From NCBI GenBank assembly GCA_030068525.1, contig JASJOS010000003.1, positions 310,001 to 374,000 on the forward strand: a stretch of DNA of 64,000 nt, written 5' to 3'. The translations under genes were made by a program, and so were the position numbers. Source of the DNA: Xanthocytophaga flava (lineage in GTDB: Bacteria > Bacteroidota > Bacteroidia > Cytophagales > 172606-1). The notes below the pieces were generated by a model. The model was not told the origin of the DNA. It did no database searches and was given only the letters and a program-made list of their open reading frames with translations. Below are positions 1 through 64,000 of the stretch, one piece after another; position 1 is the stretch's first letter, and each line of letters opens with the position of its first letter.

Positions 1-170
1 AGATTGAACGCACAAAGCGAGAAGAAAAAGCACGGGCAGATGCACTGATTGAGTCGCAAAAGAAGATTATGCAGAAAGTGCTTGATAAACAAAAAATAAA
101 AGAAAGTGAAATGCAGCAGAAGATAAATACATTACAACAAGAAGTTGAGATGCACAAAAACAAACTTTGA
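1..170 (+). CDS. C-terminal end of a coiled-coil protein (5' end outside window)
   Basis: An open frame enters from the left edge (reading from base 3) and stops with TGA at 168-170. The visible 55 residues are almost entirely charged and helical (rich in Glu, Lys, Gln and Arg, with repeated QKK and EKA-like runs), which fits a C-terminal coiled coil. Such tails are found on many proteins, including PD-(D/E)XK recombination-promoting nucleases of Bacteroidota, but no catalytic part is visible and I assign no function. The stop codon lies inside the left arm of the inverted-repeat element at 169-338, so the original C terminus may have been altered by an insertion. Confidence 0.55.
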   Translation, partial: IERTKREEKARADALIESQKKIMQKVLDKQKIKESEMQQKINTLQQEVEMHKNKL

Positions 171-338
171 AGTTGTTTAGGATAATTTTAAAGAAGCTCA
201 ACGAGCAGATTTTAGAGCGAACCGAGTTCTTTACCTATAAACCAATCGCAACATAGCAAAAGCTATGGGCCGAAAAATAGGCGAAGGTGCAGCATAAAAT
301 ATGTCTTTGCAGCTTATAAAATTATTTTAAACAACTTC
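169..338. repeat. 170-bp MITE-like element with 22-bp inverted repeats
   Basis: The arms 169-190 and 317-338 are inverted copies matching at 20 of 22 positions (each begins GAAGTTGTTTA when read inward). Between them there is no long open frame but there are small hairpins, for example CATAGC-aaaa-GCTATG around 251-266. Short length, terminal inverted repeats and absence of coding capacity fit a non-autonomous transposable element or the footprint of one. A plain bidirectional terminator is less likely because the arms lie about 125 bp apart. No second copy was seen in this window. Confidence 0.45.
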
Positions 339-383
339 TTTCTTAACAAGAATGAACGTCAACATTTACAGATAAGTATTTGC

Positions 384-1328
384 TTATTTTTGAAGACTTT
401 CTATTTCCCGTTGTAGTTCAGCTACTAATGCCATTAGTCTTTCCAGTGGCAAAGAAGTCTTAGGCTCTGGCATTGATAAGCCAATGTATTGGCGAGCTTC
501 CCATAATTCCAATACGTCTTTTACAGGCACTTCAATGGTAGGAATAGTTGCAGAGTCTGATAAAAGTAGAATTGTTCCCTTGATTTTTACATGGTTATAA
601 ATACGTCTGTATAAAATACCTTGTTTGTGTAATACAATGATATAATGTTGTCCATCCCGAATATCATACCAGTTAGGAGTAAATTCTCCGATTACAGTAG
701 CTCCGGCTACAGGAAAATCACTTCCAACTTCAAATGCCCGATATTTTCCTGATGGTAAAGTAGGTAGTGAAAGCTGAGGAAGCTTTTCCAGATAGTCTTT
801 GTATGCATAACCTGTCAGATAGCCTGCGACATCTTTTTGAGCAATCCAGAAAACCTCTTCATTCAGGCTTTTCTGAAATAGAGAAGATTGAGGTTTTTGG
901 AACAAATCACTGGATGGAGGAGTATAAGGTGTATTAGTATTAACGGGTTCAGTCTTATGTGTAGGTGTAAATGTTGAAGAAGTAAGTATCGGATTCTCAG
1001 CTTGTGGCTGATAATATTTGTCGATAATGGATGCTACAGGTTTAGGAGGATTAGGATCATTTGGTTCCATTAACTGTGGTGCAGGCTGAGGTATAGGTAT
1101 CCCTTGCTTTTCCCGTAAGTTCCGAATATCATTTTTTATCAGATTATCTACTGTAGTACCAAAAATTTTAGCTATGTTAGTAAGATTCTCCAGATTTGGA
1201 TTTGCTCTACCTTCTTCATAAGCACCTAACAAGGATCGTTTTATTCCAATTTTACGGGCAAATTGTTCCTGTGTTAACCCGTTCATCCTACGAAGATATT
1301 TGATATTGTTGGCGATAACTTCAGACAT
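384..1328 (-). CDS. XRE-family transcriptional regulator with S24/LexA-like C-terminal domain
   Basis: The 314-residue protein begins with an XRE helix-turn-helix (about residues 7-62, with the recognisable LTQEQFARKIGIKRS and EEGRANP stretches). A proline-rich linker follows (about 77-140), then a LexA/S24-like beta domain (about 185-282). The domain layout is that of Bacteroidota XRE-S24 regulators, but the serine-lysine dyad usual for autoproteolysis is not visible: the GDSM-type motif reads GSDFP (202-206), and the Lys position in the second motif is Arg (GILYRR, 237-242). It probably binds DNA without self-cleavage. It ends in a short charged helix. It lies 92 bp downstream of the histidine kinase gene on the same strand and could be co-transcribed with it. 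The targets are unknown. Confidence 0.8.
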   Translation of the reverse strand: MSEVIANNIKYLRRMNGLTQEQFARKIGIKRSLLGAYEEGRANPNLENLTNIAKIFGTTVDNLIKNDIRNLREKQGIPIPQPAPQLMEPNDPNPPKPVASIIDKYYQPQAENPILTSSTFTPTHKTEPVNTNTPYTPPSSDLFQKPQSSLFQKSLNEEVFWIAQKDVAGYLTGYAYKDYLEKLPQLSLPTLPSGKYRAFEVGSDFPVAGATVIGEFTPNWYDIRDGQHYIIVLHKQGILYRRIYNHVKIKGTILLLSDSATIPTIEVPVKDVLELWEARQYIGLSMPEPKTSLPLERLMALVAELQREIESLQK

Positions 1329-1420
1329 AGAGCAATCTGTTTGATAAAACTTTTAGCAAAAGTACAAAAACTTACTATTTCTCAGGAGAATTATTAAAGA
1401 GTAAAGTTGAAGGAAAATAA

Positions 1421-3523
1421 CTATTGTCCCTCTGTGGACACTAGCACTTGGGCTGGTACTGTAAACCAAAATGTAGTACCTTTTCCTACTTCACTGACAA
1501 CTCCAATTTCACCACCATTTCTGTTTACAAATTCCTGGCATAATATCAGACCTAACCCTGTTCCATTCTCATTAGCTGTACCATTTGTAGTATGGTATGT
1601 ATCTATCCTGAATAGCTTCTGCAAATCATTCGGTGAAATACCAATTCCGTTATCAGTAATAGAGATTTCGATTAGGTTATCTTTGTAATTCGTTGAAATA
1701 ATGACATTTCCTCCTATGTGCGAAAATTTGATCGCATTATCAACCAAATTTCGAAGAGTAAACAATAACATGTTTTTATCTGCATAGATATGATTATCTG
1801 AGGATACATTTACTAAAAGATGTACTCCTTTGTTAGAGGCCATTACTCCTACTGTTGCTATTAATTCATGAATTATATCATCAAGTAAAAGTAGCTCCGG
1901 TTCATATCGGATACCACCACGTTGTGTTCGAGACCAGTGCAGAAGGTTTTCAACTAAATCCAATACACTTTTTACACTGGTATTCATATCCTGAACAAAC
2001 TTTTTTAGTTCGTTTTTATCAAAATGGTCAATATGTTTTATTAGTACCTGAAATAGACCAGCCAGCGAATTTAACGGTCCCCGTAAATCATGTGAAACAA
2101 TTGTAAAGAACTTGTCTTTAGTTGCAATCAGACTACGCAAAGTGGCTTCCGATTCGATAAGTTTCAGATTGGTCTCCTGCAATTCTACATTCTGGGTATA
2201 AATAATCTGGTTCCTATTTTCCAGTAAATGACTTGAGCGTTGTTTAATCCTAAAGCGACTTATCAATACTATTGCTAAAAATAGTAGTGCAACCAGCAAT
2301 ACACCCATCAGGTATGTCAGGTTTCTGTTTTCTCGCAATGTAATTGTGTTAATACGTTTCTCCTTTCTGAGGAGCTCAACTTCCTGTTGCTGATTTTCAA
2401 GCAAGTATTTGGCCTCTACCTCTGCAATTTCTACATTTGTCCGGGCATCGAATATAGAATCCCGGATCTGACTATAAATACGATGATTACTATATGCCTC
2501 TTTGTAATTCTTTAAGGCGTCCTGACTAGAAGCAATTCCAAGATAAGCATTCATTAGAGGATCTCTGGTTTGTGCCCTGCGACCTTTTACAATCGCTTTC
2601 TCATAATAGAATATAGCCTGTTGATATTTGCCTGTTTCATAATAACAAGCTGCGATGCTGTTGTAGCTCCGTGCTACCGCATGCAAAAGCTGGAGACGTT
2701 GTTCTCGTTTTAAGGCCCGAAAATAATAATTGATTGCAAAGTCATATTTTTTCTGATGGAAATATACCTCTCCTATAGAATGTAAAGCCTGGCTGATTCC
2801 TCGCTCCGATTTCTGCTTCTGATAGATGGATAGAGAATTTGTCAGATATTCCAGGGCATGGCTATATTCAGAACGTTTATCGTATAACTGTCCTAAATGA
2901 TTGTACACAATTGCAAGGCCAGTAGCATCTTCCAATGTAGTCCATAACTTTAAGGCTTTCTGGTAATACTCCAGTGCTTTATCTAGTTTTCCTGACGCCT
3001 CATATACACTACCTATCAGAGTTAAAGATTGGGCAGTTCCTTTTTTATCCCGAATTTTTTCACGAATACGTAAAGATTTAAAAAACAGACTAAGAGATTG
3101 ATCATAATCCCCAAACCCAAAATAAGCCTGCCCAAGATATTCATAAGCATCTCCAGCTTCCGGGTCTTGTCTGCGTACTAAGGCTTTATCTAACGCTTGA
3201 GAGAAATATTGAAGTGATTTCTTGTAGTTATTAAGGTGATAGTACCCTAGCCCTGCGAGGTTAAGTGCCTTTGTATGACCTGAAAGATAATTTGTTTTGA
3301 GAGCAAGCTGTACGGATTGTAAACTTAACCGCAGAGATTGTTCAGGCGAGTTTTCCAGTAGCCTTTGAGCTTGTGCATTTAATGTATCTACATTGGGGGT
3401 TTGGGCAACCAGCCCACTAATATTTACTATGCAAATGGCAATAACCAACAATGTTCCAGCTATTTGCCGGAAATGCGAATAATTGTTTTTAAGAGAAAAA
3501 GAAGAAAAAAGACACACTGCCAT
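1421..3523 (-). CDS. TPR-containing membrane sensor histidine kinase
   Basis: This 700-residue protein has an N-terminal hydrophobic signal segment (about 15-40) and a series of tetratricopeptide repeats (roughly 45-350, visible as repeated ALEYYQKAL-like helices). A coiled linker follows, then one transmembrane helix near 405-425, a HisKA dimerisation domain with phospho-acceptor His478 in SHDLRGPLN, and a HATPase domain with the N box (NLVDNAIKFS), DNGIGIS and GTGLGL motifs near the C terminus. This is the common Bacteroidota architecture in which extracytoplasmic TPRs sense a signal. It has no receiver domain, and no response regulator is adjacent, so it is an orphan kinase or works with a regulator encoded elsewhere. 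The downstream neighbour is the XRE/S24-like regulator. Confidence 0.9.
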   Translation of the reverse strand: MAVCLFSSFSLKNNYSHFRQIAGTLLVIAICIVNISGLVAQTPNVDTLNAQAQRLLENSPEQSLRLSLQSVQLALKTNYLSGHTKALNLAGLGYYHLNNYKKSLQYFSQALDKALVRRQDPEAGDAYEYLGQAYFGFGDYDQSLSLFFKSLRIREKIRDKKGTAQSLTLIGSVYEASGKLDKALEYYQKALKLWTTLEDATGLAIVYNHLGQLYDKRSEYSHALEYLTNSLSIYQKQKSERGISQALHSIGEVYFHQKKYDFAINYYFRALKREQRLQLLHAVARSYNSIAACYYETGKYQQAIFYYEKAIVKGRRAQTRDPLMNAYLGIASSQDALKNYKEAYSNHRIYSQIRDSIFDARTNVEIAEVEAKYLLENQQQEVELLRKEKRINTITLRENRNLTYLMGVLLVALLFLAIVLISRFRIKQRSSHLLENRNQIIYTQNVELQETNLKLIESEATLRSLIATKDKFFTIVSHDLRGPLNSLAGLFQVLIKHIDHFDKNELKKFVQDMNTSVKSVLDLVENLLHWSRTQRGGIRYEPELLLLDDIIHELIATVGVMASNKGVHLLVNVSSDNHIYADKNMLLFTLRNLVDNAIKFSHIGGNVIISTNYKDNLIEISITDNGIGISPNDLQKLFRIDTYHTTNGTANENGTGLGLILCQEFVNRNGGEIGVVSEVGKGTTFWFTVPAQVLVSTEGQ

Positions 3524-3787
3524 TTATCTGCAAAAAAATTTGCAAAGAATAAGTCACAGCCCCAAAAACTGCCATTGACTAACACTTATGATTGTAAAAA
3601 AGAAAGAATCAAATCCAAATTACTAAAAATGTGTTAATATAAATAGTAATCTGACCCCAATGTTTCTACAAAACTCCTGCAATCTTACTTATATAGTTGA
3701 TAAATAGCCATATGAATTACAACCTGATAGATAGTGTATCAAAGAAAATAGTTAATTTTAGCATTCTTTTGAATCATTCCTTTATCT

Positions 3788-4237
3788 ATGAAGAATCAGA
3801 CAAACTCTCAGGCTGCTACGGTTTACGATCAGGCGAAAGAGCACTTTTTAGGAAAATTTCCCAGTGAATTGCCTATAGAGCAAGCATATTTACATATTGG
3901 GATATACATTGGCTGGATGATTGAGAATCATCTCTATAGTGAGTTCTTTCTAGATGAATCTGAAATTCAAATGTTTCGTTTTCAGAATCGTCAGATAAGC
4001 TGTACTGTACTAAGTGAGATCTGGGATGGACATCTTGGCCCTGATATGTTTAATAAGGAAGGAAATGACTTTTCTGAAGACTATTATCTGGTGGGAGATT
4101 ATGTAGATGATTACATTGCAACTTTATGTAAGTCATACCCTACTATGTATCATGTAGAAGATAGTTGGGAGAACTATGATCTTATGAAGAAAAAAATAGA
4201 TGAACGTTTTCAGGAATGGAAAAAAGATAACGCTTAA
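3788..4237 (+). CDS. Small hypothetical protein, DUF7832-like
   Basis: The 149-residue protein is acidic and rich in aromatic residues, with no signal peptide or membrane segment. The N-terminal part (YDQAKEHFLGKFPSELPIE followed by AYLHIGIYIGWMIE) resembles the DUF7832 pattern seen in small Bacteroidota and Proteobacteria proteins, several of which sit in toxin-immunity settings. No toxin gene is adjacent here. The gene starts with ATG, is monocistronic by context, and ends just before a bidirectional terminator shared with the convergent glycosyltransferase gene. The family match is from memory of the motif and is tentative. No activity is assigned. Confidence 0.65.
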   Translation: MKNQTNSQAATVYDQAKEHFLGKFPSELPIEQAYLHIGIYIGWMIENHLYSEFFLDESEIQMFRFQNRQISCTVLSEIWDGHLGPDMFNKEGNDFSEDYYLVGDYVDDYIATLCKSYPTMYHVEDSWENYDLMKKKIDERFQEWKKDNA

Positions 4238-4272
4238 AACTGATGATATACTTATACTCTCTTTAATGAAAA

Positions 4273-4305
4273 AAAGGGCTAGTACTATCAAAATACTAGC
4301 CCTTT
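4273..4305. terminator. Bidirectional Rho-independent terminator
   Basis: A perfect 12-bp stem (4273-4284 pairs with 4294-4305) has a 9-nt loop, with A-rich sequence on the left and T-rich sequence on the right. It lies between the ends of two convergent genes, so it can serve both. Confidence 0.85.
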
Positions 4306-4312
4306 CTTCTAA

Positions 4313-5560
4313 TTATTTTTTCTTTGCGAGAATAGTATCGTATAACTTTTTATAATGACGAGCTTGTGATAATAGCTCAAACATTTGTTCTGCTTTCTGA
4401 TAAGAATTAATACGTAGTGCATGGCTCTCATCAGCCTGTAATACCCACCGGATACCCTCTGCCAGAGACTCCGGTTCAAACGGTGTAGCCAAGTAACCAT
4501 TGTGTTTGTGATCAATGATATCTGGAATTCCACCAACATTAAATGCAACTCCAGGTGTTCCACAAGCTAATGACTCTACTAAGGTATTAGGAAGATTATC
4601 TTCCAGAGATGGTGCTATAAATACATCTGCTGCAGAGTATGCCAGAGATAGTGAAATGTTATCATTTAAGCGTCCCAGAGAATTAATTTTAAACTCCACA
4701 TCCTGCATTTGAGTAGAGGCTGCTCCAAATACCATCAACTCTATTTTATCTTTTAATCCATTGCTATGCAATTTGTCCAATGCAGGCAATAGTAAATGCA
4801 TTCCTTTTCGGACATCCTGTACATTGGCGGCTCCAAATAAAACCAGATGTTTATCCTGTGGAAGATTCATCAATTGGCGAGCCATTTTTTTATCAACAGG
4901 CTTAAATTCACTTGTATCCAATCCGTTAGGTATCACTTCAATTGGCAAATCACCAAATAGAGAGCTTTCCCTTGCACAATTCGCCATCCAGTTACTGGGA
5001 GCAGCTATTGTAAGATTCAGATTTTTCCATGCTTTACTTTTACGCTTCCAGATAGTTCGGGAAAGATCATTCTCTTTCTGGCTACCTAAGGCAGGGCAAT
5101 TTCCACACTGGTTTTTGTATGCTGTACACTCATTGCTATAATGACAACCTCCTGTAAAAGGCCACATATCATGAAGTGTCCAGACTATTGGCTTATTCAG
5201 TTTGGCAAGTGCTTCAATGTTAATAAATCCGTGATTAATCCAATGAAGATGAATAATATCCGGATCACGTTCTTTAATGACTGTTACAGGGGATTCAAGT
5301 GCAAAAGACGGAGAAAAATGTCCATCCGTTTTATCCTGATATAAACGTAGCGGAAGATGCGCAATATGTTCGCTAAGTTTAAGTTTTGCAGAAAGTTTAC
5401 CAATCAGAGATTGTGGGGATGAAACCCACTCGTCATCTGAGGTTTTGACCTGTACAAAAGCAAATGATTCAACTTTGTTAGCTCGTAGCCCCTGATGCAG
5501 GCGCATCATTGCCCGACCTGCACCTCCGTCATCCCGTTGATTAAAGTGTAAGATTTTCAT
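4313..5560 (-). CDS. Glycosyltransferase family 4 protein
   Basis: This 415-residue GT-B fold enzyme starts with MKILHFNQRDDGGAGRAMMR, typical of GT4 proteins whose N-terminal loop contains a Gly-rich segment. It has the C-terminal donor-binding region with EDNLPNTLVESLACGTPGVA (about 325-345) and VGGIPDII. GT4 enzymes transfer a sugar from an activated donor, with retention, onto a lipid- or glycan-linked acceptor, here presumably for a surface polysaccharide or glycoprotein glycan. A CxxC-type cluster near the middle (HYSNECTAYKNQCGNCPALG) is shared by a Bacteroidota subgroup of this family. It lies 10 bp downstream of a second glycosyltransferase gene on the same strand, so the two likely form an operon. 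Donor and acceptor are unknown. Confidence 0.87.
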   Translation of the reverse strand: MKILHFNQRDDGGAGRAMMRLHQGLRANKVESFAFVQVKTSDDEWVSSPQSLIGKLSAKLKLSEHIAHLPLRLYQDKTDGHFSPSFALESPVTVIKERDPDIIHLHWINHGFINIEALAKLNKPIVWTLHDMWPFTGGCHYSNECTAYKNQCGNCPALGSQKENDLSRTIWKRKSKAWKNLNLTIAAPSNWMANCARESSLFGDLPIEVIPNGLDTSEFKPVDKKMARQLMNLPQDKHLVLFGAANVQDVRKGMHLLLPALDKLHSNGLKDKIELMVFGAASTQMQDVEFKINSLGRLNDNISLSLAYSAADVFIAPSLEDNLPNTLVESLACGTPGVAFNVGGIPDIIDHKHNGYLATPFEPESLAEGIRWVLQADESHALRINSYQKAEQMFELLSQARHYKKLYDTILAKKK

Positions 5561-5570
5561 AGCGGCTTGG

Positions 5571-6491
5571 TTACAAAAGCACTTTCTGTAGCTTGCGTTT
5601 TACTCTTTTAAGTATACTTGGGTGATAATCAAATAAGGTATTTTCAGTAAAAGCATCCGCTTCTTTGTTTCTAATCAGGTAGGGAGGATGTTTTAATGGG
5701 AATGTCATTGGATAAGTCTTTGCGGCATTATATGGACTATGTGTATCCATAGTATTGCTAGCACCTTCACCAAAGCCAATATTAGAGATCAGATTTACGT
5801 CTGATAATATACTAAGCCCATTTTGCATCCAGCACGCAAACGTAAATTGATAATCCCAGGCAGGTAATTGTCCTTCATATGTTTTTTGAAGAGTATCAGT
5901 CCAGTTCTTTAATCCTTTCTCATTTTCGAAAACGCTTGCCAGCAAATTGTTCTCCCGAGCCTCTGGCCAAAGTTTCATTTGAAAATCAAAATGTTGCCAC
6001 GCACGACGCCAGGTTGCCCATCCCCATCCGTGGTTATATCGTGAGAAATAGTAACTGTAAGGAGTTCTGCTTTGACCAAACTGTACGTTCTGTCCAGAGA
6101 TACACATAATGCGTGGATCGTATCTGTAACGCTCCAATAATTCTTCACAAAATCTGAAAAAACTAGGATCCGGAAGACAATCATCTTCAAGAATAATAGC
6201 TTCTTCTACTATGCTGAATGCCCAGTCAAAACCAGTAGCTGGTCTTTTACCAGCACCCAGATTGACTTCTGAATAATTGGTCAGGACCTGACAGTCCCAA
6301 TCTACGCGATTAATGATTGCACGTGTAGCAGCACATTTTTCAAGATCTTCCGGCCTATCTGGTCGGGGCGCATCTGCCACAACCAATAACTGCTTAGGTT
6401 TTGCGTCTCGTATCGCATTAAAAACCTTTTCTGTAGTATCAGGTCGATTAAAGATAATGAAGATGATTGGGGTTTTGAGTTGATATTCCAT
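5571..6491 (-). CDS. GT-A type glycosyltransferase (nucleotide-diphospho-sugar transferase)
   Basis: The protein is about 306 residues from the preferred ATG at 6491; an upstream in-frame ATG at 6524 would add 11 hydrophobic residues that family members lack. The N terminus (TPIIFIIFNRPDTTEKVF) is the usual start of a GT-A Rossmann-like domain, and ILEDDCLPDPSFF is the DxD-like metal/donor-binding motif. A conserved WGWATWRRAW motif follows. The C terminus is basic (KRVKRKLQKVLL). The role is likely addition of one sugar in surface glycan assembly. It is the first gene of a two-gene unit with the GT4 gene and is preceded by nearly 1 kb of non-coding DNA. Confidence 0.82.
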   Translation of the reverse strand: MEYQLKTPIIFIIFNRPDTTEKVFNAIRDAKPKQLLVVADAPRPDRPEDLEKCAATRAIINRVDWDCQVLTNYSEVNLGAGKRPATGFDWAFSIVEEAIILEDDCLPDPSFFRFCEELLERYRYDPRIMCISGQNVQFGQSRTPYSYYFSRYNHGWGWATWRRAWQHFDFQMKLWPEARENNLLASVFENEKGLKNWTDTLQKTYEGQLPAWDYQFTFACWMQNGLSILSDVNLISNIGFGEGASNTMDTHSPYNAAKTYPMTFPLKHPPYLIRNKEADAFTENTLFDYHPSILKRVKRKLQKVLL

Positions 6492-7472
6492 TTCTATATA
6501 AAAAAGGTTTGTTAAACAAACCATGAGGCTACACAGCTCAGATTATTACATAAATAAATTGATAGATATAATCACTTAAAACCACACATTCCTCTTTTAC
6601 ATAGCATTTTTCTGAACTATATACGTAAAGCAAAGAAGCGAGGTTGTATAAGTAGTAAGTATTTTACTAATCTGTAGTAAAAATAATGCCTTGTTTACAT
6701 TTGGTTTTATATTATTATCCTTCAAACGGAAATTACTCTTTTAAAAAGTGTATAGGTAAATATATTAACCATATAAAGCTTTTATAAAAACTCAAAGATA
6801 TTTTAACAGAAGGCTCATACAAACTTAAATATAATTTTTGGATTTAAAAGAGCACAATAGTTCTAATTAGTATGAAATAAAAAGGATTTCTATAAGTATC
6901 CTATTGATTCTTAATTTTATATTAAATTCCTAATGATAAGAGATATTCCTGGTAAGTTAATAGTATTGGTAATTTTCTGAGAGTGTTACTATATATGGTA
7001 AACAAGCTAGAATATAATTTTTCCATCTTACTATACATATATATAGTAGGCATATTCCTTTGAGTACTGCAATAACATACTTAATGCTTTAATGAGGAGA
7101 ATTGGTAAACGAGAATGTTCAAAGAAACGAAAGCTGGGGAATAGAAATTACCTAATATCGATAGAAGTGCTTGTTGAAACGGTTTAATTGTAAAAAATCT
7201 CCTAGTCTTAGGATTTTGATGCCAATTGGCATCAAGTAATCCGAAAATACAAGAAAAATTTAATCCAGTAATAACGCCAGACAGTACTTTAGATTCATTC
7301 TCTTAGAGTTTACTAAGAAAATGTTGTATACTAATGACATTTAACTTACTCTATGGTAAGTTACAAGCATAGTTTATAAATGAGCAATATAATTTTTTAG
7401 TTACTTGGTTATAAAAAATTATATTATTATCAAATTGTTAAAAATGTATTCTTATAGAATAAGAGTTCATGG
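6492..7472. other. AT-rich non-coding region of about 1 kb
   Basis: No open frame of gene quality is found on either strand. The sequence is strongly AT-rich with frequent stops in all frames. The only ordered structure I see is the palindrome at 7211-7242. It may hold the promoter of the glycosyltransferase pair near its left end and the end of the ABC ATPase transcript near its right end. It could be the residue of a decayed gene, but I cannot read one. Confidence 0.6.
7211..7242. repeat. 20-bp perfect palindrome within a longer inverted repeat
   Basis: Bases 7216-7235 (TTGATGCCAATTGGCATCAA) form a perfect 20-bp palindrome. The inverted symmetry continues as GGATT (7211-7215) against AATCC (7238-7242) after a 2-nt bulge. 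With no loop, it looks more like a dimeric-protein binding site than a terminator hairpin. It lies in gene-free DNA about 230 bp beyond the 3' end of the ABC ATPase gene. Confidence 0.6.
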
Positions 7473-8450
7473 TTATTTTTTCTCTTTACTACTCAAATAA
7501 CTATTTATGTAGAATTTTTGCCACACTTTTTCTGTATCTACAAGAAACCAAATGTTATCTGATTTCATTTTCAAAAATGAACTCTTCTTATGGTTTATAG
7601 CAGCGATCTTTTGCAATGCATCCCAAAGAGATGCATCTGCTGCAATCTCTTCTGTTTGATCTAACAATGTTGAGGATGCTGACTCAAATGGGAAAAATTC
7701 CTTTAGCTTAGTAGTTTTCATTTCTAAGATCAGCCGATGATCTAACAAAAATTTGGTCACAAAATCATGGGAAGGCGTTAAGAGGAGTTCTTGAGAAGAT
7801 CCCATTTGCTGGATCTGTCCATTGTCCATTATTCCTATTTTATCACCAAGTTCAAATGCCTCTTGTATGTCATGAGTCACCAATACAATGGTCTTATTTT
7901 TGAGAGCAGCCAACATTTTAAATTCCTTACAAATGGCATTTCTTGTTAGTTGATCTAAAGCACCAAAGGGTTCATCCATTAGTAAAATAGGAGGATCGGC
8001 TGCGAGGGCTCTTGCTAAACCCACCCGTTGCTGCTGACCACCACTAAGTTGAGAAGGATACTGTGTCAGAACAGATTCTGGAAGACGAAACATTTGTAAT
8101 AATTCATATATTCGCAATTGAATGTCTTCTTTTTTCCATTCCAGTAATTTAGGGACAATTGCAATATTTTCTGCAATTGTATAATGAGGAAGTAATCCCA
8201 CCTGCTGGATTACATAACCAATATTTTTTCTTAAGGTCTCAGGAGGTTGAGAATATATAGACTGATGAGAAATAAATATATCACCTTTGTCAGCCTCAAT
8301 AAGGCGATTAATCATTCGCAGAGTTGTTGTCTTTCCAGAACCACTTGTTCCAAGTAAGACCAATGTATCTCCTTTGGAAACTTCAAAGGAAACATCATTA
8401 ACAGCAACTTTATTGCCAAAGTATTTGGTAACCTTTTCTACTTTAATCAT
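7473..8450 (-). CDS. ABC transporter ATP-binding protein, osmoprotectant (OpuCA/ProV) type
   Basis: This 325-residue ATPase has Walker A GTSGSGKT (34-41), Q-loop IQQVGLLPH, signature LSGGQQQR (135-142), Walker B ILLMDEP (155-161) and a switch His in VTHDIQEA. The sequence style (QQVGLLPHYTIAENIA, EPFGALDQLTR, DHRLILEMK) is that of glycine-betaine/choline importer ATPases. The C-terminal 75 residues sit where OpuCA carries regulatory CBS domains but are too short and divergent for a clear CBS pair. No permease or substrate-binding gene is in the window, so either the partners lie elsewhere or the protein is an orphan. It is 94 bp downstream of the DUF427 gene on the same strand. Confidence 0.83.
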   Translation of the reverse strand: MIKVEKVTKYFGNKVAVNDVSFEVSKGDTLVLLGTSGSGKTTTLRMINRLIEADKGDIFISHQSIYSQPPETLRKNIGYVIQQVGLLPHYTIAENIAIVPKLLEWKKEDIQLRIYELLQMFRLPESVLTQYPSQLSGGQQQRVGLARALAADPPILLMDEPFGALDQLTRNAICKEFKMLAALKNKTIVLVTHDIQEAFELGDKIGIMDNGQIQQMGSSQELLLTPSHDFVTKFLLDHRLILEMKTTKLKEFFPFESASSTLLDQTEEIAADASLWDALQKIAAINHKKSSFLKMKSDNIWFLVDTEKVWQKFYINSYLSSKEKK

Positions 8451-8544
8451 AGAAATACAAGATAATAAACTGTAAATAGGTTAATCTACCCTTTACACAC
8501 AAGTACTTCTACATACTAATAGCAAGGAGATAAGTAAGGGTAAA

Positions 8545-8826
8545 CTATTCTGTTATTTTTACGCCTTTCCAAAAAGCTATATAATTTTTTATCTGTTGAG
8601 CGGCTTCCTTAGGTTCCATATAATACCAGGCAGCATCTTTATTTTGACTATTTTCAACATCTAGCGTGTAGTAAGAGGCAATTCCTTTCCATGGACAGGT
8701 AGTATGAGTTGAACTAGGTATAAAAAATTCTGTTCGAACTGATTGTGGTGGGAAATAATGATTTCCTTCTACGACAATAGTCTGATCACTTTCTGCAATA
8801 ATTTGTCCGTTCCAGATTGCTTTCAT
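8545..8826 (-). CDS. DUF427 domain-containing protein
   Basis: The 93-residue protein matches the whole length of the small DUF427 beta-sandwich family. It shows the usual start (KAIWNGQIIAESDQTIVVEGNHYFP), the central TTCPWKGIASYYTLDV motif containing the conserved Cys-Pro-Trp-Lys-Gly, and the C-terminal aromatic stretch WYYMEP. Members are widespread cytoplasmic proteins of unknown biochemical role. It begins 14 bp after feoB, so it is probably transcribed with feoAB; whether it has any role in iron handling cannot be told from the sequence. Confidence 0.85.
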   Translation of the reverse strand: MKAIWNGQIIAESDQTIVVEGNHYFPPQSVRTEFFIPSSTHTTCPWKGIASYYTLDVENSQNKDAAWYYMEPKEAAQQIKNYIAFWKGVKITE

Positions 8827-8840
8827 ATAACCTTAAAATT

Positions 8841-10961
8841 TCACTTTAAAATAGTATATACAATAAATGCAGACAGATAAGCAATACCTGTCATATATAC
8901 AAGCTGAATGATAGGCCACTTCCACCCTTTGGTTTCGCGGTAGACCGTTGCGAGAGTACTCATACACATCATGGCAAATGCATAAAATAGAAGAAGCGAA
9001 GAAGCTACTGCTGGTGTATACATAGGACCATTTGTTTGGGGATTAACCTCAGAACGAAGCCGATCCTGAATAGTAGTCATATCTTCGCTTTCACTACCTA
9101 CACTATAAATAGTAGATAAAGTTCCAACAAAAACCTCCCGAGCCGCAAATGAACTGATCAAGGCAATCCCTATTTTCCAGTCATATCCCAGCGGACGTAT
9201 TGCCGGTTCGATAAATTTACCAAAATGCCCTGCATAAGATGCCTCCAACTTTGCTGCGGCAACATGATCTTCCAGTTCTGTCGATTCTTTAGCCTGGCTC
9301 CGAACAGCTTGTTCTGCTTCAGCCATCTGGTTACCTGGCCCATAAGAAGCCAGTACCCATAGTACAATGGCGATAGCAACAATTACCTTGCCTGCCTCAA
9401 ATACAAATGTTTTTACTTTCTCCAGTATTGTCAAGCCTACATTCCCCCATCTGGGTGTTTTATAATCAGGAAGTTCCATGATCAAAAAACTACGATCTTT
9501 ACGCTGAAGAAAAAATTTCATAATCCATGCAGAAACAAGTGCTGCAACAAAGCCCAGTAGATAAAGCGCCATTAGTATAATACCCTGAAGGTTAAATATA
9601 CCAAACACTTTTTGTTCTGGTACAACCAGTGCAACCAGAATAGTATAGATAGGTATTCGAGCCGAACAACTCATTAATGGAGTGACCATAATGGTAATAA
9701 GGCGTTCTTTCCAGTTGTCAATATTACGGGTAGCCATAATAGCAGGAACAGCACAGGCAACACTGGAAATAAGTGGTACAACGCTTTTACCATTCAATCC
9801 AAAAGTACGCATGATACGATCAGTAATAAAGACCACACGTGCCATATATCCTGTCTCCTCTAATATATTGATAAAAGCAAATAAGATAGCAATCTGAGGA
9901 ATAAAGATAAGGACACCTCCAACACCTGCAATAAGGCCATCTGTAAGCAGATCCGTGATCATACTCTGGGGTAAGACAGAATGTAACCATCCAGTGAATT
10001 GAGCAATCTCTGCATCAATAAAATCCATTGGATATTGAGCCCAGGCAAAAATAGCCTGAAAGATTAAAAATAGAATAGCAAAAAAAATAACAAATCCCCA
10101 GACTCTGTGTAGGAGTATATTATCTAATTGCGTGGTAAGAGGATTTTGTTTAGAGGCAGAAGGTTTATGTACTGCATCAGATACAATCCGGCGAATTTTA
10201 GCATAGCGGGCCAATGTCTCTTCTGTTTGCCATTGGCGGGATTGAAAACCATATCTTTGTCTCTGTTCCTCAAGAAATTGTTGGGATTGATCATCCAGAA
10301 AGTGAGCATCCTGTGCCTGATGTGCATACTGAACGGCTGTATAGTCATTAGGCAGAGCAAACTTTGCCCGGATATTTTGTGTAAGACCTTCCGGAAATTG
10401 AATAGTATCAACAAATATTTCTGAAGATAATTGTGGTTTCTTTTCTGAGAGAGTCGTAATAATTTGTTGCTTTAATTCTTTAATTCCTTCGCCACTACGT
10501 GCATTAATTGTAATAACTGCTACTCCCAAACTATTTTGTAAAGATGAAAGATCAATATGGAAACCAGACTTTTTTACTACATCCATCATATTGAGTGCCA
10601 ACATAACGGGAATTCCTAAGTCTTTTACTTCACTAAACAATAACAGATTACGTTTCAGATTAGAGGCATCAGCTACTACAACAATCATATCAGGATACCA
10701 CTCATCTTTGGGATTAAGAAGTATATCTGTAACAACTTGTTCATCCGGCGACTTTGGAAAGAGACTATATGTACCAGGTAAATCAATTATTTCAGTAGTA
10801 TGTACACCATTGAGATGACATATCCCTGTCTTTTTGTCGACGGTAACACCAGGAAAGTTACCTACTTTCTGACTTAAGCCAGTTAACTGATTAAACAGGG
10901 ATGATTTACCAGCATTAGGATTACCTACTAATGCTATTTTATAATGAGACTTCACAAGCAC
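8841..10961 (-). CDS. feoB: Ferrous iron transport protein B
   Basis: This is a full-length FeoB of 706 residues. The N-terminal GTPase domain has G1 GNPNAGKS (13-20), G3 DLPGTYS and G4 NMMD, followed by the helical NFeoB region. After about residue 280 come the two Gate membrane domains, with many hydrophobic helices and the conserved CAVPAIMATR and SCSARIPIY segments whose Cys residues are characteristic of FeoB. The protein imports Fe2+ across the inner membrane with GTP as regulatory or driving nucleotide. feoA lies 19 bp upstream on the same strand and DUF427 lies 14 bp downstream. No feoC is seen, which is usual outside Gammaproteobacteria. No clear Fur box was recognised. Confidence 0.97.
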   Translation of the reverse strand: MLVKSHYKIALVGNPNAGKSSLFNQLTGLSQKVGNFPGVTVDKKTGICHLNGVHTTEIIDLPGTYSLFPKSPDEQVVTDILLNPKDEWYPDMIVVVADASNLKRNLLLFSEVKDLGIPVMLALNMMDVVKKSGFHIDLSSLQNSLGVAVITINARSGEGIKELKQQIITTLSEKKPQLSSEIFVDTIQFPEGLTQNIRAKFALPNDYTAVQYAHQAQDAHFLDDQSQQFLEEQRQRYGFQSRQWQTEETLARYAKIRRIVSDAVHKPSASKQNPLTTQLDNILLHRVWGFVIFFAILFLIFQAIFAWAQYPMDFIDAEIAQFTGWLHSVLPQSMITDLLTDGLIAGVGGVLIFIPQIAILFAFINILEETGYMARVVFITDRIMRTFGLNGKSVVPLISSVACAVPAIMATRNIDNWKERLITIMVTPLMSCSARIPIYTILVALVVPEQKVFGIFNLQGIILMALYLLGFVAALVSAWIMKFFLQRKDRSFLIMELPDYKTPRWGNVGLTILEKVKTFVFEAGKVIVAIAIVLWVLASYGPGNQMAEAEQAVRSQAKESTELEDHVAAAKLEASYAGHFGKFIEPAIRPLGYDWKIGIALISSFAAREVFVGTLSTIYSVGSESEDMTTIQDRLRSEVNPQTNGPMYTPAVASSLLLFYAFAMMCMSTLATVYRETKGWKWPIIQLVYMTGIAYLSAFIVYTILK

Positions 10962-10980
10962 GATAAGCTAAATAAATAAA

Positions 10981-11283
10981 CTATGAAATCCAGTTTGAGG
11001 TTTTCTTCACAGAAGTATGATTATCGGATGGTCCTGAACAATTTTGGCTACCGTCCAGTTGAATCGTTGAAGCTTCTCTTTTACGTAATGACAAACTGTA
11101 CCCGGAAACACGAATACAAATGGGGTCTCCTAATGGCGCAATATGTTGAAGCGTAACTGATTCCCCAGGTAGACAGCCCATCTCCAAAAGTTTCAATGCC
11201 AACTCATTATCAACAATCCTAGATATGATAGCTGTTTCACCTTTACGCAAATCTGCTATGGTCTTAACCTGTGAGGACTCCAA
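10981..11283 (-). CDS. feoA: FeoA family ferrous iron transport accessory protein
   Basis: The 100-residue protein has the FeoA SH3-like core: TIADLRKGETAIISRI, then LLEMGCLPGESV and PLGDPICIRVSGYSLSLRKREA, which closely follow the family pattern. A short basic/polar tail follows. FeoA binds FeoB on the cytoplasmic side and supports Fe2+ uptake. It is the first gene of the feoA-feoB-DUF427 unit and is divergent from the cupin gene. The 220-bp gap up to the cupin start must contain both promoters. Confidence 0.95.
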   Translation of the reverse strand: MESSQVKTIADLRKGETAIISRIVDNELALKLLEMGCLPGESVTLQHIAPLGDPICIRVSGYSLSLRKREASTIQLDGSQNCSGPSDNHTSVKKTSNWIS

Positions 11284-11502
11284 TGGTATTTAATTTGACG
11301 TTAGTATTTAGAATTATTATAAACAATGCAAGGTAGGATAAAACGTCTTCTTTTCAAAAAGTATTTATCATGGAAGTCTTTATCTATAGTCAGATTGACT
11401 AGCTTGATTGAAAAGCTTTATTGAATGACAAAACTTAAATATATCAATCTTATATATTATATTAAGCCATATCTTTACAAAGAATCAACCATACTATCCA
11501 GA

Positions 11503-11979
11503 ATGTTTATACCTATCAACCAAGCTTTGTTAAATCAGGTGTCGGAAAAAGCACAGAAGTCACCACGCTTGAGAATGAATCACAATTTCCATCATACACC
11601 CGATGACTTGTTGAATCGAATGTTAAATGCGATGGAGCCAGGAACATACGTGCACCCTCACAAGCATGAAAATCCAGATAAAAGAGAAGCATTTTTAATC
11701 TTGCGGGGCAGATTACTTGTGATAGCCTTTGATGATATGGGAACCATCATTGATCATATAGAGTTGAATCCATTAACAGGCAATTTTGGCCTGGAAATTC
11801 CTCCTCGTACGTATCATACACTAATTACATTAGAAGCAGGAACGGTAGTATATGAGTTAAAAGATGGTCCTTATAATGTATTAAATGACAAACAGTTTGC
11901 CCCTTGGGCTCCTGCGGAAGGCTCTGCAGAATCTGCAGGCTATATGAAAGATCTGTTAACACAACTCGCACTTACTTAA
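11503..11979 (+). CDS. WbuC-family cupin-fold metalloprotein
   Basis: From the preferred ATG at 11503 the protein has 158 residues; an upstream in-frame start at 11425 would add a low-complexity extension absent from family members. It shows the WbuC pattern: an early LRMNHNFHHTPDDLLNRMLNAMEPGTYVHPHKH stretch spread over about residues 23-55, with the HxH metal ligands, then EAFLILRGRLLVIAFDD and an IPPRTYHTLI turn with a further His. WbuC-like genes often sit near O-antigen or surface-polysaccharide genes, but the reaction is not established. It ends in a strong terminator facing hemC. Confidence 0.82.
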   Translation: MFIPINQALLNQVSEKAQKSPRLRMNHNFHHTPDDLLNRMLNAMEPGTYVHPHKHENPDKREAFLILRGRLLVIAFDDMGTIIDHIELNPLTGNFGLEIPPRTYHTLITLEAGTVVYELKDGPYNVLNDKQFAPWAPAEGSAESAGYMKDLLTQLALT

Positions 11980-12019
11980 ATCAGGAAGAACCACAGTAAC
12001 CTATGGTTCTTCCTGATTT
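11978..12019. terminator. Bidirectional Rho-independent terminator
   Basis: A perfect 16-bp stem (11978-11993 with 12004-12019) has a 10-nt loop. It starts within the stop codon of the cupin gene and is followed by T-rich sequence. It can also serve the convergent hemC transcript. Confidence 0.88.
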
Positions 12020-12020
12020 T

Positions 12021-12968
12021 TTATTTATTAAGCATCTGTTGTTCTCTGATCTTGCGCAAAATTTCTGCACCACCAGAGTTTAAAATCTCATCAGCCATTT
12101 GATAGCCCATTAATTCAGCATTAGCAGAGGACTGTTGCAGAGATTTAGCCACCAGTCGTGTTCCATCCAAACTAATAATACCTGCATGTAACGTTACTGT
12201 ATCTTCTTGTGAATCAAAATTAGCTAATCCAAAAGAAGGAATGCTACATCCTCCCTGTAGTCTTTTAAGGTAAGCCCGTTCTGTACGAAGTGCGATCTCA
12301 GTAGTTGGGTGGTTAACCAATGTCCGGATTCGCTGGCGTTTTGATGGTTCCAACGTTACAGAAGCTTCAACGGCTACACTACCCTGGCCTACTGCGGGTG
12401 TAAAGGTATCTATAGGCAGATAAGCCACAATATGCTCATCATACTCCATACGATGTACTCCTGCAAAGGCCAATAATAGTGCATCACATTGTCCTTCCTG
12501 CAGCTTTCTCATTCTGGTCTGCAGGTTGCCTCGCATATCTGTTGTTTTTAAATAAGGATAATAATGCTGAAGCATTGCTACACGACGCGTGGATGAAGTC
12601 CCAATTATCCAGGGCTTGCCATCTGTGAGCGAAATCTCTTTATTAAAGCTTACAAGTACATCATTTACACGTTCCCGCTCTGTAAAAGCAATAATTTCTA
12701 ATCCATCTGGTAATTCAGAGGGCAAGTCTTTGGCACTATGTACAGCAATATCAATTCGATTTGTATACAGAGCATCTTCCAACTCAGCTGTAAACACACC
12801 TTTGCTACCAATCTTAGATAATGACCGATCTAAGATCTTATCACCCTGTGTTTCTATCTTAACAATTTCAGTAGATAATCCCCCACTAGCCAACAAGTCT
12901 GAAATATGGTAAGCTTGCCACAAGGCTAATGCGCTACCTCGGGTGCCAATACGAATAATATCTTCCAT
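12021..12968 (-). CDS. hemC: Hydroxymethylbilane synthase (porphobilinogen deaminase)
   Basis: The 315-residue protein joins four porphobilinogen units into hydroxymethylbilane in tetrapyrrole synthesis. It has the expected start (IRIGTRGSALALWQA), the substrate-binding Arg/Lys motifs (VHSAKDLPSELPDG, GTSSTRR, DMRGNLQTR) and the cofactor-attachment Cys241 in RLQGGCSIPS, so the dipyrromethane anchor is present. Length is normal for the family. No other heme gene is adjacent; it sits 48 bp beyond the start side of a glycosyltransferase gene and ends at the shared terminator. Confidence 0.97.
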   Translation of the reverse strand: MEDIIRIGTRGSALALWQAYHISDLLASGGLSTEIVKIETQGDKILDRSLSKIGSKGVFTAELEDALYTNRIDIAVHSAKDLPSELPDGLEIIAFTERERVNDVLVSFNKEISLTDGKPWIIGTSSTRRVAMLQHYYPYLKTTDMRGNLQTRMRKLQEGQCDALLLAFAGVHRMEYDEHIVAYLPIDTFTPAVGQGSVAVEASVTLEPSKRQRIRTLVNHPTTEIALRTERAYLKRLQGGCSIPSFGLANFDSQEDTVTLHAGIISLDGTRLVAKSLQQSSANAELMGYQMADEILNSGGAEILRKIREQQMLNK

Positions 12969-13016
12969 AATTTAAATTTTGCCTGAATTTACACATCGTT
13001 TTAGTGATACACCACT

Positions 13017-13934
13017 CTATTGATGTATAAATTGTTGTTTTTGAGCTTTACGACTTCCACTAATTTTGCTGAGATTGGTCAAAACAAGCATTCCTGCAAG
13101 TATCGCTAATAAAGGAGTAGTATATCGAAGGGAAAACTTAACCAACAAGATAAAGTAGGTACCTATCTGCACCCATAATGATTTATTTATATTTTTTAAT
13201 ACAGCCAGGAGATTTCCCTGCAACTTATATTTTTCACTTTTTTTCCAGGTAAGCTTTCCAGAACTCTGTCCGGACGGGTGAGGACGAGCATGCGAAATCG
13301 TAGCATGAGGCGTTACACCAATTCGGATACGATGATACTGGCAACGTTGACAATAATCCAGATCCTCACCATACATAAAAAACAGAGGATCAAAAATTCC
13401 TACAGTTCTTATACAATTGTTTGTTAATAACCATGCCGCAGCATTTACAAATGATAATGGGTAAATCTCTCTTGTTTGTTTAAGATATATATCTGAAATA
13501 ATGCCAGGGCATTTATCTGTCTCCAAATATTTGGAAAAACCGTACTCTAATGCAGATTTTGTCGTATCGAGATGGAAAGGACTAATAATTCCAAACCCTG
13601 GATTATTCAAACTTGTTGATATCAGGATTTTGATAGTATCACTTTCTATCCATGCATCTTGATTAAGCAGAAAAATATAGTCAGCCTGATTAGCCATCGC
13701 AAGTTCAATCCCTAGGTTGTTAGCCCTACCAAAGCCAATATTTTCTTTACTCTGGATAAACGTAACGTGTGGGAATTTATTTTGTATAATCTGAATGCCT
13801 GTTTGGATGGTAGAATTGTTATCTACAACCACAATATGTAATGGCAGTACACTTTCTGTTAAACTTTGTAAACACTTGTGTATCCATTCTTCTCCGTTAT
13901 AATGAACGACTACTGCCCAGACATTTGGAACCAT
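13017..13934 (-). CDS. Glycosyltransferase family 2 protein
   Basis: The 305-residue GT-A enzyme starts with VWAVVVHYNGEEWIHKCLQSL, has the donor-site DNNSTIQTG and GFGRANNLGIELA motifs and a conserved LNQDAWIESD segment. It continues with the MYGEDLDYCQRCQYHR motif, typical of rhamnosyltransferase-like GT2 enzymes. The C-terminal 60 residues hold two hydrophobic helices, so it may be anchored in the inner membrane. The neighbour upstream is an FkbM methyltransferase gene in the same orientation (60-bp gap), suggesting a small surface-glycan unit. The sugar donor is not predictable. Confidence 0.87.
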   Translation of the reverse strand: MVPNVWAVVVHYNGEEWIHKCLQSLTESVLPLHIVVVDNNSTIQTGIQIIQNKFPHVTFIQSKENIGFGRANNLGIELAMANQADYIFLLNQDAWIESDTIKILISTSLNNPGFGIISPFHLDTTKSALEYGFSKYLETDKCPGIISDIYLKQTREIYPLSFVNAAAWLLTNNCIRTVGIFDPLFFMYGEDLDYCQRCQYHRIRIGVTPHATISHARPHPSGQSSGKLTWKKSEKYKLQGNLLAVLKNINKSLWVQIGTYFILLVKFSLRYTTPLLAILAGMLVLTNLSKISGSRKAQKQQFIHQ

Positions 13935-13994
13935 TTGATATAGATAACTAATCGTAAGATATTTTAAAGCAAGGGATTAAACAGGTATTTCTTT

Positions 13995-14900
13995 TTAGAG
14001 TAAAGCTAATTTCTTAGCTACATCTTCTCTACAGATCAGATAATTAGACTCATTAGCTGCAAAAATTTTATCTGTTTTATGAATTTCTCCTTCTTCATTG
14101 ATAACAAAATATAAGTAGTTACACCCTTTTAACGATGCTTCAATTCGGGTAGCAATAGAGTCATTCATTACCTCAATTAACAATGTTGGGTGGAATTTTA
14201 CCAAATATTCTCCAATACCATTTAACACCTCAGGTTCATGTAGCTCTACATCTATCTTCATCAGATCTACTCGCTGAATATTATTTTTTTCTATGTAATC
14301 CTTTACAGTAGTACATGGAACCTTTGTCTCCAGACGAGAGTCTAGTAATGGAGCATGTCGCACATCGGAAAAATTCTTATTAATAGTGGCGCTGTAATTG
14401 TTTACTATAGGAAGGTCATATATAACTACTTCTCCGGTAGTATCAGATACTGCCATCCATTCACAGTGAACATCAAAGTTATTTAGTTGACAATTAGCCT
14501 TATATTTTTCATAAATTCTGCGGGTTGGCTCAAAGCCATATACTTTACTTTGAGAATTGACTGCCTTGGACAACAGAGAATACATACCTGTGTTTGCACC
14601 AATATCAAAGATAACCTCAGATTGTTCTGATAACTTCTGCCAAAGTCTTAAAGAAAATCCTTCTCTACCAACTCCTAAACCCTGCCAGAATAAACCATCC
14701 TCAATGACAAATCCGTGTGTATTGTAATGATTCATATAAAAGAACTTTTTGCCAACCTGAACTTTGAATTTTCCTTCAAAGAATAAATGCCTGAATACTG
14801 ATCGTGGAGGCACATATACAGATCTGACAATCTCAAAAAATTGTCTTTTAAAGGGAATGGCTTGATAAATTCGTTTTACCAGACTTGTCTTTGTCTTCAT
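13995..14900 (-). CDS. FkbM family methyltransferase
   Basis: This 301-residue protein carries a SAM-dependent methyltransferase domain of the FkbM type: VIFDIGANTGMYSLL (the SAM-binding glycine motif), VYGFEPTRRIYEKY, and the later VDLMKIDVELHEPEVLNGI motif. Such enzymes O-methylate sugars or other hydroxyls and are frequent in glycan clusters. The N-terminal 75 residues are divergent and may bind the acceptor. It is transcribed away from the flippase gene at 15093, with the shared promoter region between them. Confidence 0.87.
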   Translation of the reverse strand: MKTKTSLVKRIYQAIPFKRQFFEIVRSVYVPPRSVFRHLFFEGKFKVQVGKKFFYMNHYNTHGFVIEDGLFWQGLGVGREGFSLRLWQKLSEQSEVIFDIGANTGMYSLLSKAVNSQSKVYGFEPTRRIYEKYKANCQLNNFDVHCEWMAVSDTTGEVVIYDLPIVNNYSATINKNFSDVRHAPLLDSRLETKVPCTTVKDYIEKNNIQRVDLMKIDVELHEPEVLNGIGEYLVKFHPTLLIEVMNDSIATRIEASLKGCNYLYFVINEEGEIHKTDKIFAANESNYLICREDVAKKLALL

Positions 14901-14974
14901 TGTAGAGAATATGAGTATAGCTTTAAATCGAAAGCAAATTTATACTTTAAGTTTAAATCAACTATCATTCCTTC

Positions 14975-14982
14975 TATCTTTG
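14975..14982 (+). promoter_or_regulatory. Bacteroidota -7 promoter element for the flippase gene
   Basis: TATCTTTG fits the Bacteroidota TAnnTTTG -7 consensus. It lies about 110 bp upstream of the flippase start in the divergent region. The -33 half is not convincing, so this is a candidate only. Confidence 0.45.
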
Positions 14983-15092
14983 CCAGGGATATTGCTCAAG
15001 AGGATAAATTTTCTTTCGATTTTCTTCTATATAAACTATTTCTAAAACAGACTCATTACTAAAATATTCTCAGCATTTATTGTTGAAACTAC

Positions 15093-16604
15093 ATGGGCGT
15101 TATTATCAGGCAGAGTATTAAAAATTCAATTGTATCATATGCAGGTGCGGCAATAGGTATGTTCAATGTACTTTGGCTTACACCAAAGTTTTTAACGAAG
15201 GAGGAGATGGGTTTGACCCGCTTTATGCTGGATATGGCTTTGCTTCTTGCTCAGTTTGCACAATTAGGCACATCTCATCTTGCTGTTCGTTTTTTTACAT
15301 ATTTTCAGGATGAGACTCAAAAATACAAAGGATTTTTTGGCTTCTTGCTCATATTGCCTTTCGTTGGGTTATCTATTCTAATACCCTTATATATTTTTTT
15401 TCAACCAGTTTTTGAAGATATCTATACCAAAGAATCCCCTGAACTGTTGCCGTATTATTTCTATTTCCTTCCTCTTATCATTTTTCTGGTATATATAGGA
15501 GTCTTGGAAGCTTATACACGTGTGCATCTTCGGATTGTAGTACCTGCACTGATACGAGAAGTTTTTCTTAAGCTTGCCAATATTTTACTGATACTCCTTT
15601 ATGGATTGGATATCATAGATTTTCACTGGCTTGTCATTTTATTTATAGCATCGTATGGTATTGCAGTTATTTTATTAACCATCTATGTCAAAAAACTAGG
15701 ACGTCTCTATCTGGTCTGGGACTTTGCATTTGTAAGGACACCGTTGTTTAAACAAATGATTATTTATAGCTTTTTTGTATTATTAGGTGGTGCAGGTACT
15801 CTATTGGCAAGTAAAATTGATACACTCATGGTGGCCGCTTACAGAGGAGGTCTTAATCTTACGGGTGTGTATGCTTTGGCTTTTAACATAGCGATGGTGA
15901 TTGAAATTCCACGTAGAGCGATAACACAGATTAGCACACCACTAGTAGCGGATGCCTGGCGTAGAAATGATCTTTTGCAGATAGACTCTTTGTACAAGAA
16001 GTCTTCCATTAACCAGCTTATAGCAGGTGCATTCCTATTTCTGGGTGTTTGGTGCAATATAGACTCAATCTTTGACCTTATTCCCAATGGAGAGACATTC
16101 CGAATTGGAAAATGGGTTGTGTTTGTGATTGCGATGAGTAGGGTAACAGATATGGCAAATGGTATAAACAGTGAGATTGTGGTTAATTCCAAGTATTACA
16201 GATTTGACCTTTTTACAATGGTATTACTTGCATTCCTTACTATATATCTTAACAGCATTCTTATTCCTCGCTATCAGATTGTAGGAGCGGCAATGGGAAC
16301 ATTTATTTCTGTGGCATCCTATAATATCATTCGCACAGTATTCTTATGGATTGCGTATCGTATGCAACCCTTTACAGTTAAAACGGCCATTACAATAGGG
16401 ATTAGTCTATTAACCTTCTGGATAGTATCTTTCCTACCTAGGTTTACAAATGGATTTTGGGAGATAGTAACAACCATTATCTTACGTTCTGCTACTATCA
16501 CTATTCTATATCTAATCCTGATTTATGCAACAGGGGTCAGCGAGGAATTAAATAATGTTACCAGACAATTCATAAAACGTATAAAATGGTCTGGAAATAA
16601 ATAG
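15093..16604 (+). CDS. Polysaccharide flippase-like membrane protein (MOP superfamily)
   Basis: The 503-residue protein is hydrophobic throughout with roughly 12-14 predicted membrane helices. It begins RQSIKNSIVSYAGAAIGMFNVLWLTPKFLTKEEMGL (read over residues 4-40), the standard opening of Wzx/RfbX-type oligosaccharide flippases. These move lipid-linked glycan units across the inner membrane. It stands next to a divergent FkbM/GT2 pair, which fits export of a surface glycan. No polymerase (Wzy) is in the window, so the substrate system must be completed elsewhere. It is monocistronic here. Confidence 0.85.
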   Translation: MGVIIRQSIKNSIVSYAGAAIGMFNVLWLTPKFLTKEEMGLTRFMLDMALLLAQFAQLGTSHLAVRFFTYFQDETQKYKGFFGFLLILPFVGLSILIPLYIFFQPVFEDIYTKESPELLPYYFYFLPLIIFLVYIGVLEAYTRVHLRIVVPALIREVFLKLANILLILLYGLDIIDFHWLVILFIASYGIAVILLTIYVKKLGRLYLVWDFAFVRTPLFKQMIIYSFFVLLGGAGTLLASKIDTLMVAAYRGGLNLTGVYALAFNIAMVIEIPRRAITQISTPLVADAWRRNDLLQIDSLYKKSSINQLIAGAFLFLGVWCNIDSIFDLIPNGETFRIGKWVVFVIAMSRVTDMANGINSEIVVNSKYYRFDLFTMVLLAFLTIYLNSILIPRYQIVGAAMGTFISVASYNIIRTVFLWIAYRMQPFTVKTAITIGISLLTFWIVSFLPRFTNGFWEIVTTIILRSATITILYLILIYATGVSEELNNVTRQFIKRIKWSGNK

Positions 16605-17019
16605 TTCATTAAAACAGGATTCATCCTAATCTTAAGTAAACGAATGAGGTTCCTGAATCTTTTCTTCCTGCATACAATTCACGGCAAATAATTCTTTCTA
16701 GAACTACAAAAATTGGTTCGACCAACAAAGAAATTACGCATTGTTCACTATACTTTTGTTTTTATACATAACTCATAGCAGATTTTATTTTGACCGGAGT
16801 TTTGGTCAATTTTTCCTGTGTGCATAGTTCATGGTAACAAGAGAAAGTGATCGGAATTCACCGTAACAAAAGAAAATAGTTGGGAATCTGCCAAAAAGAT
16901 AGTACGAGATATTACAAACTAATACAGCCTATACTCTTTCAAAATCTACAGGCTGTATTAGGTAATTATGAGAAAGAAATAAATTTACATCTATATTTAT
17001 AATAATTTGAGATGGGAAA
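16605..17019. other. Intergenic region between convergent flippase and mdh genes
   Basis: No gene is seen. The only clear structure is a perfect 12-bp inverted repeat, 16919-16930 with 16950-16961 (AATACAGCCT and AGGCTGTATT cores, 19-nt loop), about 60 bp past the mdh stop. It may end the mdh transcript, although no strong U-tract follows in that direction. Confidence 0.55.
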
Positions 17020-17955
17020 TTACAGAGATAATGTAGCTAAAACGTTATTCATATTTCGTACTGCATCAGCCGACTTACTAAATGCCTCCTGCTCTTCCGA
17101 GTTTAGTTTATAGTCTACAATCCTCTCCCATCCAGTACGACCAATCACAACCGGAACCCCCAGACAAATGTCCTTCTGTCCATATTCTCCATCCAAAGAA
17201 ACGCAGCAAGGGAAAACACGTTTCTGATCTCTAACAATACTTTCTACCAGTAGAGCGCTAGAAGCACCAGGGGCATACCAAGCAGATGTACCAATCAGCT
17301 TAGTTAGTGTAGCACCTCCTACCATTGTGTCTGCAGCGACTTGTTTTAATTGATCGGCTGATAAGAATTGGCTTACAGGTACTCCATTATAAGTTGCCAG
17401 CCTGGTTAATGGAATCATGGTTGTATCTCCATGGCCACCAATTACAGTAGCATGCAGATCGTTAGGCTGGCATCCCATAGCTAATGACAGATATGTTTTG
17501 AAGCGTGAACTATCCAGAATACCTCCCATACCAATAATTCGGTTTTTGGGTAGTCCAGATTCTTTCAATGTTAGATACGTCATAGTATCCATAGGATTAG
17601 AGACTATGACAAATATGGCATCTGGCGAATATTTTAAGGCGTTATCTACTACTGATTTTACAATTCCGGCATTGGTCCCGATCAACTCTTCCCTGGTCAT
17701 TCCTGGCTTGCGTGGAATACCTGATGTAATTACCACTACATCTGATCCGGCAGTTTTACTGTAATCATTTGTTGAACCTGTGATTTTGGTATCAAATTCC
17801 AGCAGCGTAGCTGTTTGAAACATGTCCAATGCTTTTCCTTCACTTAATCCTTCTTTGATATCTACTAATACAACTTCTTCTGCCAGCTCGCGACGAACAA
17901 TGTTATCAGCGGTGGTAGCTCCTACAGCTCCTGCACCTACAACTGTTATTTTCAT
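17020..17955 (-). CDS. mdh: Malate dehydrogenase
   Basis: The 311-residue protein has an N-terminal NAD-binding motif VVGAGAVGATTADN (5-18) with an acidic residue (VVLVDIKEG) selecting NAD. It carries substrate-loop arginines in PRKPGMTR (82, 88) and the catalytic His175 in IGGHGDTTMIP. The MTR loop is that of malate rather than lactate dehydrogenase (which has Gln in the loop). It interconverts malate and oxaloacetate in the TCA cycle. The gene is monocistronic and divergent from murC across a 655-bp gap. Confidence 0.96.
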   Translation of the reverse strand: MKITVVGAGAVGATTADNIVRRELAEEVVLVDIKEGLSEGKALDMFQTATLLEFDTKITGSTNDYSKTAGSDVVVITSGIPRKPGMTREELIGTNAGIVKSVVDNALKYSPDAIFVIVSNPMDTMTYLTLKESGLPKNRIIGMGGILDSSRFKTYLSLAMGCQPNDLHATVIGGHGDTTMIPLTRLATYNGVPVSQFLSADQLKQVAADTMVGGATLTKLIGTSAWYAPGASSALLVESIVRDQKRVFPCCVSLDGEYGQKDICLGVPVVIGRTGWERIVDYKLNSEEQEAFSKSADAVRNMNNVLATLSL

Positions 17956-18576
17956 AAAAATGACCTGGTTTGGGTTAAAGAGATAGTACTTTCTTATACT
18001 TGAAATTAGGCGAGAAAATAATTATAAAGCAAACTTTAATTGGAAAATTAATATTTCTCTTTTAAAACCATATGGCCTTTCCTATTTGGAAAATTGAGAA
18101 TATATGTATTCATCCATTATATGTGGTATCTACATTATATATCTTTACTTCCATACTTATCTAAAATACTCCCTATCTTCATATTACCTGATACAAAATT
18201 AGTGTCTCAGATATCACTACTACATGCTAAAGTTTTTTTGGTAATATTATTTTAACCGTATACCTTATACAGTATATATCCAACAATTGTACATAAGGTT
18301 TTTTTAGTAATCATAACAAAGTGATCTTTACTGAATACAGGAGAATTGCTTACTACTATGTGATCTTTTTGTTATTTTGAATAGGTTTCTTTTATCTGCC
18401 TTGTCATTTCAATTTGACTAACAGATAGATAGAAGAAAGAACACTATTAAAAACATGACTATAATTTTTGTCACACTTGCATTAAGGAATTAAATAAAAA
18501 GTATTGCTATTCGTTCTTTCTATAAAACAAAATTAAAAACCTGTTTTTTCGCAAAAAACCATACGCGAAATTTCAC
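17956..18576. other. AT-rich divergent upstream region of mdh and murC
   Basis: About 620 bp with no reading frame of gene quality. It holds two similar T-rich words (around 18231-18250 and 18297-18316, each a run of T followed by GTAAT), whose meaning is unclear. Promoters for mdh (left end) and murC (right end) are expected here. Confidence 0.5.
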
Positions 18577-18584
18577 TACCTTTG
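18577..18584 (+). promoter_or_regulatory. Bacteroidota -7 promoter element for murC-ftsZ
   Basis: TACCTTTG matches TAnnTTTG and is followed by GC, as in many Bacteroidota promoters. It lies 27 bp before the murC TTG codon, so the leader would be only about 20 nt. No clear -33 TTTG is seen at the usual distance. Confidence 0.55.
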
Positions 18585-18610
18585 CGCCAATCAAATAACC
18601 CTTACGAACC

Positions 18611-20002
18611 TTGTACTTAAAAGATATTTCCAGAGTTTATTTTATCGGTATTGGAGGCATAGGTATGAGTGCTTTGGCTCGCTGGTTCCGTCATTTTGGC
18701 TGTGAAGTAGCTGGCTATGATCGCACACGTACTACGCTTACAGAACAGTTGGAAAAAGAAGGTATTGCTGTTCATTATATTGACGATGTAAATCTTATTC
18801 CGGAATCATTCCGAACTCCTCAGAGCTGTTTAATTGTATATACTCCTGCAGTTCCATCTGATCATAAAGAATTGATTTTTTTCCGAACCAATGGATTTTC
18901 TGAATTGAAACGTTCACAGATTCTGGGGAGAATCACACAAGATTTATTTACCATTGGTATTTCTGGTACCCATGGTAAAACTACAACTTCATCCATGACT
19001 GCCCATCTTTTGACAGCAGCAGGAAAAAACTGTACAGCTTTTCTGGGAGGAATTACTCAAAACTATGGCACAAATTTATTATTGGGCAAGGCAGATAGTA
19101 ATGAAGATCCATTAGTTGTAGCAGAAGCTGATGAATTTGATAGATCTTTTCTGACCTTATTTCCAAATGTGGCAGTAGTTACCTCTATGGATGCTGACCA
19201 TCTGGATATTTATGGCACTCATGATGAAATAAAAAAATCCTTTCATGAGTTTGTTGCCCAGATCAAAAACGATGGAGTTGTTATCATAAAAAAAGGACTA
19301 GAAGTATCAATTCCTGAGCATGTCCATGGATATACATATTCCTGTGGACAACCAGCAGACTTTTCGGCAATAAATATCCGTATAGAGGCTCCTTATTTCA
19401 CTTTTGATCTGGATACTCCCAATGGTAAAATTAAAGATTTGCAGATTCAGGTTCCTGGATTTCACAATGTAGAAAATGCTACAGCTGCTGCTGCAGTAGC
19501 TTTATTGCTGGGTGTATCTGAAACCAATGTACGTGAAGGTTTACGAACATATCTGGGAGTGAAACGCAGGTTTGAATATATCTATCGGAGTGAGTCAACA
19601 ATCTATATCGATGATTATGCTCATCATCCGGCAGAAACAGAGGCTTTTATTAAATCAGCAAAAGCTTTATATCCGGATCGTAAGGTTACTGTGATCTTTC
19701 AACCACACTTGTATAGTCGTACCCGGGATTTCGCATCAGAATTTGCGACAAGCCTTAGCTTAGCAGATGAAGTTATACTCTTGGATATTTATCCTGCAAG
19801 GGAACAACCTATAGAAGGAGTGACATCAGAAATAATTTTTAACGAAATTAAGTCACCCGAGAAGCAACTTTGCCGTAAAAGTGATTTGATGCAGGTGTTA
19901 ACACAAAAGAGACGGGATGTTCTGGTAACGATGGGCGCAGGGGATATTGACACATTTATTATTCCAATTCGGGACTGGCTTACAGAAATTGAAAAGAAAT
20001 AG
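18611..20002 (+). CDS. murC: UDP-N-acetylmuramate--L-alanine ligase
   Basis: This 463-residue cytoplasmic ligase adds L-Ala to UDP-MurNAc. It has the N-terminal Rossmann motif VYFIGIGGIGMSALARWF, the ATP-binding GISGTHGKTTTSS (about 118-130), the central EADEFDRSF motif, the FHNVENATAAAA stretch and the C-terminal YDDYAHHP-like IDDYAHHPAE motif. The start is TTG at 18611 (no in-frame ATG lies nearby, and the next residues match family N termini). It is the first gene of a division cluster: ftsQ follows after 71 bp. The usual upstream neighbour murG is not here. Confidence 0.96.
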   Translation: MYLKDISRVYFIGIGGIGMSALARWFRHFGCEVAGYDRTRTTLTEQLEKEGIAVHYIDDVNLIPESFRTPQSCLIVYTPAVPSDHKELIFFRTNGFSELKRSQILGRITQDLFTIGISGTHGKTTTSSMTAHLLTAAGKNCTAFLGGITQNYGTNLLLGKADSNEDPLVVAEADEFDRSFLTLFPNVAVVTSMDADHLDIYGTHDEIKKSFHEFVAQIKNDGVVIIKKGLEVSIPEHVHGYTYSCGQPADFSAINIRIEAPYFTFDLDTPNGKIKDLQIQVPGFHNVENATAAAAVALLLGVSETNVREGLRTYLGVKRRFEYIYRSESTIYIDDYAHHPAETEAFIKSAKALYPDRKVTVIFQPHLYSRTRDFASEFATSLSLADEVILLDIYPAREQPIEGVTSEIIFNEIKSPEKQLCRKSDLMQVLTQKRRDVLVTMGAGDIDTFIIPIRDWLTEIEKK

Positions 20003-20073
20003 AGGTTCTTAATATTGCTAAGAGATTATAATAAGACCTGATTAAAATTTTTCATTTAAGACACAAGCTTTCT

Positions 20074-20847
20074 ATGTTTGGTGGTTTAGGAAAGATCAAG
20101 CTAAGAACTCCGGTAAAGATACTAGCCGGAGCATTGTGCTTTTTTATTCTGATTGGCTTTGTAGAAAATAAACAACATAATAAAGTTTGTTCGGGAATTA
20201 ATATTCACATTGAAGATGCATACGATACCTATTTCATCAATGATATTGATGTTTTAGCCCTATTAACAAATAATGGCACAGAACGAATTGACGGTCAGTA
20301 TTTTAAGGAAATAAATCTGAAAAATCTGGAATTAAGGCTTAAAACCAATAAATTCGTTAAAAGTTGCCAGGTATATGTGGATCTGATGGGAAAGCTGAAT
20401 GTTATAATCCAGCAGAATCGACCTATTGCCCGAGTAACTGATAGCCATGTTCCAGATGCATACATTAGTGAAGATGGAGAGATATTACCTCTATCTGAAA
20501 GATTTACGGCAAGGGTTGTATTAGTAGAGGGAAGAGGTCTAAAGAAGCTGCTCCATAAAAATTTACAAGCAGATAGCACAGCAAAGGAATATTTTGAATT
20601 ATTACAGCAGATTGATAATGAGCGCTTTTTTAAAGCGTTAATAACACAAGTAGTAATATTAGAGGATGGTACAATTCAGATGTATCCTCAACTTGGCCGA
20701 CAAATTATTGAGTTTGGTACTCCAACTGATATTAAACGAAAATTTGAAAAGATTCGGATTTTTTACCAGAAAGTGATGCCTGCTCAAGGATGGAACCGGT
20801 ACAGAAGAGTGAATGTTGCGTATCAGAATCAGATTGTCTGTGAATAA
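20074..20847 (+). CDS. ftsQ: Cell division protein FtsQ/DivIB
   Basis: The 257-residue protein has a short cytoplasmic N terminus, one membrane helix (about 15-32, LAGALCFFILIGF), and a periplasmic region with a POTRA-like part (VNIHIEDAY to LRLKTNKFVKSCQVYVDLMGKLNVIIQQNRPIARV, spread over 45-120) followed by the FtsQ beta domain. FtsQ links the cytoplasmic ring to the septal synthase. The sequence is divergent, as usual for Bacteroidota FtsQ; identification rests on the motif order plus position between murC and ftsA. Confidence 0.92.
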   Translation: MFGGLGKIKLRTPVKILAGALCFFILIGFVENKQHNKVCSGINIHIEDAYDTYFINDIDVLALLTNNGTERIDGQYFKEINLKNLELRLKTNKFVKSCQVYVDLMGKLNVIIQQNRPIARVTDSHVPDAYISEDGEILPLSERFTARVVLVEGRGLKKLLHKNLQADSTAKEYFELLQQIDNERFFKALITQVVILEDGTIQMYPQLGRQIIEFGTPTDIKRKFEKIRIFYQKVMPAQGWNRYRRVNVAYQNQIVCE

Positions 20848-20959
20848 TCTGGCAGAGTTTACAAAAGCAGACTTTTTGCATTAAAAAATACTATTTAGGT
20901 CATTCAAAAAAGTTTCTGAAACAGGAGGGCAACTGACTAGTCTTACAGAAATAACACTC

Positions 20960-20978
20960 ATCCCGACAAAGGCGGGAT
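20960..20978 (+). promoter_or_regulatory. Short hairpin just upstream of ftsA start
   Basis: ATCCCG (20960-20965) pairs with CGGGAT (20973-20978) around a 7-nt loop, ending 12 nt before the ftsA ATG. It could influence translation initiation or mRNA stability. It is too short and lacks a U-tract for a terminator. Confidence 0.4.
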
Positions 20979-20990
20979 AAGAGCAGCAAC

Positions 20991-22295
20991 ATGGACGATA
21001 AAATTGTAGTGGGTCTCGATATTGGCACCACCAAGGTGTGTGTTATTGCAGGCCGTAAAAACGAGTATGGAAAAATAGAGGTTCTGGGGTTTGGTAAAGC
21101 ACCTCTGGAAGAGGGAGTGGTTCGTTCAGGCATTGTTACAAAAATTGATCGTACATCAGAAGCGATTCATCAGGCAATACATCAACTACAAACCAGTGTG
21201 GAAGGCCACATTAGTGTGGGAGAGGTAAATGTTAATATCGACAGCATACATGTCAAGGGTATACAACATCGGTTGGGATTAACCCGCCGGAATACACAGG
21301 AAGAGATAAGTATTCAGGATGTAGCTCAGCTTAATGAAGATATGCAACGTGTCACACCTCCATTAGGCAGCCAAAACATTCATGTACTTCCACAAAAATA
21401 TCGTGTGGATGGAGAGAGTGGGGTAATAGATCCTGTAGGAATGCTGGGAGTACGTCTTGATGCAGACTTTTATGTAATAAGTGTGCAGTCAACTGTGATG
21501 CAAAATCTGGGAATTTGTATGCGTCGTGCAGGTCTTGAAGTAAATAAAGTATTTTTCTCTCCATTGGCTTCAGGGCTTGCAGTATTGAGTGAAGATGAAA
21601 AAGAACAAGGTGTTGTACTGGTTGATATTGGAGGAGGAACCACAGATGTGGTAATCTACCATGAGGGAATTGTTCGACATGTTGCTGTATTACCTTTTGG
21701 TGGAGATGTAATTACCAGAGATATCTCTCATGGATGTGGAGTGACACGTAATCAGGCAGAAGTTATGAAAGTTAAATACGGCATAGCAACACCCGAGTTT
21801 ACGAGCCACAAAGATCGGATTGTTGTTCCTGGCTTACGGGATCGTCAACCTACGCTAGTCTCTATGAAGAATGTGGCTCAGATTATAGAGGCCCGTCTCA
21901 CTGAAATTATTGAAATGGTGTATATGGAGATTGAAAAGTCAGGTTACAAAAGCCGGATACGGAATGTAGGTATTGTATTGACAGGAGGAACTGCATTACT
22001 GCAGAATATAGATAAATTGTTTGAAGAACTAACAGACATGCCAACACGGATTGGTAACTCAGGAGAACATTTGGGTTTAAGCCCTGTTAGCTATATCAAA
22101 GAACCTTGTTATGCAACAGCCGTAGGGATGGTGTTAGTAGGGTTCCAGGCACTAGATGCACGAGAAAATCGATATCAACAGATCAAACCAACCGTTACTC
22201 CGCGCAATGATCCTCCTAAAACAAATAATGGTGGATTATTTGGAAAAATCCGAACATGGTTGTCAGAAGATCTGGAGGATAAGAATGATTATTAA
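20991..22295 (+). CDS. ftsA: Cell division protein FtsA
   Basis: This 434-residue actin-like ATPase tethers FtsZ to the membrane. It begins IVVGLDIGTTKVCVIAG (phosphate-1 motif), has the phosphate-2 motif VVLVDIGGGTTDVVIY and the adenosine motif IVLTGGTALLQNI, with the SHS2/1C subdomain between about residues 85 and 165. The C-terminal end (LFGKIRTWLSEDLED) is an amphipathic helix suited for membrane attachment, as in other FtsA proteins. It lies 143 bp after ftsQ and 68 bp before ftsZ. Confidence 0.96.
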   Translation: MDDKIVVGLDIGTTKVCVIAGRKNEYGKIEVLGFGKAPLEEGVVRSGIVTKIDRTSEAIHQAIHQLQTSVEGHISVGEVNVNIDSIHVKGIQHRLGLTRRNTQEEISIQDVAQLNEDMQRVTPPLGSQNIHVLPQKYRVDGESGVIDPVGMLGVRLDADFYVISVQSTVMQNLGICMRRAGLEVNKVFFSPLASGLAVLSEDEKEQGVVLVDIGGGTTDVVIYHEGIVRHVAVLPFGGDVITRDISHGCGVTRNQAEVMKVKYGIATPEFTSHKDRIVVPGLRDRQPTLVSMKNVAQIIEARLTEIIEMVYMEIEKSGYKSRIRNVGIVLTGGTALLQNIDKLFEELTDMPTRIGNSGEHLGLSPVSYIKEPCYATAVGMVLVGFQALDARENRYQQIKPTVTPRNDPPKTNNGGLFGKIRTWLSEDLEDKNDY

Positions 22296-22363
22296 ATATT
22301 ATTGATATTAGCGGTTTTAGTTAAAATTTAGAAAGATATTATTTAAGAGCCCATACAACCAAT

Positions 22364-23767
22364 ATGTTTAATATAGGCAACGTAAAATTTGACTTACCCA
22401 TCAACAATCAGTCCATCATCAAGGTAATTGGTGTTGGCGGTGGTGGTGGAAATGCTGTTAACCACATGTTTCGGCAGGGAATCCGGGATGTTGAGTTTGT
22501 AGTTTGTAATACAGATGCTCAGGCTTTAACATCTAGTCCTGTACCATATAAGATCCAGTTAGGCGCAAGTCTTACAGAAGGTTTAGGAGCAGGCGCTAAC
22601 CCAGATCAAGGTAGAGCAGCCGCATTGGAAAGTGAAGAGGATATTAAGGCGTTATTTACTCCTAATGTAAAGATGGTTTTTATCACTGCTGGTATGGGTG
22701 GCGGGACGGGGACGGGAGCAGCACCTGTTATATCTCGAATTGCGAAAGAGATGGGTGTTCTGACTGTTGCTATCGTAACGGCTCCATTTAGCTTTGAAGG
22801 CCGGATTAAGATTCAGAATGCATTCAAAGGTATTGACGAACTGAAACAATATTGTGATACGGTTCTGCTTATTTCCAATGATAAGCTTCTGGAGATCTTT
22901 GGAGACCTTCCAAAAAGTAAGGCCTTTGCAGAAGCAGATAATATCTTGACTAACGCAGCAAAAAGTATCGCGGAAATCATTACCGTTCCTGGTTATGTAA
23001 ACGTCGATTTTGAAGATGTAAAGAAAGTCATGAAAAATGCAGGTCAGGCAGTAATCGGATCTGCAACAGCTCAGGGTGAAAGTCGTGCAAGAAAAGTAAT
23101 TGAGGCAGCTTTAAACTCTCCATTATTGAATAGTCGTGATATTCGTGGGGCGAAAAAGATCCTGGTTACTATGTTCTACAGCCAGGAAGCTGAAATGACC
23201 ATGGGCGAGACAAAAGAGATCATGAAATATATTGAGGAGAAGACAGGCATTCTGGTAGATGAATTGATTCATGGTGATATTATTGATGATTCTTTAGGAC
23301 AACATATCCGGGTAACCATTATTGCTACCGGCTTTGATGCACCTGAAAATACTGCAGTAAAAGCAATTATAGAATCAGAGCCTGCACAACCTGTCAAAGT
23401 AGAAGTAATACCTGTTCCTCAGCCAGAAGTTGTTGTGAATGTACCACAAATAAATAAGTCTTTACCTTTTGAGTTTTCGCTGGAAGATAAATCTACAGTA
23501 GGTGGTCCTACACCTGTGGTATTAGAATCTTCATCAGTAGTTGAAGAAAAGCCAATTACTCCTATATCCCAGCCATCAGAAGAAGTTGAACTCTTTTTAC
23601 AACGTAAAAAGTTAGGAGAGCGAAAAGACTTACGACAATTAAACAGTACGCTTACACTGGAAGACATAAGGGAAAAAACAGAAACTCCAGCCTACGTTCG
23701 TCGGGGTATTCATATCTTCGAACCACCTTCTGAGCCGAATATCACAAAGCATAATCTGGATGATTAA
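22364..23767 (+). CDS. ftsZ: Cell division protein FtsZ
   Basis: The 467-residue tubulin-like GTPase forms the division ring. It has [17 protein letters not shown] near the N terminus, the tubulin signature [11 protein letters not shown] and the T7-loop region [11 protein letters not shown]. The GTPase core ends near residue 330. A variable linker of about 110 residues rich in Pro, Val, Glu and Ser follows, then a C-terminal conserved stretch ending in TKHNLDD. A long linker is usual in Bacteroidota. It is the last gene before a strong terminator. Confidence 0.97.
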
Positions 23768-23781
23768 CCCGAAAGTCCATA

Positions 23782-23820
23782 AAACTAGAAAACCCTGACC
23801 TTATGCCAGGGTTTTCTAGT
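23782..23820 (+). terminator. Rho-independent terminator after ftsZ
   Basis: A perfect 15-bp stem (23782-23796 with 23806-23820) has a 9-nt loop. It ends the murC-ftsZ transcription unit. Confidence 0.85.
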
Positions 23821-23841
23821 TGTTAGGGGATCCAAGTACGT

Positions 23842-24492
23842 TTGAAACACATCCTTTCAACTCTTATGATGCATTATGAAGATTTCTTTAAGCTATTTAT
23901 AGCCTTGCTAGCAGGGCCACTAATTGGAGCAGAACGGGAATATCGAAGTAAATCTGCTGGGTTACGAACAATCGCTCTTATTTGTGTTGGAGCTACTTTG
24001 TTTACAATCATGTCAAACTATCTGGGAAATGATAATGAACGCATTGCTTCAAACATTGTAGTTGGTATTGGCTTTCTGGGCGCAGGTATTATTTTCAGAG
24101 AAGAAAATCATGTTCGTGGCTTAACCACCTCTGCTACTGTATGGGTGACAGCAGCCTTGGGAATGTGTATCGGAAGTGGTTATTATAGTATAGCAATAGT
24201 TGGAGTTGTTCTGGTCCTGGCTATTTTATTTTTGTTAGTGTATGTTCAAAAGCTTATTGGCCATAAGCAACAAATTCGAAATTATAGGATTGTTTTTAAT
24301 CAAGGACAGGGTAGTATAAAACACTATGAAAAGGAGCTTAAAAGATTTGACTTAAAAATTAAACAATCTAAACACAACCGTATAGGAAACCTGGTAACTG
24401 CCACCTGGACAGTTACCGGTTCAGAAAAGAATCACAAGGAGTTTTCTCAGGAGATATTTGATAACCCAGAAATACACGAATTTGATTTCTAG
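23842..24492 (+). CDS. MgtC/SapB family membrane protein
   Basis: The protein has 216 residues if a TTG at 23842 is used, or 208 from the ATG at 23866, which lies close to the first helix and may be the true start. It shows the MgtC family opening (FKLFIALLAGPLIGAEREYRSKSAGLRT over about 15-42) and the GIGFLGAGIIF and GLTTSATVWVTAALGMCIG segments, giving four to five membrane helices. A cytoplasmic C-terminal domain of about 70 residues follows. Family members are linked to magnesium-limited growth and to ATP-synthase regulation in pathogens, but the function in free-living Bacteroidota is unclear. Confidence 0.88.
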   Translation: MKHILSTLMMHYEDFFKLFIALLAGPLIGAEREYRSKSAGLRTIALICVGATLFTIMSNYLGNDNERIASNIVVGIGFLGAGIIFREENHVRGLTTSATVWVTAALGMCIGSGYYSIAIVGVVLVLAILFLLVYVQKLIGHKQQIRNYRIVFNQGQGSIKHYEKELKRFDLKIKQSKHNRIGNLVTATWTVTGSEKNHKEFSQEIFDNPEIHEFDF

Positions 24493-24504
24493 GTTGCCTG
24501 AGGG

Positions 24505-25566
24505 TTAGTTAGATAACAATTTATCAAGCAGTTTCTCTAGTTCTCCATCTTTCAAATCTACTCCAACAATCTTCTTATCTTTATCCAGCAATATGTTGTA
24601 AGGGATACTGGTAAGATTAACCTGTTTGGCAACTACCCCATTCCAGGCATTAAAATCACATAACTGAAGCCAGGTAAGTCCGTCTTTGTGGATTGCGTTA
24701 ATCCATGGCGTTTTTGTTTGATCCATTGATATACTTACAATCTCAAGCCCTTTACTTTTGTACTTTGTATAAATCGTTGTCAATAATTTATTCTCTGCAC
24801 GACAAGGGCCACACCAGGAAGACCAGAAATCTAATAAAGTATAGGTTGAGTGTATATCTTTCAATGAAACTGGCTTACCTGTTGTATCTGGCAACTCAAA
24901 ATCAGCCATTTTAAAACCTACCTGATTCGTTGCGTCTCGCTTTATCTTGCGTAGTAAATCTTTTCCAGGTTCGGAATTAAACAGATTCTGGTCTAAATAA
25001 CTCATGTATTTCTTTCCCCAAGCTTCTCCCAGTGATCGTTCATCCATAAACCTATTTACTAACATTAAGGATAAATAGGAAGAGGGATATTTCTCAATAT
25101 GAGGCTCTATATCCTTTTGTAACTCTTTTTCAATAGCAGCAGCAGTAAGTTTATCTTTTTGGCTTAACAATTTAAGATGATTATATAGCTGGGTGTAAAA
25201 TTCAGTATCGACAGTTCCTGTAGAAGAGATAGTAGCCAGGTAAGGTCTATTATCTGCGAGGGGATGATTATAGATTTCAAAAGTTGCATCAATTGTACCA
25301 TCATCCAACCAGACTCCAAATTCCTGAGGTGCACCAGTCGCTTTTACCAAAGCAAGACAAGGATGAGACAATATACCTTTTAATTCAAAATGCCCATTCT
25401 TAACTAAAACATCGAAATCGCCTTTTCCAGAGATAGTACCATAAAAAAGTGTAATTGCGACTTTATCAGGCACTCTTCCTTTCAAAAACTGTCCCTTTAA
25501 TACGATTTCCTTCGCAACACATAGTGTACAAATATTTAAAATAAATAAGACAGTAAGTATTCTCAT
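24505..25566 (-). CDS. TlpA-like thiol-disulfide protein with DUF4369-type N-terminal domain
   Basis: The 353-residue protein has an N-terminal signal peptide (about 1-18), then a DUF4369-type beta domain (about 20-120), a helical linker, and a thioredoxin-fold domain with the redox motif WCGPC (251-255) in LLDFWSSWCGPCRAE. The cis-Pro segment SIPYNILLDKDKKIVG completes the fold. Such exported proteins reduce or isomerise disulfides in the periplasm of Bacteroidota and are often linked to cytochrome or envelope maturation. The 3' end faces the MgtC-family gene with only 12 bp between them and no visible terminator. Confidence 0.9.
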   Translation of the reverse strand: MRILTVLFILNICTLCVAKEIVLKGQFLKGRVPDKVAITLFYGTISGKGDFDVLVKNGHFELKGILSHPCLALVKATGAPQEFGVWLDDGTIDATFEIYNHPLADNRPYLATISSTGTVDTEFYTQLYNHLKLLSQKDKLTAAAIEKELQKDIEPHIEKYPSSYLSLMLVNRFMDERSLGEAWGKKYMSYLDQNLFNSEPGKDLLRKIKRDATNQVGFKMADFELPDTTGKPVSLKDIHSTYTLLDFWSSWCGPCRAENKLLTTIYTKYKSKGLEIVSISMDQTKTPWINAIHKDGLTWLQLCDFNAWNGVVAKQVNLTSIPYNILLDKDKKIVGVDLKDGELEKLLDKLLSN

Positions 25567-25996
25567 AAGAGTTAGTGGATATAGGTTAAGTGGTGTTTAT
25601 TTGCCTTAGAATGGAAATGTGTTTAAATTTTTTTGAAAATAGTAACAAATTCCAAAAAATATACTATTTTCTAAATATGAGTTAAAGTTAGAGATGGCCT
25701 TTCTCGTTGTCGCTTAGTTCATGGCAAACTATTTTTGAAGGAGCCACACCGGTTGGTTCAATCTATAAGGAGATTAGATCTTATTTACAGCAGACCAAAA
25801 TTTGATCAGAATTCACCACAAAACGTCTACTTGCATACAACTATGTGCATAGGGCCACAGTATTGTGAATTAAACGTAAGTCTTTCATTCTTCGAATACC
25901 AGTATATAATGCTTGAGAAGATTAGCTTCTAGCTAAAATTTGAGATTATCCCTGTATAAATTTTCAAAATCAGAAGTACACATGTGATTTTAAGAA
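25567..25996. other. AT-rich intergenic region
   Basis: About 430 bp between the start of the TlpA-like gene and the end of the lacI-type gene. A 65-codon open frame at 25735-25932 has no family features and is not called. No terminator or operator stands out. Confidence 0.5.
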
Positions 25997-27007
25997 TCAG
26001 ACTGTTGACCTTCTGACAATAAGTTCAGTTTTTAATTGCTTTATGATTGGTTTGTCGCAATCGGTTTCAATCTGATTGATTAATAAACGGGCCGCTGTGC
26101 TTCCAACATCCTGCACTGGCTGAGCCACTGTAGTTAGGCTAGGCTCAATAAAGGCAGAATAATAGTCGTTGCTGAATCCAACAACGGCAATATCTTCAGG
26201 AATGCGCAGGCTACGTTGTTTGATTACCTGTATAGCTTGAATAGCTGTTGGATCATTGATACAAAAAAGAGCATCAGGTCTATTTGCCAAATTCAGCAAA
26301 TGATTGACATAAATATCGACTTTCTCCATAGTCAGATCATAGGAAATAATTAATGATTCATCTATTGCAATACCATATCGGCGTAGTGCGTCACGATATC
26401 CGTCAAGCCGTTTGCGGCTGATTGCCAGCGTAGCAGGTCCGGCCAGATGAGCAACTCGTTTCCTTCCTGTTGTAATCAAATGTTCTGTAGCCCGGTAGGC
26501 TCCTTCATAATCATCTACAATCACTTTTGGTACTTCCATGTCTTCACAAACCCGGTTAAAGAATACGACTGGAATTCCTTTGCGCTGAAATATTTTCAAA
26601 TGGTCATAATTAAGCGTCTCCTTAGTCAGAGAGACCAGCAGTCCGTCTACCTGACTAGCCAGCAATAAACGTGCATTAGCTACTTCCTGTTCGTATGACT
26701 CACTGCATTGGGTAATCAAGACTGTATACCCACTCGTTCTGGCAACCTGCTGAATTCCGAGAATAACCTGTGGGAAGAACGAAGACATAAACTCAGGAAC
26801 AATCACACCAATGGTATTGCTCTTGTTTTTGACAAGGCTCACAGATAGCATATTGGGTTGGTAGTCCATCTGAACAGCCAGCTCAAGGACTGCCTTTCTG
26901 GTTTCTGGGCTTACTTTCGGATGTCCGGTTAGTGCACGCGAAACGGTTGACTTAGAAATATTCAACTGCCGGGCAATGTCAAGGATAGTAATCTGGTGCT
27001 TTTTCAC
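25997..27007 (-). CDS. LacI-family transcriptional regulator
   Basis: The 336-residue regulator has an N-terminal LacI helix-turn-helix with hinge (ITILDIARQLNISKSTVSRAL at about 6-26, then HPKVSPETR). The periplasmic-binding-protein-like effector domain contains NTIGVIVPEFMSSFFPQVI, VDGLLVSLTKE, AHLAGP and the AVVGFSNDYYSAFIEPSLTTV segment. It likely represses or activates the adjacent polysaccharide locus in response to a sugar. It is divergent from susC, and two tandem LacI-like operator sites lie between them (27082-27116), 75-110 bp upstream of its own start, so autoregulation is likely. Confidence 0.92.
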   Translation of the reverse strand: MKKHQITILDIARQLNISKSTVSRALTGHPKVSPETRKAVLELAVQMDYQPNMLSVSLVKNKSNTIGVIVPEFMSSFFPQVILGIQQVARTSGYTVLITQCSESYEQEVANARLLLASQVDGLLVSLTKETLNYDHLKIFQRKGIPVVFFNRVCEDMEVPKVIVDDYEGAYRATEHLITTGRKRVAHLAGPATLAISRKRLDGYRDALRRYGIAIDESLIISYDLTMEKVDIYVNHLLNLANRPDALFCINDPTAIQAIQVIKQRSLRIPEDIAVVGFSNDYYSAFIEPSLTTVAQPVQDVGSTAARLLINQIETDCDKPIIKQLKTELIVRRSTV

Positions 27008-27081
27008 AATAGCAAATCTTTACGAAATATAATTTTTTCTAGTTGCTGATTGAAAACTTTTCTAGGTGATAGATCAGATAG

Positions 27082-27116
27082 TGCAACCGTTCCCACTAAA
27101 TGCAACCGTTCCCACT
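27082..27116. promoter_or_regulatory. Tandem operator candidate for the LacI-family regulator
   Basis: The 16-bp word TGCAACCGTTCCCACT occurs twice, at 27082-27097 and 27101-27116, with 19-bp spacing. Its core GCAACCGTTCCC fits the general LacI-family half-site pattern GNAANCGNTTNC with one mismatch, including the central CG. The location in the lacI-susC divergent region supports a regulatory role on both genes. Confidence 0.65.
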
Positions 27117-27334
27117 CACATTTTTTCAGTAATGTATATTTAAAATATGAGTTTTAAATCAATTTTTATGAAGATTTCAATGAAGTTCAATTTTCATATC
27201 AATACCAGCAGCGATTTAACAGGGAGTAGTCCTACAATCAATACTTATCAGAAATTTATGAGTATGTAAGGACTAATCATTTAACAAGCCATTTCCTTGT
27301 ACTATACCTATCTTTTACCTTTACTCATATTTAC

Positions 27335-30300
27335 ATGCAATACCTTTACCAATTCGTAAAACGACCACTTCAATGGTTGTTTCTGGGGCTACTTGTGTTG
27401 CCCTTGTCTTATACATATGGACAGGTAGTAATTAAGGGCAAAGTCACCGATGACGCCAATCAGCCCATGGCTGGGGTAGCCGTCTTTGAGAAGGGCTCAA
27501 CGAACGGCACCAGTACAAGTGGTAGTGGTGATTATGCTATTACTGTTAGTGGAGAGAAAGCAGTACTTGTTTTTAGCTTTATCGGTTACAATCCCGAAGA
27601 GATTACAGTAGGTAATCGTACTCAGATCAATGCCAGCCTGGTTCCTGACATTAAATCCTTATCAGAAGTGGTCGTAGTAGGGTACGGTGCTCAGAGACGG
27701 GCGGAAGTAACCGGGTCAGTAGCCTCTGTAAAATCTACTGATATCACCCAGACTCCGGTAACCAATGTAGCCCAGGGCTTGCAGGCTCGGGTGGCAGGTG
27801 TACAGATTACGCAAAATTCATCAGCTCCTGGAGGCAACATTAGTGTACGTGTCCGAGGTACCAATTCCATCAATGGCACCTCTGAACCGCTCTATGTTAT
27901 TGATGGAATTCAGATTTCCAATGGTGGAGGTGTGAATGATGTCAGTCCATTATCAACGATTAGCCCTAATGACATTGAATCTGTAGAAGTCCTCAAAGAT
28001 GCTTCCTCTACCGCTATTTATGGAGCCAGAGGAGCAAATGGAGTAGTGATAATAACTACCAAACGTGGAAAGGCCGGGGCAACACGCTTTACCTATGATG
28101 GTTATTATGGGATACAAAATGTTACCAAAAAGCTCGATATGCTCAATGCTGTAGAATTTGCCAAGCTTGAAAACGAAATCTACAAAACTAATGTATATGA
28201 TAACCCGGAAAGCCTAGATAAAGGAGTAGACTGGCAGGATCTGATTTTTCGACAAGCACCAATCCAAAGCCATCAGCTTTCAGTAAATGGAGGTAATGAA
28301 AAAACGCAGTTTCTCCTCTCTGCCAATTATTTTAATCAGGAAGGGGTCGTTCTTAATTCCTCTTTTGATCGCTATTCACTACGCCTGAATCTGGACCATA
28401 CGCTTAATGACCGCTTTAAGGTAGGAACTAGTATTTTTGGAAGTTATTCAGTCAACAACCGTATCCGTACCGGTGAATCGTCCATTGATAATCCAGTAGT
28501 TACCAACAGCATGGTGGGCGCGGCACTGGGTGCCCCTCCTACTCTGCAACCATACCGACCCGATGGCACGCTTTTTCCCTTTGCTGATCAGTTTAATGGT
28601 CGCTACCGGGAAGTAGTCAACCCGCTGGGTTTCGCCAACATTCTGGACAGGTCCGGAACAATCCGCACGCTGGTCAACCTGTACGCCGAAGCTCAGATTG
28701 TCAAAGGATTGACTTATCGGGCAACTTTTAATGTAGATCTGAGTGATGGAGCCCGCGATTATTACAGCCCCATTTTTATTGTAGCGGAGCGGGACCGCAA
28801 CGCCACAACAGGTTTTGGTGGTAAATATGCAGAGCGCAGCACTACACTATTACACGAAAGTATTCTAACCTATAGCAAAACAATCGCTCAGCATCATTCG
28901 CTAAAAGTGACAGGCGTACTTGCCAGTCAATCTAATAACTATACCAATAGTACAGCTGAAGCGTTTGGCTTTCCCAACGATGTAACCCTGAATGAAGCAC
29001 TCGGATTTGCTCCACCTGCCAACCGTAACACCAATAGTTTTCGGAATCGGGAGCGGCTCGATTCTTACATGGCACGGATAAATTACGGTTTCAAAAGCAA
29101 ATACTTTCTGGATCTGACAGCCCGCTATGATGGTGCCAGCAAGTTTGGTGAAAACAATAAGTATGGTTTCTTTCCAGGCGTTTCAGCAGGATGGCGTATT
29201 GGCGAAGAAGGATTTATGAAAACTATTCCGTTTGTGAGTGATCTGAAATTACGGGCCAGCTATGGTTCAACTGGTAATGCAGGTGCAATAGGTCCATATG
29301 GATCACTGGCTTTATTTAATCAGAGTAGTGGTTACAGTTATAATAATCAGCCCCCTTCGGTGGGTATTGCTCCTGTGCGTATTCCCAATAAAAACCTTCG
29401 TTGGGAACGTTCGATACAGGCAGATATCGGCTTGGACATCGGCTTGTTCAACAATCGTCTGAATCTGGTTGTCGATTACTACAATAAGAGGACCAAAGAT
29501 CTGCTTTTTGTGAAGAACCTGCCGCTTTCATCAGGATATGGAACCTATACAGGTAACTTTGCTGAAATTGAAAATAAAGGAATTGAACTGGCTGCTGATG
29601 CGCGTATATTGGATGGAGAACTCAGCTGGAATGTAAATGCCAATATTACCTTTAATCGCAACAAGTTGATAAGTCTGGTGGACAATCAACAGGAGTTTAT
29701 TGTCAATAACTACAGCATCATTCAGGTAGGACAGCCACTAGGCATCTTCCGTACTTTCTTATTTGATGGCATTTACCAGACAGGTGAGACAGTACTTCCC
29801 GGATCTGATAGTCGTGTAGGGGGCGTCAAAGTAAAGGATCTGAATAACGACGGACAAATTACCGGAGCTGATCAGGCCATTACCGGCAGCGCCAATCCAA
29901 ACTTCATCTTTGGGTTCTCCACCAATCTGAAGTATAAAAACTTCACTCTTGATGCCTTCTTTTCGGGTGTGCAAGGCAATCAGGTCTTTAATCTGGCGCG
30001 TTACTCATTCGAAAACCCACTGGGACAGCGCAACTTGCTGGCAGGTACTGCCAATCGGTGGTCACCGGAAAATCCAAGTAATGAGTACACCAATGGCTTT
30101 CAGGGTGGCCGTATTCCGATCTCTAACCGATTTATGGAGGATGGGTCGTACATACGTTGTAAAAACCTAACACTAGGATATAACTTCTCTAAAATCAAAG
30201 GTATGTCCGCTGCCCGTGTGTATATAAGCGCCAACAATCTGTTTACTCTTACTAAGTACACTGGCTACGATCCTGAGGTTAATACGTTTGGTAATTCGAA

Positions 30301-30376
30301 TGTGCAGGTAGGAGTTGATAATGGAGTGTACCCATTGGCAAGATCAATTCTGGGCGGAGTGCAGCTTACTTTCTGA
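27335..30376 (+). CDS. SusC/RagA-type TonB-linked outer-membrane transporter
   Basis: The 1013-residue protein has a signal peptide ending near residue 30 (PLSYTYGQ). A CarboxypepD-regulatory-like domain follows (about 31-112, KGKVTDDANQPMAGVAVFEKG), then the SusC signature LSEVVVVGYGAQRRAEVTG, a plug domain with NSINGTSEPLYVIDG and DASSTAIYGARGANGV, and a large beta barrel ending in Phe. It imports glycans bound by its SusD partner, powered by TonB. There is no N-terminal STN domain, so control by an anti-sigma factor is unlikely; control by the divergent LacI protein fits better. It is the first gene of the polysaccharide locus. Confidence 0.97.
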   Translation: MQYLYQFVKRPLQWLFLGLLVLPLSYTYGQVVIKGKVTDDANQPMAGVAVFEKGSTNGTSTSGSGDYAITVSGEKAVLVFSFIGYNPEEITVGNRTQINASLVPDIKSLSEVVVVGYGAQRRAEVTGSVASVKSTDITQTPVTNVAQGLQARVAGVQITQNSSAPGGNISVRVRGTNSINGTSEPLYVIDGIQISNGGGVNDVSPLSTISPNDIESVEVLKDASSTAIYGARGANGVVIITTKRGKAGATRFTYDGYYGIQNVTKKLDMLNAVEFAKLENEIYKTNVYDNPESLDKGVDWQDLIFRQAPIQSHQLSVNGGNEKTQFLLSANYFNQEGVVLNSSFDRYSLRLNLDHTLNDRFKVGTSIFGSYSVNNRIRTGESSIDNPVVTNSMVGAALGAPPTLQPYRPDGTLFPFADQFNGRYREVVNPLGFANILDRSGTIRTLVNLYAEAQIVKGLTYRATFNVDLSDGARDYYSPIFIVAERDRNATTGFGGKYAERSTTLLHESILTYSKTIAQHHSLKVTGVLASQSNNYTNSTAEAFGFPNDVTLNEALGFAPPANRNTNSFRNRERLDSYMARINYGFKSKYFLDLTARYDGASKFGENNKYGFFPGVSAGWRIGEEGFMKTIPFVSDLKLRASYGSTGNAGAIGPYGSLALFNQSSGYSYNNQPPSVGIAPVRIPNKNLRWERSIQADIGLDIGLFNNRLNLVVDYYNKRTKDLLFVKNLPLSSGYGTYTGNFAEIENKGIELAADARILDGELSWNVNANITFNRNKLISLVDNQQEFIVNNYSIIQVGQPLGIFRTFLFDGIYQTGETVLPGSDSRVGGVKVKDLNNDGQITGADQAITGSANPNFIFGFSTNLKYKNFTLDAFFSGVQGNQVFNLARYSFENPLGQRNLLAGTANRWSPENPSNEYTNGFQGGRIPISNRFMEDGSYIRCKNLTLGYNFSKIKGMSAARVYISANNLFTLTKYTGYDPEVNTFGNSNVQVGVDNGVYPLARSILGGVQLTF

Positions 30377-30394
30377 TCAAAAAGCTACCTGGAA

Positions 30395-30444
30395 CCAATA
30401 GTTTTTTTGAAACATGATGATAAGTAAAAACTATTGGCCTTTTT
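30395..30444 (+). terminator. Stem-loop with T-tract between susC and susD (attenuator candidate)
   Basis: A perfect 12-bp stem (30395-30406 with 30426-30437, CCAATAGTTTTT and its complement) has a 19-nt loop and is followed shortly by TTTTT (30440-30444). It lies 19 bp after the susC stop. Such hairpins can give partial termination so that susC and downstream genes differ in level. Confidence 0.6.
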
Positions 30445-30484
30445 AATTATACCTGACAACATTCACATACAAAATACCAGACAT

Positions 30485-31966
30485 ATGAAAAAATATGTTT
30501 TTAGTGCCTGTATCCTGCTCTTTGCATTAGGTTCATGTCAGCTAAACGAAACGGTATATTCTTCCATCACCGAAAATAACTTCTACAAAACCGCCTCTGA
30601 TGCGGAAGCCGGGCTTACAGCTGTTTATGGAGCACTGGGTGATCTTTACTCTGGGCCTTCTCCACTGATGATTGCCGATTTTAGTGCTGATCAGGTATAT
30701 CCACGTCCAGTGGTGGGACGCAATACCTATACCTTATACAGCTATGATCCCAATTATACAACTGCTAAAAGTTTTGGAAGAGCCTTTGAATCACCTCTGG
30801 ATGTATGGCAAAATTGCTATCGTGGTATTGAACGAGCCAACTGGGTCATTGACCGTGTGCCATCCATTGCTATGGAAACTGTCAGACGGGATCAGATCGT
30901 AGCTGAGGCATACTTCCTACGGGCTTTTTTTCATTGGATGCTAGCCAAAAACTTTGGCAGTGTGCCTGTTAAAACAAATCCAACACTAAGTGAGGCAGAT
31001 GCCTATACACCCAAAAGTGAATTGGCAGATGTTTACACACAGATTTATAGTGATCTGGAAAAAGCTGAAGCAGCTTTGCCTTCCTATTCAGCTGCTATAC
31101 CGACTGGTCGTCCTTCTCTGGAAGTAGCTGCCGCCTTGCATGCTAAAGCAGCATTATATGACCAAAAATGGCCAGTAGCATTACAAAAGGCTCAGGAAGT
31201 TATTAATTCAGGTAAGTACAAGCTGCTACCTGATGTACAACAGGTGTATGGAGCCGCTAATGAACAAGTGGGTAGAGCTGAGAATATGTGGGCATTCGAA
31301 AGTGAAAGTGTTTCAGGTGGCCGCTCTTCACAGATCATGAGTTTATATGGTCCTCGCAACAGTGATGGCCCTGAGTACGGAAAGTCTTCGTTTGGATCAA
31401 TATTCGCTTATCAGGCATTTTTTGATTCATTTGAGGCAAATGATAAACGTCGGCAATTGCTTGACACCAACTATATCAACGTACAGGGAAAAGTAGTACA
31501 CCAGAAAGATATTACACCCGTTACAACGCAAGGTGTCCTGGTCAAAAAATACCAGGACCCTAATTCCAATGGAGGAAGCGCAGCAGCCAACATCCCGATT
31601 TTACGCATGGCAGATGTGTATCTGATTGCAGCTGAGGCAGAAGCACACCTGAACGGAGCTACAACTACTGCGTATCAATATATAAACATTGTTCGAGCAC
31701 GAGCGGGACTGGATGACTTGGCTGAAGGGCTCAGTCAGGATGCTTTTATTGATGCAGTTTTACAAGAACGCAGCTGGGAGTTTTTTGCTGAGGGAGACCG
31801 TTGGTATGACCTGACACGCACAAATAAATTTTTGACTGTTATACCTGCTGCTGTCAATAATGTATTTCCAGTTCGCACACTCCTGGCAAAACACAAGTAC
31901 TTTCCCATTCCACAGGATGAGATCAATGCCAATCCACGTATTGAACAAAATCCGGACTGGAAATAA
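30485..31966 (+). CDS. SusD/RagB-type nutrient-binding outer-membrane lipoprotein
   Basis: From the ATG at 30485 the protein has 493 residues; an upstream TTG at 30434 would spoil the signal peptide. The signal peptide ends in the lipobox ALGSC with Cys18, so it is a lipoprotein. The body follows the SusD pattern: TENNFYKTASDAEAGLTAVYGAL, helical TPR-like region with AEAYFLRAFFHWMLAKNFG, and C-terminal RSWEFFAEGDRWYDLTRTNKF and FPIPQDEINANP motifs. It caps the SusC barrel and binds glycan at the surface. The binding specificity cannot be predicted. Confidence 0.96.
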   Translation: MKKYVFSACILLFALGSCQLNETVYSSITENNFYKTASDAEAGLTAVYGALGDLYSGPSPLMIADFSADQVYPRPVVGRNTYTLYSYDPNYTTAKSFGRAFESPLDVWQNCYRGIERANWVIDRVPSIAMETVRRDQIVAEAYFLRAFFHWMLAKNFGSVPVKTNPTLSEADAYTPKSELADVYTQIYSDLEKAEAALPSYSAAIPTGRPSLEVAAALHAKAALYDQKWPVALQKAQEVINSGKYKLLPDVQQVYGAANEQVGRAENMWAFESESVSGGRSSQIMSLYGPRNSDGPEYGKSSFGSIFAYQAFFDSFEANDKRRQLLDTNYINVQGKVVHQKDITPVTTQGVLVKKYQDPNSNGGSAAANIPILRMADVYLIAAEAEAHLNGATTTAYQYINIVRARAGLDDLAEGLSQDAFIDAVLQERSWEFFAEGDRWYDLTRTNKFLTVIPAAVNNVFPVRTLLAKHKYFPIPQDEINANPRIEQNPDWK

Positions 31967-32061
31967 CTTGCTAGTACTAGTTCTATTTTGTGTAAAAGAA
32001 GTATTGACTTCCAGTACAATAAACTTACTTGTAGTGAACAGACTCTTTTTGCAACATTCGT

Positions 32062-34695
32062 ATGAATATAACTCACTATCTAAAGGTGTCTAATATAACG
32101 ATATATCTGGTCGTCTTGTCAGCACAACTGTCCACAGTTGCCCAAACAAGCTTGACGCTTTCAGATGCTGCTATACAAATCACATGGAAGAAAGAAAACG
32201 CTGGTTATCAGGTTAACAGGGTCAGTGTGAGAAAAGATGGTAAGTTTACATACTTGAATTTTCCATCTGGTGAGTATACTATTTTGTACTCTGCAACCAA
32301 ACCTGATTCCTTGCCCTTACTTGATCAGGTAGACACCCATGCTAAAACTTTTCCCGAACCGATTTACAAGTATATCATTAATACCTGGCATGAAAATCTA
32401 AAACCTGTGCCAATGAATATAGCAGGTACAGCCCTGCATTTTTTCCCTGAACAAGGTACGAAGTCGGGTCAGGAGATTGTTTTTATGCATCAAGCCAAAC
32501 AAGCTTCCCTACAAGCCACCTGGAAGCTGGACACCCAGTATCCGTGTGACTTGCTGGTGACTATACAACTCACAGCCCAACAGGCAGGTTATTTTTCGCT
32601 CGCAACTCCCACACTAGCAACCATTTCTGAAAAGGATTTAAGATGGGGTATTATCCCTGGTCATTTGCAGGGAACATCCCTACAGGATGATCTGGTCCTT
32701 TCCTATGCATATGGACAAGGGATCCCACGACGTCCTATTGTGGTTCGTGACCGTACAGCAACTACACTGGCACCTCTCCTTAGTCAGAAAAACGGACTTA
32801 CACTTGCTGTCATTCCTCAACCTGGCACCAGCCGTGACCCCTGGCAACAAGACCACAATACGCATAGCGACTGGCAACTAGGTCTATCTTTAATGAACCG
32901 CAAAGGACAATTGACGCCTACAGCTTATCATCCGGTGCTGGGTGAAAAAGGTTCGTATCTCAAGGCAGGGGAAAGTCGTACTTTTTCCTTTCGGTATAGT
33001 CTGCAGGCTTCTGACTGGTACACAGTTTACAAACATGCCATTTATGATATTTATCATTTCCGGGATTTTCTGGCTTTAAAACAGACTCAGCAGTCCTTAA
33101 CATCCCGCATTGAGTCCATGCACCGATATGTAAACAGTGATAGTACATCTCTGTGGCGCACGGAACAATTTAATGGACAAACTATTGGTGCTCAAGCCTA
33201 CCTGGGTGGAGTAGTAGGTTCAGATAAGGATGCGATGAAAAATTCTGATTACGGAGCTATGTGGATGCTAACTACCGTTACAGGTGATTCCTTACTAAAC
33301 AAAACCCGTTTGCCTTATGCCCGCAATTTTAAGCTTATGCAACAGCAATCCGAGCCGGGCTTTTTTCAGGGAGCAGCTGTTGGACAATATTATCTTTCCA
33401 AAAGTCATAGGTTTACCGAAGAATGGGGTCCATACGTTGAGCCTATTGGCCTGACATATTATACCATGCTTGATATGGGCAATATTCTGCTCTTTGAACC
33501 TAATGATACCGAGCTGAAAGAGCGCCTGCGTCAGGGAGCCGAGCGGTTGTTATCCTGGCAGTATCCGGATGGACATTGGGAGGTGGCTTACGACAGACAG
33601 AGTGAGAAGCCCCGCTTTACTGAGCTACAGGACTTACGTCCTACATTTTATGGATTGCTGGTTGCTTATCGGATTCTGGGAGATGAACGATATCTGTTTG
33701 CTGCCCGTAAAGGTGCTGATTGGTTTATTCACAATGCAACTGAAAGGGGAAACTTTCTGGGTGTATGTGGTGATCTGCGTTTTGTCCCCGATTTTGCTAC
33801 CGGGCAGAGTGTACAAGCACTACTTGACCTATTTGATATAACGGGAGACAACCGCTATAAGACAGCAGCCTTGCAAACCGCCAGAATCTATACTGCTTCT
33901 ATCTATACACATCCAATACCTACCAAAGAAATAAAAAACGTCAATGGAACGACCCGTCAGGATTGGGAGATTAGTCAGGTTGGGCTTAGCTTTGAACACG
34001 GCGGCAGCATAGGTTCGGCCAATATGCATGGTCCTATTCCGCTGGCTAGCCATGCAGGAATGTTTATCCGTCTCTTCGCTATCACACAGGACTCTCTCTT
34101 TTTGGATATGGCTCGGGCTGCGGCTTGGGGACGGGATGCGTTTGTCCATCAACCCACAGGAGTTGCCTCCTATTATTGGCGTACCATGAATGCTGGTGCT
34201 GGTCCATATCCGCACCATGCCTGGTGGCAGATTGGCTGGATTACCGATTATTTGCTTTCTGAAGTAAGTCTGCGTTCAGAAGGAAAGATTACTTTTCCGC
34301 GTGGGTTTATTACACCCAAAGTCGGACCACATCAAACATATGGGTTTGCCAATGGCAAAATCTTCGGACAATTGACTCGGCTATATATGCCTGATGGACT
34401 CATACAAGTAGATGACCCACAAGTGGACTACTGGACAGCGACAGCAGTGCAGACCCCACGCATATTTGTACTCTTATTGAACAATGACGATCAGGCCAAA
34501 ACAAGCACACTCAAATTGAATAGTCAAAAAATACTACGCAATGGACAGGCGACTATACGCTCAGTTGTGTTATGGGATGCCAAAGGCAAACAAATTAAAC
34601 AGCTTGATACATCCGGAAAATGGGATGTATCTGTGCCTGCTTTCGGATTAACCATTGCCGTAATAGACTATGAGTCAAATCCTACTAACCGTTAA
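32062..34695 (+). CDS. Secreted (alpha/alpha)6-barrel-like protein, probable glycoside hydrolase or lyase of unassigned family
   Basis: The 877-residue protein has a signal peptide (about 1-28), a beta-rich N-terminal half (about 30-360), and a helical-repeat half (about 400-740) with GAERLLSWQYPDGHWEVAYDR, LLVAYRILGDERYLFAARKGADWFI and MARAAAWGRDAFVH. The arrangement resembles (alpha/alpha)6 toroid enzymes such as several glycosidases and polysaccharide lyases. A C-terminal beta domain follows. Similar proteins are sometimes labelled glycerophosphoryl diester phosphodiesterase, but the TIM-barrel motifs of that enzyme are not visible. Its place between susD and the symporter gene implies a role in degrading the locus substrate. 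The catalytic residues are not assigned. Confidence 0.7.
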   Translation: MNITHYLKVSNITIYLVVLSAQLSTVAQTSLTLSDAAIQITWKKENAGYQVNRVSVRKDGKFTYLNFPSGEYTILYSATKPDSLPLLDQVDTHAKTFPEPIYKYIINTWHENLKPVPMNIAGTALHFFPEQGTKSGQEIVFMHQAKQASLQATWKLDTQYPCDLLVTIQLTAQQAGYFSLATPTLATISEKDLRWGIIPGHLQGTSLQDDLVLSYAYGQGIPRRPIVVRDRTATTLAPLLSQKNGLTLAVIPQPGTSRDPWQQDHNTHSDWQLGLSLMNRKGQLTPTAYHPVLGEKGSYLKAGESRTFSFRYSLQASDWYTVYKHAIYDIYHFRDFLALKQTQQSLTSRIESMHRYVNSDSTSLWRTEQFNGQTIGAQAYLGGVVGSDKDAMKNSDYGAMWMLTTVTGDSLLNKTRLPYARNFKLMQQQSEPGFFQGAAVGQYYLSKSHRFTEEWGPYVEPIGLTYYTMLDMGNILLFEPNDTELKERLRQGAERLLSWQYPDGHWEVAYDRQSEKPRFTELQDLRPTFYGLLVAYRILGDERYLFAARKGADWFIHNATERGNFLGVCGDLRFVPDFATGQSVQALLDLFDITGDNRYKTAALQTARIYTASIYTHPIPTKEIKNVNGTTRQDWEISQVGLSFEHGGSIGSANMHGPIPLASHAGMFIRLFAITQDSLFLDMARAAAWGRDAFVHQPTGVASYYWRTMNAGAGPYPHHAWWQIGWITDYLLSEVSLRSEGKITFPRGFITPKVGPHQTYGFANGKIFGQLTRLYMPDGLIQVDDPQVDYWTATAVQTPRIFVLLLNNDDQAKTSTLKLNSQKILRNGQATIRSVVLWDAKGKQIKQLDTSGKWDVSVPAFGLTIAVIDYESNPTNR

Positions 34696-34719
34696 TTCAC
34701 AACAGATTAACTATTCCTT

Positions 34720-36426
34720 ATGAATCATACTGTTGATACAATTGTCATTTTTGTTTTTTCTGCTTTTGTACTTGGAATCGGCTTGCTGTTTGCCCGCACA
34801 GGCCGTAATCTGAAATCGTTTTTTGCAGGCGGGGAGGCTGTGCCGTGGAGTATTGGAGGGCTGTCACTATTTATGAGTTTCTTTTCTGCCGGAACATTTG
34901 TTGCCTGGGGGTCGATTGCCTACAAACACGGATGGGTAGCTATCACTATACAGTGGACAATGTGTATTGGGGCTTTGGTTACAGGACTTTGGTTAGCCCC
35001 ACGATGGAAAGCTACTGGTAATCTTACAGCTGCAGAATTCATCCGCAGTCGACTTGGGACCCAAGTACAGAAAATGTTCATATATGTTTTCATACTCGTT
35101 TCAGTATTTATCAAAGGATCGGTATTATATCCGGTAGCTAAGTTAGTAAGCGTCTCACTGGATTTGCCACTGGTACCATGCACTATTTTTCTGGGTTTGT
35201 TTATGATTGCCTATACTGCTGTAGGAGGTCTGTGGGCTGTAATGGTAACTGATATTCTCCAATTTGTGATTCTGTCAGCAGCAGTGTTTATTCTCTTGCC
35301 TCTTTCCTTACAAAAGGCAGGAGGTGTTGATCAATTTATTCAACATGTGCCATCAGATTTCTTTAGCTGGTTTGCAGGAGAATATACTATAGGATTTATA
35401 TTTTCTTTCCTGATCTATCATATTTGTTATATCGGAGGCAACTGGACATTCGTGCAGCGCTACACCAGTGTAGACAGTCCACAATCAGCACGGAAGGTAG
35501 CTTTCTTGTTTGCAGCCCTTTATCTGATTAGTCCGGTTATCTGGATGCTACCGCCTATGCTGTATCGATCTATCAATCCTGCCCTAAGTGGCTTGGATAC
35601 TGAAAATGCATACTTGTTGGTATGCAAGCTGGTACTACCACCCGGCCTACTCGGGCTCATGCTCACAGGTATGTACTTTTCTACTTCGGCTAGTGCTAAT
35701 ACTGCACTTAATGCGGTATCAGCTGTATTCACTAACGACATATATAAGGGGTTTCTCAAACCAGAAGCAACGGATCTGCAATTGATGCGCGTAGCCCGAT
35801 TATCCTCCTGGTTTTTTGGGTTGGGAATGATCGTAATTGCGCTACTGGTACCAGCAGCCGGTGGTATGGTTGAGGTAGTATTGAGTATTTCAGCCATTTC
35901 GGGTGGCCCTCTGCTGGCTCCGCCCCTATGGGCTTTGTTCTCCAAGCGTCTCACAGGCAAAGCTACACTTTGGATAAGTGGTATAGGTCTTAGTGCCAAC
36001 CTGTTTTTTAAGATTCTGGCCCCTTGGCTGCTTCACTTCAAGCTGAGCCGTACACTGGAAACATTCATTGGAATTGGGTTGCCATTACTGCTATTGCTCG
36101 GTTATGAGTTATGGGCTGTCCGAACTAGTAAAATAGCACCCGAATATGAAGAATATCTGAATAATAAACGTGCAAAAAAAGCTGAGCAACTCTTTGTGAA
36201 AGATGCTGAGAGAGTATCCATTGCCCAGCAAAATCGCTTTGGCTTGCGCATCATTGCCTTTGCGTTGGTTTTCACAGCTTGTATGTTATTTATACTGAGT
36301 CTGCTCACTACCTCTGGCAGTATACTGACAGCAGGTATAGCCGTCATCATTCTGTTTGCAGCCGTTATTCCCTGGAAGGCCGCCCGACGTAACACTGAAC
36401 AAATTATTACCCCAGAGAAAGTATAA
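34720..36426 (+). CDS. Sodium:solute symporter (SSS family)
   Basis: This 568-residue inner-membrane protein has roughly 13-14 hydrophobic helices. It starts with TIVIFVFSAFVLGIGLLFAR, has the SSS-type FFAGGEAVPWSIGGLSLFMSFFSAGTFVAWGS stretch (about 35-68), YTAVGGLWAVMVTDILQF and the TSASANTALNAVSAVFTNDIY segment matching the family sodium-binding region. It probably imports a mono- or disaccharide, sugar acid or related product released in the periplasm, coupled to Na+. It starts 24 bp after the upstream gene, which fits an operon. Confidence 0.9.
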   Translation: MNHTVDTIVIFVFSAFVLGIGLLFARTGRNLKSFFAGGEAVPWSIGGLSLFMSFFSAGTFVAWGSIAYKHGWVAITIQWTMCIGALVTGLWLAPRWKATGNLTAAEFIRSRLGTQVQKMFIYVFILVSVFIKGSVLYPVAKLVSVSLDLPLVPCTIFLGLFMIAYTAVGGLWAVMVTDILQFVILSAAVFILLPLSLQKAGGVDQFIQHVPSDFFSWFAGEYTIGFIFSFLIYHICYIGGNWTFVQRYTSVDSPQSARKVAFLFAALYLISPVIWMLPPMLYRSINPALSGLDTENAYLLVCKLVLPPGLLGLMLTGMYFSTSASANTALNAVSAVFTNDIYKGFLKPEATDLQLMRVARLSSWFFGLGMIVIALLVPAAGGMVEVVLSISAISGGPLLAPPLWALFSKRLTGKATLWISGIGLSANLFFKILAPWLLHFKLSRTLETFIGIGLPLLLLLGYELWAVRTSKIAPEYEEYLNNKRAKKAEQLFVKDAERVSIAQQNRFGLRIIAFALVFTACMLFILSLLTTSGSILTAGIAVIILFAAVIPWKAARRNTEQIITPEKV

Positions 36427-36507
36427 TAGGCTTGCTTTAGAATTAGCAGTCTTATCAAAGAGAGCAACCACAAACCATTTTTATTCATTAGAAACTGAAA
36501 TTATGTG

Positions 36508-39387
36508 ATGAAGTATATAGTAAAGATTTTTGTTTTATGGCTACTCTATGTTCCAGTAGCTCTGTTCGCCCAATCCACCAGCAATCAGGAATCTTTGCTA
36601 TTGAATGGCAAGTGGGATTTTCGTATTGATCCGGAAAACATAGGTGAGGAACGAGGATGGCATACCTCTGGTTTTCAGGCGATAGGCTGGGATACAATGG
36701 AAGTTCCAGGTAATTGGGACCTATACAATCAGTATGCAACCTATAGTGGCAAAGGATGGTATCGTCGTTCGATAGAGATACCTGCCAGTTGGCAGGGCAA
36801 AACTATCCGTTTGGCATTTGAAGCAGTCTACCACGATGCAAAGGTCTGGCTTGATGGCACCTTACTTGGTCAAAGCCATAGCGGCTTTTTCCCATTTGAA
36901 TTTGACATTACCAAACTCATAAAGTCCGGTCAGCGAAGTACACTGGTAGTATGTGCTGATAACACGTTCCGGCGTGGGGCTATCTGGAACTGGGGTGGCA
37001 TTCGTCGACCAGTGTCCCTTATTGCAACTAATCCAGTACATATTGAACAAATACATATTCTGCCAGTTGCTGATTTGAAAAGCGCTACTGCTTCTGTGAC
37101 TGTTAAGTTACGGATCAAAAACAATACCGATCAACCTCAATCAGTAAAATGCGACATTGTTCTCAAAGATAAAAGTGGACATATACTAAAGGCCAGTAAA
37201 AATTTATCACTTTCTCTAACCATACCTGCTCAAAGCAGTCAGGAATATAGTGTGCAAACATCAATACCAAAAAGTGACACCCACTTATGGCATTTTGATG
37301 ATCCGTATTTGTATACAGCTCAGGCCACACTTTATATGGCAAATACACTTTCTGGTAAGCAACCCAACAAATTGACTAATACTCTACCATTACTTCATAT
37401 GGTGAGTGACCGGTTTGGGATTCGTAAAGTAGAAATTGATGGTCTGAGTGTAAAGCTTAATGGCGAGCTGGTACGGTTAATGGGCTATAACTGGGTACCT
37501 GATGACAGAACCACTGGCAATACGCTGCCTGCATGGCGATACCGCCAGGATATTGACTTGATGAAAAAATCAGGTGCGAATATGGCACGCCTCTCACATT
37601 TACCATTGCCCAAAGAAGTGCTTGATTATCTGGACGAAAAAGGGATGCTGGTATTTAGTGAAATACCACTCTGGGGACGTGACCAGCTCGTAGATCCAGA
37701 CAATCCACTCCCTAAACAATGGTTGAAAACTTTAGTCAGCCAGCAATTCAACCACCCTTCGGTTATTGGCTGGTGTGTAGGCAATGAAATTGGTTTTATC
37801 GGGGCCAATCCCAAAGTGCTTGAGTACGTTGAGTCTGCTATTGGGTATGTAAAAAAGCAGCTTGACAGTTCACGTCTAGTAGTGTATGTCAGTAATTCAG
37901 CGGATATACAACAGCGCGATCCGGTACAGTTTTCAGATATGATTCTTCTTAATAAATATGGAGACTTAGGTACCAATGCGGATAAGGCACACCAGAAGCA
38001 TCCGGGAAAGCCTCTATTTTACTCTGAATATGGTTACAACCTTACTGGCGAGACTCCAGACCAGGGTGTAATCAATGGCGCTAAAATGTTGAATGACATA
38101 CGAGACCGTGACTATCTGATGGGTGGTGCGTTGTGGACTTTCAATGATTACCGCAGCCATTGGCAGGCTCATCAATCCTGGAATACGGTACCCTCTGGCA
38201 ACCGATCCTGGGGAGTGGTCAATGTATACCGCCAGCCTAAGCAAGCCTATGAAATCTTCCGTCGCCAGTACGCTCCTATTCGTTCACTGGCAGCCTCAGG
38301 TACGGGTAAGTCTGTAACAATTAGCATTGAACCCAGAACTGTACTTGATCTACCTGCTTATACATTGAAAAATTATACACTGGTCTGGCAGGCAACAGAT
38401 AGCCAAGATCGCTACTTAGATGGTGGCTTTACAACTCTTCCTACTATCGCTCCTGGAAGTAAAGCCTTCCAACAATCTATTACCTGGAAGGCTGCTTCTA
38501 CTCAGATTGCCAAGACTACCTATACATTACTTTCGCCAACGGGGTATGCTGTTTATGACACAACCGTATATCTGCAAAAGCCTACCCCACCTGTTATAAA
38601 GCAAATGATTACGGGTGAAGGAGGGGTACGCATCCTGTTTGATAAAGTAGCTTCTGCTCAGCAGTACTTTCTTCGTTATGGCAAAACCGATTTTTCATCT
38701 GTCAGCGATACAACTACCCATCATTTTATCGATATCAGCAAATTAGAAGCTGGTCAATCATATCAGTTCCAGCTAGTGGCAATTAATGCCGCAGGTGAAA
38801 GTATACCCTCTGCTACGGCAAAGACCACCCCAGAAAGTCAATTGCTACCTCCTATAGTCTGGCATACTGAAGCAGCCAATAATGCTTTCTTTATTGGATA
38901 TAGCTACGCCAACTATGATTATCTCTACCAGATTCGTTACGGGACAGACCCAGCCAATGAAGATACATGGAAGTCGTTAAAAGTAACTACCAAAGGCATG
39001 TGCCGCATACCGAATTTGCAAAATGGCCAGACCTATTATTTCCGCATGAAACGTACCGATCAGGCATATGTAGAAAGTGGATGGTCTGAAATGCATAGTA
39101 TAGTGTTATCTGGCAATAATGATCCTCAAGTGGTAGAAGCTAAGGCAGTCCTACGTTCAGGATCGAAGGCTGTGATCGCCATTCACCCAGTTCCACAAGC
39201 AGCCGGATACCAGATTAGGTATCAACAAGATGGTAAAACACAAACCATTATCATCCTAGGCTCGTCACTGGACTATTTACCAATTGATGGACTCAAGCCG
39301 GGAAAGAACTATTCGTTTCAGGTTTCTACACTTGGACAAGAAAGTTCAGGGATTGTGCACAAAGCATTCACACAGATAGGAAATTAA
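36508..39387 (+). CDS. Secreted glycoside hydrolase family 2 enzyme with C-terminal fibronectin type III domains
   Basis: The protein has 959 residues from the ATG at 36508 (a GTG lies one codon upstream) and a signal peptide ending near residue 20 (PVALFAQ). The GH2 jelly-roll sugar-binding domain follows (NGKWDFRIDPENIG to SHSGFFPFEFDI), then the immunoglobulin-like domain and the TIM barrel with acid/base Glu427 in GWCVGNEIG and nucleophile Glu507 in FYSEYGYN. About 250 C-terminal residues form two to three FnIII-like domains. Family members cleave beta-galactosides, beta-glucuronides or beta-mannosides with retention; specificity is not clear. It belongs to the polysaccharide locus. Confidence 0.93.
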   Translation: MKYIVKIFVLWLLYVPVALFAQSTSNQESLLLNGKWDFRIDPENIGEERGWHTSGFQAIGWDTMEVPGNWDLYNQYATYSGKGWYRRSIEIPASWQGKTIRLAFEAVYHDAKVWLDGTLLGQSHSGFFPFEFDITKLIKSGQRSTLVVCADNTFRRGAIWNWGGIRRPVSLIATNPVHIEQIHILPVADLKSATASVTVKLRIKNNTDQPQSVKCDIVLKDKSGHILKASKNLSLSLTIPAQSSQEYSVQTSIPKSDTHLWHFDDPYLYTAQATLYMANTLSGKQPNKLTNTLPLLHMVSDRFGIRKVEIDGLSVKLNGELVRLMGYNWVPDDRTTGNTLPAWRYRQDIDLMKKSGANMARLSHLPLPKEVLDYLDEKGMLVFSEIPLWGRDQLVDPDNPLPKQWLKTLVSQQFNHPSVIGWCVGNEIGFIGANPKVLEYVESAIGYVKKQLDSSRLVVYVSNSADIQQRDPVQFSDMILLNKYGDLGTNADKAHQKHPGKPLFYSEYGYNLTGETPDQGVINGAKMLNDIRDRDYLMGGALWTFNDYRSHWQAHQSWNTVPSGNRSWGVVNVYRQPKQAYEIFRRQYAPIRSLAASGTGKSVTISIEPRTVLDLPAYTLKNYTLVWQATDSQDRYLDGGFTTLPTIAPGSKAFQQSITWKAASTQIAKTTYTLLSPTGYAVYDTTVYLQKPTPPVIKQMITGEGGVRILFDKVASAQQYFLRYGKTDFSSVSDTTTHHFIDISKLEAGQSYQFQLVAINAAGESIPSATAKTTPESQLLPPIVWHTEAANNAFFIGYSYANYDYLYQIRYGTDPANEDTWKSLKVTTKGMCRIPNLQNGQTYYFRMKRTDQAYVESGWSEMHSIVLSGNNDPQVVEAKAVLRSGSKAVIAIHPVPQAAGYQIRYQQDGKTQTIIILGSSLDYLPIDGLKPGKNYSFQVSTLGQESSGIVHKAFTQIGN

Positions 39388-39467
39388 TTAAAAGTTAGAC
39401 TCTGCTATTTTAAAGATACAATTCTTCTGGCCTGTCGGCCAGCCAAATCCGTTTTCTATTCAAAGCT

Positions 39468-41750
39468 ATGATAAAGCAAGACGCAACAGATCATCGACAA
39501 TTACATATTGAGTCATACCAGGCTGATCTGGTTGTAGTCGGGGGTGGACTCTCCGGCACATGTTGTGCCATTACTGCCGCCCGTGCCGGCATCCAGGTCA
39601 TTCTGGTACAGGACCGCCCTGTACTGGGTGGCAACTCTTCCAGTGAAGTTCGATTGTGGGTGTTGGGCGCTACCTCTCATATGGGAAATAACAATCGATG
39701 GGCCCGCGAAGGTGGTGTAATTGATGAGATTCTACTGGAAAATACATACCGAAACCCAGAAGGAAACCCGGTTATTTTTGATACTGTACTACTCGAAAAA
39801 GTAATGCTGGAGCCTAACATCAGATTACTACTCAATACGGCTGTTTTTGATGTAACAAAATCCAATGCTCAGACTATAAGCAGTGTTAAGGCATTTTGCA
39901 GTCAGAACGGGACACTTTATGAGCTTTCAGCGCCGCTGTTCTGTGATGCATCCGGAGACGGAGTAGTTGCCTTTGGTGTGGGTGCTGCCTTTCGCATGGG
40001 AGCTGAGTCTACAACAGAATTTGGCGAAAAATTTGCCCCATCCACTGAATATGGCGAGTTGTTGGGTCATTCAATTTATTTTTATACCAAAGATACTGGC
40101 AAGTCAGTGCGTTTTGTGCCTCCTGCCTATGCCCTACAGGATATTACTCAGATTCCCCGCTATCGCCGATTTACGGCCAAAGAACAAGGCTGTCAGCTTT
40201 GGTGGCTTGAATATGGCGGACGACTTGATACAGTACACGATACCGAAGCGATCAAGTGGGAACTCTGGAAAGTTGTTTATGGTGTATGGCACTATATCAA
40301 AAACTCAGGCAACTTCCCTGAGGCTGATACCATGACACTTGAATGGGTGGGCACTATTCCCGGCAAACGGGAAAGCCGTCGCTTTGAAGGAGATTACATG
40401 ATCTGTCAGCAGGATATTGTTGAACAAAGAACGCATTATGACGCCGTTGCTTTTGGTGGATGGAGCATTGACCTGCACCCAGCCGATGGCGTATTTTCTG
40501 AAAAACCTGGCTGTAATCAATGGCATAGCAAAGGTATTTACCAGATTCCTTACCGTTGCCTTTACAGTCGTAATATTACCAATCTGTTTATTGCAGGCCG
40601 TATCATTAGTGCCACGCATGTTGCCTTTGGCTCTACACGGGTGATGGGAACGAGTGCCTATGGAGCCCAGGCTGCAGGTATGGCGGCTGCTTTATGTTAT
40701 AAAGGTCAGTTAGTACCCCGCCAGCTCACAGAAATAGATCATATAAAAGTATTGCAGAACGAGTTACAAAAAACAGGACAGTACATTCCTGGATTTAAGT
40801 TAGTTGATCCTGCGGATTTGGTACAAAATGCTCAGATTAGTGCCTCCAGCGAACTTGTATTGACTGAACTACCTACCAACGGAGAGTGGTTTGCTCTGCA
40901 GGACAGTGCAGCTCAGCTCTTACCTCTGCGCTCAGGAACACCTATGCCAGAAATTGTTACCTGGGTACATGCCAGTGCTGATACAGAGCTCGTGGTTGAA
41001 CTTCGGTGTTCTGGTAACGCCACTAATCACACACCTGAGGTAATCTTAAGCAGACAGAGCATTTATATACAATCGGGCAGACGAAGCATTCATTTGAATT
41101 TTAATGTCAGTGTTGAAGAAGACACCTATGTGTTTATATGCTTTCTCAAAAACTCACTGATCGAAATGTGTTATAGTAATGTACGGATTTCTGGAATCCT
41201 ATCTGCTTTCAATAAAACTAATCCGGCTGTGTCTAATTATGGCAAGCAGCAGCCAGTGGAAGACTTGGGAGTAGATGCATTTGAGTTTTGGTGTCCGGAT
41301 CGTCGTCCTAATGGCAAAAACATTGCTATGCAAATTAATCCAGGCATTGCTTTATTTAAGGCAGATAATGTTCGTAATGGTATTGCTCGTCCTACAAATC
41401 AACCCAATGCCTGGATAGCCGATTTGACTGATGAAAAGCCCACCCTTTTACTTGAATGGCCAGATATACAAACTATTCGAAAAATAGAACTCAGCTTTGA
41501 CACCGATTTTGATCATCCGCTGGAAACAGTTCTCATGCAACATCCCGAAACCATCATGCCATTTTGTATTCAGGACTTCTCGTTGTGTAATGATCGGAAT
41601 GAACGGATCTATGAAAAACAGGGCAATTACCAAACACGTCATACTATTCAGTTTTATACTCCTATTTATACCCGCCAGTTAAAACTACATCTACAAAAAT
41701 CTCATCAGACGGTAGCTGTATCACTTATGGAAATTCGCTGCTATCAATGA
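39468..41750 (+). CDS. FAD-dependent oxidoreductase with C-terminal beta domain
   Basis: The 760-residue protein has no signal peptide and begins with a dinucleotide-binding motif VVVGGGLSGTCCAITAARAG (22-41) followed by LVQDRPVLGGNSSSEVRLWVLG, as in the FAD_oxidored (PF12831) group. An FAD-binding CDASGDGVVAFG motif and an IAGRIISATHVAFGSTRVMGT segment near the end of the flavin domain (about residues 370-400) support this. The last 280 residues are beta-rich. Such proteins recur in Bacteroidota and Planctomycetes carbohydrate loci, but their reaction is not established. It probably acts in the cytoplasm on the imported product. It is the last gene of the locus. Confidence 0.87.
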   Translation: MIKQDATDHRQLHIESYQADLVVVGGGLSGTCCAITAARAGIQVILVQDRPVLGGNSSSEVRLWVLGATSHMGNNNRWAREGGVIDEILLENTYRNPEGNPVIFDTVLLEKVMLEPNIRLLLNTAVFDVTKSNAQTISSVKAFCSQNGTLYELSAPLFCDASGDGVVAFGVGAAFRMGAESTTEFGEKFAPSTEYGELLGHSIYFYTKDTGKSVRFVPPAYALQDITQIPRYRRFTAKEQGCQLWWLEYGGRLDTVHDTEAIKWELWKVVYGVWHYIKNSGNFPEADTMTLEWVGTIPGKRESRRFEGDYMICQQDIVEQRTHYDAVAFGGWSIDLHPADGVFSEKPGCNQWHSKGIYQIPYRCLYSRNITNLFIAGRIISATHVAFGSTRVMGTSAYGAQAAGMAAALCYKGQLVPRQLTEIDHIKVLQNELQKTGQYIPGFKLVDPADLVQNAQISASSELVLTELPTNGEWFALQDSAAQLLPLRSGTPMPEIVTWVHASADTELVVELRCSGNATNHTPEVILSRQSIYIQSGRRSIHLNFNVSVEEDTYVFICFLKNSLIEMCYSNVRISGILSAFNKTNPAVSNYGKQQPVEDLGVDAFEFWCPDRRPNGKNIAMQINPGIALFKADNVRNGIARPTNQPNAWIADLTDEKPTLLLEWPDIQTIRKIELSFDTDFDHPLETVLMQHPETIMPFCIQDFSLCNDRNERIYEKQGNYQTRHTIQFYTPIYTRQLKLHLQKSHQTVAVSLMEIRCYQ

Positions 41751-41820
41751 TATAAAGGATGTGATGATAAAAGTATCAACTTATCAAAAAGTAAAAATGG
41801 ATTTTCTTTAAGCAAAGGCA

Positions 41821-41936
41821 TTCTTTGACTTAGTGAAAAAATGAAAAGCTTTTGCGGATCAGGCTTACCTAATCCGTCAAAAACAAAAACCCTCTGAATA
41901 TCAGAGGGTTTTATCATTAACTTGTGGAGCTGGAGG
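41821..41936. repeat. Left direct repeat: copy of ssrA 3' end and its downstream region (attL candidate)
   Basis: This stretch resembles 47694-47815. Shared identical blocks are TTCTTTGACTTAGTG (41821-41835), CCTAATCCGTCA (41868-41879) and a 21-bp core (41916-41936) that contains the last 13 bases of the tmRNA gene. A terminator hairpin lies at the same relative place in both copies. The copy lacks the rest of tmRNA, so it fits the left boundary of an element integrated at ssrA. Confidence 0.75.
41886..41912. terminator. Hairpin terminator, remnant of the ancestral ssrA terminator
   Basis: A 12-bp stem (41886-41897 with 41901-41912, ACCCTCTGA core) has a 3-nt loop and A/T tracts on both sides. 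It can end the polysaccharide-locus transcript. Its position relative to the tmRNA 3' copy matches the hairpin at 47767-47789. Confidence 0.75.
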
Positions 41937-42065
41937 ATCTCTAACAAAGTCGGATAACAAACAGAAAACCGCTTATTCTGGCTAAAAAGGGCTTTTTTGT
42001 CTATAAATGTCTATGATTGTAGCTAAAAAATCACTATATTCATCACCAGTACCGTCACCTGTTAG

Positions 42066-43224
42066 GTGACTAACTTTCATCAACGGCAGATTCAGGATGA
42101 TGCGCTATTGTTCAACGAGCAAAAGCAGAAAGAGCTTGAAAAGGCGGGAAACGAAGAAGTGCAGATCCAAACCGAGATTGAAAGAATCAAGCTGCAAACC
42201 ATCAAGCAGTCATCCGAGGCACAACGAACCATTCAGGAGGCCAACTTCGCGGCTACAAAGTCGTTTGTGGACGGGGTGAGCGGGCTTTTTCAGATACTGG
42301 CAGCCAATCAGGAGGACGCGACCGAACTGGCCAGAATCGCAGCCCTTGCCCAGATTGCCATTGATACCGCATCAGCCATTGCAACACTGGTACCCACAGC
42401 GGTAAAGGTTCCCTCGGAGGCTGCATCCGTTGCGGACCAGCGGCACCAGCCGTATACGGAGCGGTGTACGCATCAACCCTGGCATCGGGCATTGCGTCCA
42501 TAGTGGTCAATATCACCAAGGCTACCGAACTTCTGCAATTTGAGCAAGGCGGACTGATTGATCCAAGAGGGCAAGGCATTACCCTTATCTTGTCCCATAT
42601 CTTTTCTGGAAAAAAGGTCTGTAAATAAATAAAAACTCTCTCCCTGCCCTCCTGAAAGGAACTTGTGACAAATAGAGCCTTTCTTGGTGTTTGAGCTAAA
42701 GAATATTCTCCAGTCGGAGAGGCCGCCGGTCTTGTCAAGAGTTCCTTTCAGGTGGACAAAAAGGGTGTAAGGGCTCAAAAAAGAGATTATCCCTTAAAAG
42801 CTGCAAAAGTGAAAAAGTTATGGGACAGGATAAGGGTATTACCTTAGGTGGCAAGCGTCACGCGCAGGGAGGCACCAAGATTCTGATTGAAGGGCAGGGA
42901 ATGATTGAAGCGGAGAAAGGAGAAGTATTGACCATTGTCAAGCGCAGCGATTCAGCGAAACTATCTGCTTTGTCTCAAACCAATGTTGCAAGAGGCGGTG
43001 TAAGCTTCATGGAACAAGGAGACATCAGCACAATAGGAGCGGCCATTACTGCCAATGCAGGCAGTCAGTTGGTAAAGGGGATCAGCTTTGATTACGTGCA
43101 GTTTGCCAAAGTTCTGGAACAAATGCCAGCTCCCATTACCAGGCTGACAGATATTGAACGGGTGCAAGGTAATAAGAATCGTGTGGTGAACAAAGGCAAC
43201 ATCAGGCCCATTAAACGGGGATAG
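42066..43224 (+). pseudogene. Phage tail tape-measure protein C-terminal remnant, frameshifted and interrupted
   Basis: The first part (about 42066-42434) encodes a charged helix (NEQKQKELEKAGNEEVQ) and ATKSFVDGVSGLFQILAAN, typical of the end of tape-measure proteins. A one-base deletion near 42434 shifts the frame; the next frame continues GPAAPAVYGAVYASTLASG and GGLIDPRGQGITL. There the MITE-like element at 42580-42838 is inserted. After it the protein resumes as GITLGGKRHAQGGTKILIEG and ends in a basic tail at 43224. The N-terminal bulk of the original protein is missing. Base composition is more GC-rich than the neighbours. The tape-measure protein sets phage tail length; this copy cannot function. 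Confidence 0.7.
42580..42838. mobile_element. 259-bp MITE-like element with 20-bp terminal inverted repeats
   Basis: The ends TACCCTTATC(T)TGTCCCATA (42580-42599) and the inverse at 42819-42838 match at 19 of 20 positions. A second inner inverted repeat (42651-42671 with 42732-42752, CCTGAAAGGAAC core) makes the element highly self-complementary. ATTACC-like sequence occurs at both junctions, consistent with a target duplication. It splits the tape-measure reading frame between RGQGITL and GITLGGK. A minus-strand frame across it faintly resembles part of an IS4-type transposase, suggesting an internally deleted insertion sequence; that point is weak. Confidence 0.68.
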
Positions 43225-43613
43225 TTATAAAAGCAAACAGCCCGGCATAAAGTCGGGCTGTTGTGGGATTACATCGTTTCTAAGATTGTAGCCACCTCCC
43301 ACAACAGAACTGTAGGTTTCGTATAATTTACATGAGTAGTTTATTTAAAAGAGTTATTTTGCCAACCCATTACAAAACCGCACATCTTCCATGAAAGAAA
43401 AATATGGTCTGTCCCTTAATTTAAATAAGGAAAGAGACTTTTCAATCGCTGAACCAACTATTGGAATTTCTACAAGAAAACAATGCGACTGGTGATACGA
43501 ACCACATATTAACAATTAACAAGCCTGGATAAATTCGGATGGTGTGCTTGGCAACACGAAGGCAACTATTTTCACATACGTAAAGAAATCGGAAAATAAT
43601 GTAAAATCTATTT
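43225..43613. other. Non-coding stretch inside the element
   Basis: Apart from the hairpin at 43236-43262 I see no gene here. It should contain the promoter of the acyltransferase gene. Confidence 0.45.
43236..43262 (+). terminator. Hairpin terminator after the tape-measure remnant
   Basis: A perfect 9-bp stem (43236-43244 with 43254-43262, AACAGCCCG and its complement) has a 9-nt loop, 12 bp past the stop. The following U-tract is weak. Confidence 0.6.
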
Positions 43614-44696
43614 ATGAATACATCCACAATCAGACCACTAGTAAAAGAAAGACTCTCTGCTATCAACGGACTTCGGGGCATAGCTATCTTAATGGTTATT
43701 TGTCACCATACCTTAAGCTATACAGTTTCCAAATCTTTACATATCTTTCGAATGGTCCATAATGGCTGGACAGGCGTGAATTTATTCTTTATCTTATCCG
43801 GGTTTGTACTTTACAGGCCTTATTTTCTGGGTGAGCGTCACTTTAATACCTGGCAAGATGTAAAATGGTTTTACAAACATCGGTTTTACAGATTATATCC
43901 ATTGTTTGCCCTGAATGTTCTGATATCGGTGAGTATGAATTCACCCATTTCATGGACTTTTCTCAAATCAGGCTTATTGTCACTTACAACTCTGACCCAA
44001 TTTACAACAGACAATTTCTTTCCCATCATTAATCCAGTACTCTGGAGTCTGATGCTCGAGATTTGGTTCAGTGTGTTTTTCCCTTTGCTGATTTTACTAA
44101 TTAACCGCTTCGGATTCTCCTCAGTACTTGTCAGTTCGCTAATTATTGCCCTGGTGTTTCGTTTAGTGGGGTATCGTTTTGAGTTCTCTTCCTCCATTTA
44201 TGTGACTCCTTTCAAAGACAACTTTTTCGCCAGACTGGATGATTTTGTAGCAGGTATGCTGGTTGTCAGACTTTATTACCAGCATACACAGATTAAAGCC
44301 TGGCCATTAACGATTGTTTCCCTACTGGCGCTGCTGGCATCATTTCACTTATGGGATATGCGGGCTTTGAATCAATTGCCCGATTACATTATGCCTTTTT
44401 TAAACATTCTGATTATCGTCGGATTCTGCGGTTTAACCTTGTCTGCGTTACAGACAAAATCATTTCTCTGGTATATATTTTCGTTCAAGCCATTGCAATT
44501 GACAGGTATGATGTGTTACTCAATCTATCTATGGCACTTTTTGATTCACGTAAAGATTGAGGGTCTACCCGGTAGTGTAAATTACCTGATATATGCTGTT
44601 ATTGTTTTTTGCATATCTGCCTTAACTTATCGCTATATAGAGTTTGGTAGCACCAAAGATTATCGAAAACTGTTTCTTCTTGATGATACTAAATAG
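43614..44696 (+). CDS. Acyltransferase family 3 membrane protein (OafA/YrhL-like)
   Basis: The 360-residue protein begins with RLSAINGLRGIAILMVICHHTL, the usual acyltransferase_3 opening with the conserved His pair in CHH. It has about ten membrane helices, WTGVNLFFILSGFVLYRPYF, and a late YSIYLWHFLIHVKI segment. Family members O-acetylate or otherwise acylate surface sugars. It is the only gene of the ssrA-flanked element that looks fully intact, so it may be useful cargo (surface modification can change phage sensitivity or antigenicity), though that role is inference. Start ATG at 43614. Confidence 0.88.
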   Translation: MNTSTIRPLVKERLSAINGLRGIAILMVICHHTLSYTVSKSLHIFRMVHNGWTGVNLFFILSGFVLYRPYFLGERHFNTWQDVKWFYKHRFYRLYPLFALNVLISVSMNSPISWTFLKSGLLSLTTLTQFTTDNFFPIINPVLWSLMLEIWFSVFFPLLILLINRFGFSSVLVSSLIIALVFRLVGYRFEFSSSIYVTPFKDNFFARLDDFVAGMLVVRLYYQHTQIKAWPLTIVSLLALLASFHLWDMRALNQLPDYIMPFLNILIIVGFCGLTLSALQTKSFLWYIFSFKPLQLTGMMCYSIYLWHFLIHVKIEGLPGSVNYLIYAVIVFCISALTYRYIEFGSTKDYRKLFLLDDTK

Positions 44697-44756
44697 CACC
44701 AAAGAATTGTCTTTTATTAGCTAAAAAATGCCTAGTGCGAATGGTGGCACTAACTC

Positions 44757-44801
44757 TTACAGACTTCCGGCGTTACCTTTGGTAACTGCGAAAGGCTGTA
44801 A
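44757..44801. repeat. Imperfect hairpin with GTTACC-ttt-GGTAAC apex
   Basis: Outer arms TTACAG (44757-44762) and CTGTAA (44796-44801) pair, inner arms GTTACC (44772-44777) and GGTAAC (44781-44786) pair, and several of the bases between also pair (17 of 21 positions by hand). It starts about 60 bp after the acyltransferase stop. It could be a structural RNA element, a protein site or a weak terminator. Confidence 0.5.
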
Positions 44802-45357
44802 ACTTCACAAAGCATCTGCACTATGCATAATTGTCTGACAATCAGATTCTCAAAATTTGGTGAACAATGGACCAGATTTGGGCCATGGTAGACATGGCTC
44901 AAAATTGAGCTATCATTATCAGGCAGCTACAATGACTGCTCAGATTTGAGGGATAGTGCAGAATTGCTTTATGTCTGGCTGTACTCAAGTTTAAGTAAAT
45001 GTTGACTATCCATCATTTGCAAAAAGTGAGATTTCACCAATTGCCAGAATTCAAATTTGAATCCTAAAGCATGTCCATTTGCTGGATACCCGCGTTTGAC
45101 AAAATTGTCAAGTGAGCAAGGGCCCAAAAGTAGATGATCCTGATTTGGATGAACCTGTTAGTGAGTAGTTTATAATTGTAGACAGGTCTAAGGTTATGAT
45201 TGTCGATGCACCGACGTTTACGACCAGAGGAAAGTTTACACTTGTGATTTCGGAGATTTACGAATTTGCAGCTTACTGATAATCATAGTATTGAGGTACT
45301 GTAATACTGAATTACACTATATATGCATGCCACCACTTCAGTACTTCACTACTGGAT

Positions 45358-45379
45358 CGTTACCCCAATTAGGGTAACG
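45358..45379. repeat. 8-bp inverted repeat CGTTACCC/GGGTAACG
   Basis: CGTTACCC (45358-45365) and GGGTAACG (45372-45379) are perfect inverted copies around a 6-nt spacer. It shares the GTTACC core with the hairpin at 44757-44801, suggesting related sites. Confidence 0.5.
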
Positions 45380-45455
45380 GCATAAACACGGGTTTTTCCG
45401 CTTTTACTACCGTTTTAGTATAAGTACAGGAAAGCATGTATTTATGCTAATATTT

Positions 45456-45626
45456 TTATTTCTTTTTGGGTGCGATGAGTCGTTTGTTGTCGAATGGGTT
45501 GCCGAGTTTGTGCTTGGTGTACTCCTTGCGCTTTCGGGGCACTATCTCGCATTCCCCGTTGAGTATCTTCAGATACATCTCAATGGCTTTGCCTATGTGT
45601 TCGGGTGTGAGGTCTGCCGCTGTCAT
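45456..45626 (-). CDS. Small basic hypothetical protein
   Basis: From the internal ATG at 45626 the protein has 56 residues (MTAADLTPEHIGKAIEMYLKILNGECEIV, shown here over residues 1-29, then a Lys/Arg-rich tail ending in PKKK). It lies 16 bp downstream of the XRE gene on the same strand and probably forms a two-gene unit with it. The basic tail suggests nucleic-acid contact, but no family is recognised. An upstream start at 45677 would overlap the XRE gene and looks less likely. Confidence 0.5.
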   Translation of the reverse strand: MTAADLTPEHIGKAIEMYLKILNGECEIVPRKRKEYTKHKLGNPFDNKRLIAPKKK

Positions 45627-45642
45627 ATATATTGAAGATAAG

Positions 45643-45873
45643 TTAATTTCCACACAGTTTAGCCCTGTATTCATCAAGTAACTTTTCTAATTCTTGTTCA
45701 GCTGCTGTAACATTCCCGTCTGTCTTATATCGATCGTCATTACTGCCAAACATCTTTGCAATGGTTGTTTTGCTGCGCCCAGAGTATTCTGCCAGTCGCT
45801 GGTAAGATACTCCAAACTCATCAAGTCTTTTATGTAGAGTGCTTAGCCGGTTTGATATGTTAACGTCGCTCAT
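45643..45873 (-). CDS. Small helix-turn-helix (XRE-like) regulator
   Basis: The 76-residue protein has a helix-turn-helix in LDEFGVSYQRLAEYSGRSKTTIAKMFG (about 17-43), followed by a short acidic helix. Small regulators like this commonly control lysis-lysogeny or transfer genes in mobile elements. It is divergent from the WYL_2-like gene, and a 15-bp palindrome (45901-45915) lies 28 bp upstream of its start, a natural operator position. It appears intact. Confidence 0.7.
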   Translation of the reverse strand: MSDVNISNRLSTLHKRLDEFGVSYQRLAEYSGRSKTTIAKMFGSNDDRYKTDGNVTAAEQELEKLLDEYRAKLCGN

Positions 45874-45900
45874 CGGTCTTTAAAAATATCAGATTTGTAA

Positions 45901-45915
45901 TGTCCTTCAAGGACA
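45901..45915. promoter_or_regulatory. Palindromic operator candidate between divergent element genes
   Basis: TGTCCTT-C-AAGGACA is a perfect 7-1-7 palindrome between the XRE-like gene and the divergent WYL_2-like gene. Binding by the XRE product is inferred from position only. Confidence 0.5.
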
Positions 45916-45958
45916 AAATGTTTGCACCAAAATAACACCAAAAGATTATTAATTCACT

Positions 45959-46311
45959 ATGAAAGCCCTATCTAACTTCCATCTGCTTGTAATGCAAAAG
46001 CCTGGAACCTGGTAAAAGAAACAGGTATCAGTTTGTCAGAGGCACTGAAAGATGCATGGGCACTGGTGAAGTTACAGGCATTGAAAATACTCATGAAGTT
46101 GGGAGCCGTACTGGTTACATTCCGTAAGATCGATGGTACTGTTACTACTCGCAAGGCAACCAGAAACATAGATTTAGTGCCAGCAGAGAAGCATCCAAAA
46201 TACGGAAACCGCGAATCTGAATATATCTGGGTATTACCTTTCTTTGATACAGAAAAACAAGCGTGGAGAAGCTTAAAAGCAGAAAACCTTATCACAATCT
46301 CAATACTATAA
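45959..46311 (+). pseudogene. WYL_2 (DUF2693, Sm-like SH3 barrel) family gene with N-terminal frameshift
   Basis: The main frame (46033-46311 from a TTG codon) gives LMKLGAVLVTFRKIDGTVTTRKATRNI, then PFFDTEKQAWRSLKAENL, the pattern of WYL_2/DUF2693 proteins common in Bacteroidota phages and conjugative elements. The same frame extends upstream as NAKAWNLVKETGISLSEALK without a start codon, while ATG at 45959 opens another frame (MKALSNFHLL) that stops at 46015. A one-base shift between about 45976 and 46012 would join them. It is therefore likely broken, unless a shorter product from the TTG is used. Confidence 0.6.
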
Positions 46312-46345
46312 TCATTCATTCACTCACTCTTTATCTGCTATTTCC

Positions 46346-46642
46346 ATGGAAGCGACATCAGAAACAACTCAAAGCCCTGGTATCAGACCATTGAACAGTC
46401 CTTATTTGGATAAAGCAAAGTTAGAGGCTATTTCCTCTTTACTCGATGAGGATCTTGTTGTAGCGGCCAAGCAGTTAAGCCAGTACAAGGAACTATTGTT
46501 TGCAGCACAGCAGATGTTTTATCTCGAATGCAGAGAAGTGTCACCAACTACTCAGGAGATATTTTCCCGTCACAATCATTTAGATACCATGCATCATTTC
46601 TTTTCCCAACTGGAAAACATGATTTACACCAACCTGAAATAA
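46346..46642 (+). CDS. Hypothetical protein of the integrated element
   Basis: The 98-residue protein from ATG at 46346 has a polar N-terminal region (MEATSETTQSPGIRPL) and then a mostly helical body (LDEDLVVAAKQLSQYKELLF and TMHHFFSQLENMIYTNLK). No signal peptide, membrane segment or known family is recognised. It lies 34 bp after the WYL_2-like gene in a row of small co-oriented genes typical of phage or conjugative-element modules, and it is one of the few without an obvious lesion. Confidence 0.55.
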   Translation: MEATSETTQSPGIRPLNSPYLDKAKLEAISSLLDEDLVVAAKQLSQYKELLFAAQQMFYLECREVSPTTQEIFSRHNHLDTMHHFFSQLENMIYTNLK

Positions 46643-46683
46643 TTCTTCATTCATAAAATTTTCACTCTTAACATCTTACTCTC

Positions 46684-46929
46684 ATGCGTGCAGCAAAAAC
46701 ACAATCCAATGTAGCTTCTTCCAGCACAGTTTCTCAAAATACTCTTCCTTCTTCTGGTCAGGTTGTAGAGGCAGTTTAAGTTTAGAAAGCCATTGAACAG
46801 GATTCCAGACAACCGATTATAGATAAACTGATAGGATCTATCCTTAAATACGGCAAAAATGAAACAGAGGCCGCTTTTGAATTTAACGATTACTTACCAT
46901 GTCTCATGACCGTTTCTGCTATTGTCTGA
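46684..46929 (+). pseudogene. Small gene with two in-frame stop codons
   Basis: ATG at 46684 opens a frame rich in Ser and Thr (RAAKTQSNVASSSTVSQNT), which is interrupted at about 46777 by TAA and, one codon later, TAG. The frame then continues as KAIEQDSRQPIIDKLIGSIL and KYGKNETEAAFEFNDYLPCL to TGA at 46927-46929. Continuation of a protein-like frame beyond the stops suggests a recently inactivated gene of about 80 codons. The 3' end overlaps the next gene by 31 bp, as in compact phage modules. The family is unknown. Confidence 0.5.
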
Positions 46930-47267
46930 CACTTCCTATTCATCCAGGTAATTCAAAATACTTTATGAATACCATCAACTTACTGGAAGGGTTTAGGGAT
47001 TTATCTACACCTGCATACTATGATCAAGACACACAAGGTGTTTTATGTAACTCTGCACAGGATATCGCATTGCATATTGTTGATTTTTACGTATCCAGAA
47101 AAGAAGTGACACAGGAAAGAAGAATACAGTTGCATAATGAATGATCGGCTGCATTAGAGTTTTACTTAAGCGCAGTTGCCCGGTCACACAATCAGAAGTT
47201 TGAGTTTGTCATAGAGCAAACCCAACCGTTATATGACATTCTCCAATCATTGCTTGCTCATGAATAA
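46899..47267 (+). pseudogene. Hypothetical gene with internal TGA stop
   Basis: ATG at 46899 gives MSHDRFCYCLTLPIHPG and later SAQDIALHIVDFYVSRKEVTQ, stopping with TGA at 47142-47144. The same frame then continues as SAALEFYLSAVARSHNQKFE and ends QSLLAHE at 47267, giving 122 codons in all. The second half looks like helical protein sequence, so the TGA is probably a disabling mutation. No family is recognised. Confidence 0.5.
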
Positions 47268-47319
47268 AATTAAATAGATTGAGTTAAAAATAATTCAGTC
47301 TAAACCAATCACTGTTATT

Positions 47320-47627
47320 ATGGAGAACACTTGCAAACCGTTAACACATGAGGAACTAAAGGCTATGATAAAAGAAGCCTTATTTAGAATTGTCCCTGCA
47401 TTGGCAACAGAACTTATGCGCCTACAGGAAGAAATGCGAAAGGAGGAGGACTTACTTACCTTTCGTCAGGTAGCGAAAGAATATAAGCTTAACTACAATA
47501 TCCTGATGAAGCTAAAAGCCAAGGGTGTATTGATTTATACAATGGTTGTGGTCGATCTCTAATTAGTCGCAAAGAGGCAAAGCGCCAGGTCTCTTTAAAA
47601 GGCAAACACGACAAGGGAGCCAGGTAA
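47320..47627 (+). pseudogene. Helix-turn-helix (excisionase-like) gene with C-terminal frameshift
   Basis: ATG at 47320 opens a frame with a helical N terminus and a winged-helix-like stretch LLTFRQVAKEYKLNYNILMKLKAKGVLIY, read over about residues 45-73, followed by an early stop at 47562. A one-base shift near 47543 gives NGCGRSLISRKEAKRQVSLK to a stop at 47627, a better C terminus for DNA-binding proteins of the DUF/excisionase-like group, which often end with SRKEA-type helices. Position next to the attachment site is usual for excisionase-type genes. The identification as excisionase is tentative. Confidence 0.5.
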
Positions 47628-47693
47628 ATAAACGTGGCTCAAATTTGAGTCATCTATTTCTTACAAATGATTTCTTACATTTGAAGAAAAACG

Positions 47694-47815
47694 TTCTTTG
47701 ACTTAGTGGGGAAAATGGATAGTTTTTGCAGATTTTCGTCACCTAATCCGTCACTCACAAAACAAAAATCCCCTGACTGGCAGGGGATTAAGCTATTAAC
47801 TTGTGGAGCTGGAGG
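47694..47815. repeat. Right direct repeat at the intact ssrA 3' end (attR candidate)
   Basis: Matches 41821-41936 through the blocks 47694-47708, 47742-47753 and the identical 21-bp core 47795-47815. This copy is continuous with the complete tmRNA gene. Confidence 0.75.
47767..47789 (-). terminator. Rho-independent terminator of ssrA
   Basis: A 9-bp perfect stem (47767-47775 with 47781-47789, AATCCCCTG and complement) has a 5-nt loop and is followed, in the minus-strand direction, by a T-rich run. It lies 15 nt past the tmRNA 3' end. Confidence 0.8.
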
Positions 47816-48164
47816 GATTCGAACCCTCGTCCGGACAAGGAAACCGTCGAGCCTTCTACATGTTTATTGGCTGGTTGATTGTCGGATTAATGCAAGGTAG
47901 CCACACCCCGCACATTAACCTTATTTACTAATACTGTATGTTGCGCGTAACCTTACAACACAAGACACTTACCTGATGATGCCCTGAGCGTTATCCCGGT
48001 AGTGTGTAGAGATAACAGGACACATGCGACTTAATTCTTAATTAAGCGGCAAGGGCGTAGTTAGATTCGCCAATTATAGTTCGGAAGAATTTTTAACAGG
48101 AGGTCCTTCCAACTCCCGACATGCTTACTCGCAGCCGCACAGGCCGTCAAAACCGGTCAGCCCC
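47804..48164 (-). ncRNA. ssrA: Transfer-messenger RNA (tmRNA)
   Basis: The minus strand reads GGGGCTGACCGGTTTTGACG at its 5' end (48164 downward) and ends with a T-arm GGTTCGAATCCC-type sequence and CAGCTCC plus discriminator A. The 7-bp acceptor stem GGGGCTG/CAGCTCC pairs fully (one G-U). CCA is not encoded. The tag frame at 48071-48042 codes for GESNYALAA followed by TAA, close to the GENNYALAA-type tag of other Bacteroidota. tmRNA rescues stalled ribosomes and marks the product for proteolysis. Its 3' end is also the attachment site of the element on the left. Ends are judged from pairing and may be off by a base. Confidence 0.95.
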
Positions 48165-48296
48165 AAATACATTTTGAGTATCGCTACAAGAGATTACAAA
48201 ATTCACACTTTTTTAGTTTCATTCATACTAGAAAAGTGTTTTTCTTTTAAAGAAATCTGAAAATTCATCCACGGACAATAGTAATCTTTTGAGATC

Positions 48297-49400
48297 TTAT
48301 ACTGGATTTAGCAAAGGCAGTGTAACAGAAAACTCCTGTCCGTTATCAACAACCAAGGGCTCTGGCTGATCTAACATGCGATATTTTGTAATAATTGTAC
48401 TAAGCCCTACCTGGTTAGATAAGACACGTGTCTGTTTGCGTTGCAGATTATTTTTAACGATTAACTGTGCATGCTTCGTAGTTTCAAGTTGTATAATTAA
48501 TCGTTTATCATGCAAGATCACATTATGTTTCACTGCATTTTCAACCAATAACTGTAAGGTCAAAGGAGGAATTTGATAACAGGTATAATCTTCATGAATA
48601 TTGATAATCAAATCCAGTCCATTGCCATGGCGGATTTTTAATAAATGGTAATAAGATCGAATAAAATCCAGTTCAGAAGAAAGAGTGGTAAGGTCATGAT
48701 CGTTAGCTCTTAACAGGTAACGGTAAACCTGGCTTAACTCATTCAGGAAATGTTCAGCTTGTTGTGGATCTTCCTCTATCAGAGTAGAAAGAGAATTCAA
48801 ACTATTAAATAAGAAATGAGGATTTACACGACTCTTTAACGCTTCCAGCTGATTGTGCAGACTGATCTTTTTCAATTCTTCATTCTCCTGCTCAGCCAGA
48901 TAGAGTCGTTTGGTATCTCCACTTGCCTGTTGGATAAAAAACCAAAGTTCATATACGATAAAGAGCAGAATAAAAGAGAAAGCCCCCAACAAAAAATCGA
49001 TCTTATAGATAGTAAGAGATAACGTTTTGTGATTAAGTCCAATATGTGTTGTTTGTCCGGGAGATTCAAAAAAACCTTTTAATGTGCCATATTTAACTAT
49101 ATACTTACTTATTCCAGCTACCCAGCTTATAAGTGCCACACTCACTGTGCCTGAAAGGACTGTAGCCAAAATCCTTTGAAGAAGCTGTTTTCCCAAAGAG
49201 TATTTTCGCCTGAAATAAATGATTAGAAAGCGGGAAACTTGCCAGGAAAGTATAATACTCCCCAAAAGAATCAAAACCCGAAGGACTGTAATGAGATTCC
49301 ATTCTTCAATATAATTAACCTCAATTACGGCATTAAGAATAAACACCAGCAAAACTCCAGCAATCCGGAGCCAGTTATCATTCAATCTATTCTTATTCAC
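48297..49400 (-). CDS. LytS-type sensor histidine kinase (His_kinase family)
   Basis: The 367-residue protein has four hydrophobic helices in the first 160 residues and a coiled linker (LAEQENEELKKISLHNQLEALKSRV, over about 170-193). The His_kinase motif follows with phospho-acceptor His195 in NPHFLFNSLNSL, then a HATPase-like domain with PPLTLQLLVENAVKHN. The C-terminal ATP-binding G boxes are short, as usual for this group. These kinases normally pair with a LytTR response regulator encoded next door, but none is present here. Adjacent genes are ssrA and fbaA. Confidence 0.9.
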   Translation of the reverse strand: MNKNRLNDNWLRIAGVLLVFILNAVIEVNYIEEWNLITVLRVLILLGSIILSWQVSRFLIIYFRRKYSLGKQLLQRILATVLSGTVSVALISWVAGISKYIVKYGTLKGFFESPGQTTHIGLNHKTLSLTIYKIDFLLGAFSFILLFIVYELWFFIQQASGDTKRLYLAEQENEELKKISLHNQLEALKSRVNPHFLFNSLNSLSTLIEEDPQQAEHFLNELSQVYRYLLRANDHDLTTLSSELDFIRSYYHLLKIRHGNGLDLIINIHEDYTCYQIPPLTLQLLVENAVKHNVILHDKRLIIQLETTKHAQLIVKNNLQRKQTRVLSNQVGLSTIITKYRMLDQPEPLVVDNGQEFSVTLPLLNPV

Positions 49401-49568
49401 AAGGCTGATGGTTTTACATAGAGATCAACAAACTGTTAAAATTACACAAGCAAGAATGAAAAATCAAAGAACTTAGATTATGAATGGTTATTCTTTTGGT
49501 TAACAGGTATTTACAACCTGCTTTTGGCAACTTATTCTACATAAACTAAAGCACTGGATAGGAAAAAT

Positions 49569-49595
49569 AAAGCCTCTCAATAATTGAGAGGCTTT
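49569..49595 (-). terminator. Rho-independent terminator of fbaA
   Basis: A perfect 12-bp stem (49569-49580 with 49584-49595, AAAGCCTCTCAA) has a 3-nt loop and, on the minus strand, a following T-rich tract. It begins 9 bp after the fbaA stop. Confidence 0.87.
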
Positions 49596-49603
49596 GTAAA
49601 ATA

Positions 49604-50677
49604 TTACAGCCTGTTTATTGCATTCAAATCTTCAAAAGCAACCTTCAAACGTTTGATCATAGATTCTTCTGCTTTACGCAACCATACACGTGGATCGTAG
49701 TATTTTTTGTTTGGAGAATCTGGTCCTTCAGGGTTACCTAACTGACCTTGCAGATAGGCTTTCTTATCTTCATAATAATTTTTAACACCTTCCCAAGTAG
49801 ACCATTGCATATCAGTGTCGATGTTCATTTTAATCGCACCATATTTGATTGCTTCCCGAATTTCTTCTCTGGATGATCCTGAACCTCCATGGAAAACGAA
49901 GTTAACAGGATTAGGGCCAGTCTTGAATTTCTCCTGAATATAATCCTGAGAGTTTTTCAGAATGATTGGAGATAATTTAACATTACCTGGTTTGTATACA
50001 CCGTGCACATTACCAAAAGCAGCAGCAATGGTAAAACGATGACTTACTTTAGAAAGCTCTTCATAGGCATAAGATACCTCAGCTGGTTGTGTATACAATT
50101 TTGAGCTATCTACATCTGAATTGTCAACGCCATCTTCTTCACCACCTGTAACACCCAATTCTATCTCCAGTGTCATGCCTATCTTCGACATACGTTCCAG
50201 ATATTTCACACAAATCTCAATGTTTTCATGTAGGGGTTCTTCTGAAAGATCAATCATGTGTGAGCTAAACAATGGCTTACCATGTTGTGCAAAGAATTTT
50301 TCACCTGCATCTAACAATCCATCAATCCAGGGAAGTAATTTTTTAGCAGCATGATCTGTATGTAATATTACAGGTATGCCATATAGTTCCGCCATCTGAT
50401 GCACATGCAATGCGCCAGAGATAGCACCCGCTATAGTAGCCTGTTGTTTATCGTTAGGTACACTTTTACCTGCATAAAACTGAGCTCCACCATTTGAAAA
50501 CTGTATAATAACAGGAGAGTTTACAGCTTTTGCTGTCTCTAATACTGCATTTACAGAGTTTGTACCTACTACATTGACAGCAGGAAGAGCAAAATCGTTT
50601 TCATTTGCATACCGAAAAAGTTCGGTAACCTGCTCACCAGTTACAACACCAGGAGCTATAGTTAGTGTGTTATTCAT
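49604..50677 (-). CDS. fbaA: Class II fructose-bisphosphate aldolase
   Basis: The 357-residue zinc enzyme cleaves fructose 1,6-bisphosphate to dihydroxyacetone phosphate and glyceraldehyde 3-phosphate. It has the HTDHAAKKLLPWIDGLLDAGE motif with the metal His and catalytic Asp, ELGVTGGEEDGVDN with a second metal ligand, the AFGNVHGVYKPGNVKL segment, and FHGGSGSS for phosphate binding. The overall length and motif style are those of the E. coli FbaA type (class IIA). The gene is monocistronic with its own terminator and is divergent from the DUF6452 gene. Confidence 0.97.
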   Translation of the reverse strand: MNNTLTIAPGVVTGEQVTELFRYANENDFALPAVNVVGTNSVNAVLETAKAVNSPVIIQFSNGGAQFYAGKSVPNDKQQATIAGAISGALHVHQMAELYGIPVILHTDHAAKKLLPWIDGLLDAGEKFFAQHGKPLFSSHMIDLSEEPLHENIEICVKYLERMSKIGMTLEIELGVTGGEEDGVDNSDVDSSKLYTQPAEVSYAYEELSKVSHRFTIAAAFGNVHGVYKPGNVKLSPIILKNSQDYIQEKFKTGPNPVNFVFHGGSGSSREEIREAIKYGAIKMNIDTDMQWSTWEGVKNYYEDKKAYLQGQLGNPEGPDSPNKKYYDPRVWLRKAEESMIKRLKVAFEDLNAINRL

Positions 50678-50775
50678 TATTTGTATATTTTAAAGGTATT
50701 ATTTGACGAATTCCAGAAAAAAACTTTTCCTCTGCAAATCAGGGCCAAAATATCCGCATTTTTTCGATAAGTCCC

Positions 50776-50783
50776 TACTTTTG
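50776..50783 (+). promoter_or_regulatory. Bacteroidota -7 element upstream of the DUF6452 gene
   Basis: TACTTTTG fits TAnnTTTG. A second match, TATTTTTG, is at 50852-50859 nearer the gene, so either or both may be used. No firm -33 element is seen. Confidence 0.45.
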
Positions 50784-50885
50784 CGGAACAATTCTTGTTG
50801 AGAAATTATACCTACATCCTACTCAATGTATCTATAATAGAAACAGTTTACTATTTTTGCCAGATCCTTCTTGACTTCTGTTTAC

Positions 50886-51461
50886 ATGTTTTATATACAA
50901 CTTAAACGCTTTCTTTTTTTAGGAATCCTGATTTGTGGATTTCTTAGTGCCTGCACAGAGTCAGAATGTACTGTCAGTACAGATCCTCGTTTACGCATCC
51001 GCTTCCTAGTGCGTGTAGCAAGAATTGCAAATGGAACAACTACCTATACGCAGAAGGATACAACTATACGTGTTATTAGTGTAACCAGCCCGGAAAATCC
51101 TTCCGCCTATCCAGTAAGTCAGATCGATACAATAACGCCGACAGGAAATATTATTGCATCTTTGTCACAGATAGTAGACAGTATCTCATTAGTAATCAAA
51201 TGGGATACGGCACGTCTTGCAGCAAATCAGAATGAAACATCTATTTTTACGGATACACTAAAAATTAAGTATAAGCCACAACCTTATTTTGTCTCAGAAG
51301 GATGTGGTTTTAACTACAAATACACAGATATCGATATCATCAAACAAACTTTTACCAGTTCTCCGTCACAACAAATACGAACGGTTACGGTCGCCAACTC
51401 AACTGCTGATGAAACTTTACAACCCAATATTACTATCATTTTTAACAATCGTACTGAGTAA
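50886..51461 (+). CDS. DUF6452 family lipoprotein
   Basis: From the ATG at 50886 the protein has 191 residues; a TTG five codons upstream is possible. The signal peptide ends in GFLSAC, a lipobox. The body is beta-rich, with the family-typical YFVSEGCGFNYKYTD motif near the C terminus. DUF6452 proteins of Bacteroidota are almost always encoded beside a DUF6048 protein, as here, and the pair probably works in the outer membrane. The function is unknown. The 3' end overlaps the next gene. Confidence 0.8.
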   Translation: MFYIQLKRFLFLGILICGFLSACTESECTVSTDPRLRIRFLVRVARIANGTTTYTQKDTTIRVISVTSPENPSAYPVSQIDTITPTGNIIASLSQIVDSISLVIKWDTARLAANQNETSIFTDTLKIKYKPQPYFVSEGCGFNYKYTDIDIIKQTFTSSPSQQIRTVTVANSTADETLQPNITIIFNNRTE

Positions 51462-52170
51462 TTTTCCCACTGCACTTTATAACCCTGCGTACTCACAAAA
51501 GTCCGCCTCCGACACCATATTATCCAATGGTTTACGGATAGGATTTGATTTGGGCAGGATAGCAAACTTTTACATGAAGAATCAGAAGAACTTTTCATTA
51601 GAAGGAAGTGCAGATATAGGGTATCAGCGTTGGTTGGGAGTAGCTGAATTAGGCTATGCCAATATTAAAAGTAGTAAAGACCAGGTTTATGACTATAATA
51701 GTAATGGTATTTATGGCCGTGTAGGAGTCGAAAGAAACTTATTAAAAGGTGGAGATGATGTAGTATTCTGGGGACTCAGATATGGTATCAGCCAGATGAA
51801 TTACTCCTATGGATATTATAATGTCATTGATACAATCTGGGGAGGCACAAGTGGGAGTATTCCCAAAACTTCCGCCACTCAGCATTGGGGAGAACTGGTT
51901 GGAGGTATCAAGGGATTGGTATGGAAAAACTTTTATCTGGGATTCACATTACGTTTTCGTTTCAAAATCAGTGGAAGCTATAATGCGGATCTAGGCCCGA
52001 TAATCGTTCCTGGCTATGGTGCAGCCGATAAATCTACTGCCTTTGGAGCCAACTATTATATCTCGTATCGGATTCCTTTCAAAAAACCGGCAACATTTCC
52101 AAAAAAGAAGAAGGTCAAAAAGGATAAAAAGGCTGCGCCTGTATTACCAGCAGCTCCTCCAAAGAAGTAA
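51409..52170 (+). CDS. DUF6048 family outer-membrane beta-barrel protein
   Basis: From the ATG at 51409 (53 bp inside the previous gene) the protein has 253 residues, with a signal peptide (KLYNPILLSFLTIVLSN) and alternating beta strands in the DUF6048 pattern (GFDLGRIANFY, VGVERNLLKGGDDVVFWGLRYG, YLGFTLRFRFKISG). It ends in a Lys/Pro-rich tail (KKKKVKKDKKAAP). An in-frame start at 51289 would read through most of the preceding gene end without a signal peptide and is less likely. The overlap suggests translational coupling with DUF6452. The function is unknown. Confidence 0.82.
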   Translation: MKLYNPILLSFLTIVLSNFPTALYNPAYSQKSASDTILSNGLRIGFDLGRIANFYMKNQKNFSLEGSADIGYQRWLGVAELGYANIKSSKDQVYDYNSNGIYGRVGVERNLLKGGDDVVFWGLRYGISQMNYSYGYYNVIDTIWGGTSGSIPKTSATQHWGELVGGIKGLVWKNFYLGFTLRFRFKISGSYNADLGPIIVPGYGAADKSTAFGANYYISYRIPFKKPATFPKKKKVKKDKKAAPVLPAAPPKK

Positions 52171-52240
52171 TAACTTATCTATAAAAGACGTTTCCATTGG
52201 TAGGTGTCAAACATCATTATGAAAGACACACAACATTGCT

Positions 52241-53422
52241 ATGTATACTCATCGCCAGCAGCTATTTCTTGATCATGTAGCTCAAACATCTGAATTTCCA
52301 CTATTACTTGAAATAGAGAGAGCAGAAGGTATTTATATGTACTCTCCGGAAGGAAAGCAATACATAGATCTCATTTCAGGAATTGGAGTCAGTAATGTAG
52401 GGCATCGGCATCCTAAAGTGATTGGGGCTATTCATTCACAATTGGAGAAACATATGCACCTGATGGTGTATGGTGAATTTGTTCAATCCTCTCAGGTACT
52501 TCTTGCTGATGCATTGGCAAAGACATTACCTAAACCGTTAGAAAGTGTATACTTTACTAATTCAGGTGCAGAAGCCATAGAAGGCGCAATGAAATTAGCT
52601 AAACGGTATACAGGCCGACATGAAATAGTATCCTGCTTTCACTCCTATCATGGATCTACACAGGGGGCCTTATCCTTATCCAGTGCAGAATCTTTCAAAC
52701 AAGCCTATCGCCCTTTATTGCCAGGAATAGATCACATCCAGTATAATACTCTATCTGATCTTACGAAGATAACGCATAAAACAGCTGCGGTTATTATTGA
52801 AACTATTCAAGGGGAAGCAGGGATTCGTATTGCAGAGGATACCTATTTTACATCACTTCGTCAACGATGTACCGAAACAGGGACATTGCTGATTCTAGAT
52901 GAAATACAAACTGGTTTTGGACGTACAGGTACTTTCTGGGGATTTGAACAATATACTATAATTCCCGACATTGTTGTATGTGCCAAAGGCATGGGAGGAG
53001 GAATGCCGATTGGTGCATTTATTTCATCCAAAGAAATAATGTTTGCATTAGCTAACAATCCTATCCTTGGACATCTCACTACCTTTGGTGGGCATCCGGT
53101 AAGCTGCGCAGCCGCCTTGGCTACATTACAAGTGATCCAACAGGAAAATTTGTTGGAAGGTATTACAAGGAAGGAACAACTATTCAAACAATTACTTATC
53201 CATCCTAAAATCCGAAGTGTTCGCAGCAAAGGACTTATGATAGCCGTTGAGGTTGAATCGTTTGACGTCTTAAAACCAATTATTGATAAGGCAATTGAGA
53301 AAGGAGTTATTACAGATTGGTTTTTACATTGTGATAACTCTATGCGTATAGCTCCCCCTCTTATAATTACAGAAGAGCAAATTGAGCAAGCCTGTACGAT
53401 TATATTGGAGTGTATGAATTGA
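52241..53422 (+). CDS. Class III PLP-dependent aminotransferase (acetylornithine/aspartate aminotransferase family)
   Basis: The 393-residue enzyme has the class III fold: GVSNVGHRHPKVIGA, YFTNSGAEAIEGAMKLAKRYTGR, SYHGSTQGALS, the cofactor-binding DEIQTGFGRTG and the Schiff-base Lys in VVCAKGMGGGMPIGAF. Family members use acetylornithine, ornithine, 4-aminobutyrate or lysine-type donors with 2-oxoglutarate. Specificity is uncertain because no arginine-pathway gene is adjacent. It lies 70 bp after DUF6048 and converges with a glycosyltransferase gene 5 bp beyond its stop. Confidence 0.9.
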   Translation: MYTHRQQLFLDHVAQTSEFPLLLEIERAEGIYMYSPEGKQYIDLISGIGVSNVGHRHPKVIGAIHSQLEKHMHLMVYGEFVQSSQVLLADALAKTLPKPLESVYFTNSGAEAIEGAMKLAKRYTGRHEIVSCFHSYHGSTQGALSLSSAESFKQAYRPLLPGIDHIQYNTLSDLTKITHKTAAVIIETIQGEAGIRIAEDTYFTSLRQRCTETGTLLILDEIQTGFGRTGTFWGFEQYTIIPDIVVCAKGMGGGMPIGAFISSKEIMFALANNPILGHLTTFGGHPVSCAAALATLQVIQQENLLEGITRKEQLFKQLLIHPKIRSVRSKGLMIAVEVESFDVLKPIIDKAIEKGVITDWFLHCDNSMRIAPPLIITEEQIEQACTIILECMN

Positions 53423-53427
53423 CGGTT

Positions 53428-54342
53428 TTATCTGGAGCGATACCCTTCGTAGATTGCAACAGCCAGAAGAGTATTTACAATCTTAAAATATACAGGATCA
53501 AAAGCTGGTTTGCTGGGAAGTATTCTGGCAATAAATTTCAGAAAAGGAGAAGAAAAGGACAAGATCTCCAAAACCGACTTTTTTACAAAAGAGTAATGGA
53601 CAGCTACTTCCTGATAGCCCAATCCCACGGCTACTTTTCGGGTAGCCCCTCCCCTTCTGCGTCTATCCAGCCACGCGTTAATATCCAGACGATCTGATTC
53701 ATTATGAAATAATCTGCTTTTTGGATAAATGTAAAATGTAAAGCCCAAAGCCTGCAGTCTTTTTGCAAACTCATAATCCTCAAAACCTGCATGAGGAAAT
53801 ACTTCATTGTACCCTCCGCACTCATCAAAATCTTTCTTGGTCATGGAAAGATACTGGCTTGTGATTCCATGAGTCACAAAGAGTTCTTCATCATTCCAGT
53901 CATTGCCACGATTCCAACCTTTTAACGAAGTAAATCCATAATGAATCAAATATCGGCCAAAAGGTGTCTGGGCTATCTTAGCACTTCTCTCTGGTGGATA
54001 AATCCAGTTTAGGTTAATACAACAACGTTGATATTTCTGATGCAGCCTAAATGTTGTCTGTATATCTTCTGCCTGTATAAGCATATCATCATCAATAAAA
54101 AGCAACAGCTCTCCTGTAGCATTCTTTGCTCCAAAATTACGTGCCGATGCCACTCCAGCCTTAGGATTACGCAGCACAGTTACTACATTGGTTAGGGTAT
54201 CAGGTAAAATAAGAGGCTTTTCTGAGTCATTTACTACCAAAACCTCATTATCAACTCCTTTGACTGCATTGGCAACAGCATTTAGTGTTTCAATCACAAG
54301 CTGTGGACGGTCTTTTGTTGGTATAATTATACTGATTTTCAA
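53428..54342 (-). CDS. Glycosyltransferase family 2 protein
   Basis: The 304-residue enzyme starts KISIIIPTKDRPQLVIETL, has the donor-site VVNDSEKP and FIDDDMLIQ (DxD) motifs, and a conserved AGFEDYEFAKRLQALG segment typical of the GT2 Glyco_tranf_2 group. The C-terminal 70 residues are helical. Its start overlaps the end of the upstream glycosyltransferase gene by four bases, so the two are translationally coupled. Likely acts on a surface glycan. Confidence 0.88.
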   Translation of the reverse strand: MKISIIIPTKDRPQLVIETLNAVANAVKGVDNEVLVVNDSEKPLILPDTLTNVVTVLRNPKAGVASARNFGAKNATGELLLFIDDDMLIQAEDIQTTFRLHQKYQRCCINLNWIYPPERSAKIAQTPFGRYLIHYGFTSLKGWNRGNDWNDEELFVTHGITSQYLSMTKKDFDECGGYNEVFPHAGFEDYEFAKRLQALGFTFYIYPKSRLFHNESDRLDINAWLDRRRRGGATRKVAVGLGYQEVAVHYSFVKKSVLEILSFSSPFLKFIARILPSKPAFDPVYFKIVNTLLAVAIYEGYRSR

Positions 54343-55340
54343 GCTGAACGAAGTTTACGAATCAAGGATAAAAAAGTAGCGAATGGTTCTGTTGTACGAA
54401 GTTTTAGTTTGCGCAGGAGTCCCCTTTCTGTATCTGTTAATAACTGATGATTTATAGTAGATAACAATAGCCGGGCTTTTCCATTACTAAATGCAGCATA
54501 CGACTCATCAGCCCTAAATAAGAGATAGTACTGTAAGGCATGTTTGACAAGTTCGGCGCTGTAGTTGTCTACGATCTGGATCTGAAAATCTTTCTTCACA
54601 GAAAAACATTTCTCTATTAATTCTTTCTCCTCTGTAAATCCAAACTGATTAGCGAGAGCATAAAAAAAGGAATCATGTTCTACTTGAAAAGCAGCGTTCT
54701 GTGAGACAGTTTTTGAATTCTGGTGAAGACGAAAATTGACCAGCACATCTGGTATTTGAACAATCCCGTTTAATCCATAACTAAATAAATACTTGATCCA
54801 CCAATCCCGATCCATCAGATAATGTAAGCGAGTATCCAGCAGTCCTATATGCCGGATCACATCGTGTCTAAAAAAGGTTTCTGGCTGATCCATTCGTGCC
54901 CAGCCAATTGTTTTGGCCAGATTGTCACTATATACATCTACACCTTTTGTATAATGACGGGTAGACCCGGAGTCATCAAATACCCTGCCTTGTCCACTCA
55001 CAATCAGTGTCTCAGGATTCATGAAAGCCACACCTACTTTTTGCAGGGTATCAGGCTGATAATAATCGTCAGAATTCAACCAGTTCACAACCTCCCCTGT
55101 TGCTTTCTGCAAACCTTTATTTATAGCATCACTTTGTCCCTCATCTTTTTCACTAATCCAGAAAGCAAGGTGCTTCTCATATTTTTTAATAATTTTGACA
55201 GAGTTGTCTGTACTGCCACCATCAATGATCATATATTCCAGTTTGGGATAGCCTTGGCTTAAAACAGATTCTATGGTCTGTTCAAGGTAATGGCCTTGAT
55301 TATAGGATGGTGTAATAATGCTAATAGACGGAAGTGACAA
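54339..55340 (-). CDS. Glycosyltransferase family 2 protein
   Basis: The preferred start is TTG at 55340, giving 334 residues that begin SLPSISIITPSYNQGHYLEQT as expected. An ATG at 55409 would add 23 atypical residues and overlap the divergent gene at 55375. Motifs are MIIDGGSTDNSV, ISEKDEGQSDAINKGL and VNWLNSDDYY, characteristic of WcaA-like GT2 enzymes, followed by a helical C-terminal half. It forms a coupled pair with the downstream GT2 gene and is divergent from the GT61 gene. Confidence 0.87.
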   Translation of the reverse strand: MSLPSISIITPSYNQGHYLEQTIESVLSQGYPKLEYMIIDGGSTDNSVKIIKKYEKHLAFWISEKDEGQSDAINKGLQKATGEVVNWLNSDDYYQPDTLQKVGVAFMNPETLIVSGQGRVFDDSGSTRHYTKGVDVYSDNLAKTIGWARMDQPETFFRHDVIRHIGLLDTRLHYLMDRDWWIKYLFSYGLNGIVQIPDVLVNFRLHQNSKTVSQNAAFQVEHDSFFYALANQFGFTEEKELIEKCFSVKKDFQIQIVDNYSAELVKHALQYYLLFRADESYAAFSNGKARLLLSTINHQLLTDTERGLLRKLKLRTTEPFATFLSLIRKLRSA

Positions 55341-55374
55341 CGTTATTTGAAGATAAAATTTAAAGTTCTGAGAC

Positions 55375-56376
55375 TTGAAAAAAACAGTAGTATACGAGTC
55401 TGAAACCATTACTCGTCGTGCACCGCTAAATTACGAAGAAATTTCACAATCAGAGGAACCTTTCATCCGGTTGGAAGAAACATTGCCTGCCTGTTATCTA
55501 TGTGAGCTAAGTAATGCCCTGGTCTCGCCTTATGGAATTGTATTCAAAAATGGACGTACTATACAGGAATCTGTATATTCTATGTTTACCAAAAATAATA
55601 ATGCACTTACTTTTTATAAAAAACTTCTCTTAGGCAAAGTAAAACGTGTATCTGAAGATTGTGTAATTGCCCATAATGCCTACTATGACAATTATTATCA
55701 CTGGACTACAGAAGCTTTGCCTCGTTTGTTTAGCATTCGGGAAAAAGCTCCTTCTCTTACATTACTCCTTCACGAAAAAACACCACGATTCATTGACGAA
55801 TACCTTCGTTTCTTTTCCTTTCGTGAGATTGTGCGTGTAAAAGATGATGAGATTGTATGGGCAAAAAAACTCTGGCTACCTATGCATACAGCCCGAGGAC
55901 TTGCACATCGGTTAGCTGTCGTTAAACAACTGGGAAACTGGATTCGGAGTAAGGCAGGAATAGAACCTCAAAAAGCAACAAAGAAACTATTTATCAGCAG
56001 AGAGAAGGCTAAATACAGACGTGCAATTAATGAAGCAGAGGTATTTCAGCTTTTTGAGCTATTAGGTTACGAAAAGATATACCTGGAAGAACTTACACTA
56101 TCAGACCAAATACAATTATTTGCCAGCGCCAATAAGATTGCAGGTATTCATGGAGCAGGCTTTAGCAACCTATTATATTCCTCTCAGGCAACCTTACTAA
56201 CAGATATTATCCATCATGAACATCAGCAGGATGCCTTCTATAATCTAGCCGATGCAATGAATATCAACTATCTACGGATAGAATGCAAAGGAACTGGAAA
56301 AGAAAGCTACTGTGGTACAGATGATATTATAGTAGATATCAAGCAACTGGACAAATATCATTCATTACTAACTTGA
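55375..56376 (+). CDS. Glycosyltransferase family 61 protein
   Basis: The 333-residue protein, from TTG at 55375 (no nearby ATG), has the GT61/DUF563 pattern: an N-terminal half with HNAYYDNYYHWTTEALPRLF, KLFISREKAKYRRAINEAEVF in the middle, and the late IAGIHGAGFSNLLYS motif with conserved Gly-His-Gly. GT61 enzymes add xylose or similar sugars in plants and are found in bacterial surface-glycan loci. Its start lies only 34 bp from the divergent GT2 gene, so the two probably share a compact promoter region. Confidence 0.84.
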   Translation: MKKTVVYESETITRRAPLNYEEISQSEEPFIRLEETLPACYLCELSNALVSPYGIVFKNGRTIQESVYSMFTKNNNALTFYKKLLLGKVKRVSEDCVIAHNAYYDNYYHWTTEALPRLFSIREKAPSLTLLLHEKTPRFIDEYLRFFSFREIVRVKDDEIVWAKKLWLPMHTARGLAHRLAVVKQLGNWIRSKAGIEPQKATKKLFISREKAKYRRAINEAEVFQLFELLGYEKIYLEELTLSDQIQLFASANKIAGIHGAGFSNLLYSSQATLLTDIIHHEHQQDAFYNLADAMNINYLRIECKGTGKESYCGTDDIIVDIKQLDKYHSLLT

Positions 56377-56384
56377 TAGTATAT

Positions 56385-56406
56385 AGGAAGAGATTGATCT
56401 TTTCCT
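56385..56406. terminator. Hairpin between convergent GT61 and recG genes
   Basis: AGGAAGAGAT (56385-56394) pairs with ATCTTTTCCT (56397-56406), with one G-U, around a very short loop. T-rich sequence follows. It probably ends one or both transcripts. Confidence 0.55.
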
Positions 56407-56410
56407 GCTT

Positions 56411-58552
56411 TTAACTTATCCTGCTCCAGTTAGTTTCTTCTTTCCGAAGTGATTCAATATGGCGACGGATAGGTTGGTTTTGAGGTGAAGAAAGATCAGG
56501 GTCTGTCTCTAATACCTTGGTTGCAGCATCTCTTGCCTCCTGTAAGATATATTGATCCTTTGCCAGATCAGCAATTAATAAATCCAGTACTCCACTTTGC
56601 TGTGTGCCCGAAAGATCACCAGGTCCCCTCAGTTGAAGGTCAACTTCCGAAATCTCAAAGCCATCTGTCGTGCGTACCATGGTTTCAATCCGGGTTCGGG
56701 CTTCCTTACTTAATTTATAATCGGTCATTAATACACAATAACTCTGCTCTGCTCCCCGACCCACACGTCCCCGAAGCTGATGTAATTGTGCCAGCCCGAA
56801 TTTCTCTGCACTCTCTATTACCATTACACTGGCATTAGGCACGTTTACTCCTACCTCTATTACGGTAGTAGCAACCATGATGTGTGTTTCATGTTTCAGA
56901 AAACGTTGCATCTCATAGTCTTTGTCTCCTGAATTCATACTTCCATGTACAATACTAATTTGATATTCCGGAAATGCCCTTGCAATACTTTCATAGCCAT
57001 CCATCAGATTCTTGTACGACATCTTCTCAGACTCCTCAATCAATGGATACACAATATAAACCTGACGTCCCAGTTGTAATTGTTCCCGCATAAACCCAAA
57101 TACCCGCAAGCGGTGTGCATCATACCGATGTACAGTCTTAATAGGCTTGCGTCCGGCAGGAAGCTGGTCTATTACGGAAACATCCAGATCTCCGTACAGC
57201 GTCATGGCCAGTGTACGGGGAATTGGTGTTGCGGTCATCACCAACACATGAGGCGGAGTATTGTCATTTTTCTGCCACAAACGAGCACGCTGGGCTACAC
57301 CAAAGCGGTGTTGCTCATCAATAACAGCCAGGCCGAGATTTTTGAATTGTACTACATCTTCCAGCAAAGCATGCGTTCCCACAAGGATTTTCATCATTCC
57401 CAATTGTAGCTGTTGATGAATATCACGTCGGGCAGCAGCACGCGTAGAGCCTGTCAGACAGCCAATGCGAATACCCAGCATATCCGCAAACTGTTTCAGT
57501 CCATTATAATGTTGGTCTGCTAAGATCTCCGTAGGTGCCATCATACAGGCCTGAGCACCATTGTCTATTGCCATCAGCATACAGATAAAGGCAACAATGG
57601 TTTTTCCACTACCTACATCTCCCTGTAAAAGGCGGTTCATCTGCTTACCAGAACTCATATCCCGGTAAATTTCACGGATTACCTTTTTCTGTGCATCTGT
57701 CAGATCAAAGGGAATATGTTTGCGGTAAAAGACATTCAGGAATGTATCACCTTCTGGCGAATTTTTGAATATCTGTCCAGGAAACTCAACTTTCCGAATC
57801 AGCTTTTGCTTTAACAGCTTTAACTGAATATAAAAAAGCTCTTCAAATTTGAGTCGGTTCTTAGCTTGCTCCAATGCATGTACTGTCTTAGGAAAGTGAA
57901 TACTCTCCATGGCTTCCATCTTGGATATGAGTTGTCGGCGCTGAATTATATCCTCAGGTAGGGTTTCCCGCAAATGACTACTTGCCTGATCCAGCACCTG
58001 CCTCACCATTTGCGCTATTTGCTTACTTCCTACAAACTTCTTACGAAGCTTTTCTGTCAGATTGTAGACAGGTTGCAGCCCTCCACTTGGCTGTACAGCT
58101 TTAGGGTCATACAATTCCATCTCAGGATGTAAAACGCTATACTTCCCGTTAAAAAACTGAGGTTTGCCAAAAACTATATATTCTTGTTTAACTTTTAAGT
58201 TCTTTGCCTGCCACTGAATCCCCTGAAACCACAATAATTCTATCTCACCTGTACTGTCAACAAAATAGGCGATCAAACGTTTTTTGCTTCCTTCTCCTGT
58301 TTCTTCTACATAATCCACCTTGCCTCGTATCTGCACATAGGGCATACCTTCATACATCTCACGAATTGTATAGAATTTTGTACGATCTTCATGTCGGAAC
58401 GGATAATACTGAATAACATCACCATAGGTGAATATACGCAGTTCGGTATTAAGGATAGCCGCTTTTTGAGGACCAACACCTTTCAGGAATTCGATTTTGG
58501 TATCGAAGAAGCTTCGTCTGACGTTCTGGCTGGGTATGGTTTCAGTTTGCAT
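56411..58552 (-). CDS. recG: ATP-dependent DNA helicase RecG
   Basis: The 713-residue helicase (ATG at 58552, just after another Met) rescues stalled replication forks by branch migration. It has the N-terminal wedge OB domain (about 60-150, YGDVIQYYPFRHEDRT and GKVDYVEE) and helicase motifs I (GDVGSGKT), II (DEQH), III (TATPIPRTLA), V and VI (QLRGRVGRGAEQSYC). The C-terminal RecG end is also present (LRGPGDLSGTQQSGVLDL). Length is normal. The gene has its own promoter candidate and seems monocistronic. Confidence 0.97.
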   Translation of the reverse strand: MQTETIPSQNVRRSFFDTKIEFLKGVGPQKAAILNTELRIFTYGDVIQYYPFRHEDRTKFYTIREMYEGMPYVQIRGKVDYVEETGEGSKKRLIAYFVDSTGEIELLWFQGIQWQAKNLKVKQEYIVFGKPQFFNGKYSVLHPEMELYDPKAVQPSGGLQPVYNLTEKLRKKFVGSKQIAQMVRQVLDQASSHLRETLPEDIIQRRQLISKMEAMESIHFPKTVHALEQAKNRLKFEELFYIQLKLLKQKLIRKVEFPGQIFKNSPEGDTFLNVFYRKHIPFDLTDAQKKVIREIYRDMSSGKQMNRLLQGDVGSGKTIVAFICMLMAIDNGAQACMMAPTEILADQHYNGLKQFADMLGIRIGCLTGSTRAAARRDIHQQLQLGMMKILVGTHALLEDVVQFKNLGLAVIDEQHRFGVAQRARLWQKNDNTPPHVLVMTATPIPRTLAMTLYGDLDVSVIDQLPAGRKPIKTVHRYDAHRLRVFGFMREQLQLGRQVYIVYPLIEESEKMSYKNLMDGYESIARAFPEYQISIVHGSMNSGDKDYEMQRFLKHETHIMVATTVIEVGVNVPNASVMVIESAEKFGLAQLHQLRGRVGRGAEQSYCVLMTDYKLSKEARTRIETMVRTTDGFEISEVDLQLRGPGDLSGTQQSGVLDLLIADLAKDQYILQEARDAATKVLETDPDLSSPQNQPIRRHIESLRKEETNWSRIS

Positions 58553-58591
58553 CATTTCATTTTCAGATTACCGCTTTATAGTATCGCGCTA

Positions 58592-58599
58592 CAAAAATA
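58592..58599 (-). promoter_or_regulatory. Bacteroidota -7 promoter element for recG
   Basis: On the minus strand the sequence reads TATTTTTG, matching TAnnTTTG, about 40 bp upstream of the recG ATG. The -33 element is unclear. Confidence 0.4.
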
Positions 58600-58738
58600 A
58601 TATCTTTTCAAAACTAAAGACGAATAACTATCTGAAGAGTTTCTAACGGTAGATTGTACATTTTATTTTGAATAGATGGCTATTCAAAGGCATCCACTTC
58701 TCCTAAAATGTATTTTGGAGTAAATATAGCCCAAGGTA

Positions 58739-59803
58739 TTACAACCAATTCTTCCTTCGAAACCAGGCAATCATACAAAGACAGCAAACAAACATTACAC
58801 CTAAAGTCCAGAAATAGCCGTAGCGTAAGTGTAATTCGGGCATATTATCAAAGTTCATCCCATACACACCTGCAATAAATGTCAAAGGCATAAATATAGT
58901 GGAGATAATGGTCAAGACCTTCATGGTATCATTGGTCTTATTACTTAGACCAGACAAATAAACATCCAGTAACCCAGCTGCTATATCCCGATACGATTCA
59001 AGTGTATCAATTACCTGAATAGTGTGATCATAGGCATCTCGCAGATATTTCCTTGTCTCTTGCTCAATAAGCAGTCCTTCATCCTGATACAAGGTATTGA
59101 TAATCTCACGCATAGGCCATACGGCCTTCCGTACAAAGATCAACTCCCGCTTTAGCTGATATAATATAGCCAGATTCTGGCGTGAAGGTGACTGGCTTAT
59201 CTCTTCTTCCAGGCCTTCCAGCTTCTCGCCAATCTTTTCAAGTACCAGAAAATAATTATCAATTATCACATCCAGTAATGAATACAATAGAAAGTCAGCT
59301 CCTCCCCGACGGATTCTGCTCCCATTGGATTTAATTCGTTCCCGTATAGGATCAAAGACATCTCCAGGTACCTCCTGTAGAGATAACACATAGTGATCCC
59401 CCAGTACAAAACTGACTTGCTCAATAAGTACCTCACCCTTCTTATCATCATACGAAAGCATCTTGCACAACACAAAAACATAATTGTCAAAAAACTCTAT
59501 CTTAGGGCGAAGCTGGGAGTTTAAAATATCTTCCAATACCAGATTATGTAGGCCATAGGCATTTCCCACTTCTTTCACTACCTCCACTTTCTGAATACCA
59601 TCCATATCTACCCATTTCACTAGCCCTTTTTCATGGTTAGGGAAACATTGCTCCAGATGTGTAACTTCAGTGACTTGAAAACGATCCTGATTATAAGTAT
59701 GTATACTTATCCGAACATTCCCTACAGGTTTATCACCAATGTAAATGAGGGTACCTGGAGGAGTTCCTACCCACTGTGTATTATGGTGCAGTTTATGTGA
59801 CAT
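58739..59803 (-). CDS. corA: Magnesium/cobalt transporter CorA
   Basis: The 354-residue channel protein has a large cytoplasmic N-terminal domain with VLEDILNSQLRPKIEFFDNYVFV and a long helix. Two C-terminal membrane helices carry the signature GMN (315-317) in GVYGMNFDNMPEL. CorA forms pentamers that admit Mg2+ (and Co2+ or Ni2+) across the inner membrane. The C terminus ends in basic FRRKNWL. It lies 44 bp downstream of phzF and may share its transcript. Confidence 0.96.
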   Translation of the reverse strand: MSHKLHHNTQWVGTPPGTLIYIGDKPVGNVRISIHTYNQDRFQVTEVTHLEQCFPNHEKGLVKWVDMDGIQKVEVVKEVGNAYGLHNLVLEDILNSQLRPKIEFFDNYVFVLCKMLSYDDKKGEVLIEQVSFVLGDHYVLSLQEVPGDVFDPIRERIKSNGSRIRRGGADFLLYSLLDVIIDNYFLVLEKIGEKLEGLEEEISQSPSRQNLAILYQLKRELIFVRKAVWPMREIINTLYQDEGLLIEQETRKYLRDAYDHTIQVIDTLESYRDIAAGLLDVYLSGLSNKTNDTMKVLTIISTIFMPLTFIAGVYGMNFDNMPELHLRYGYFWTLGVMFVCCLCMIAWFRRKNWL

Positions 59804-59847
59804 AGCTGTTATGTAATAATCCTTAAAAGTTCTACTACTCTCTTACC

Positions 59848-60744
59848 TCATACGTCCCACCATCCATGTGAGACCTTTTGTACTTTTCCCCCGATACGAA
59901 TCGTATATTGGTCTCTGCCCAGCCGTTTTCCATCATGGTAAAGCAAAGATGGTCGGGACATAGCATATCCCTGTTCTACACGGATTTGCAGAGAATTCTT
60001 ACCCAACACCTGATTTTTAAGCAAATAGGCTAATAAACAACCATTCGCACTACCCGTAGCGGCATCTTCTACCATACTGTTATTCATAGGGTAAAACATT
60101 CTGCTACTAATATGATTGTCTGGTTCATACGTTTCCTGTGTAAACACCATACACCCCATTCTGCTAGTACCCATGTGCCGGTTATAATATTGCAGAAATC
60201 TCAGAAATTTTGCCAGATCTACCTGAATAGATTTCAATGCAGCCAGATTACGTAATGGCACAATCTGAAATAAAATTCCTGTTGATACTTCTTCAACAGG
60301 AAAGTCTGATAAAATATCATCAGGAGTTAAACCTAGAAAATCAGCTACTTCATCTTTTGAATACGCCTGCCCAAAGCTGGGATTTATTTGTTGCATCCAA
60401 AGCACATTGTCTATAAAATCAACGGGAATGACTCCTACCTGTAAGGATAATACTACTTGGGCTACTGATTGCTTTAGAATTTCTTCACGAATGATATAAG
60501 CAGTACCCAGTGTAGGATGTCCAGCAAACGGTAACTCCTGATCGGGTGTAAATATCCTTACTTCAAAACCATTGGAACTATCCACAGCTCTATTGATAAA
60601 GGTAGTTTCGGCAAAGTTGATCTCCTTTGCTATTGCAAGCATTTGTATCTTGTTGAGTTGCCCTTCATGCTCGAAAACAGCCAGCTGATTACCTTCGTAT
60701 TTCTTCTCGGCAAATACATCCACAATGTGAAAAGGGATTTGCAT
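59848..60744 (-). CDS. PhzF-family phenazine biosynthesis-like isomerase
   Basis: The 298-residue protein has the PhzF double hotdog-like fold markers: VDVFAEKKYEGNQLAVFE at the N terminus, INFAETTFI with the catalytic Glu, FAGHPTLGTAYII, and the late VEDAATGSANGCLLAYLL motif. Family members are cofactor-free isomerases acting on dihydro-hydroxyanthranilate or related acids, but most genomic copies, including this one, have unknown substrate. No other phenazine gene is present. It lies 16 bp after lpxK, suggesting one transcript. Confidence 0.9.
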   Translation of the reverse strand: MQIPFHIVDVFAEKKYEGNQLAVFEHEGQLNKIQMLAIAKEINFAETTFINRAVDSSNGFEVRIFTPDQELPFAGHPTLGTAYIIREEILKQSVAQVVLSLQVGVIPVDFIDNVLWMQQINPSFGQAYSKDEVADFLGLTPDDILSDFPVEEVSTGILFQIVPLRNLAALKSIQVDLAKFLRFLQYYNRHMGTSRMGCMVFTQETYEPDNHISSRMFYPMNNSMVEDAATGSANGCLLAYLLKNQVLGKNSLQIRVEQGYAMSRPSLLYHDGKRLGRDQYTIRIGGKVQKVSHGWWDV

Positions 60745-60760
60745 AAAACTGACAGATTAT

Positions 60761-61828
60761 TTAATTAACGATCAATTGATTAAAACTCTCTTTTTCCTCA
60801 AATAAAAAATAGATCTCAATAGGCAAATAGAAAAAGGAAATTTCAGGTGGCAACTCCAGTTGTGATAACTTAACAAAATCCTTTTCGGTTGTCAATACTG
60901 TTGAAACACCTGCTTTCTGACAAGCAGCTTGTATAGTTGTGATATCAGCTTGTGTATAATCGTAGTGATCCTTAAAATCCAGATGCGCCTTACAATCAAA
61001 ATGGTTCTTTACATACTCTTCAAGAATATGTGATTGGGCAATTCCTGATACGAGTATCAATTGATCTGAAAATGTATTTCGAGAAAATTCTGAAAATGGC
61101 AGAGGAGCACTATACTGAATGCTGGAAAAAAAGACTGGTGTAGTAAGCTTTGCGTATTTACGAATTTTTGAGGAAATCTGTTGTCGAACAGAATCGGGCA
61201 AATCAGGAGGACACTTGCTTACAATTACGACATCGGCTCTGCGTGCCCCTATTCGGGTTTCTCGCAGGTTACCTGTTGGCAATAACAGATCATTATAAAA
61301 CAAGCGATTATAATCTGTTAGCAGGATAGAGAAAGACGGTTTGACAGGTCTATGCTGAAAAGCATCATCTAGCAAAATAAGTGGAGAATTCAGCACCCTG
61401 TGTTGGGTATTTCTAACAGTTTGCTTTATCCGGCGATAAATTTTGCCAATAGCCGCAACACGATCTTCTCCTACTGTCACTGTAATTTCTTTACCAAACT
61501 TGCGAAAAAACTGCATGGGTTCATCACCAATTTGCTGTGGTTTCGTATTCTCATCTGCAATAAGGAATCCCTTTGTTTTACGCCCATATCCCCTGCTTAG
61601 AGTTATTAATGTATGAGTATCCTTTAATAATCGGATTAAATACTCTGTGTGAGGAGTTTTTCCAGTACCACCAACTGTTAAATTACCAACCACAATAGTA
61701 GGGACAGGGAATGAATGGGAGCGGAATATTCCTTTGGAATAAAGCCAATTACGAAGTGTTGTGACTGTTGCATAGATACAGGCTACAGGAAATAACAACC
61801 AGCGTAGTAATACAAAAAGTTTTTTCAT
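60761..61828 (-). CDS. lpxK: Tetraacyldisaccharide 4'-kinase
   Basis: The 355-residue inner-membrane-associated kinase phosphorylates the 4' position of the lipid A precursor. It has an N-terminal hydrophobic helix (about 8-25), the Walker A motif GNLTVGGTGKT (48-58), LSRGYGRKTKGF, the GDEPMQF motif and LDDAFQHR, all diagnostic of LpxK. Lipid A makes the outer leaflet of the outer membrane, so the organism is Gram-negative. It is the first gene of an lpxK-phzF-corA run. Confidence 0.96.
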   Translation of the reverse strand: MKKLFVLLRWLLFPVACIYATVTTLRNWLYSKGIFRSHSFPVPTIVVGNLTVGGTGKTPHTEYLIRLLKDTHTLITLSRGYGRKTKGFLIADENTKPQQIGDEPMQFFRKFGKEITVTVGEDRVAAIGKIYRRIKQTVRNTQHRVLNSPLILLDDAFQHRPVKPSFSILLTDYNRLFYNDLLLPTGNLRETRIGARRADVVIVSKCPPDLPDSVRQQISSKIRKYAKLTTPVFFSSIQYSAPLPFSEFSRNTFSDQLILVSGIAQSHILEEYVKNHFDCKAHLDFKDHYDYTQADITTIQAACQKAGVSTVLTTEKDFVKLSQLELPPEISFFYLPIEIYFLFEEKESFNQLIVN

Positions 61829-61972
61829 TAGGCTGTATGGATACAGATAATCAGTAAATTATGCATTTTGATTCCTCTCAAATCCATTGAAATACTTCAC
61901 AAATTTTATCTAAGTTACAATTGTAATCAGTAGTAATCCAGACCTTAAATAAACTCCGTACTCTGGAATAGA

Positions 61973-62788
61973 TTATTGTTGAAGAAATCCGCTCCATACG
62001 AGGTATTCCGATGGAAATATCTCTTCAACAGAGATTTCTTTCTCAAAGATGCCAAAAACAGTGGAGCCAGAACCTGACATAGTTGCATAGAGGGCGCCTT
62101 TATCATAAAGTGTCTGTTTCACAGTTGCCAAGACAGGATAACGAGCAAAAACTCCGTTCTCAAAATCATTAACCAGTCTATCTTTCCAGGTACTTACTGG
62201 TTGCGCAAGCACTTGTTTTAAAGGCATAAAAGGCTTTTGAGGCTTTATGCCTGCATATGCTTCTCCAGTAGATACATGAATAGCAGGATAGACTAATACT
62301 ATATAATATCCTTTAAGGGATACCGAGATGTCTTCAAACTGATCACCTTTATCATAACAATAACGAGGATAATTTTGTATAAAAAAGGCGCAATCACTTC
62401 CAATAGGTCTTATATAGTCTTCCATTTGTGAAGGACTAAGCTTCAGATCAAACTTTTCATTCAGCAGTTTAATCGTAAACGCAGCATCAGCTGACCCTCC
62501 TCCTAATCCAGCACCTATTGGAATAACTTTGTGTAAGTGAATATGTACAGGTGGCAAATCAAAATCTTTTTTCAGCGCATTATAGGCTTTTATACATAAG
62601 TTACTGTCTGGGTTACCCGGAATTGAGATACCGGAACTGGTAAAAGTTAGCTTGTCAAATTCTATGATTTCCAGTACATCCGTCCATCCGACAGAATAAA
62701 AACAAGATTCAAGATTATGGTAGCCATCTGGTCTTTTCTCTGTAATATGAAGACCCAGGTTAATTTTAGCATTTGGAAAAGACAACAT
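61973..62788 (-). CDS. ispE: 4-diphosphocytidyl-2-C-methyl-D-erythritol kinase
   Basis: From the ATG at 62788 the enzyme has 271 residues; an upstream TTG at 62857 would add a non-conserved extension. It starts SFPNAKINLGLHITEKRPDGYHNL (read over 3-26), carries the GHMP-kinase ATP motif PIGAGLGGGSADAA, and a late TMSGSGSTVFG motif. IspE phosphorylates CDP-methylerythritol in the MEP isoprenoid pathway, showing that this organism makes isoprenoids by that route. It is divergent from the glycosidase gene at 63009. Confidence 0.95.
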   Translation of the reverse strand: MLSFPNAKINLGLHITEKRPDGYHNLESCFYSVGWTDVLEIIEFDKLTFTSSGISIPGNPDSNLCIKAYNALKKDFDLPPVHIHLHKVIPIGAGLGGGSADAAFTIKLLNEKFDLKLSPSQMEDYIRPIGSDCAFFIQNYPRYCYDKGDQFEDISVSLKGYYIVLVYPAIHVSTGEAYAGIKPQKPFMPLKQVLAQPVSTWKDRLVNDFENGVFARYPVLATVKQTLYDKGALYATMSGSGSTVFGIFEKEISVEEIFPSEYLVWSGFLQQ

Positions 62789-63008
62789 CAGATTATGGTA
62801 TATGCCTAACTGGCAAGAAAAATGGTATCTTAGTAAGATAGTAAATAATTCATACAAAGAACTAAAATATGGATTGAGGAAACAAATGCTATAAAAAAAT
62901 GGTAAATTTATGTCAATTGCATTCTTTCCTCAAACAAATCCTATTCTTTCATACCATTTTGAGCCAATCCGTCCTGGTCTTGCTTTTAGTAATCACTTCT
63001 TAGTAAAT

Positions 63009-64000
63009 ATGTCATTTTCAGAAAAATCCAAACGTTTAAAAGTTAGTACAAACAAACGTTTTTTGACTTATGATAATGGTGAGCCATTTTTTTATCTTGG
63101 GGACACCGCATGGGAACTGTTTCACAGATTAACCAGATATGAAGCAGATGTGTATCTGGAAGATCGGGCCAGTAAAGGTTTCACAGTTATACAGGCAGTT
63201 ACTTTAGCAGAATTGGAGGGACTTACTGTACCAAACCCTTATGGAGAGTTACCATTGATTAATAATGATCCTACAAAAGTCAATGAGAAATATTTCGAGC
63301 ATGTTGACTATGTAATACAAAAGGCAGGCTCTCTTGGTTTGTTTACAGGGCTGTTACCTACTTGGGGAGACAAATGGAATAAAAAATGGGGTGCAGGACC
63401 TGAAATATTTACAGTTGATAATGCCCGAATATATGGAACATGGATTGCCAATCGCTATAAAGAGTATCCAATTATATGGATACTTGGGGGAGATCGTCCT
63501 ATAGAGACTGAAAATCATAAAGAAGTTATTTGTGCAATGGCAGAAGGAATTCGCAATGTGGTAGGAAATACACAACTGATAACCTTTCATCCTATGGGAG
63601 ATCACACGTCTTCTGAAGTGTTTCATAATGATCTGTGGCTGGACTTTAATATGTTTCAGTCCGGACATGTGGCCAGAGATCTTCCTAATTACAAGTTTAC
63701 TCTAACTGATTACCACAAAACACCTACAAAGCCTGTCCTGGATGGGGAACCTCGCTATGAAGATCACCCTGTGAACTGGCGGATAGAGAATGGATATTTC
63801 GATGACTTCGATGTCCGGCAGGCAGCCTATTGGTCTATGTTATCAGGTGCAGGTGGACATACTTATGGGAACCACAATATCTGGCAATTCTGGCAAAAAG
63901 ATCGCAAACCTATATCTGAGGCACATACTCCATGGAAAGCTGCTTTAAAACATCCAGGTGCAACCCAACTGGGATATATGCGTCAGTTATTTGAATCACG
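63009..64000 (+). CDS. Apiosidase-like glycoside hydrolase (DUF4038/GH140-like), 3' end outside window
   Basis: The visible 330 residues start at ATG 63009 and run off the right edge. An in-frame ATG at 62910 would add 33 residues with no signal peptide. The sequence has FFYLGDTAWELFHRLTRYEA, ASKGFTVIQAV, IIWILGGDRP and KPVLDGEPRYEDH, matching the apiosidase-like (DUF4038) TIM-barrel family; the Asp in GGD and the Glu in DGEP are the likely catalytic acids. GH140 enzymes remove apiose from pectic rhamnogalacturonan II, but many relatives are uncharacterised. No signal peptide is visible at this start. Confidence 0.85.
   Translation, partial: MSFSEKSKRLKVSTNKRFLTYDNGEPFFYLGDTAWELFHRLTRYEADVYLEDRASKGFTVIQAVTLAELEGLTVPNPYGELPLINNDPTKVNEKYFEHVDYVIQKAGSLGLFTGLLPTWGDKWNKKWGAGPEIFTVDNARIYGTWIANRYKEYPIIWILGGDRPIETENHKEVICAMAEGIRNVVGNTQLITFHPMGDHTSSEVFHNDLWLDFNMFQSGHVARDLPNYKFTLTDYHKTPTKPVLDGEPRYEDHPVNWRIENGYFDDFDVRQAAYWSMLSGAGGHTYGNHNIWQFWQKDRKPISEAHTPWKAALKHPGATQLGYMRQLFES

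Follow-up and report, generated by a model that had tools for sequence, protein, structure and literature searches.

In the window, the 64,000-nucleotide stretch of Xanthocytophaga flava DNA analysed here, a single complete tmRNA gene (ssrA) is recognised by both ARAGORN and Rfam, and the tmRNA search of the 9.49-Mb genome gives one match over the cut-off, nine others listed falling below it. This complete gene adjoins a 5.9-kb interval bracketed by two identical copies of a 21-bp core, ATTAACTTGTGGAGCTGGAGG, so that direct repeats with the ssrA 3' end are present at both boundaries (Table 1). The core copies belong to an imperfect direct repeat of about 130 bp, 77% identical over 123 columns with the core included (BLAST), and with the core left out the flanks still score 69, where 500 dinucleotide shuffles reach 30 at most. 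Read in the orientation of ssrA, each copy also folds into a terminator-like hairpin downstream of its core (z of -4.1 on the left and -3.6 on the right). This repeat anatomy reproduces what a sequence-only reading had described, namely an identical core within an imperfect repeat of about 120 bp, one copy being fused to the complete tmRNA and the other holding its last 13 bases and a hairpin.

Table 1. Features at the ssrA 3' end, in window coordinates
Feature	Positions	Strand	Basis
Outer flank of left repeat with motif, arm-type site and terminator; probably what remains of an older element's right end	41807..41915		
Arm-type site TTACCTAATCCGTCA in left copy, putative integrase site	41865..41879	+	arm comparison
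Terminator-like hairpin CCCTCTGA..TCAGAGGG, resembling that behind ssrA in G002	41890..41908	-	folding, alignment
attL core, 21 bp, with last 13 nt of ssrA (41924-41936)	41916..41936		sequence repeat
Left attP arm of element, with inverted site GTCACCTGTTAGGTGAC	41937..42076		arm alignment
C-terminal remnant of tail tape-measure gene, in pieces	42066..43224	+	protein comparison
MITE-like repeat within tape-measure remnant	42573..42845		inverted ends
Intact acyltransferase-3 ORF, 360 aa, probable cargo	43614..44696	+	PF01757, E 1.4e-25
Small HTH-like protein, probable element regulator	45643..45873	-	75% to protein of C60 element
WYL_2-domain gene, frame apparently broken near start	45959..46311	+	PF10902, E 9.7e-18
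98-aa conserved cassette protein, open frame	46346..46642	+	93% to C60, 95% to C1 element
Broken copy of 191-aa cassette gene	46684..47267	+	separate + strand pieces, 79-95% to C60/C1 proteins
ORF where G002:C4 has an excisionase-like HTH gene, matched by position	47320..47562	+	
Right-end motif GTTCTTTGACTTAGTG	47693..47708	+	motif search
Arm-type sites GTCACCTAATCCGTCAC, putative integrase sites	47738..47754	+	arm alignment
Element-borne terminator-like hairpin, now behind ssrA	47767..47789	-	folding
attR core, 21 bp, restoring ssrA 3' end	47795..47815		sequence repeat, tmRNA search
ssrA (tmRNA), tag GESNYALAA	47803..48164	-	ARAGORN, Rfam

Between the repeats, the phage-like and decaying genes previously claimed take the form of tape-measure fragments and broken genes, next to the intact acyltransferase ORF. 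The HTH/WYL_2 cassette is shared with five relatives, four of them in the window's own genome (G000; elements C1, C55, C60 and C60b) and one in a genome of the same genus (G002:C4). The tape-measure remnant consists of three pieces with 49%, 78% and 45% identity to a 928-aa protein at G000:C60:215470-218256, which itself matches tape-measure PHROGs and phage records. Within it lies the MITE-like repeat, and 45 of the 52 match rows of an own-genome search fall roughly there (40 of 174 candidates scored). The acyltransferase has its best relative outside G000 in G006 (44%), the best in G002 reaching 33% over partial length. Among the cassette genes, the HTH-like protein is 40-47% identical to its C60b, C55 and C1 counterparts, its Pfam HTH matches lying below the cut-off, and the WYL_2 gene is 71-84% identical to those of four relatives. 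Profile searches with the ORF at 47320-47562 gave no hit above the cut-off; its G002:C4 counterpart matches phrog_66 (E 2.6e-9). No integrase is found within 41916-47815, all 11 PF00589 places in the genome being outside it, and primase and small terminase are likewise missing from the remnant. Of the capsid, portal and tail modules of a complete prophage, the interval shows recognisable tape-measure remnants only. Lacking an integrase, this copy is classed as a decayed remnant and not as a functional element.

The relatives themselves, 16.6-34.6 kb long, carry a tyrosine recombinase in or near the element in all five cases, and short repeats delimit four of them, the integrase then adjoining the repeat opposite the conserved cassette. 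Three sit at tRNA 3' ends: C1 at tRNA-Arg (17-bp repeat, E 0.004), G002:C4 at tRNA-Val (20/22 bp, E 0.002) and C55 at the 3' end of tRNA-Ser, its repeat of 15/16 bp, with an E of only 0.71, lying just past the integrase. C60 is bounded by a 16-bp repeat (E 0.023) in a place without a tRNA, and C60b combines the cassette with an integrase 12-13 kb away, a search for its repeat having found none. A tape-measure gene is present in three of the five. Small terminase was recognised in C60 and G002:C4, and in two of 67 further ORFs, which belong by sequence to C1 and C55 (C60b was not scanned); C1 carries a large terminase as well. HK97-type capsid gave no match in eight genomes, nor portal in G000. 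The relatives look satellite-like, with no recognised capsid or portal. WYL_2-type matches occur in 7 of 98 genomes, strong ones in G000 and G002 only. Beyond these, a genome contig collection yielded one distant locus, a viral contig collection no relatives, and 50,697 phage records no match to the 191-aa cassette protein. The sequence-only reading had proposed looking for relatives in which these ssrA repeats still enclose an integrase; the search found no intact ssrA-specific relative.

Both ends of the interval resemble those of the relatives. The right-end motif GTTCTTTGACTTAGTG stands in exact form at the right ends of three elements of G000 and is present in G002:C4 too, and the adjoining 47709-47794 aligns with the latter's right arm (score 54, shuffles at most 25, 0/500). 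At the other end, 41985-42076 aligns with the integrase-side arm of the same tRNA-Val element (score 50, shuffle maximum 29, 0/500), which suggests that both ends survive and that an internal deletion removed the integrase. Left and right arms have a common site in four of five elements tested (0, 0, 3 and 0 of 1000 shuffles); in the window's element they are not significantly alike (91/1000), each separately matching G002:C4 (0/500). An alternative view of the left end as a tape-measure fragment, from a 21-bp match (19 identical, E 0.014) of 41952-41972 to the tape-measure start of C60b, was given up upon the alignment of 41985-42076; as the two stretches do not overlap, the short match is ascribed to chance and not disproved.

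The same signature reappears outside the left core, a point that the sequence-only reading had missed. ATTCTTTGACTTAGTG, at 41820-41835, is one of four places in the genome with at most one mismatch to the motif, and the neighbouring 41836-41915 aligns with the G002 tRNA-Val element along its right arm, at a score of 35 (shuffles at most 21, 0/500). Because the pattern read backwards yields two genome matches at the same threshold, the count of four is weak by itself, and it is the places that make the case. With a family right-end signature outside the left core, this flank is probably left over from an element of the same family that came earlier, and ssrA has probably been hit at least twice.

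The ssrA locus of same-genus genomes bears on both events. In G002, the one closely related near-complete genome in the comparison, the left-flank gene stands about 0.27 kb from ssrA with no insert, and a flank of 5.76 kb downstream of ssrA is 89.5% identical to the window. This likeness is limited to ssrA and its downstream side, the DNA diverging beyond about 48249. Of two genomes of the same genus, G002 shows the site free of insert on this downstream side, and G001, which is 72% complete, has an integrase adjoining ssrA. Given that the left flank is probably a relic, the G002 site, though free of insert, may have been used before; the case for its ssrA flank as a scar is weak, with only 13 bp in common with the tRNA-Val arm (11/500 shuffles).

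Taken together, 41916-47815 reads as the remnant of a tyrosine-recombinase element inserted at the ssrA 3' end, a reconstruction to which, older scar included, we give a probability of roughly 0.8. As the copy outside attL suggests, an earlier element would have occupied the ssrA site, with nothing but its right end persisting. The later element's attP would then have brought the last 13 nt of ssrA, eight further bases and its own terminator, keeping ssrA whole, a result visible in the anatomy even if the act itself is reconstructed. A deletion would afterwards have brought the tape-measure gene up against the left attP arm, with loss of the integrase, replication and packaging genes that the relatives lead one to expect, followed by small lesions and the MITE-like insertion. 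The earlier proposal of insertion, gene restoration and later integrase loss gains support from the insert-free G002 site, the integrase-bearing relatives and the left arm likeness.

Has the site been used once or twice? With a single insertion, the left flank would be native DNA downstream of ssrA, of which attP had captured about 120 bp from an earlier host. The left terminator does resemble the one behind ssrA in G002, and the left-copy and G002 flanks align (0/500 shuffles); the motif, however, marks elements in tRNA-Val (G002), in tRNA-Arg (C1) and in a tRNA-free place (C60), the arm sequence too occurs at tRNA-Val, and the 170 bp inspected of the ssrA flank in G002 lack the motif. The native reading was given up once the same arm had turned up in the tRNA-Val element, and is kept as an unlikely rival. 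Somewhat less improbable, though we still doubt it, is a tandem pair of elements whose outer member lost all but its right end by deletion, instead of a scar having preceded the inner element's arrival. The order right end, core, left arm at 41807-42076 is that expected of a tandem array, and both tandem satellites and stacked islands at ssrA have been described (PMC10111431, PMC3146451), whereas the likeness of the left-copy and G002 terminators suggests an outer relic older than the split of the two genomes. That an ordinary duplication of the ssrA 3' region made the repeat, the phage-like genes coming independently, would suit an interval without integrase, but it is very improbable given a left arm resembling the integrase-side arm of a delimited element, a cassette ordered as in the relatives and a G002 site without the insert.

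On the reading preferred here, of a remnant beside an older scar, the predicted ssrA terminator hairpin differs between element generations: in alignment, the right-copy stem is unlike the stems of the left copy and of G002. Such replacement was not seen at every site, the right ends of C55 and C60 folding no better than shuffles (G002:C4 was not folded).

More tentatively, at somewhat under even odds for the whole, the remnant could belong to an undescribed satellite-like family of the genus. Its members would share a conserved cassette at the right end, made up of HTH and WYL_2 genes, in most cases two more small genes, an excisionase-like gene and the motif GTTCTTTGACTTAGTG or a variant of it, and would combine this with exchangeable modules of integrase plus arm, which would set the target (ssrA, tRNA-Val, tRNA-Arg, tRNA-Ser or intergenic). 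They would further carry a small terminase, a tail-type gene such as a tape measure, and a bay for defence cargo, some of them replacing the terminator of the gene entered. The right-end motif may belong to a promoter that points outward and drives the integrase only in the circular element. More broadly, the locus illustrates how a single RNA gene can serve repeatedly. Since each element provides ssrA with a 3' end and a terminator, the right end of an old one may persist after the rest has decayed, and a search for empty sites can be misled by scars of this kind. In titles and abstract openings of the literature on satellites with Bacteroidetes, Bacteroidota or tape-measure, no such family appears, and those relatives that have decayed less offer a lead towards phage satellites in a bacterial group for which those titles and openings have none.

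tRNA and tmRNA integration sites were reportedly surveyed in 2002. Integration at ssrA and stacked ssrA islands are already known; what is new here is the probable older right end outside attL and the generation-specific predicted terminators. In tyrosine-recombinase prophages and islands at tRNA and tmRNA genes, as far as the account goes, a replacement sequence in attP keeps the target gene functional and tandem pairs occur (PMC10111431); the attP-borne replacement of the gene end is alike here, whereas the window's copy has no integrase and its replacement visibly includes a terminator hairpin. The Dehalococcoides islands, as described, are likewise stacked downstream of ssrA and bounded by an ssrA direct repeat, there of 20 bp, but employ a serine recombinase and insert in the T-loop region, while the relatives here encode tyrosine recombinases (PMC3146451). 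With PICI and P4-like satellites, as outlined in the sources, the relatives share a terminal integrase, genes for HTH regulators, primase/helicase and small terminase, defence cargo and the lack of a recognised capsid; PICIs measure about 10-15 kb, in contrast to the longer relatives and their tape-measure genes (PMC6092414, PMC11364771).

A 21-bp identical core (41916-41936 and 47795-47815) delimits the element at the 3' end of ssrA, within repeat copies that are 77% identical over 123 alignment columns including the core and that, without it, align with a score of 69 (the highest of 500 dinucleotide shuffles scored 30). The tmRNA is the sole genomic match above the Rfam cut-off; only its last 13 bases are present in the left copy, and each core is followed immediately, in the ssrA direction, by a terminator-like hairpin.

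A search of the same genome with the window sequence recovered relatives of this stretch on contigs C60 (two places, the second termed C60b), C1 and C55, and a WYL_2 protein profile recovered a further one on contig C4 of the same-genus genome G002. All four relatives in the same genome share with the window an HTH protein and WYL_2 (71-84% identity to the window for the latter), and the G002 element matches the window HTH-WYL_2 stretch at the DNA level. The ends of the relatives were placed by flanking direct repeats, which were searched for and not found around C60b. In all four delimited elements the integrase adjoins the repeat opposite the cassette of conserved right-end genes (HTH, WYL_2 and, usually, the 98-aa and 191-aa genes). 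Integrases of different elements are 23-33% alike across the eight element pairs aligned by BLAST. A palindrome, TGGCTCAAATTTGAGTCATC or similar, occurs after the last gene at window positions 47629-47654 and 44889-44914, and a similar one lies close to the right end in each of three relatives, C60, C1 and the G002 element.

Features of the window element, its relatives and the ssrA-side integrases (window positions unless a contig or locus is named)
Feature	Position	Strand	Remarks
tmRNA (ssrA)	47803-48164	minus	completed by right repeat copy
Tape-measure pieces	42066-43224		matches to C60b protein
MITE-like repeat	42573-42845		inverted ends (CCTTATCTTGTCCCATA type); interrupts tape-measure pieces
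Acyltransferase-3 ORF	43614-44696		intact within otherwise decayed element
C60 element	C60:48912-65557		16-bp exact repeat, E 0.023
C1 element	C1:98042-125098		17-bp exact repeat, E 0.004; tRNA-Arg 3' end
C55 element	C55:180943-203868		repeat 15/16 bp, E 0.71, weak alone; tRNA-Ser 3' end
G002:C4 element (L093, L094)	227463-262030		repeat 20/22 bp, first 15 exact, E 0.002; tRNA-Val 3' end
Integrase ORF directly downstream of ssrA, G001	L063 14258-15774
Integrase ORF directly downstream of ssrA, G003	L064 7871-9383

Within each delimited relative, the left and right arms (the attP sequences flanking the core) have a site in common, whose score was reached by 0/1000 shuffles for the G002 element, C1 and C55, and by 3/1000 for C60; such sites probably represent integrase arm-type sites. 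The window left arm (41985-42076) resembles that of the G002 element (score 50, 0/500 shuffles), as does the right arm its counterpart (score 54, 0/500), and the two window arms show no significant likeness to each other (91/1000). On the simplest reading both ends of the window element survive, and a deletion would have brought the left arm, which then ends at about 42076, directly up to the tape-measure gene, whose C60b counterpart (928 aa) is a member of tape-measure families. The MITE-like stretch accounts for 45 of 52 own-genome match rows, in a search in which 40 of 174 candidates were scored, and the window WYL_2 and 191-aa genes are both broken. As the acyltransferase ORF is intact and no close relative was found in G002 or in the same-genus, 72% complete G001 (the best outside its own genome, at 44%, is in a different genus), it may be retained cargo.

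Outside attL host DNA is expected, yet a right-end signature of the element family is found there. The motif GTTCTTTGACTTAGTG, which may be part of a promoter in view of the Bacteroidetes promoter consensus, is exact at three places in the genome, all right ends of the family, and occurs with one mismatch at a single place, 41820-41835, outside attL; the reversed pattern, as a control, gives two matches with at most one mismatch. It is also present at the right end of the G002 element, with variants in C55 and C60b. Beyond the motif-like sequence, the left flank aligns with the right arm of the G002 tRNA-Val element with a score of 35 (500-shuffle maximum 21). An earlier element at ssrA, worn down to its right end, would account for this sequence. 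The G002 ssrA flank aligns with each window repeat copy (0/500 shuffles each), but without its terminator it has only 13 bp in common with the tRNA-Val arm (11/500), so that it is a weak candidate for the same scar.

The window left hairpin and the G002 ssrA hairpin share the stem CCCTCTGA/TCAGAGGG, and the right-copy stem is CCCCTG/CAGGGG. C1 likewise has a strong hairpin (z -4.9) next to its tRNA-Arg core, on the element side. The right ends of C55 and C60, by contrast, are no more stably folded than shuffled sequence (z -0.1 and 0.2, respectively), so terminator replacement looks likely at ssrA and tRNA-Arg, and not at every site.

An insert-free site, which the sequence-only reading proposed to look for in related genomes, was found in G002, which matches window 36000-41762 at 89.5% identity and carries ssrA about 0.26 kb past the end of that match, with the insert absent; synteny is demonstrated on one side of ssrA only, as the match stops at about 48249. 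The upstream neighbours of ssrA differ between the two genomes, the alignment ending just upstream of the gene. An in-house integrase profile found no integrase in the G002 ssrA locus. Across 32 genomes with scanned ssrA loci (1.5 kb of flank in most), this profile, which has the G001 integrase among its building sequences, detected in two, G001 and the comparison genome G003, an integrase ORF that lies downstream of ssrA at a distance of about 0.3 kb or less. These integrases apparently come from other element types, and thus other elements in the same order also use ssrA. A relaxase-like ORF, named by eye rather than by profile, lies close to the G001 integrase.

What kind of elements are these relatives? 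By PHROGs and Pfam they encode integrases, primase- or helicase-type proteins and small terminases, with a large terminase in C1 and tape measures in C55, C60b and the G002 element; C60 and C1 have a 730-aa protein weakly matching a family of unknown function. Their cargo includes type III and ISP/IIG restriction-modification, a GmrSD-type protein and a Schlafen-type helicase. ORFs of at least 70 aa numbered 114 in the delimited elements and 133 with C60b. For 67 further ORFs out of the 114, no capsid or portal appeared among the families listed (25 of 63 from Pfam, 25 of 42 from PHROGs), nor did one in 15 larger proteins scanned individually (10 per library); no HK97 capsid was found in eight genomes, and a portal search of four genomes gave none in the window's own genome and one in G002, on a contig other than that of the C4 element. 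With its small terminases, tail-type genes and cargo for restriction or other kinds of defence, this gene content fits a satellite-like family, although the relatives may instead be gutted prophages. In C55, a weak tail chaperone match (E 3e-4) and a 304-aa protein with weak baseplate, endolysin and sheath family matches (E 1e-4 to 0.01) argue against a bare satellite.

Integration at ssrA, stacked islands and attP replacement are known, and the case described here is another instance of a known phenomenon. Sections of PMC10111431 record attP replacement sequences and tandem satellites, and sections of PMC3146451 record ssrA integration and islands stacked at ssrA, where the repeat is 20 bp long; like those islands, the window element lies at ssrA with a direct repeat, here a 21-bp core.
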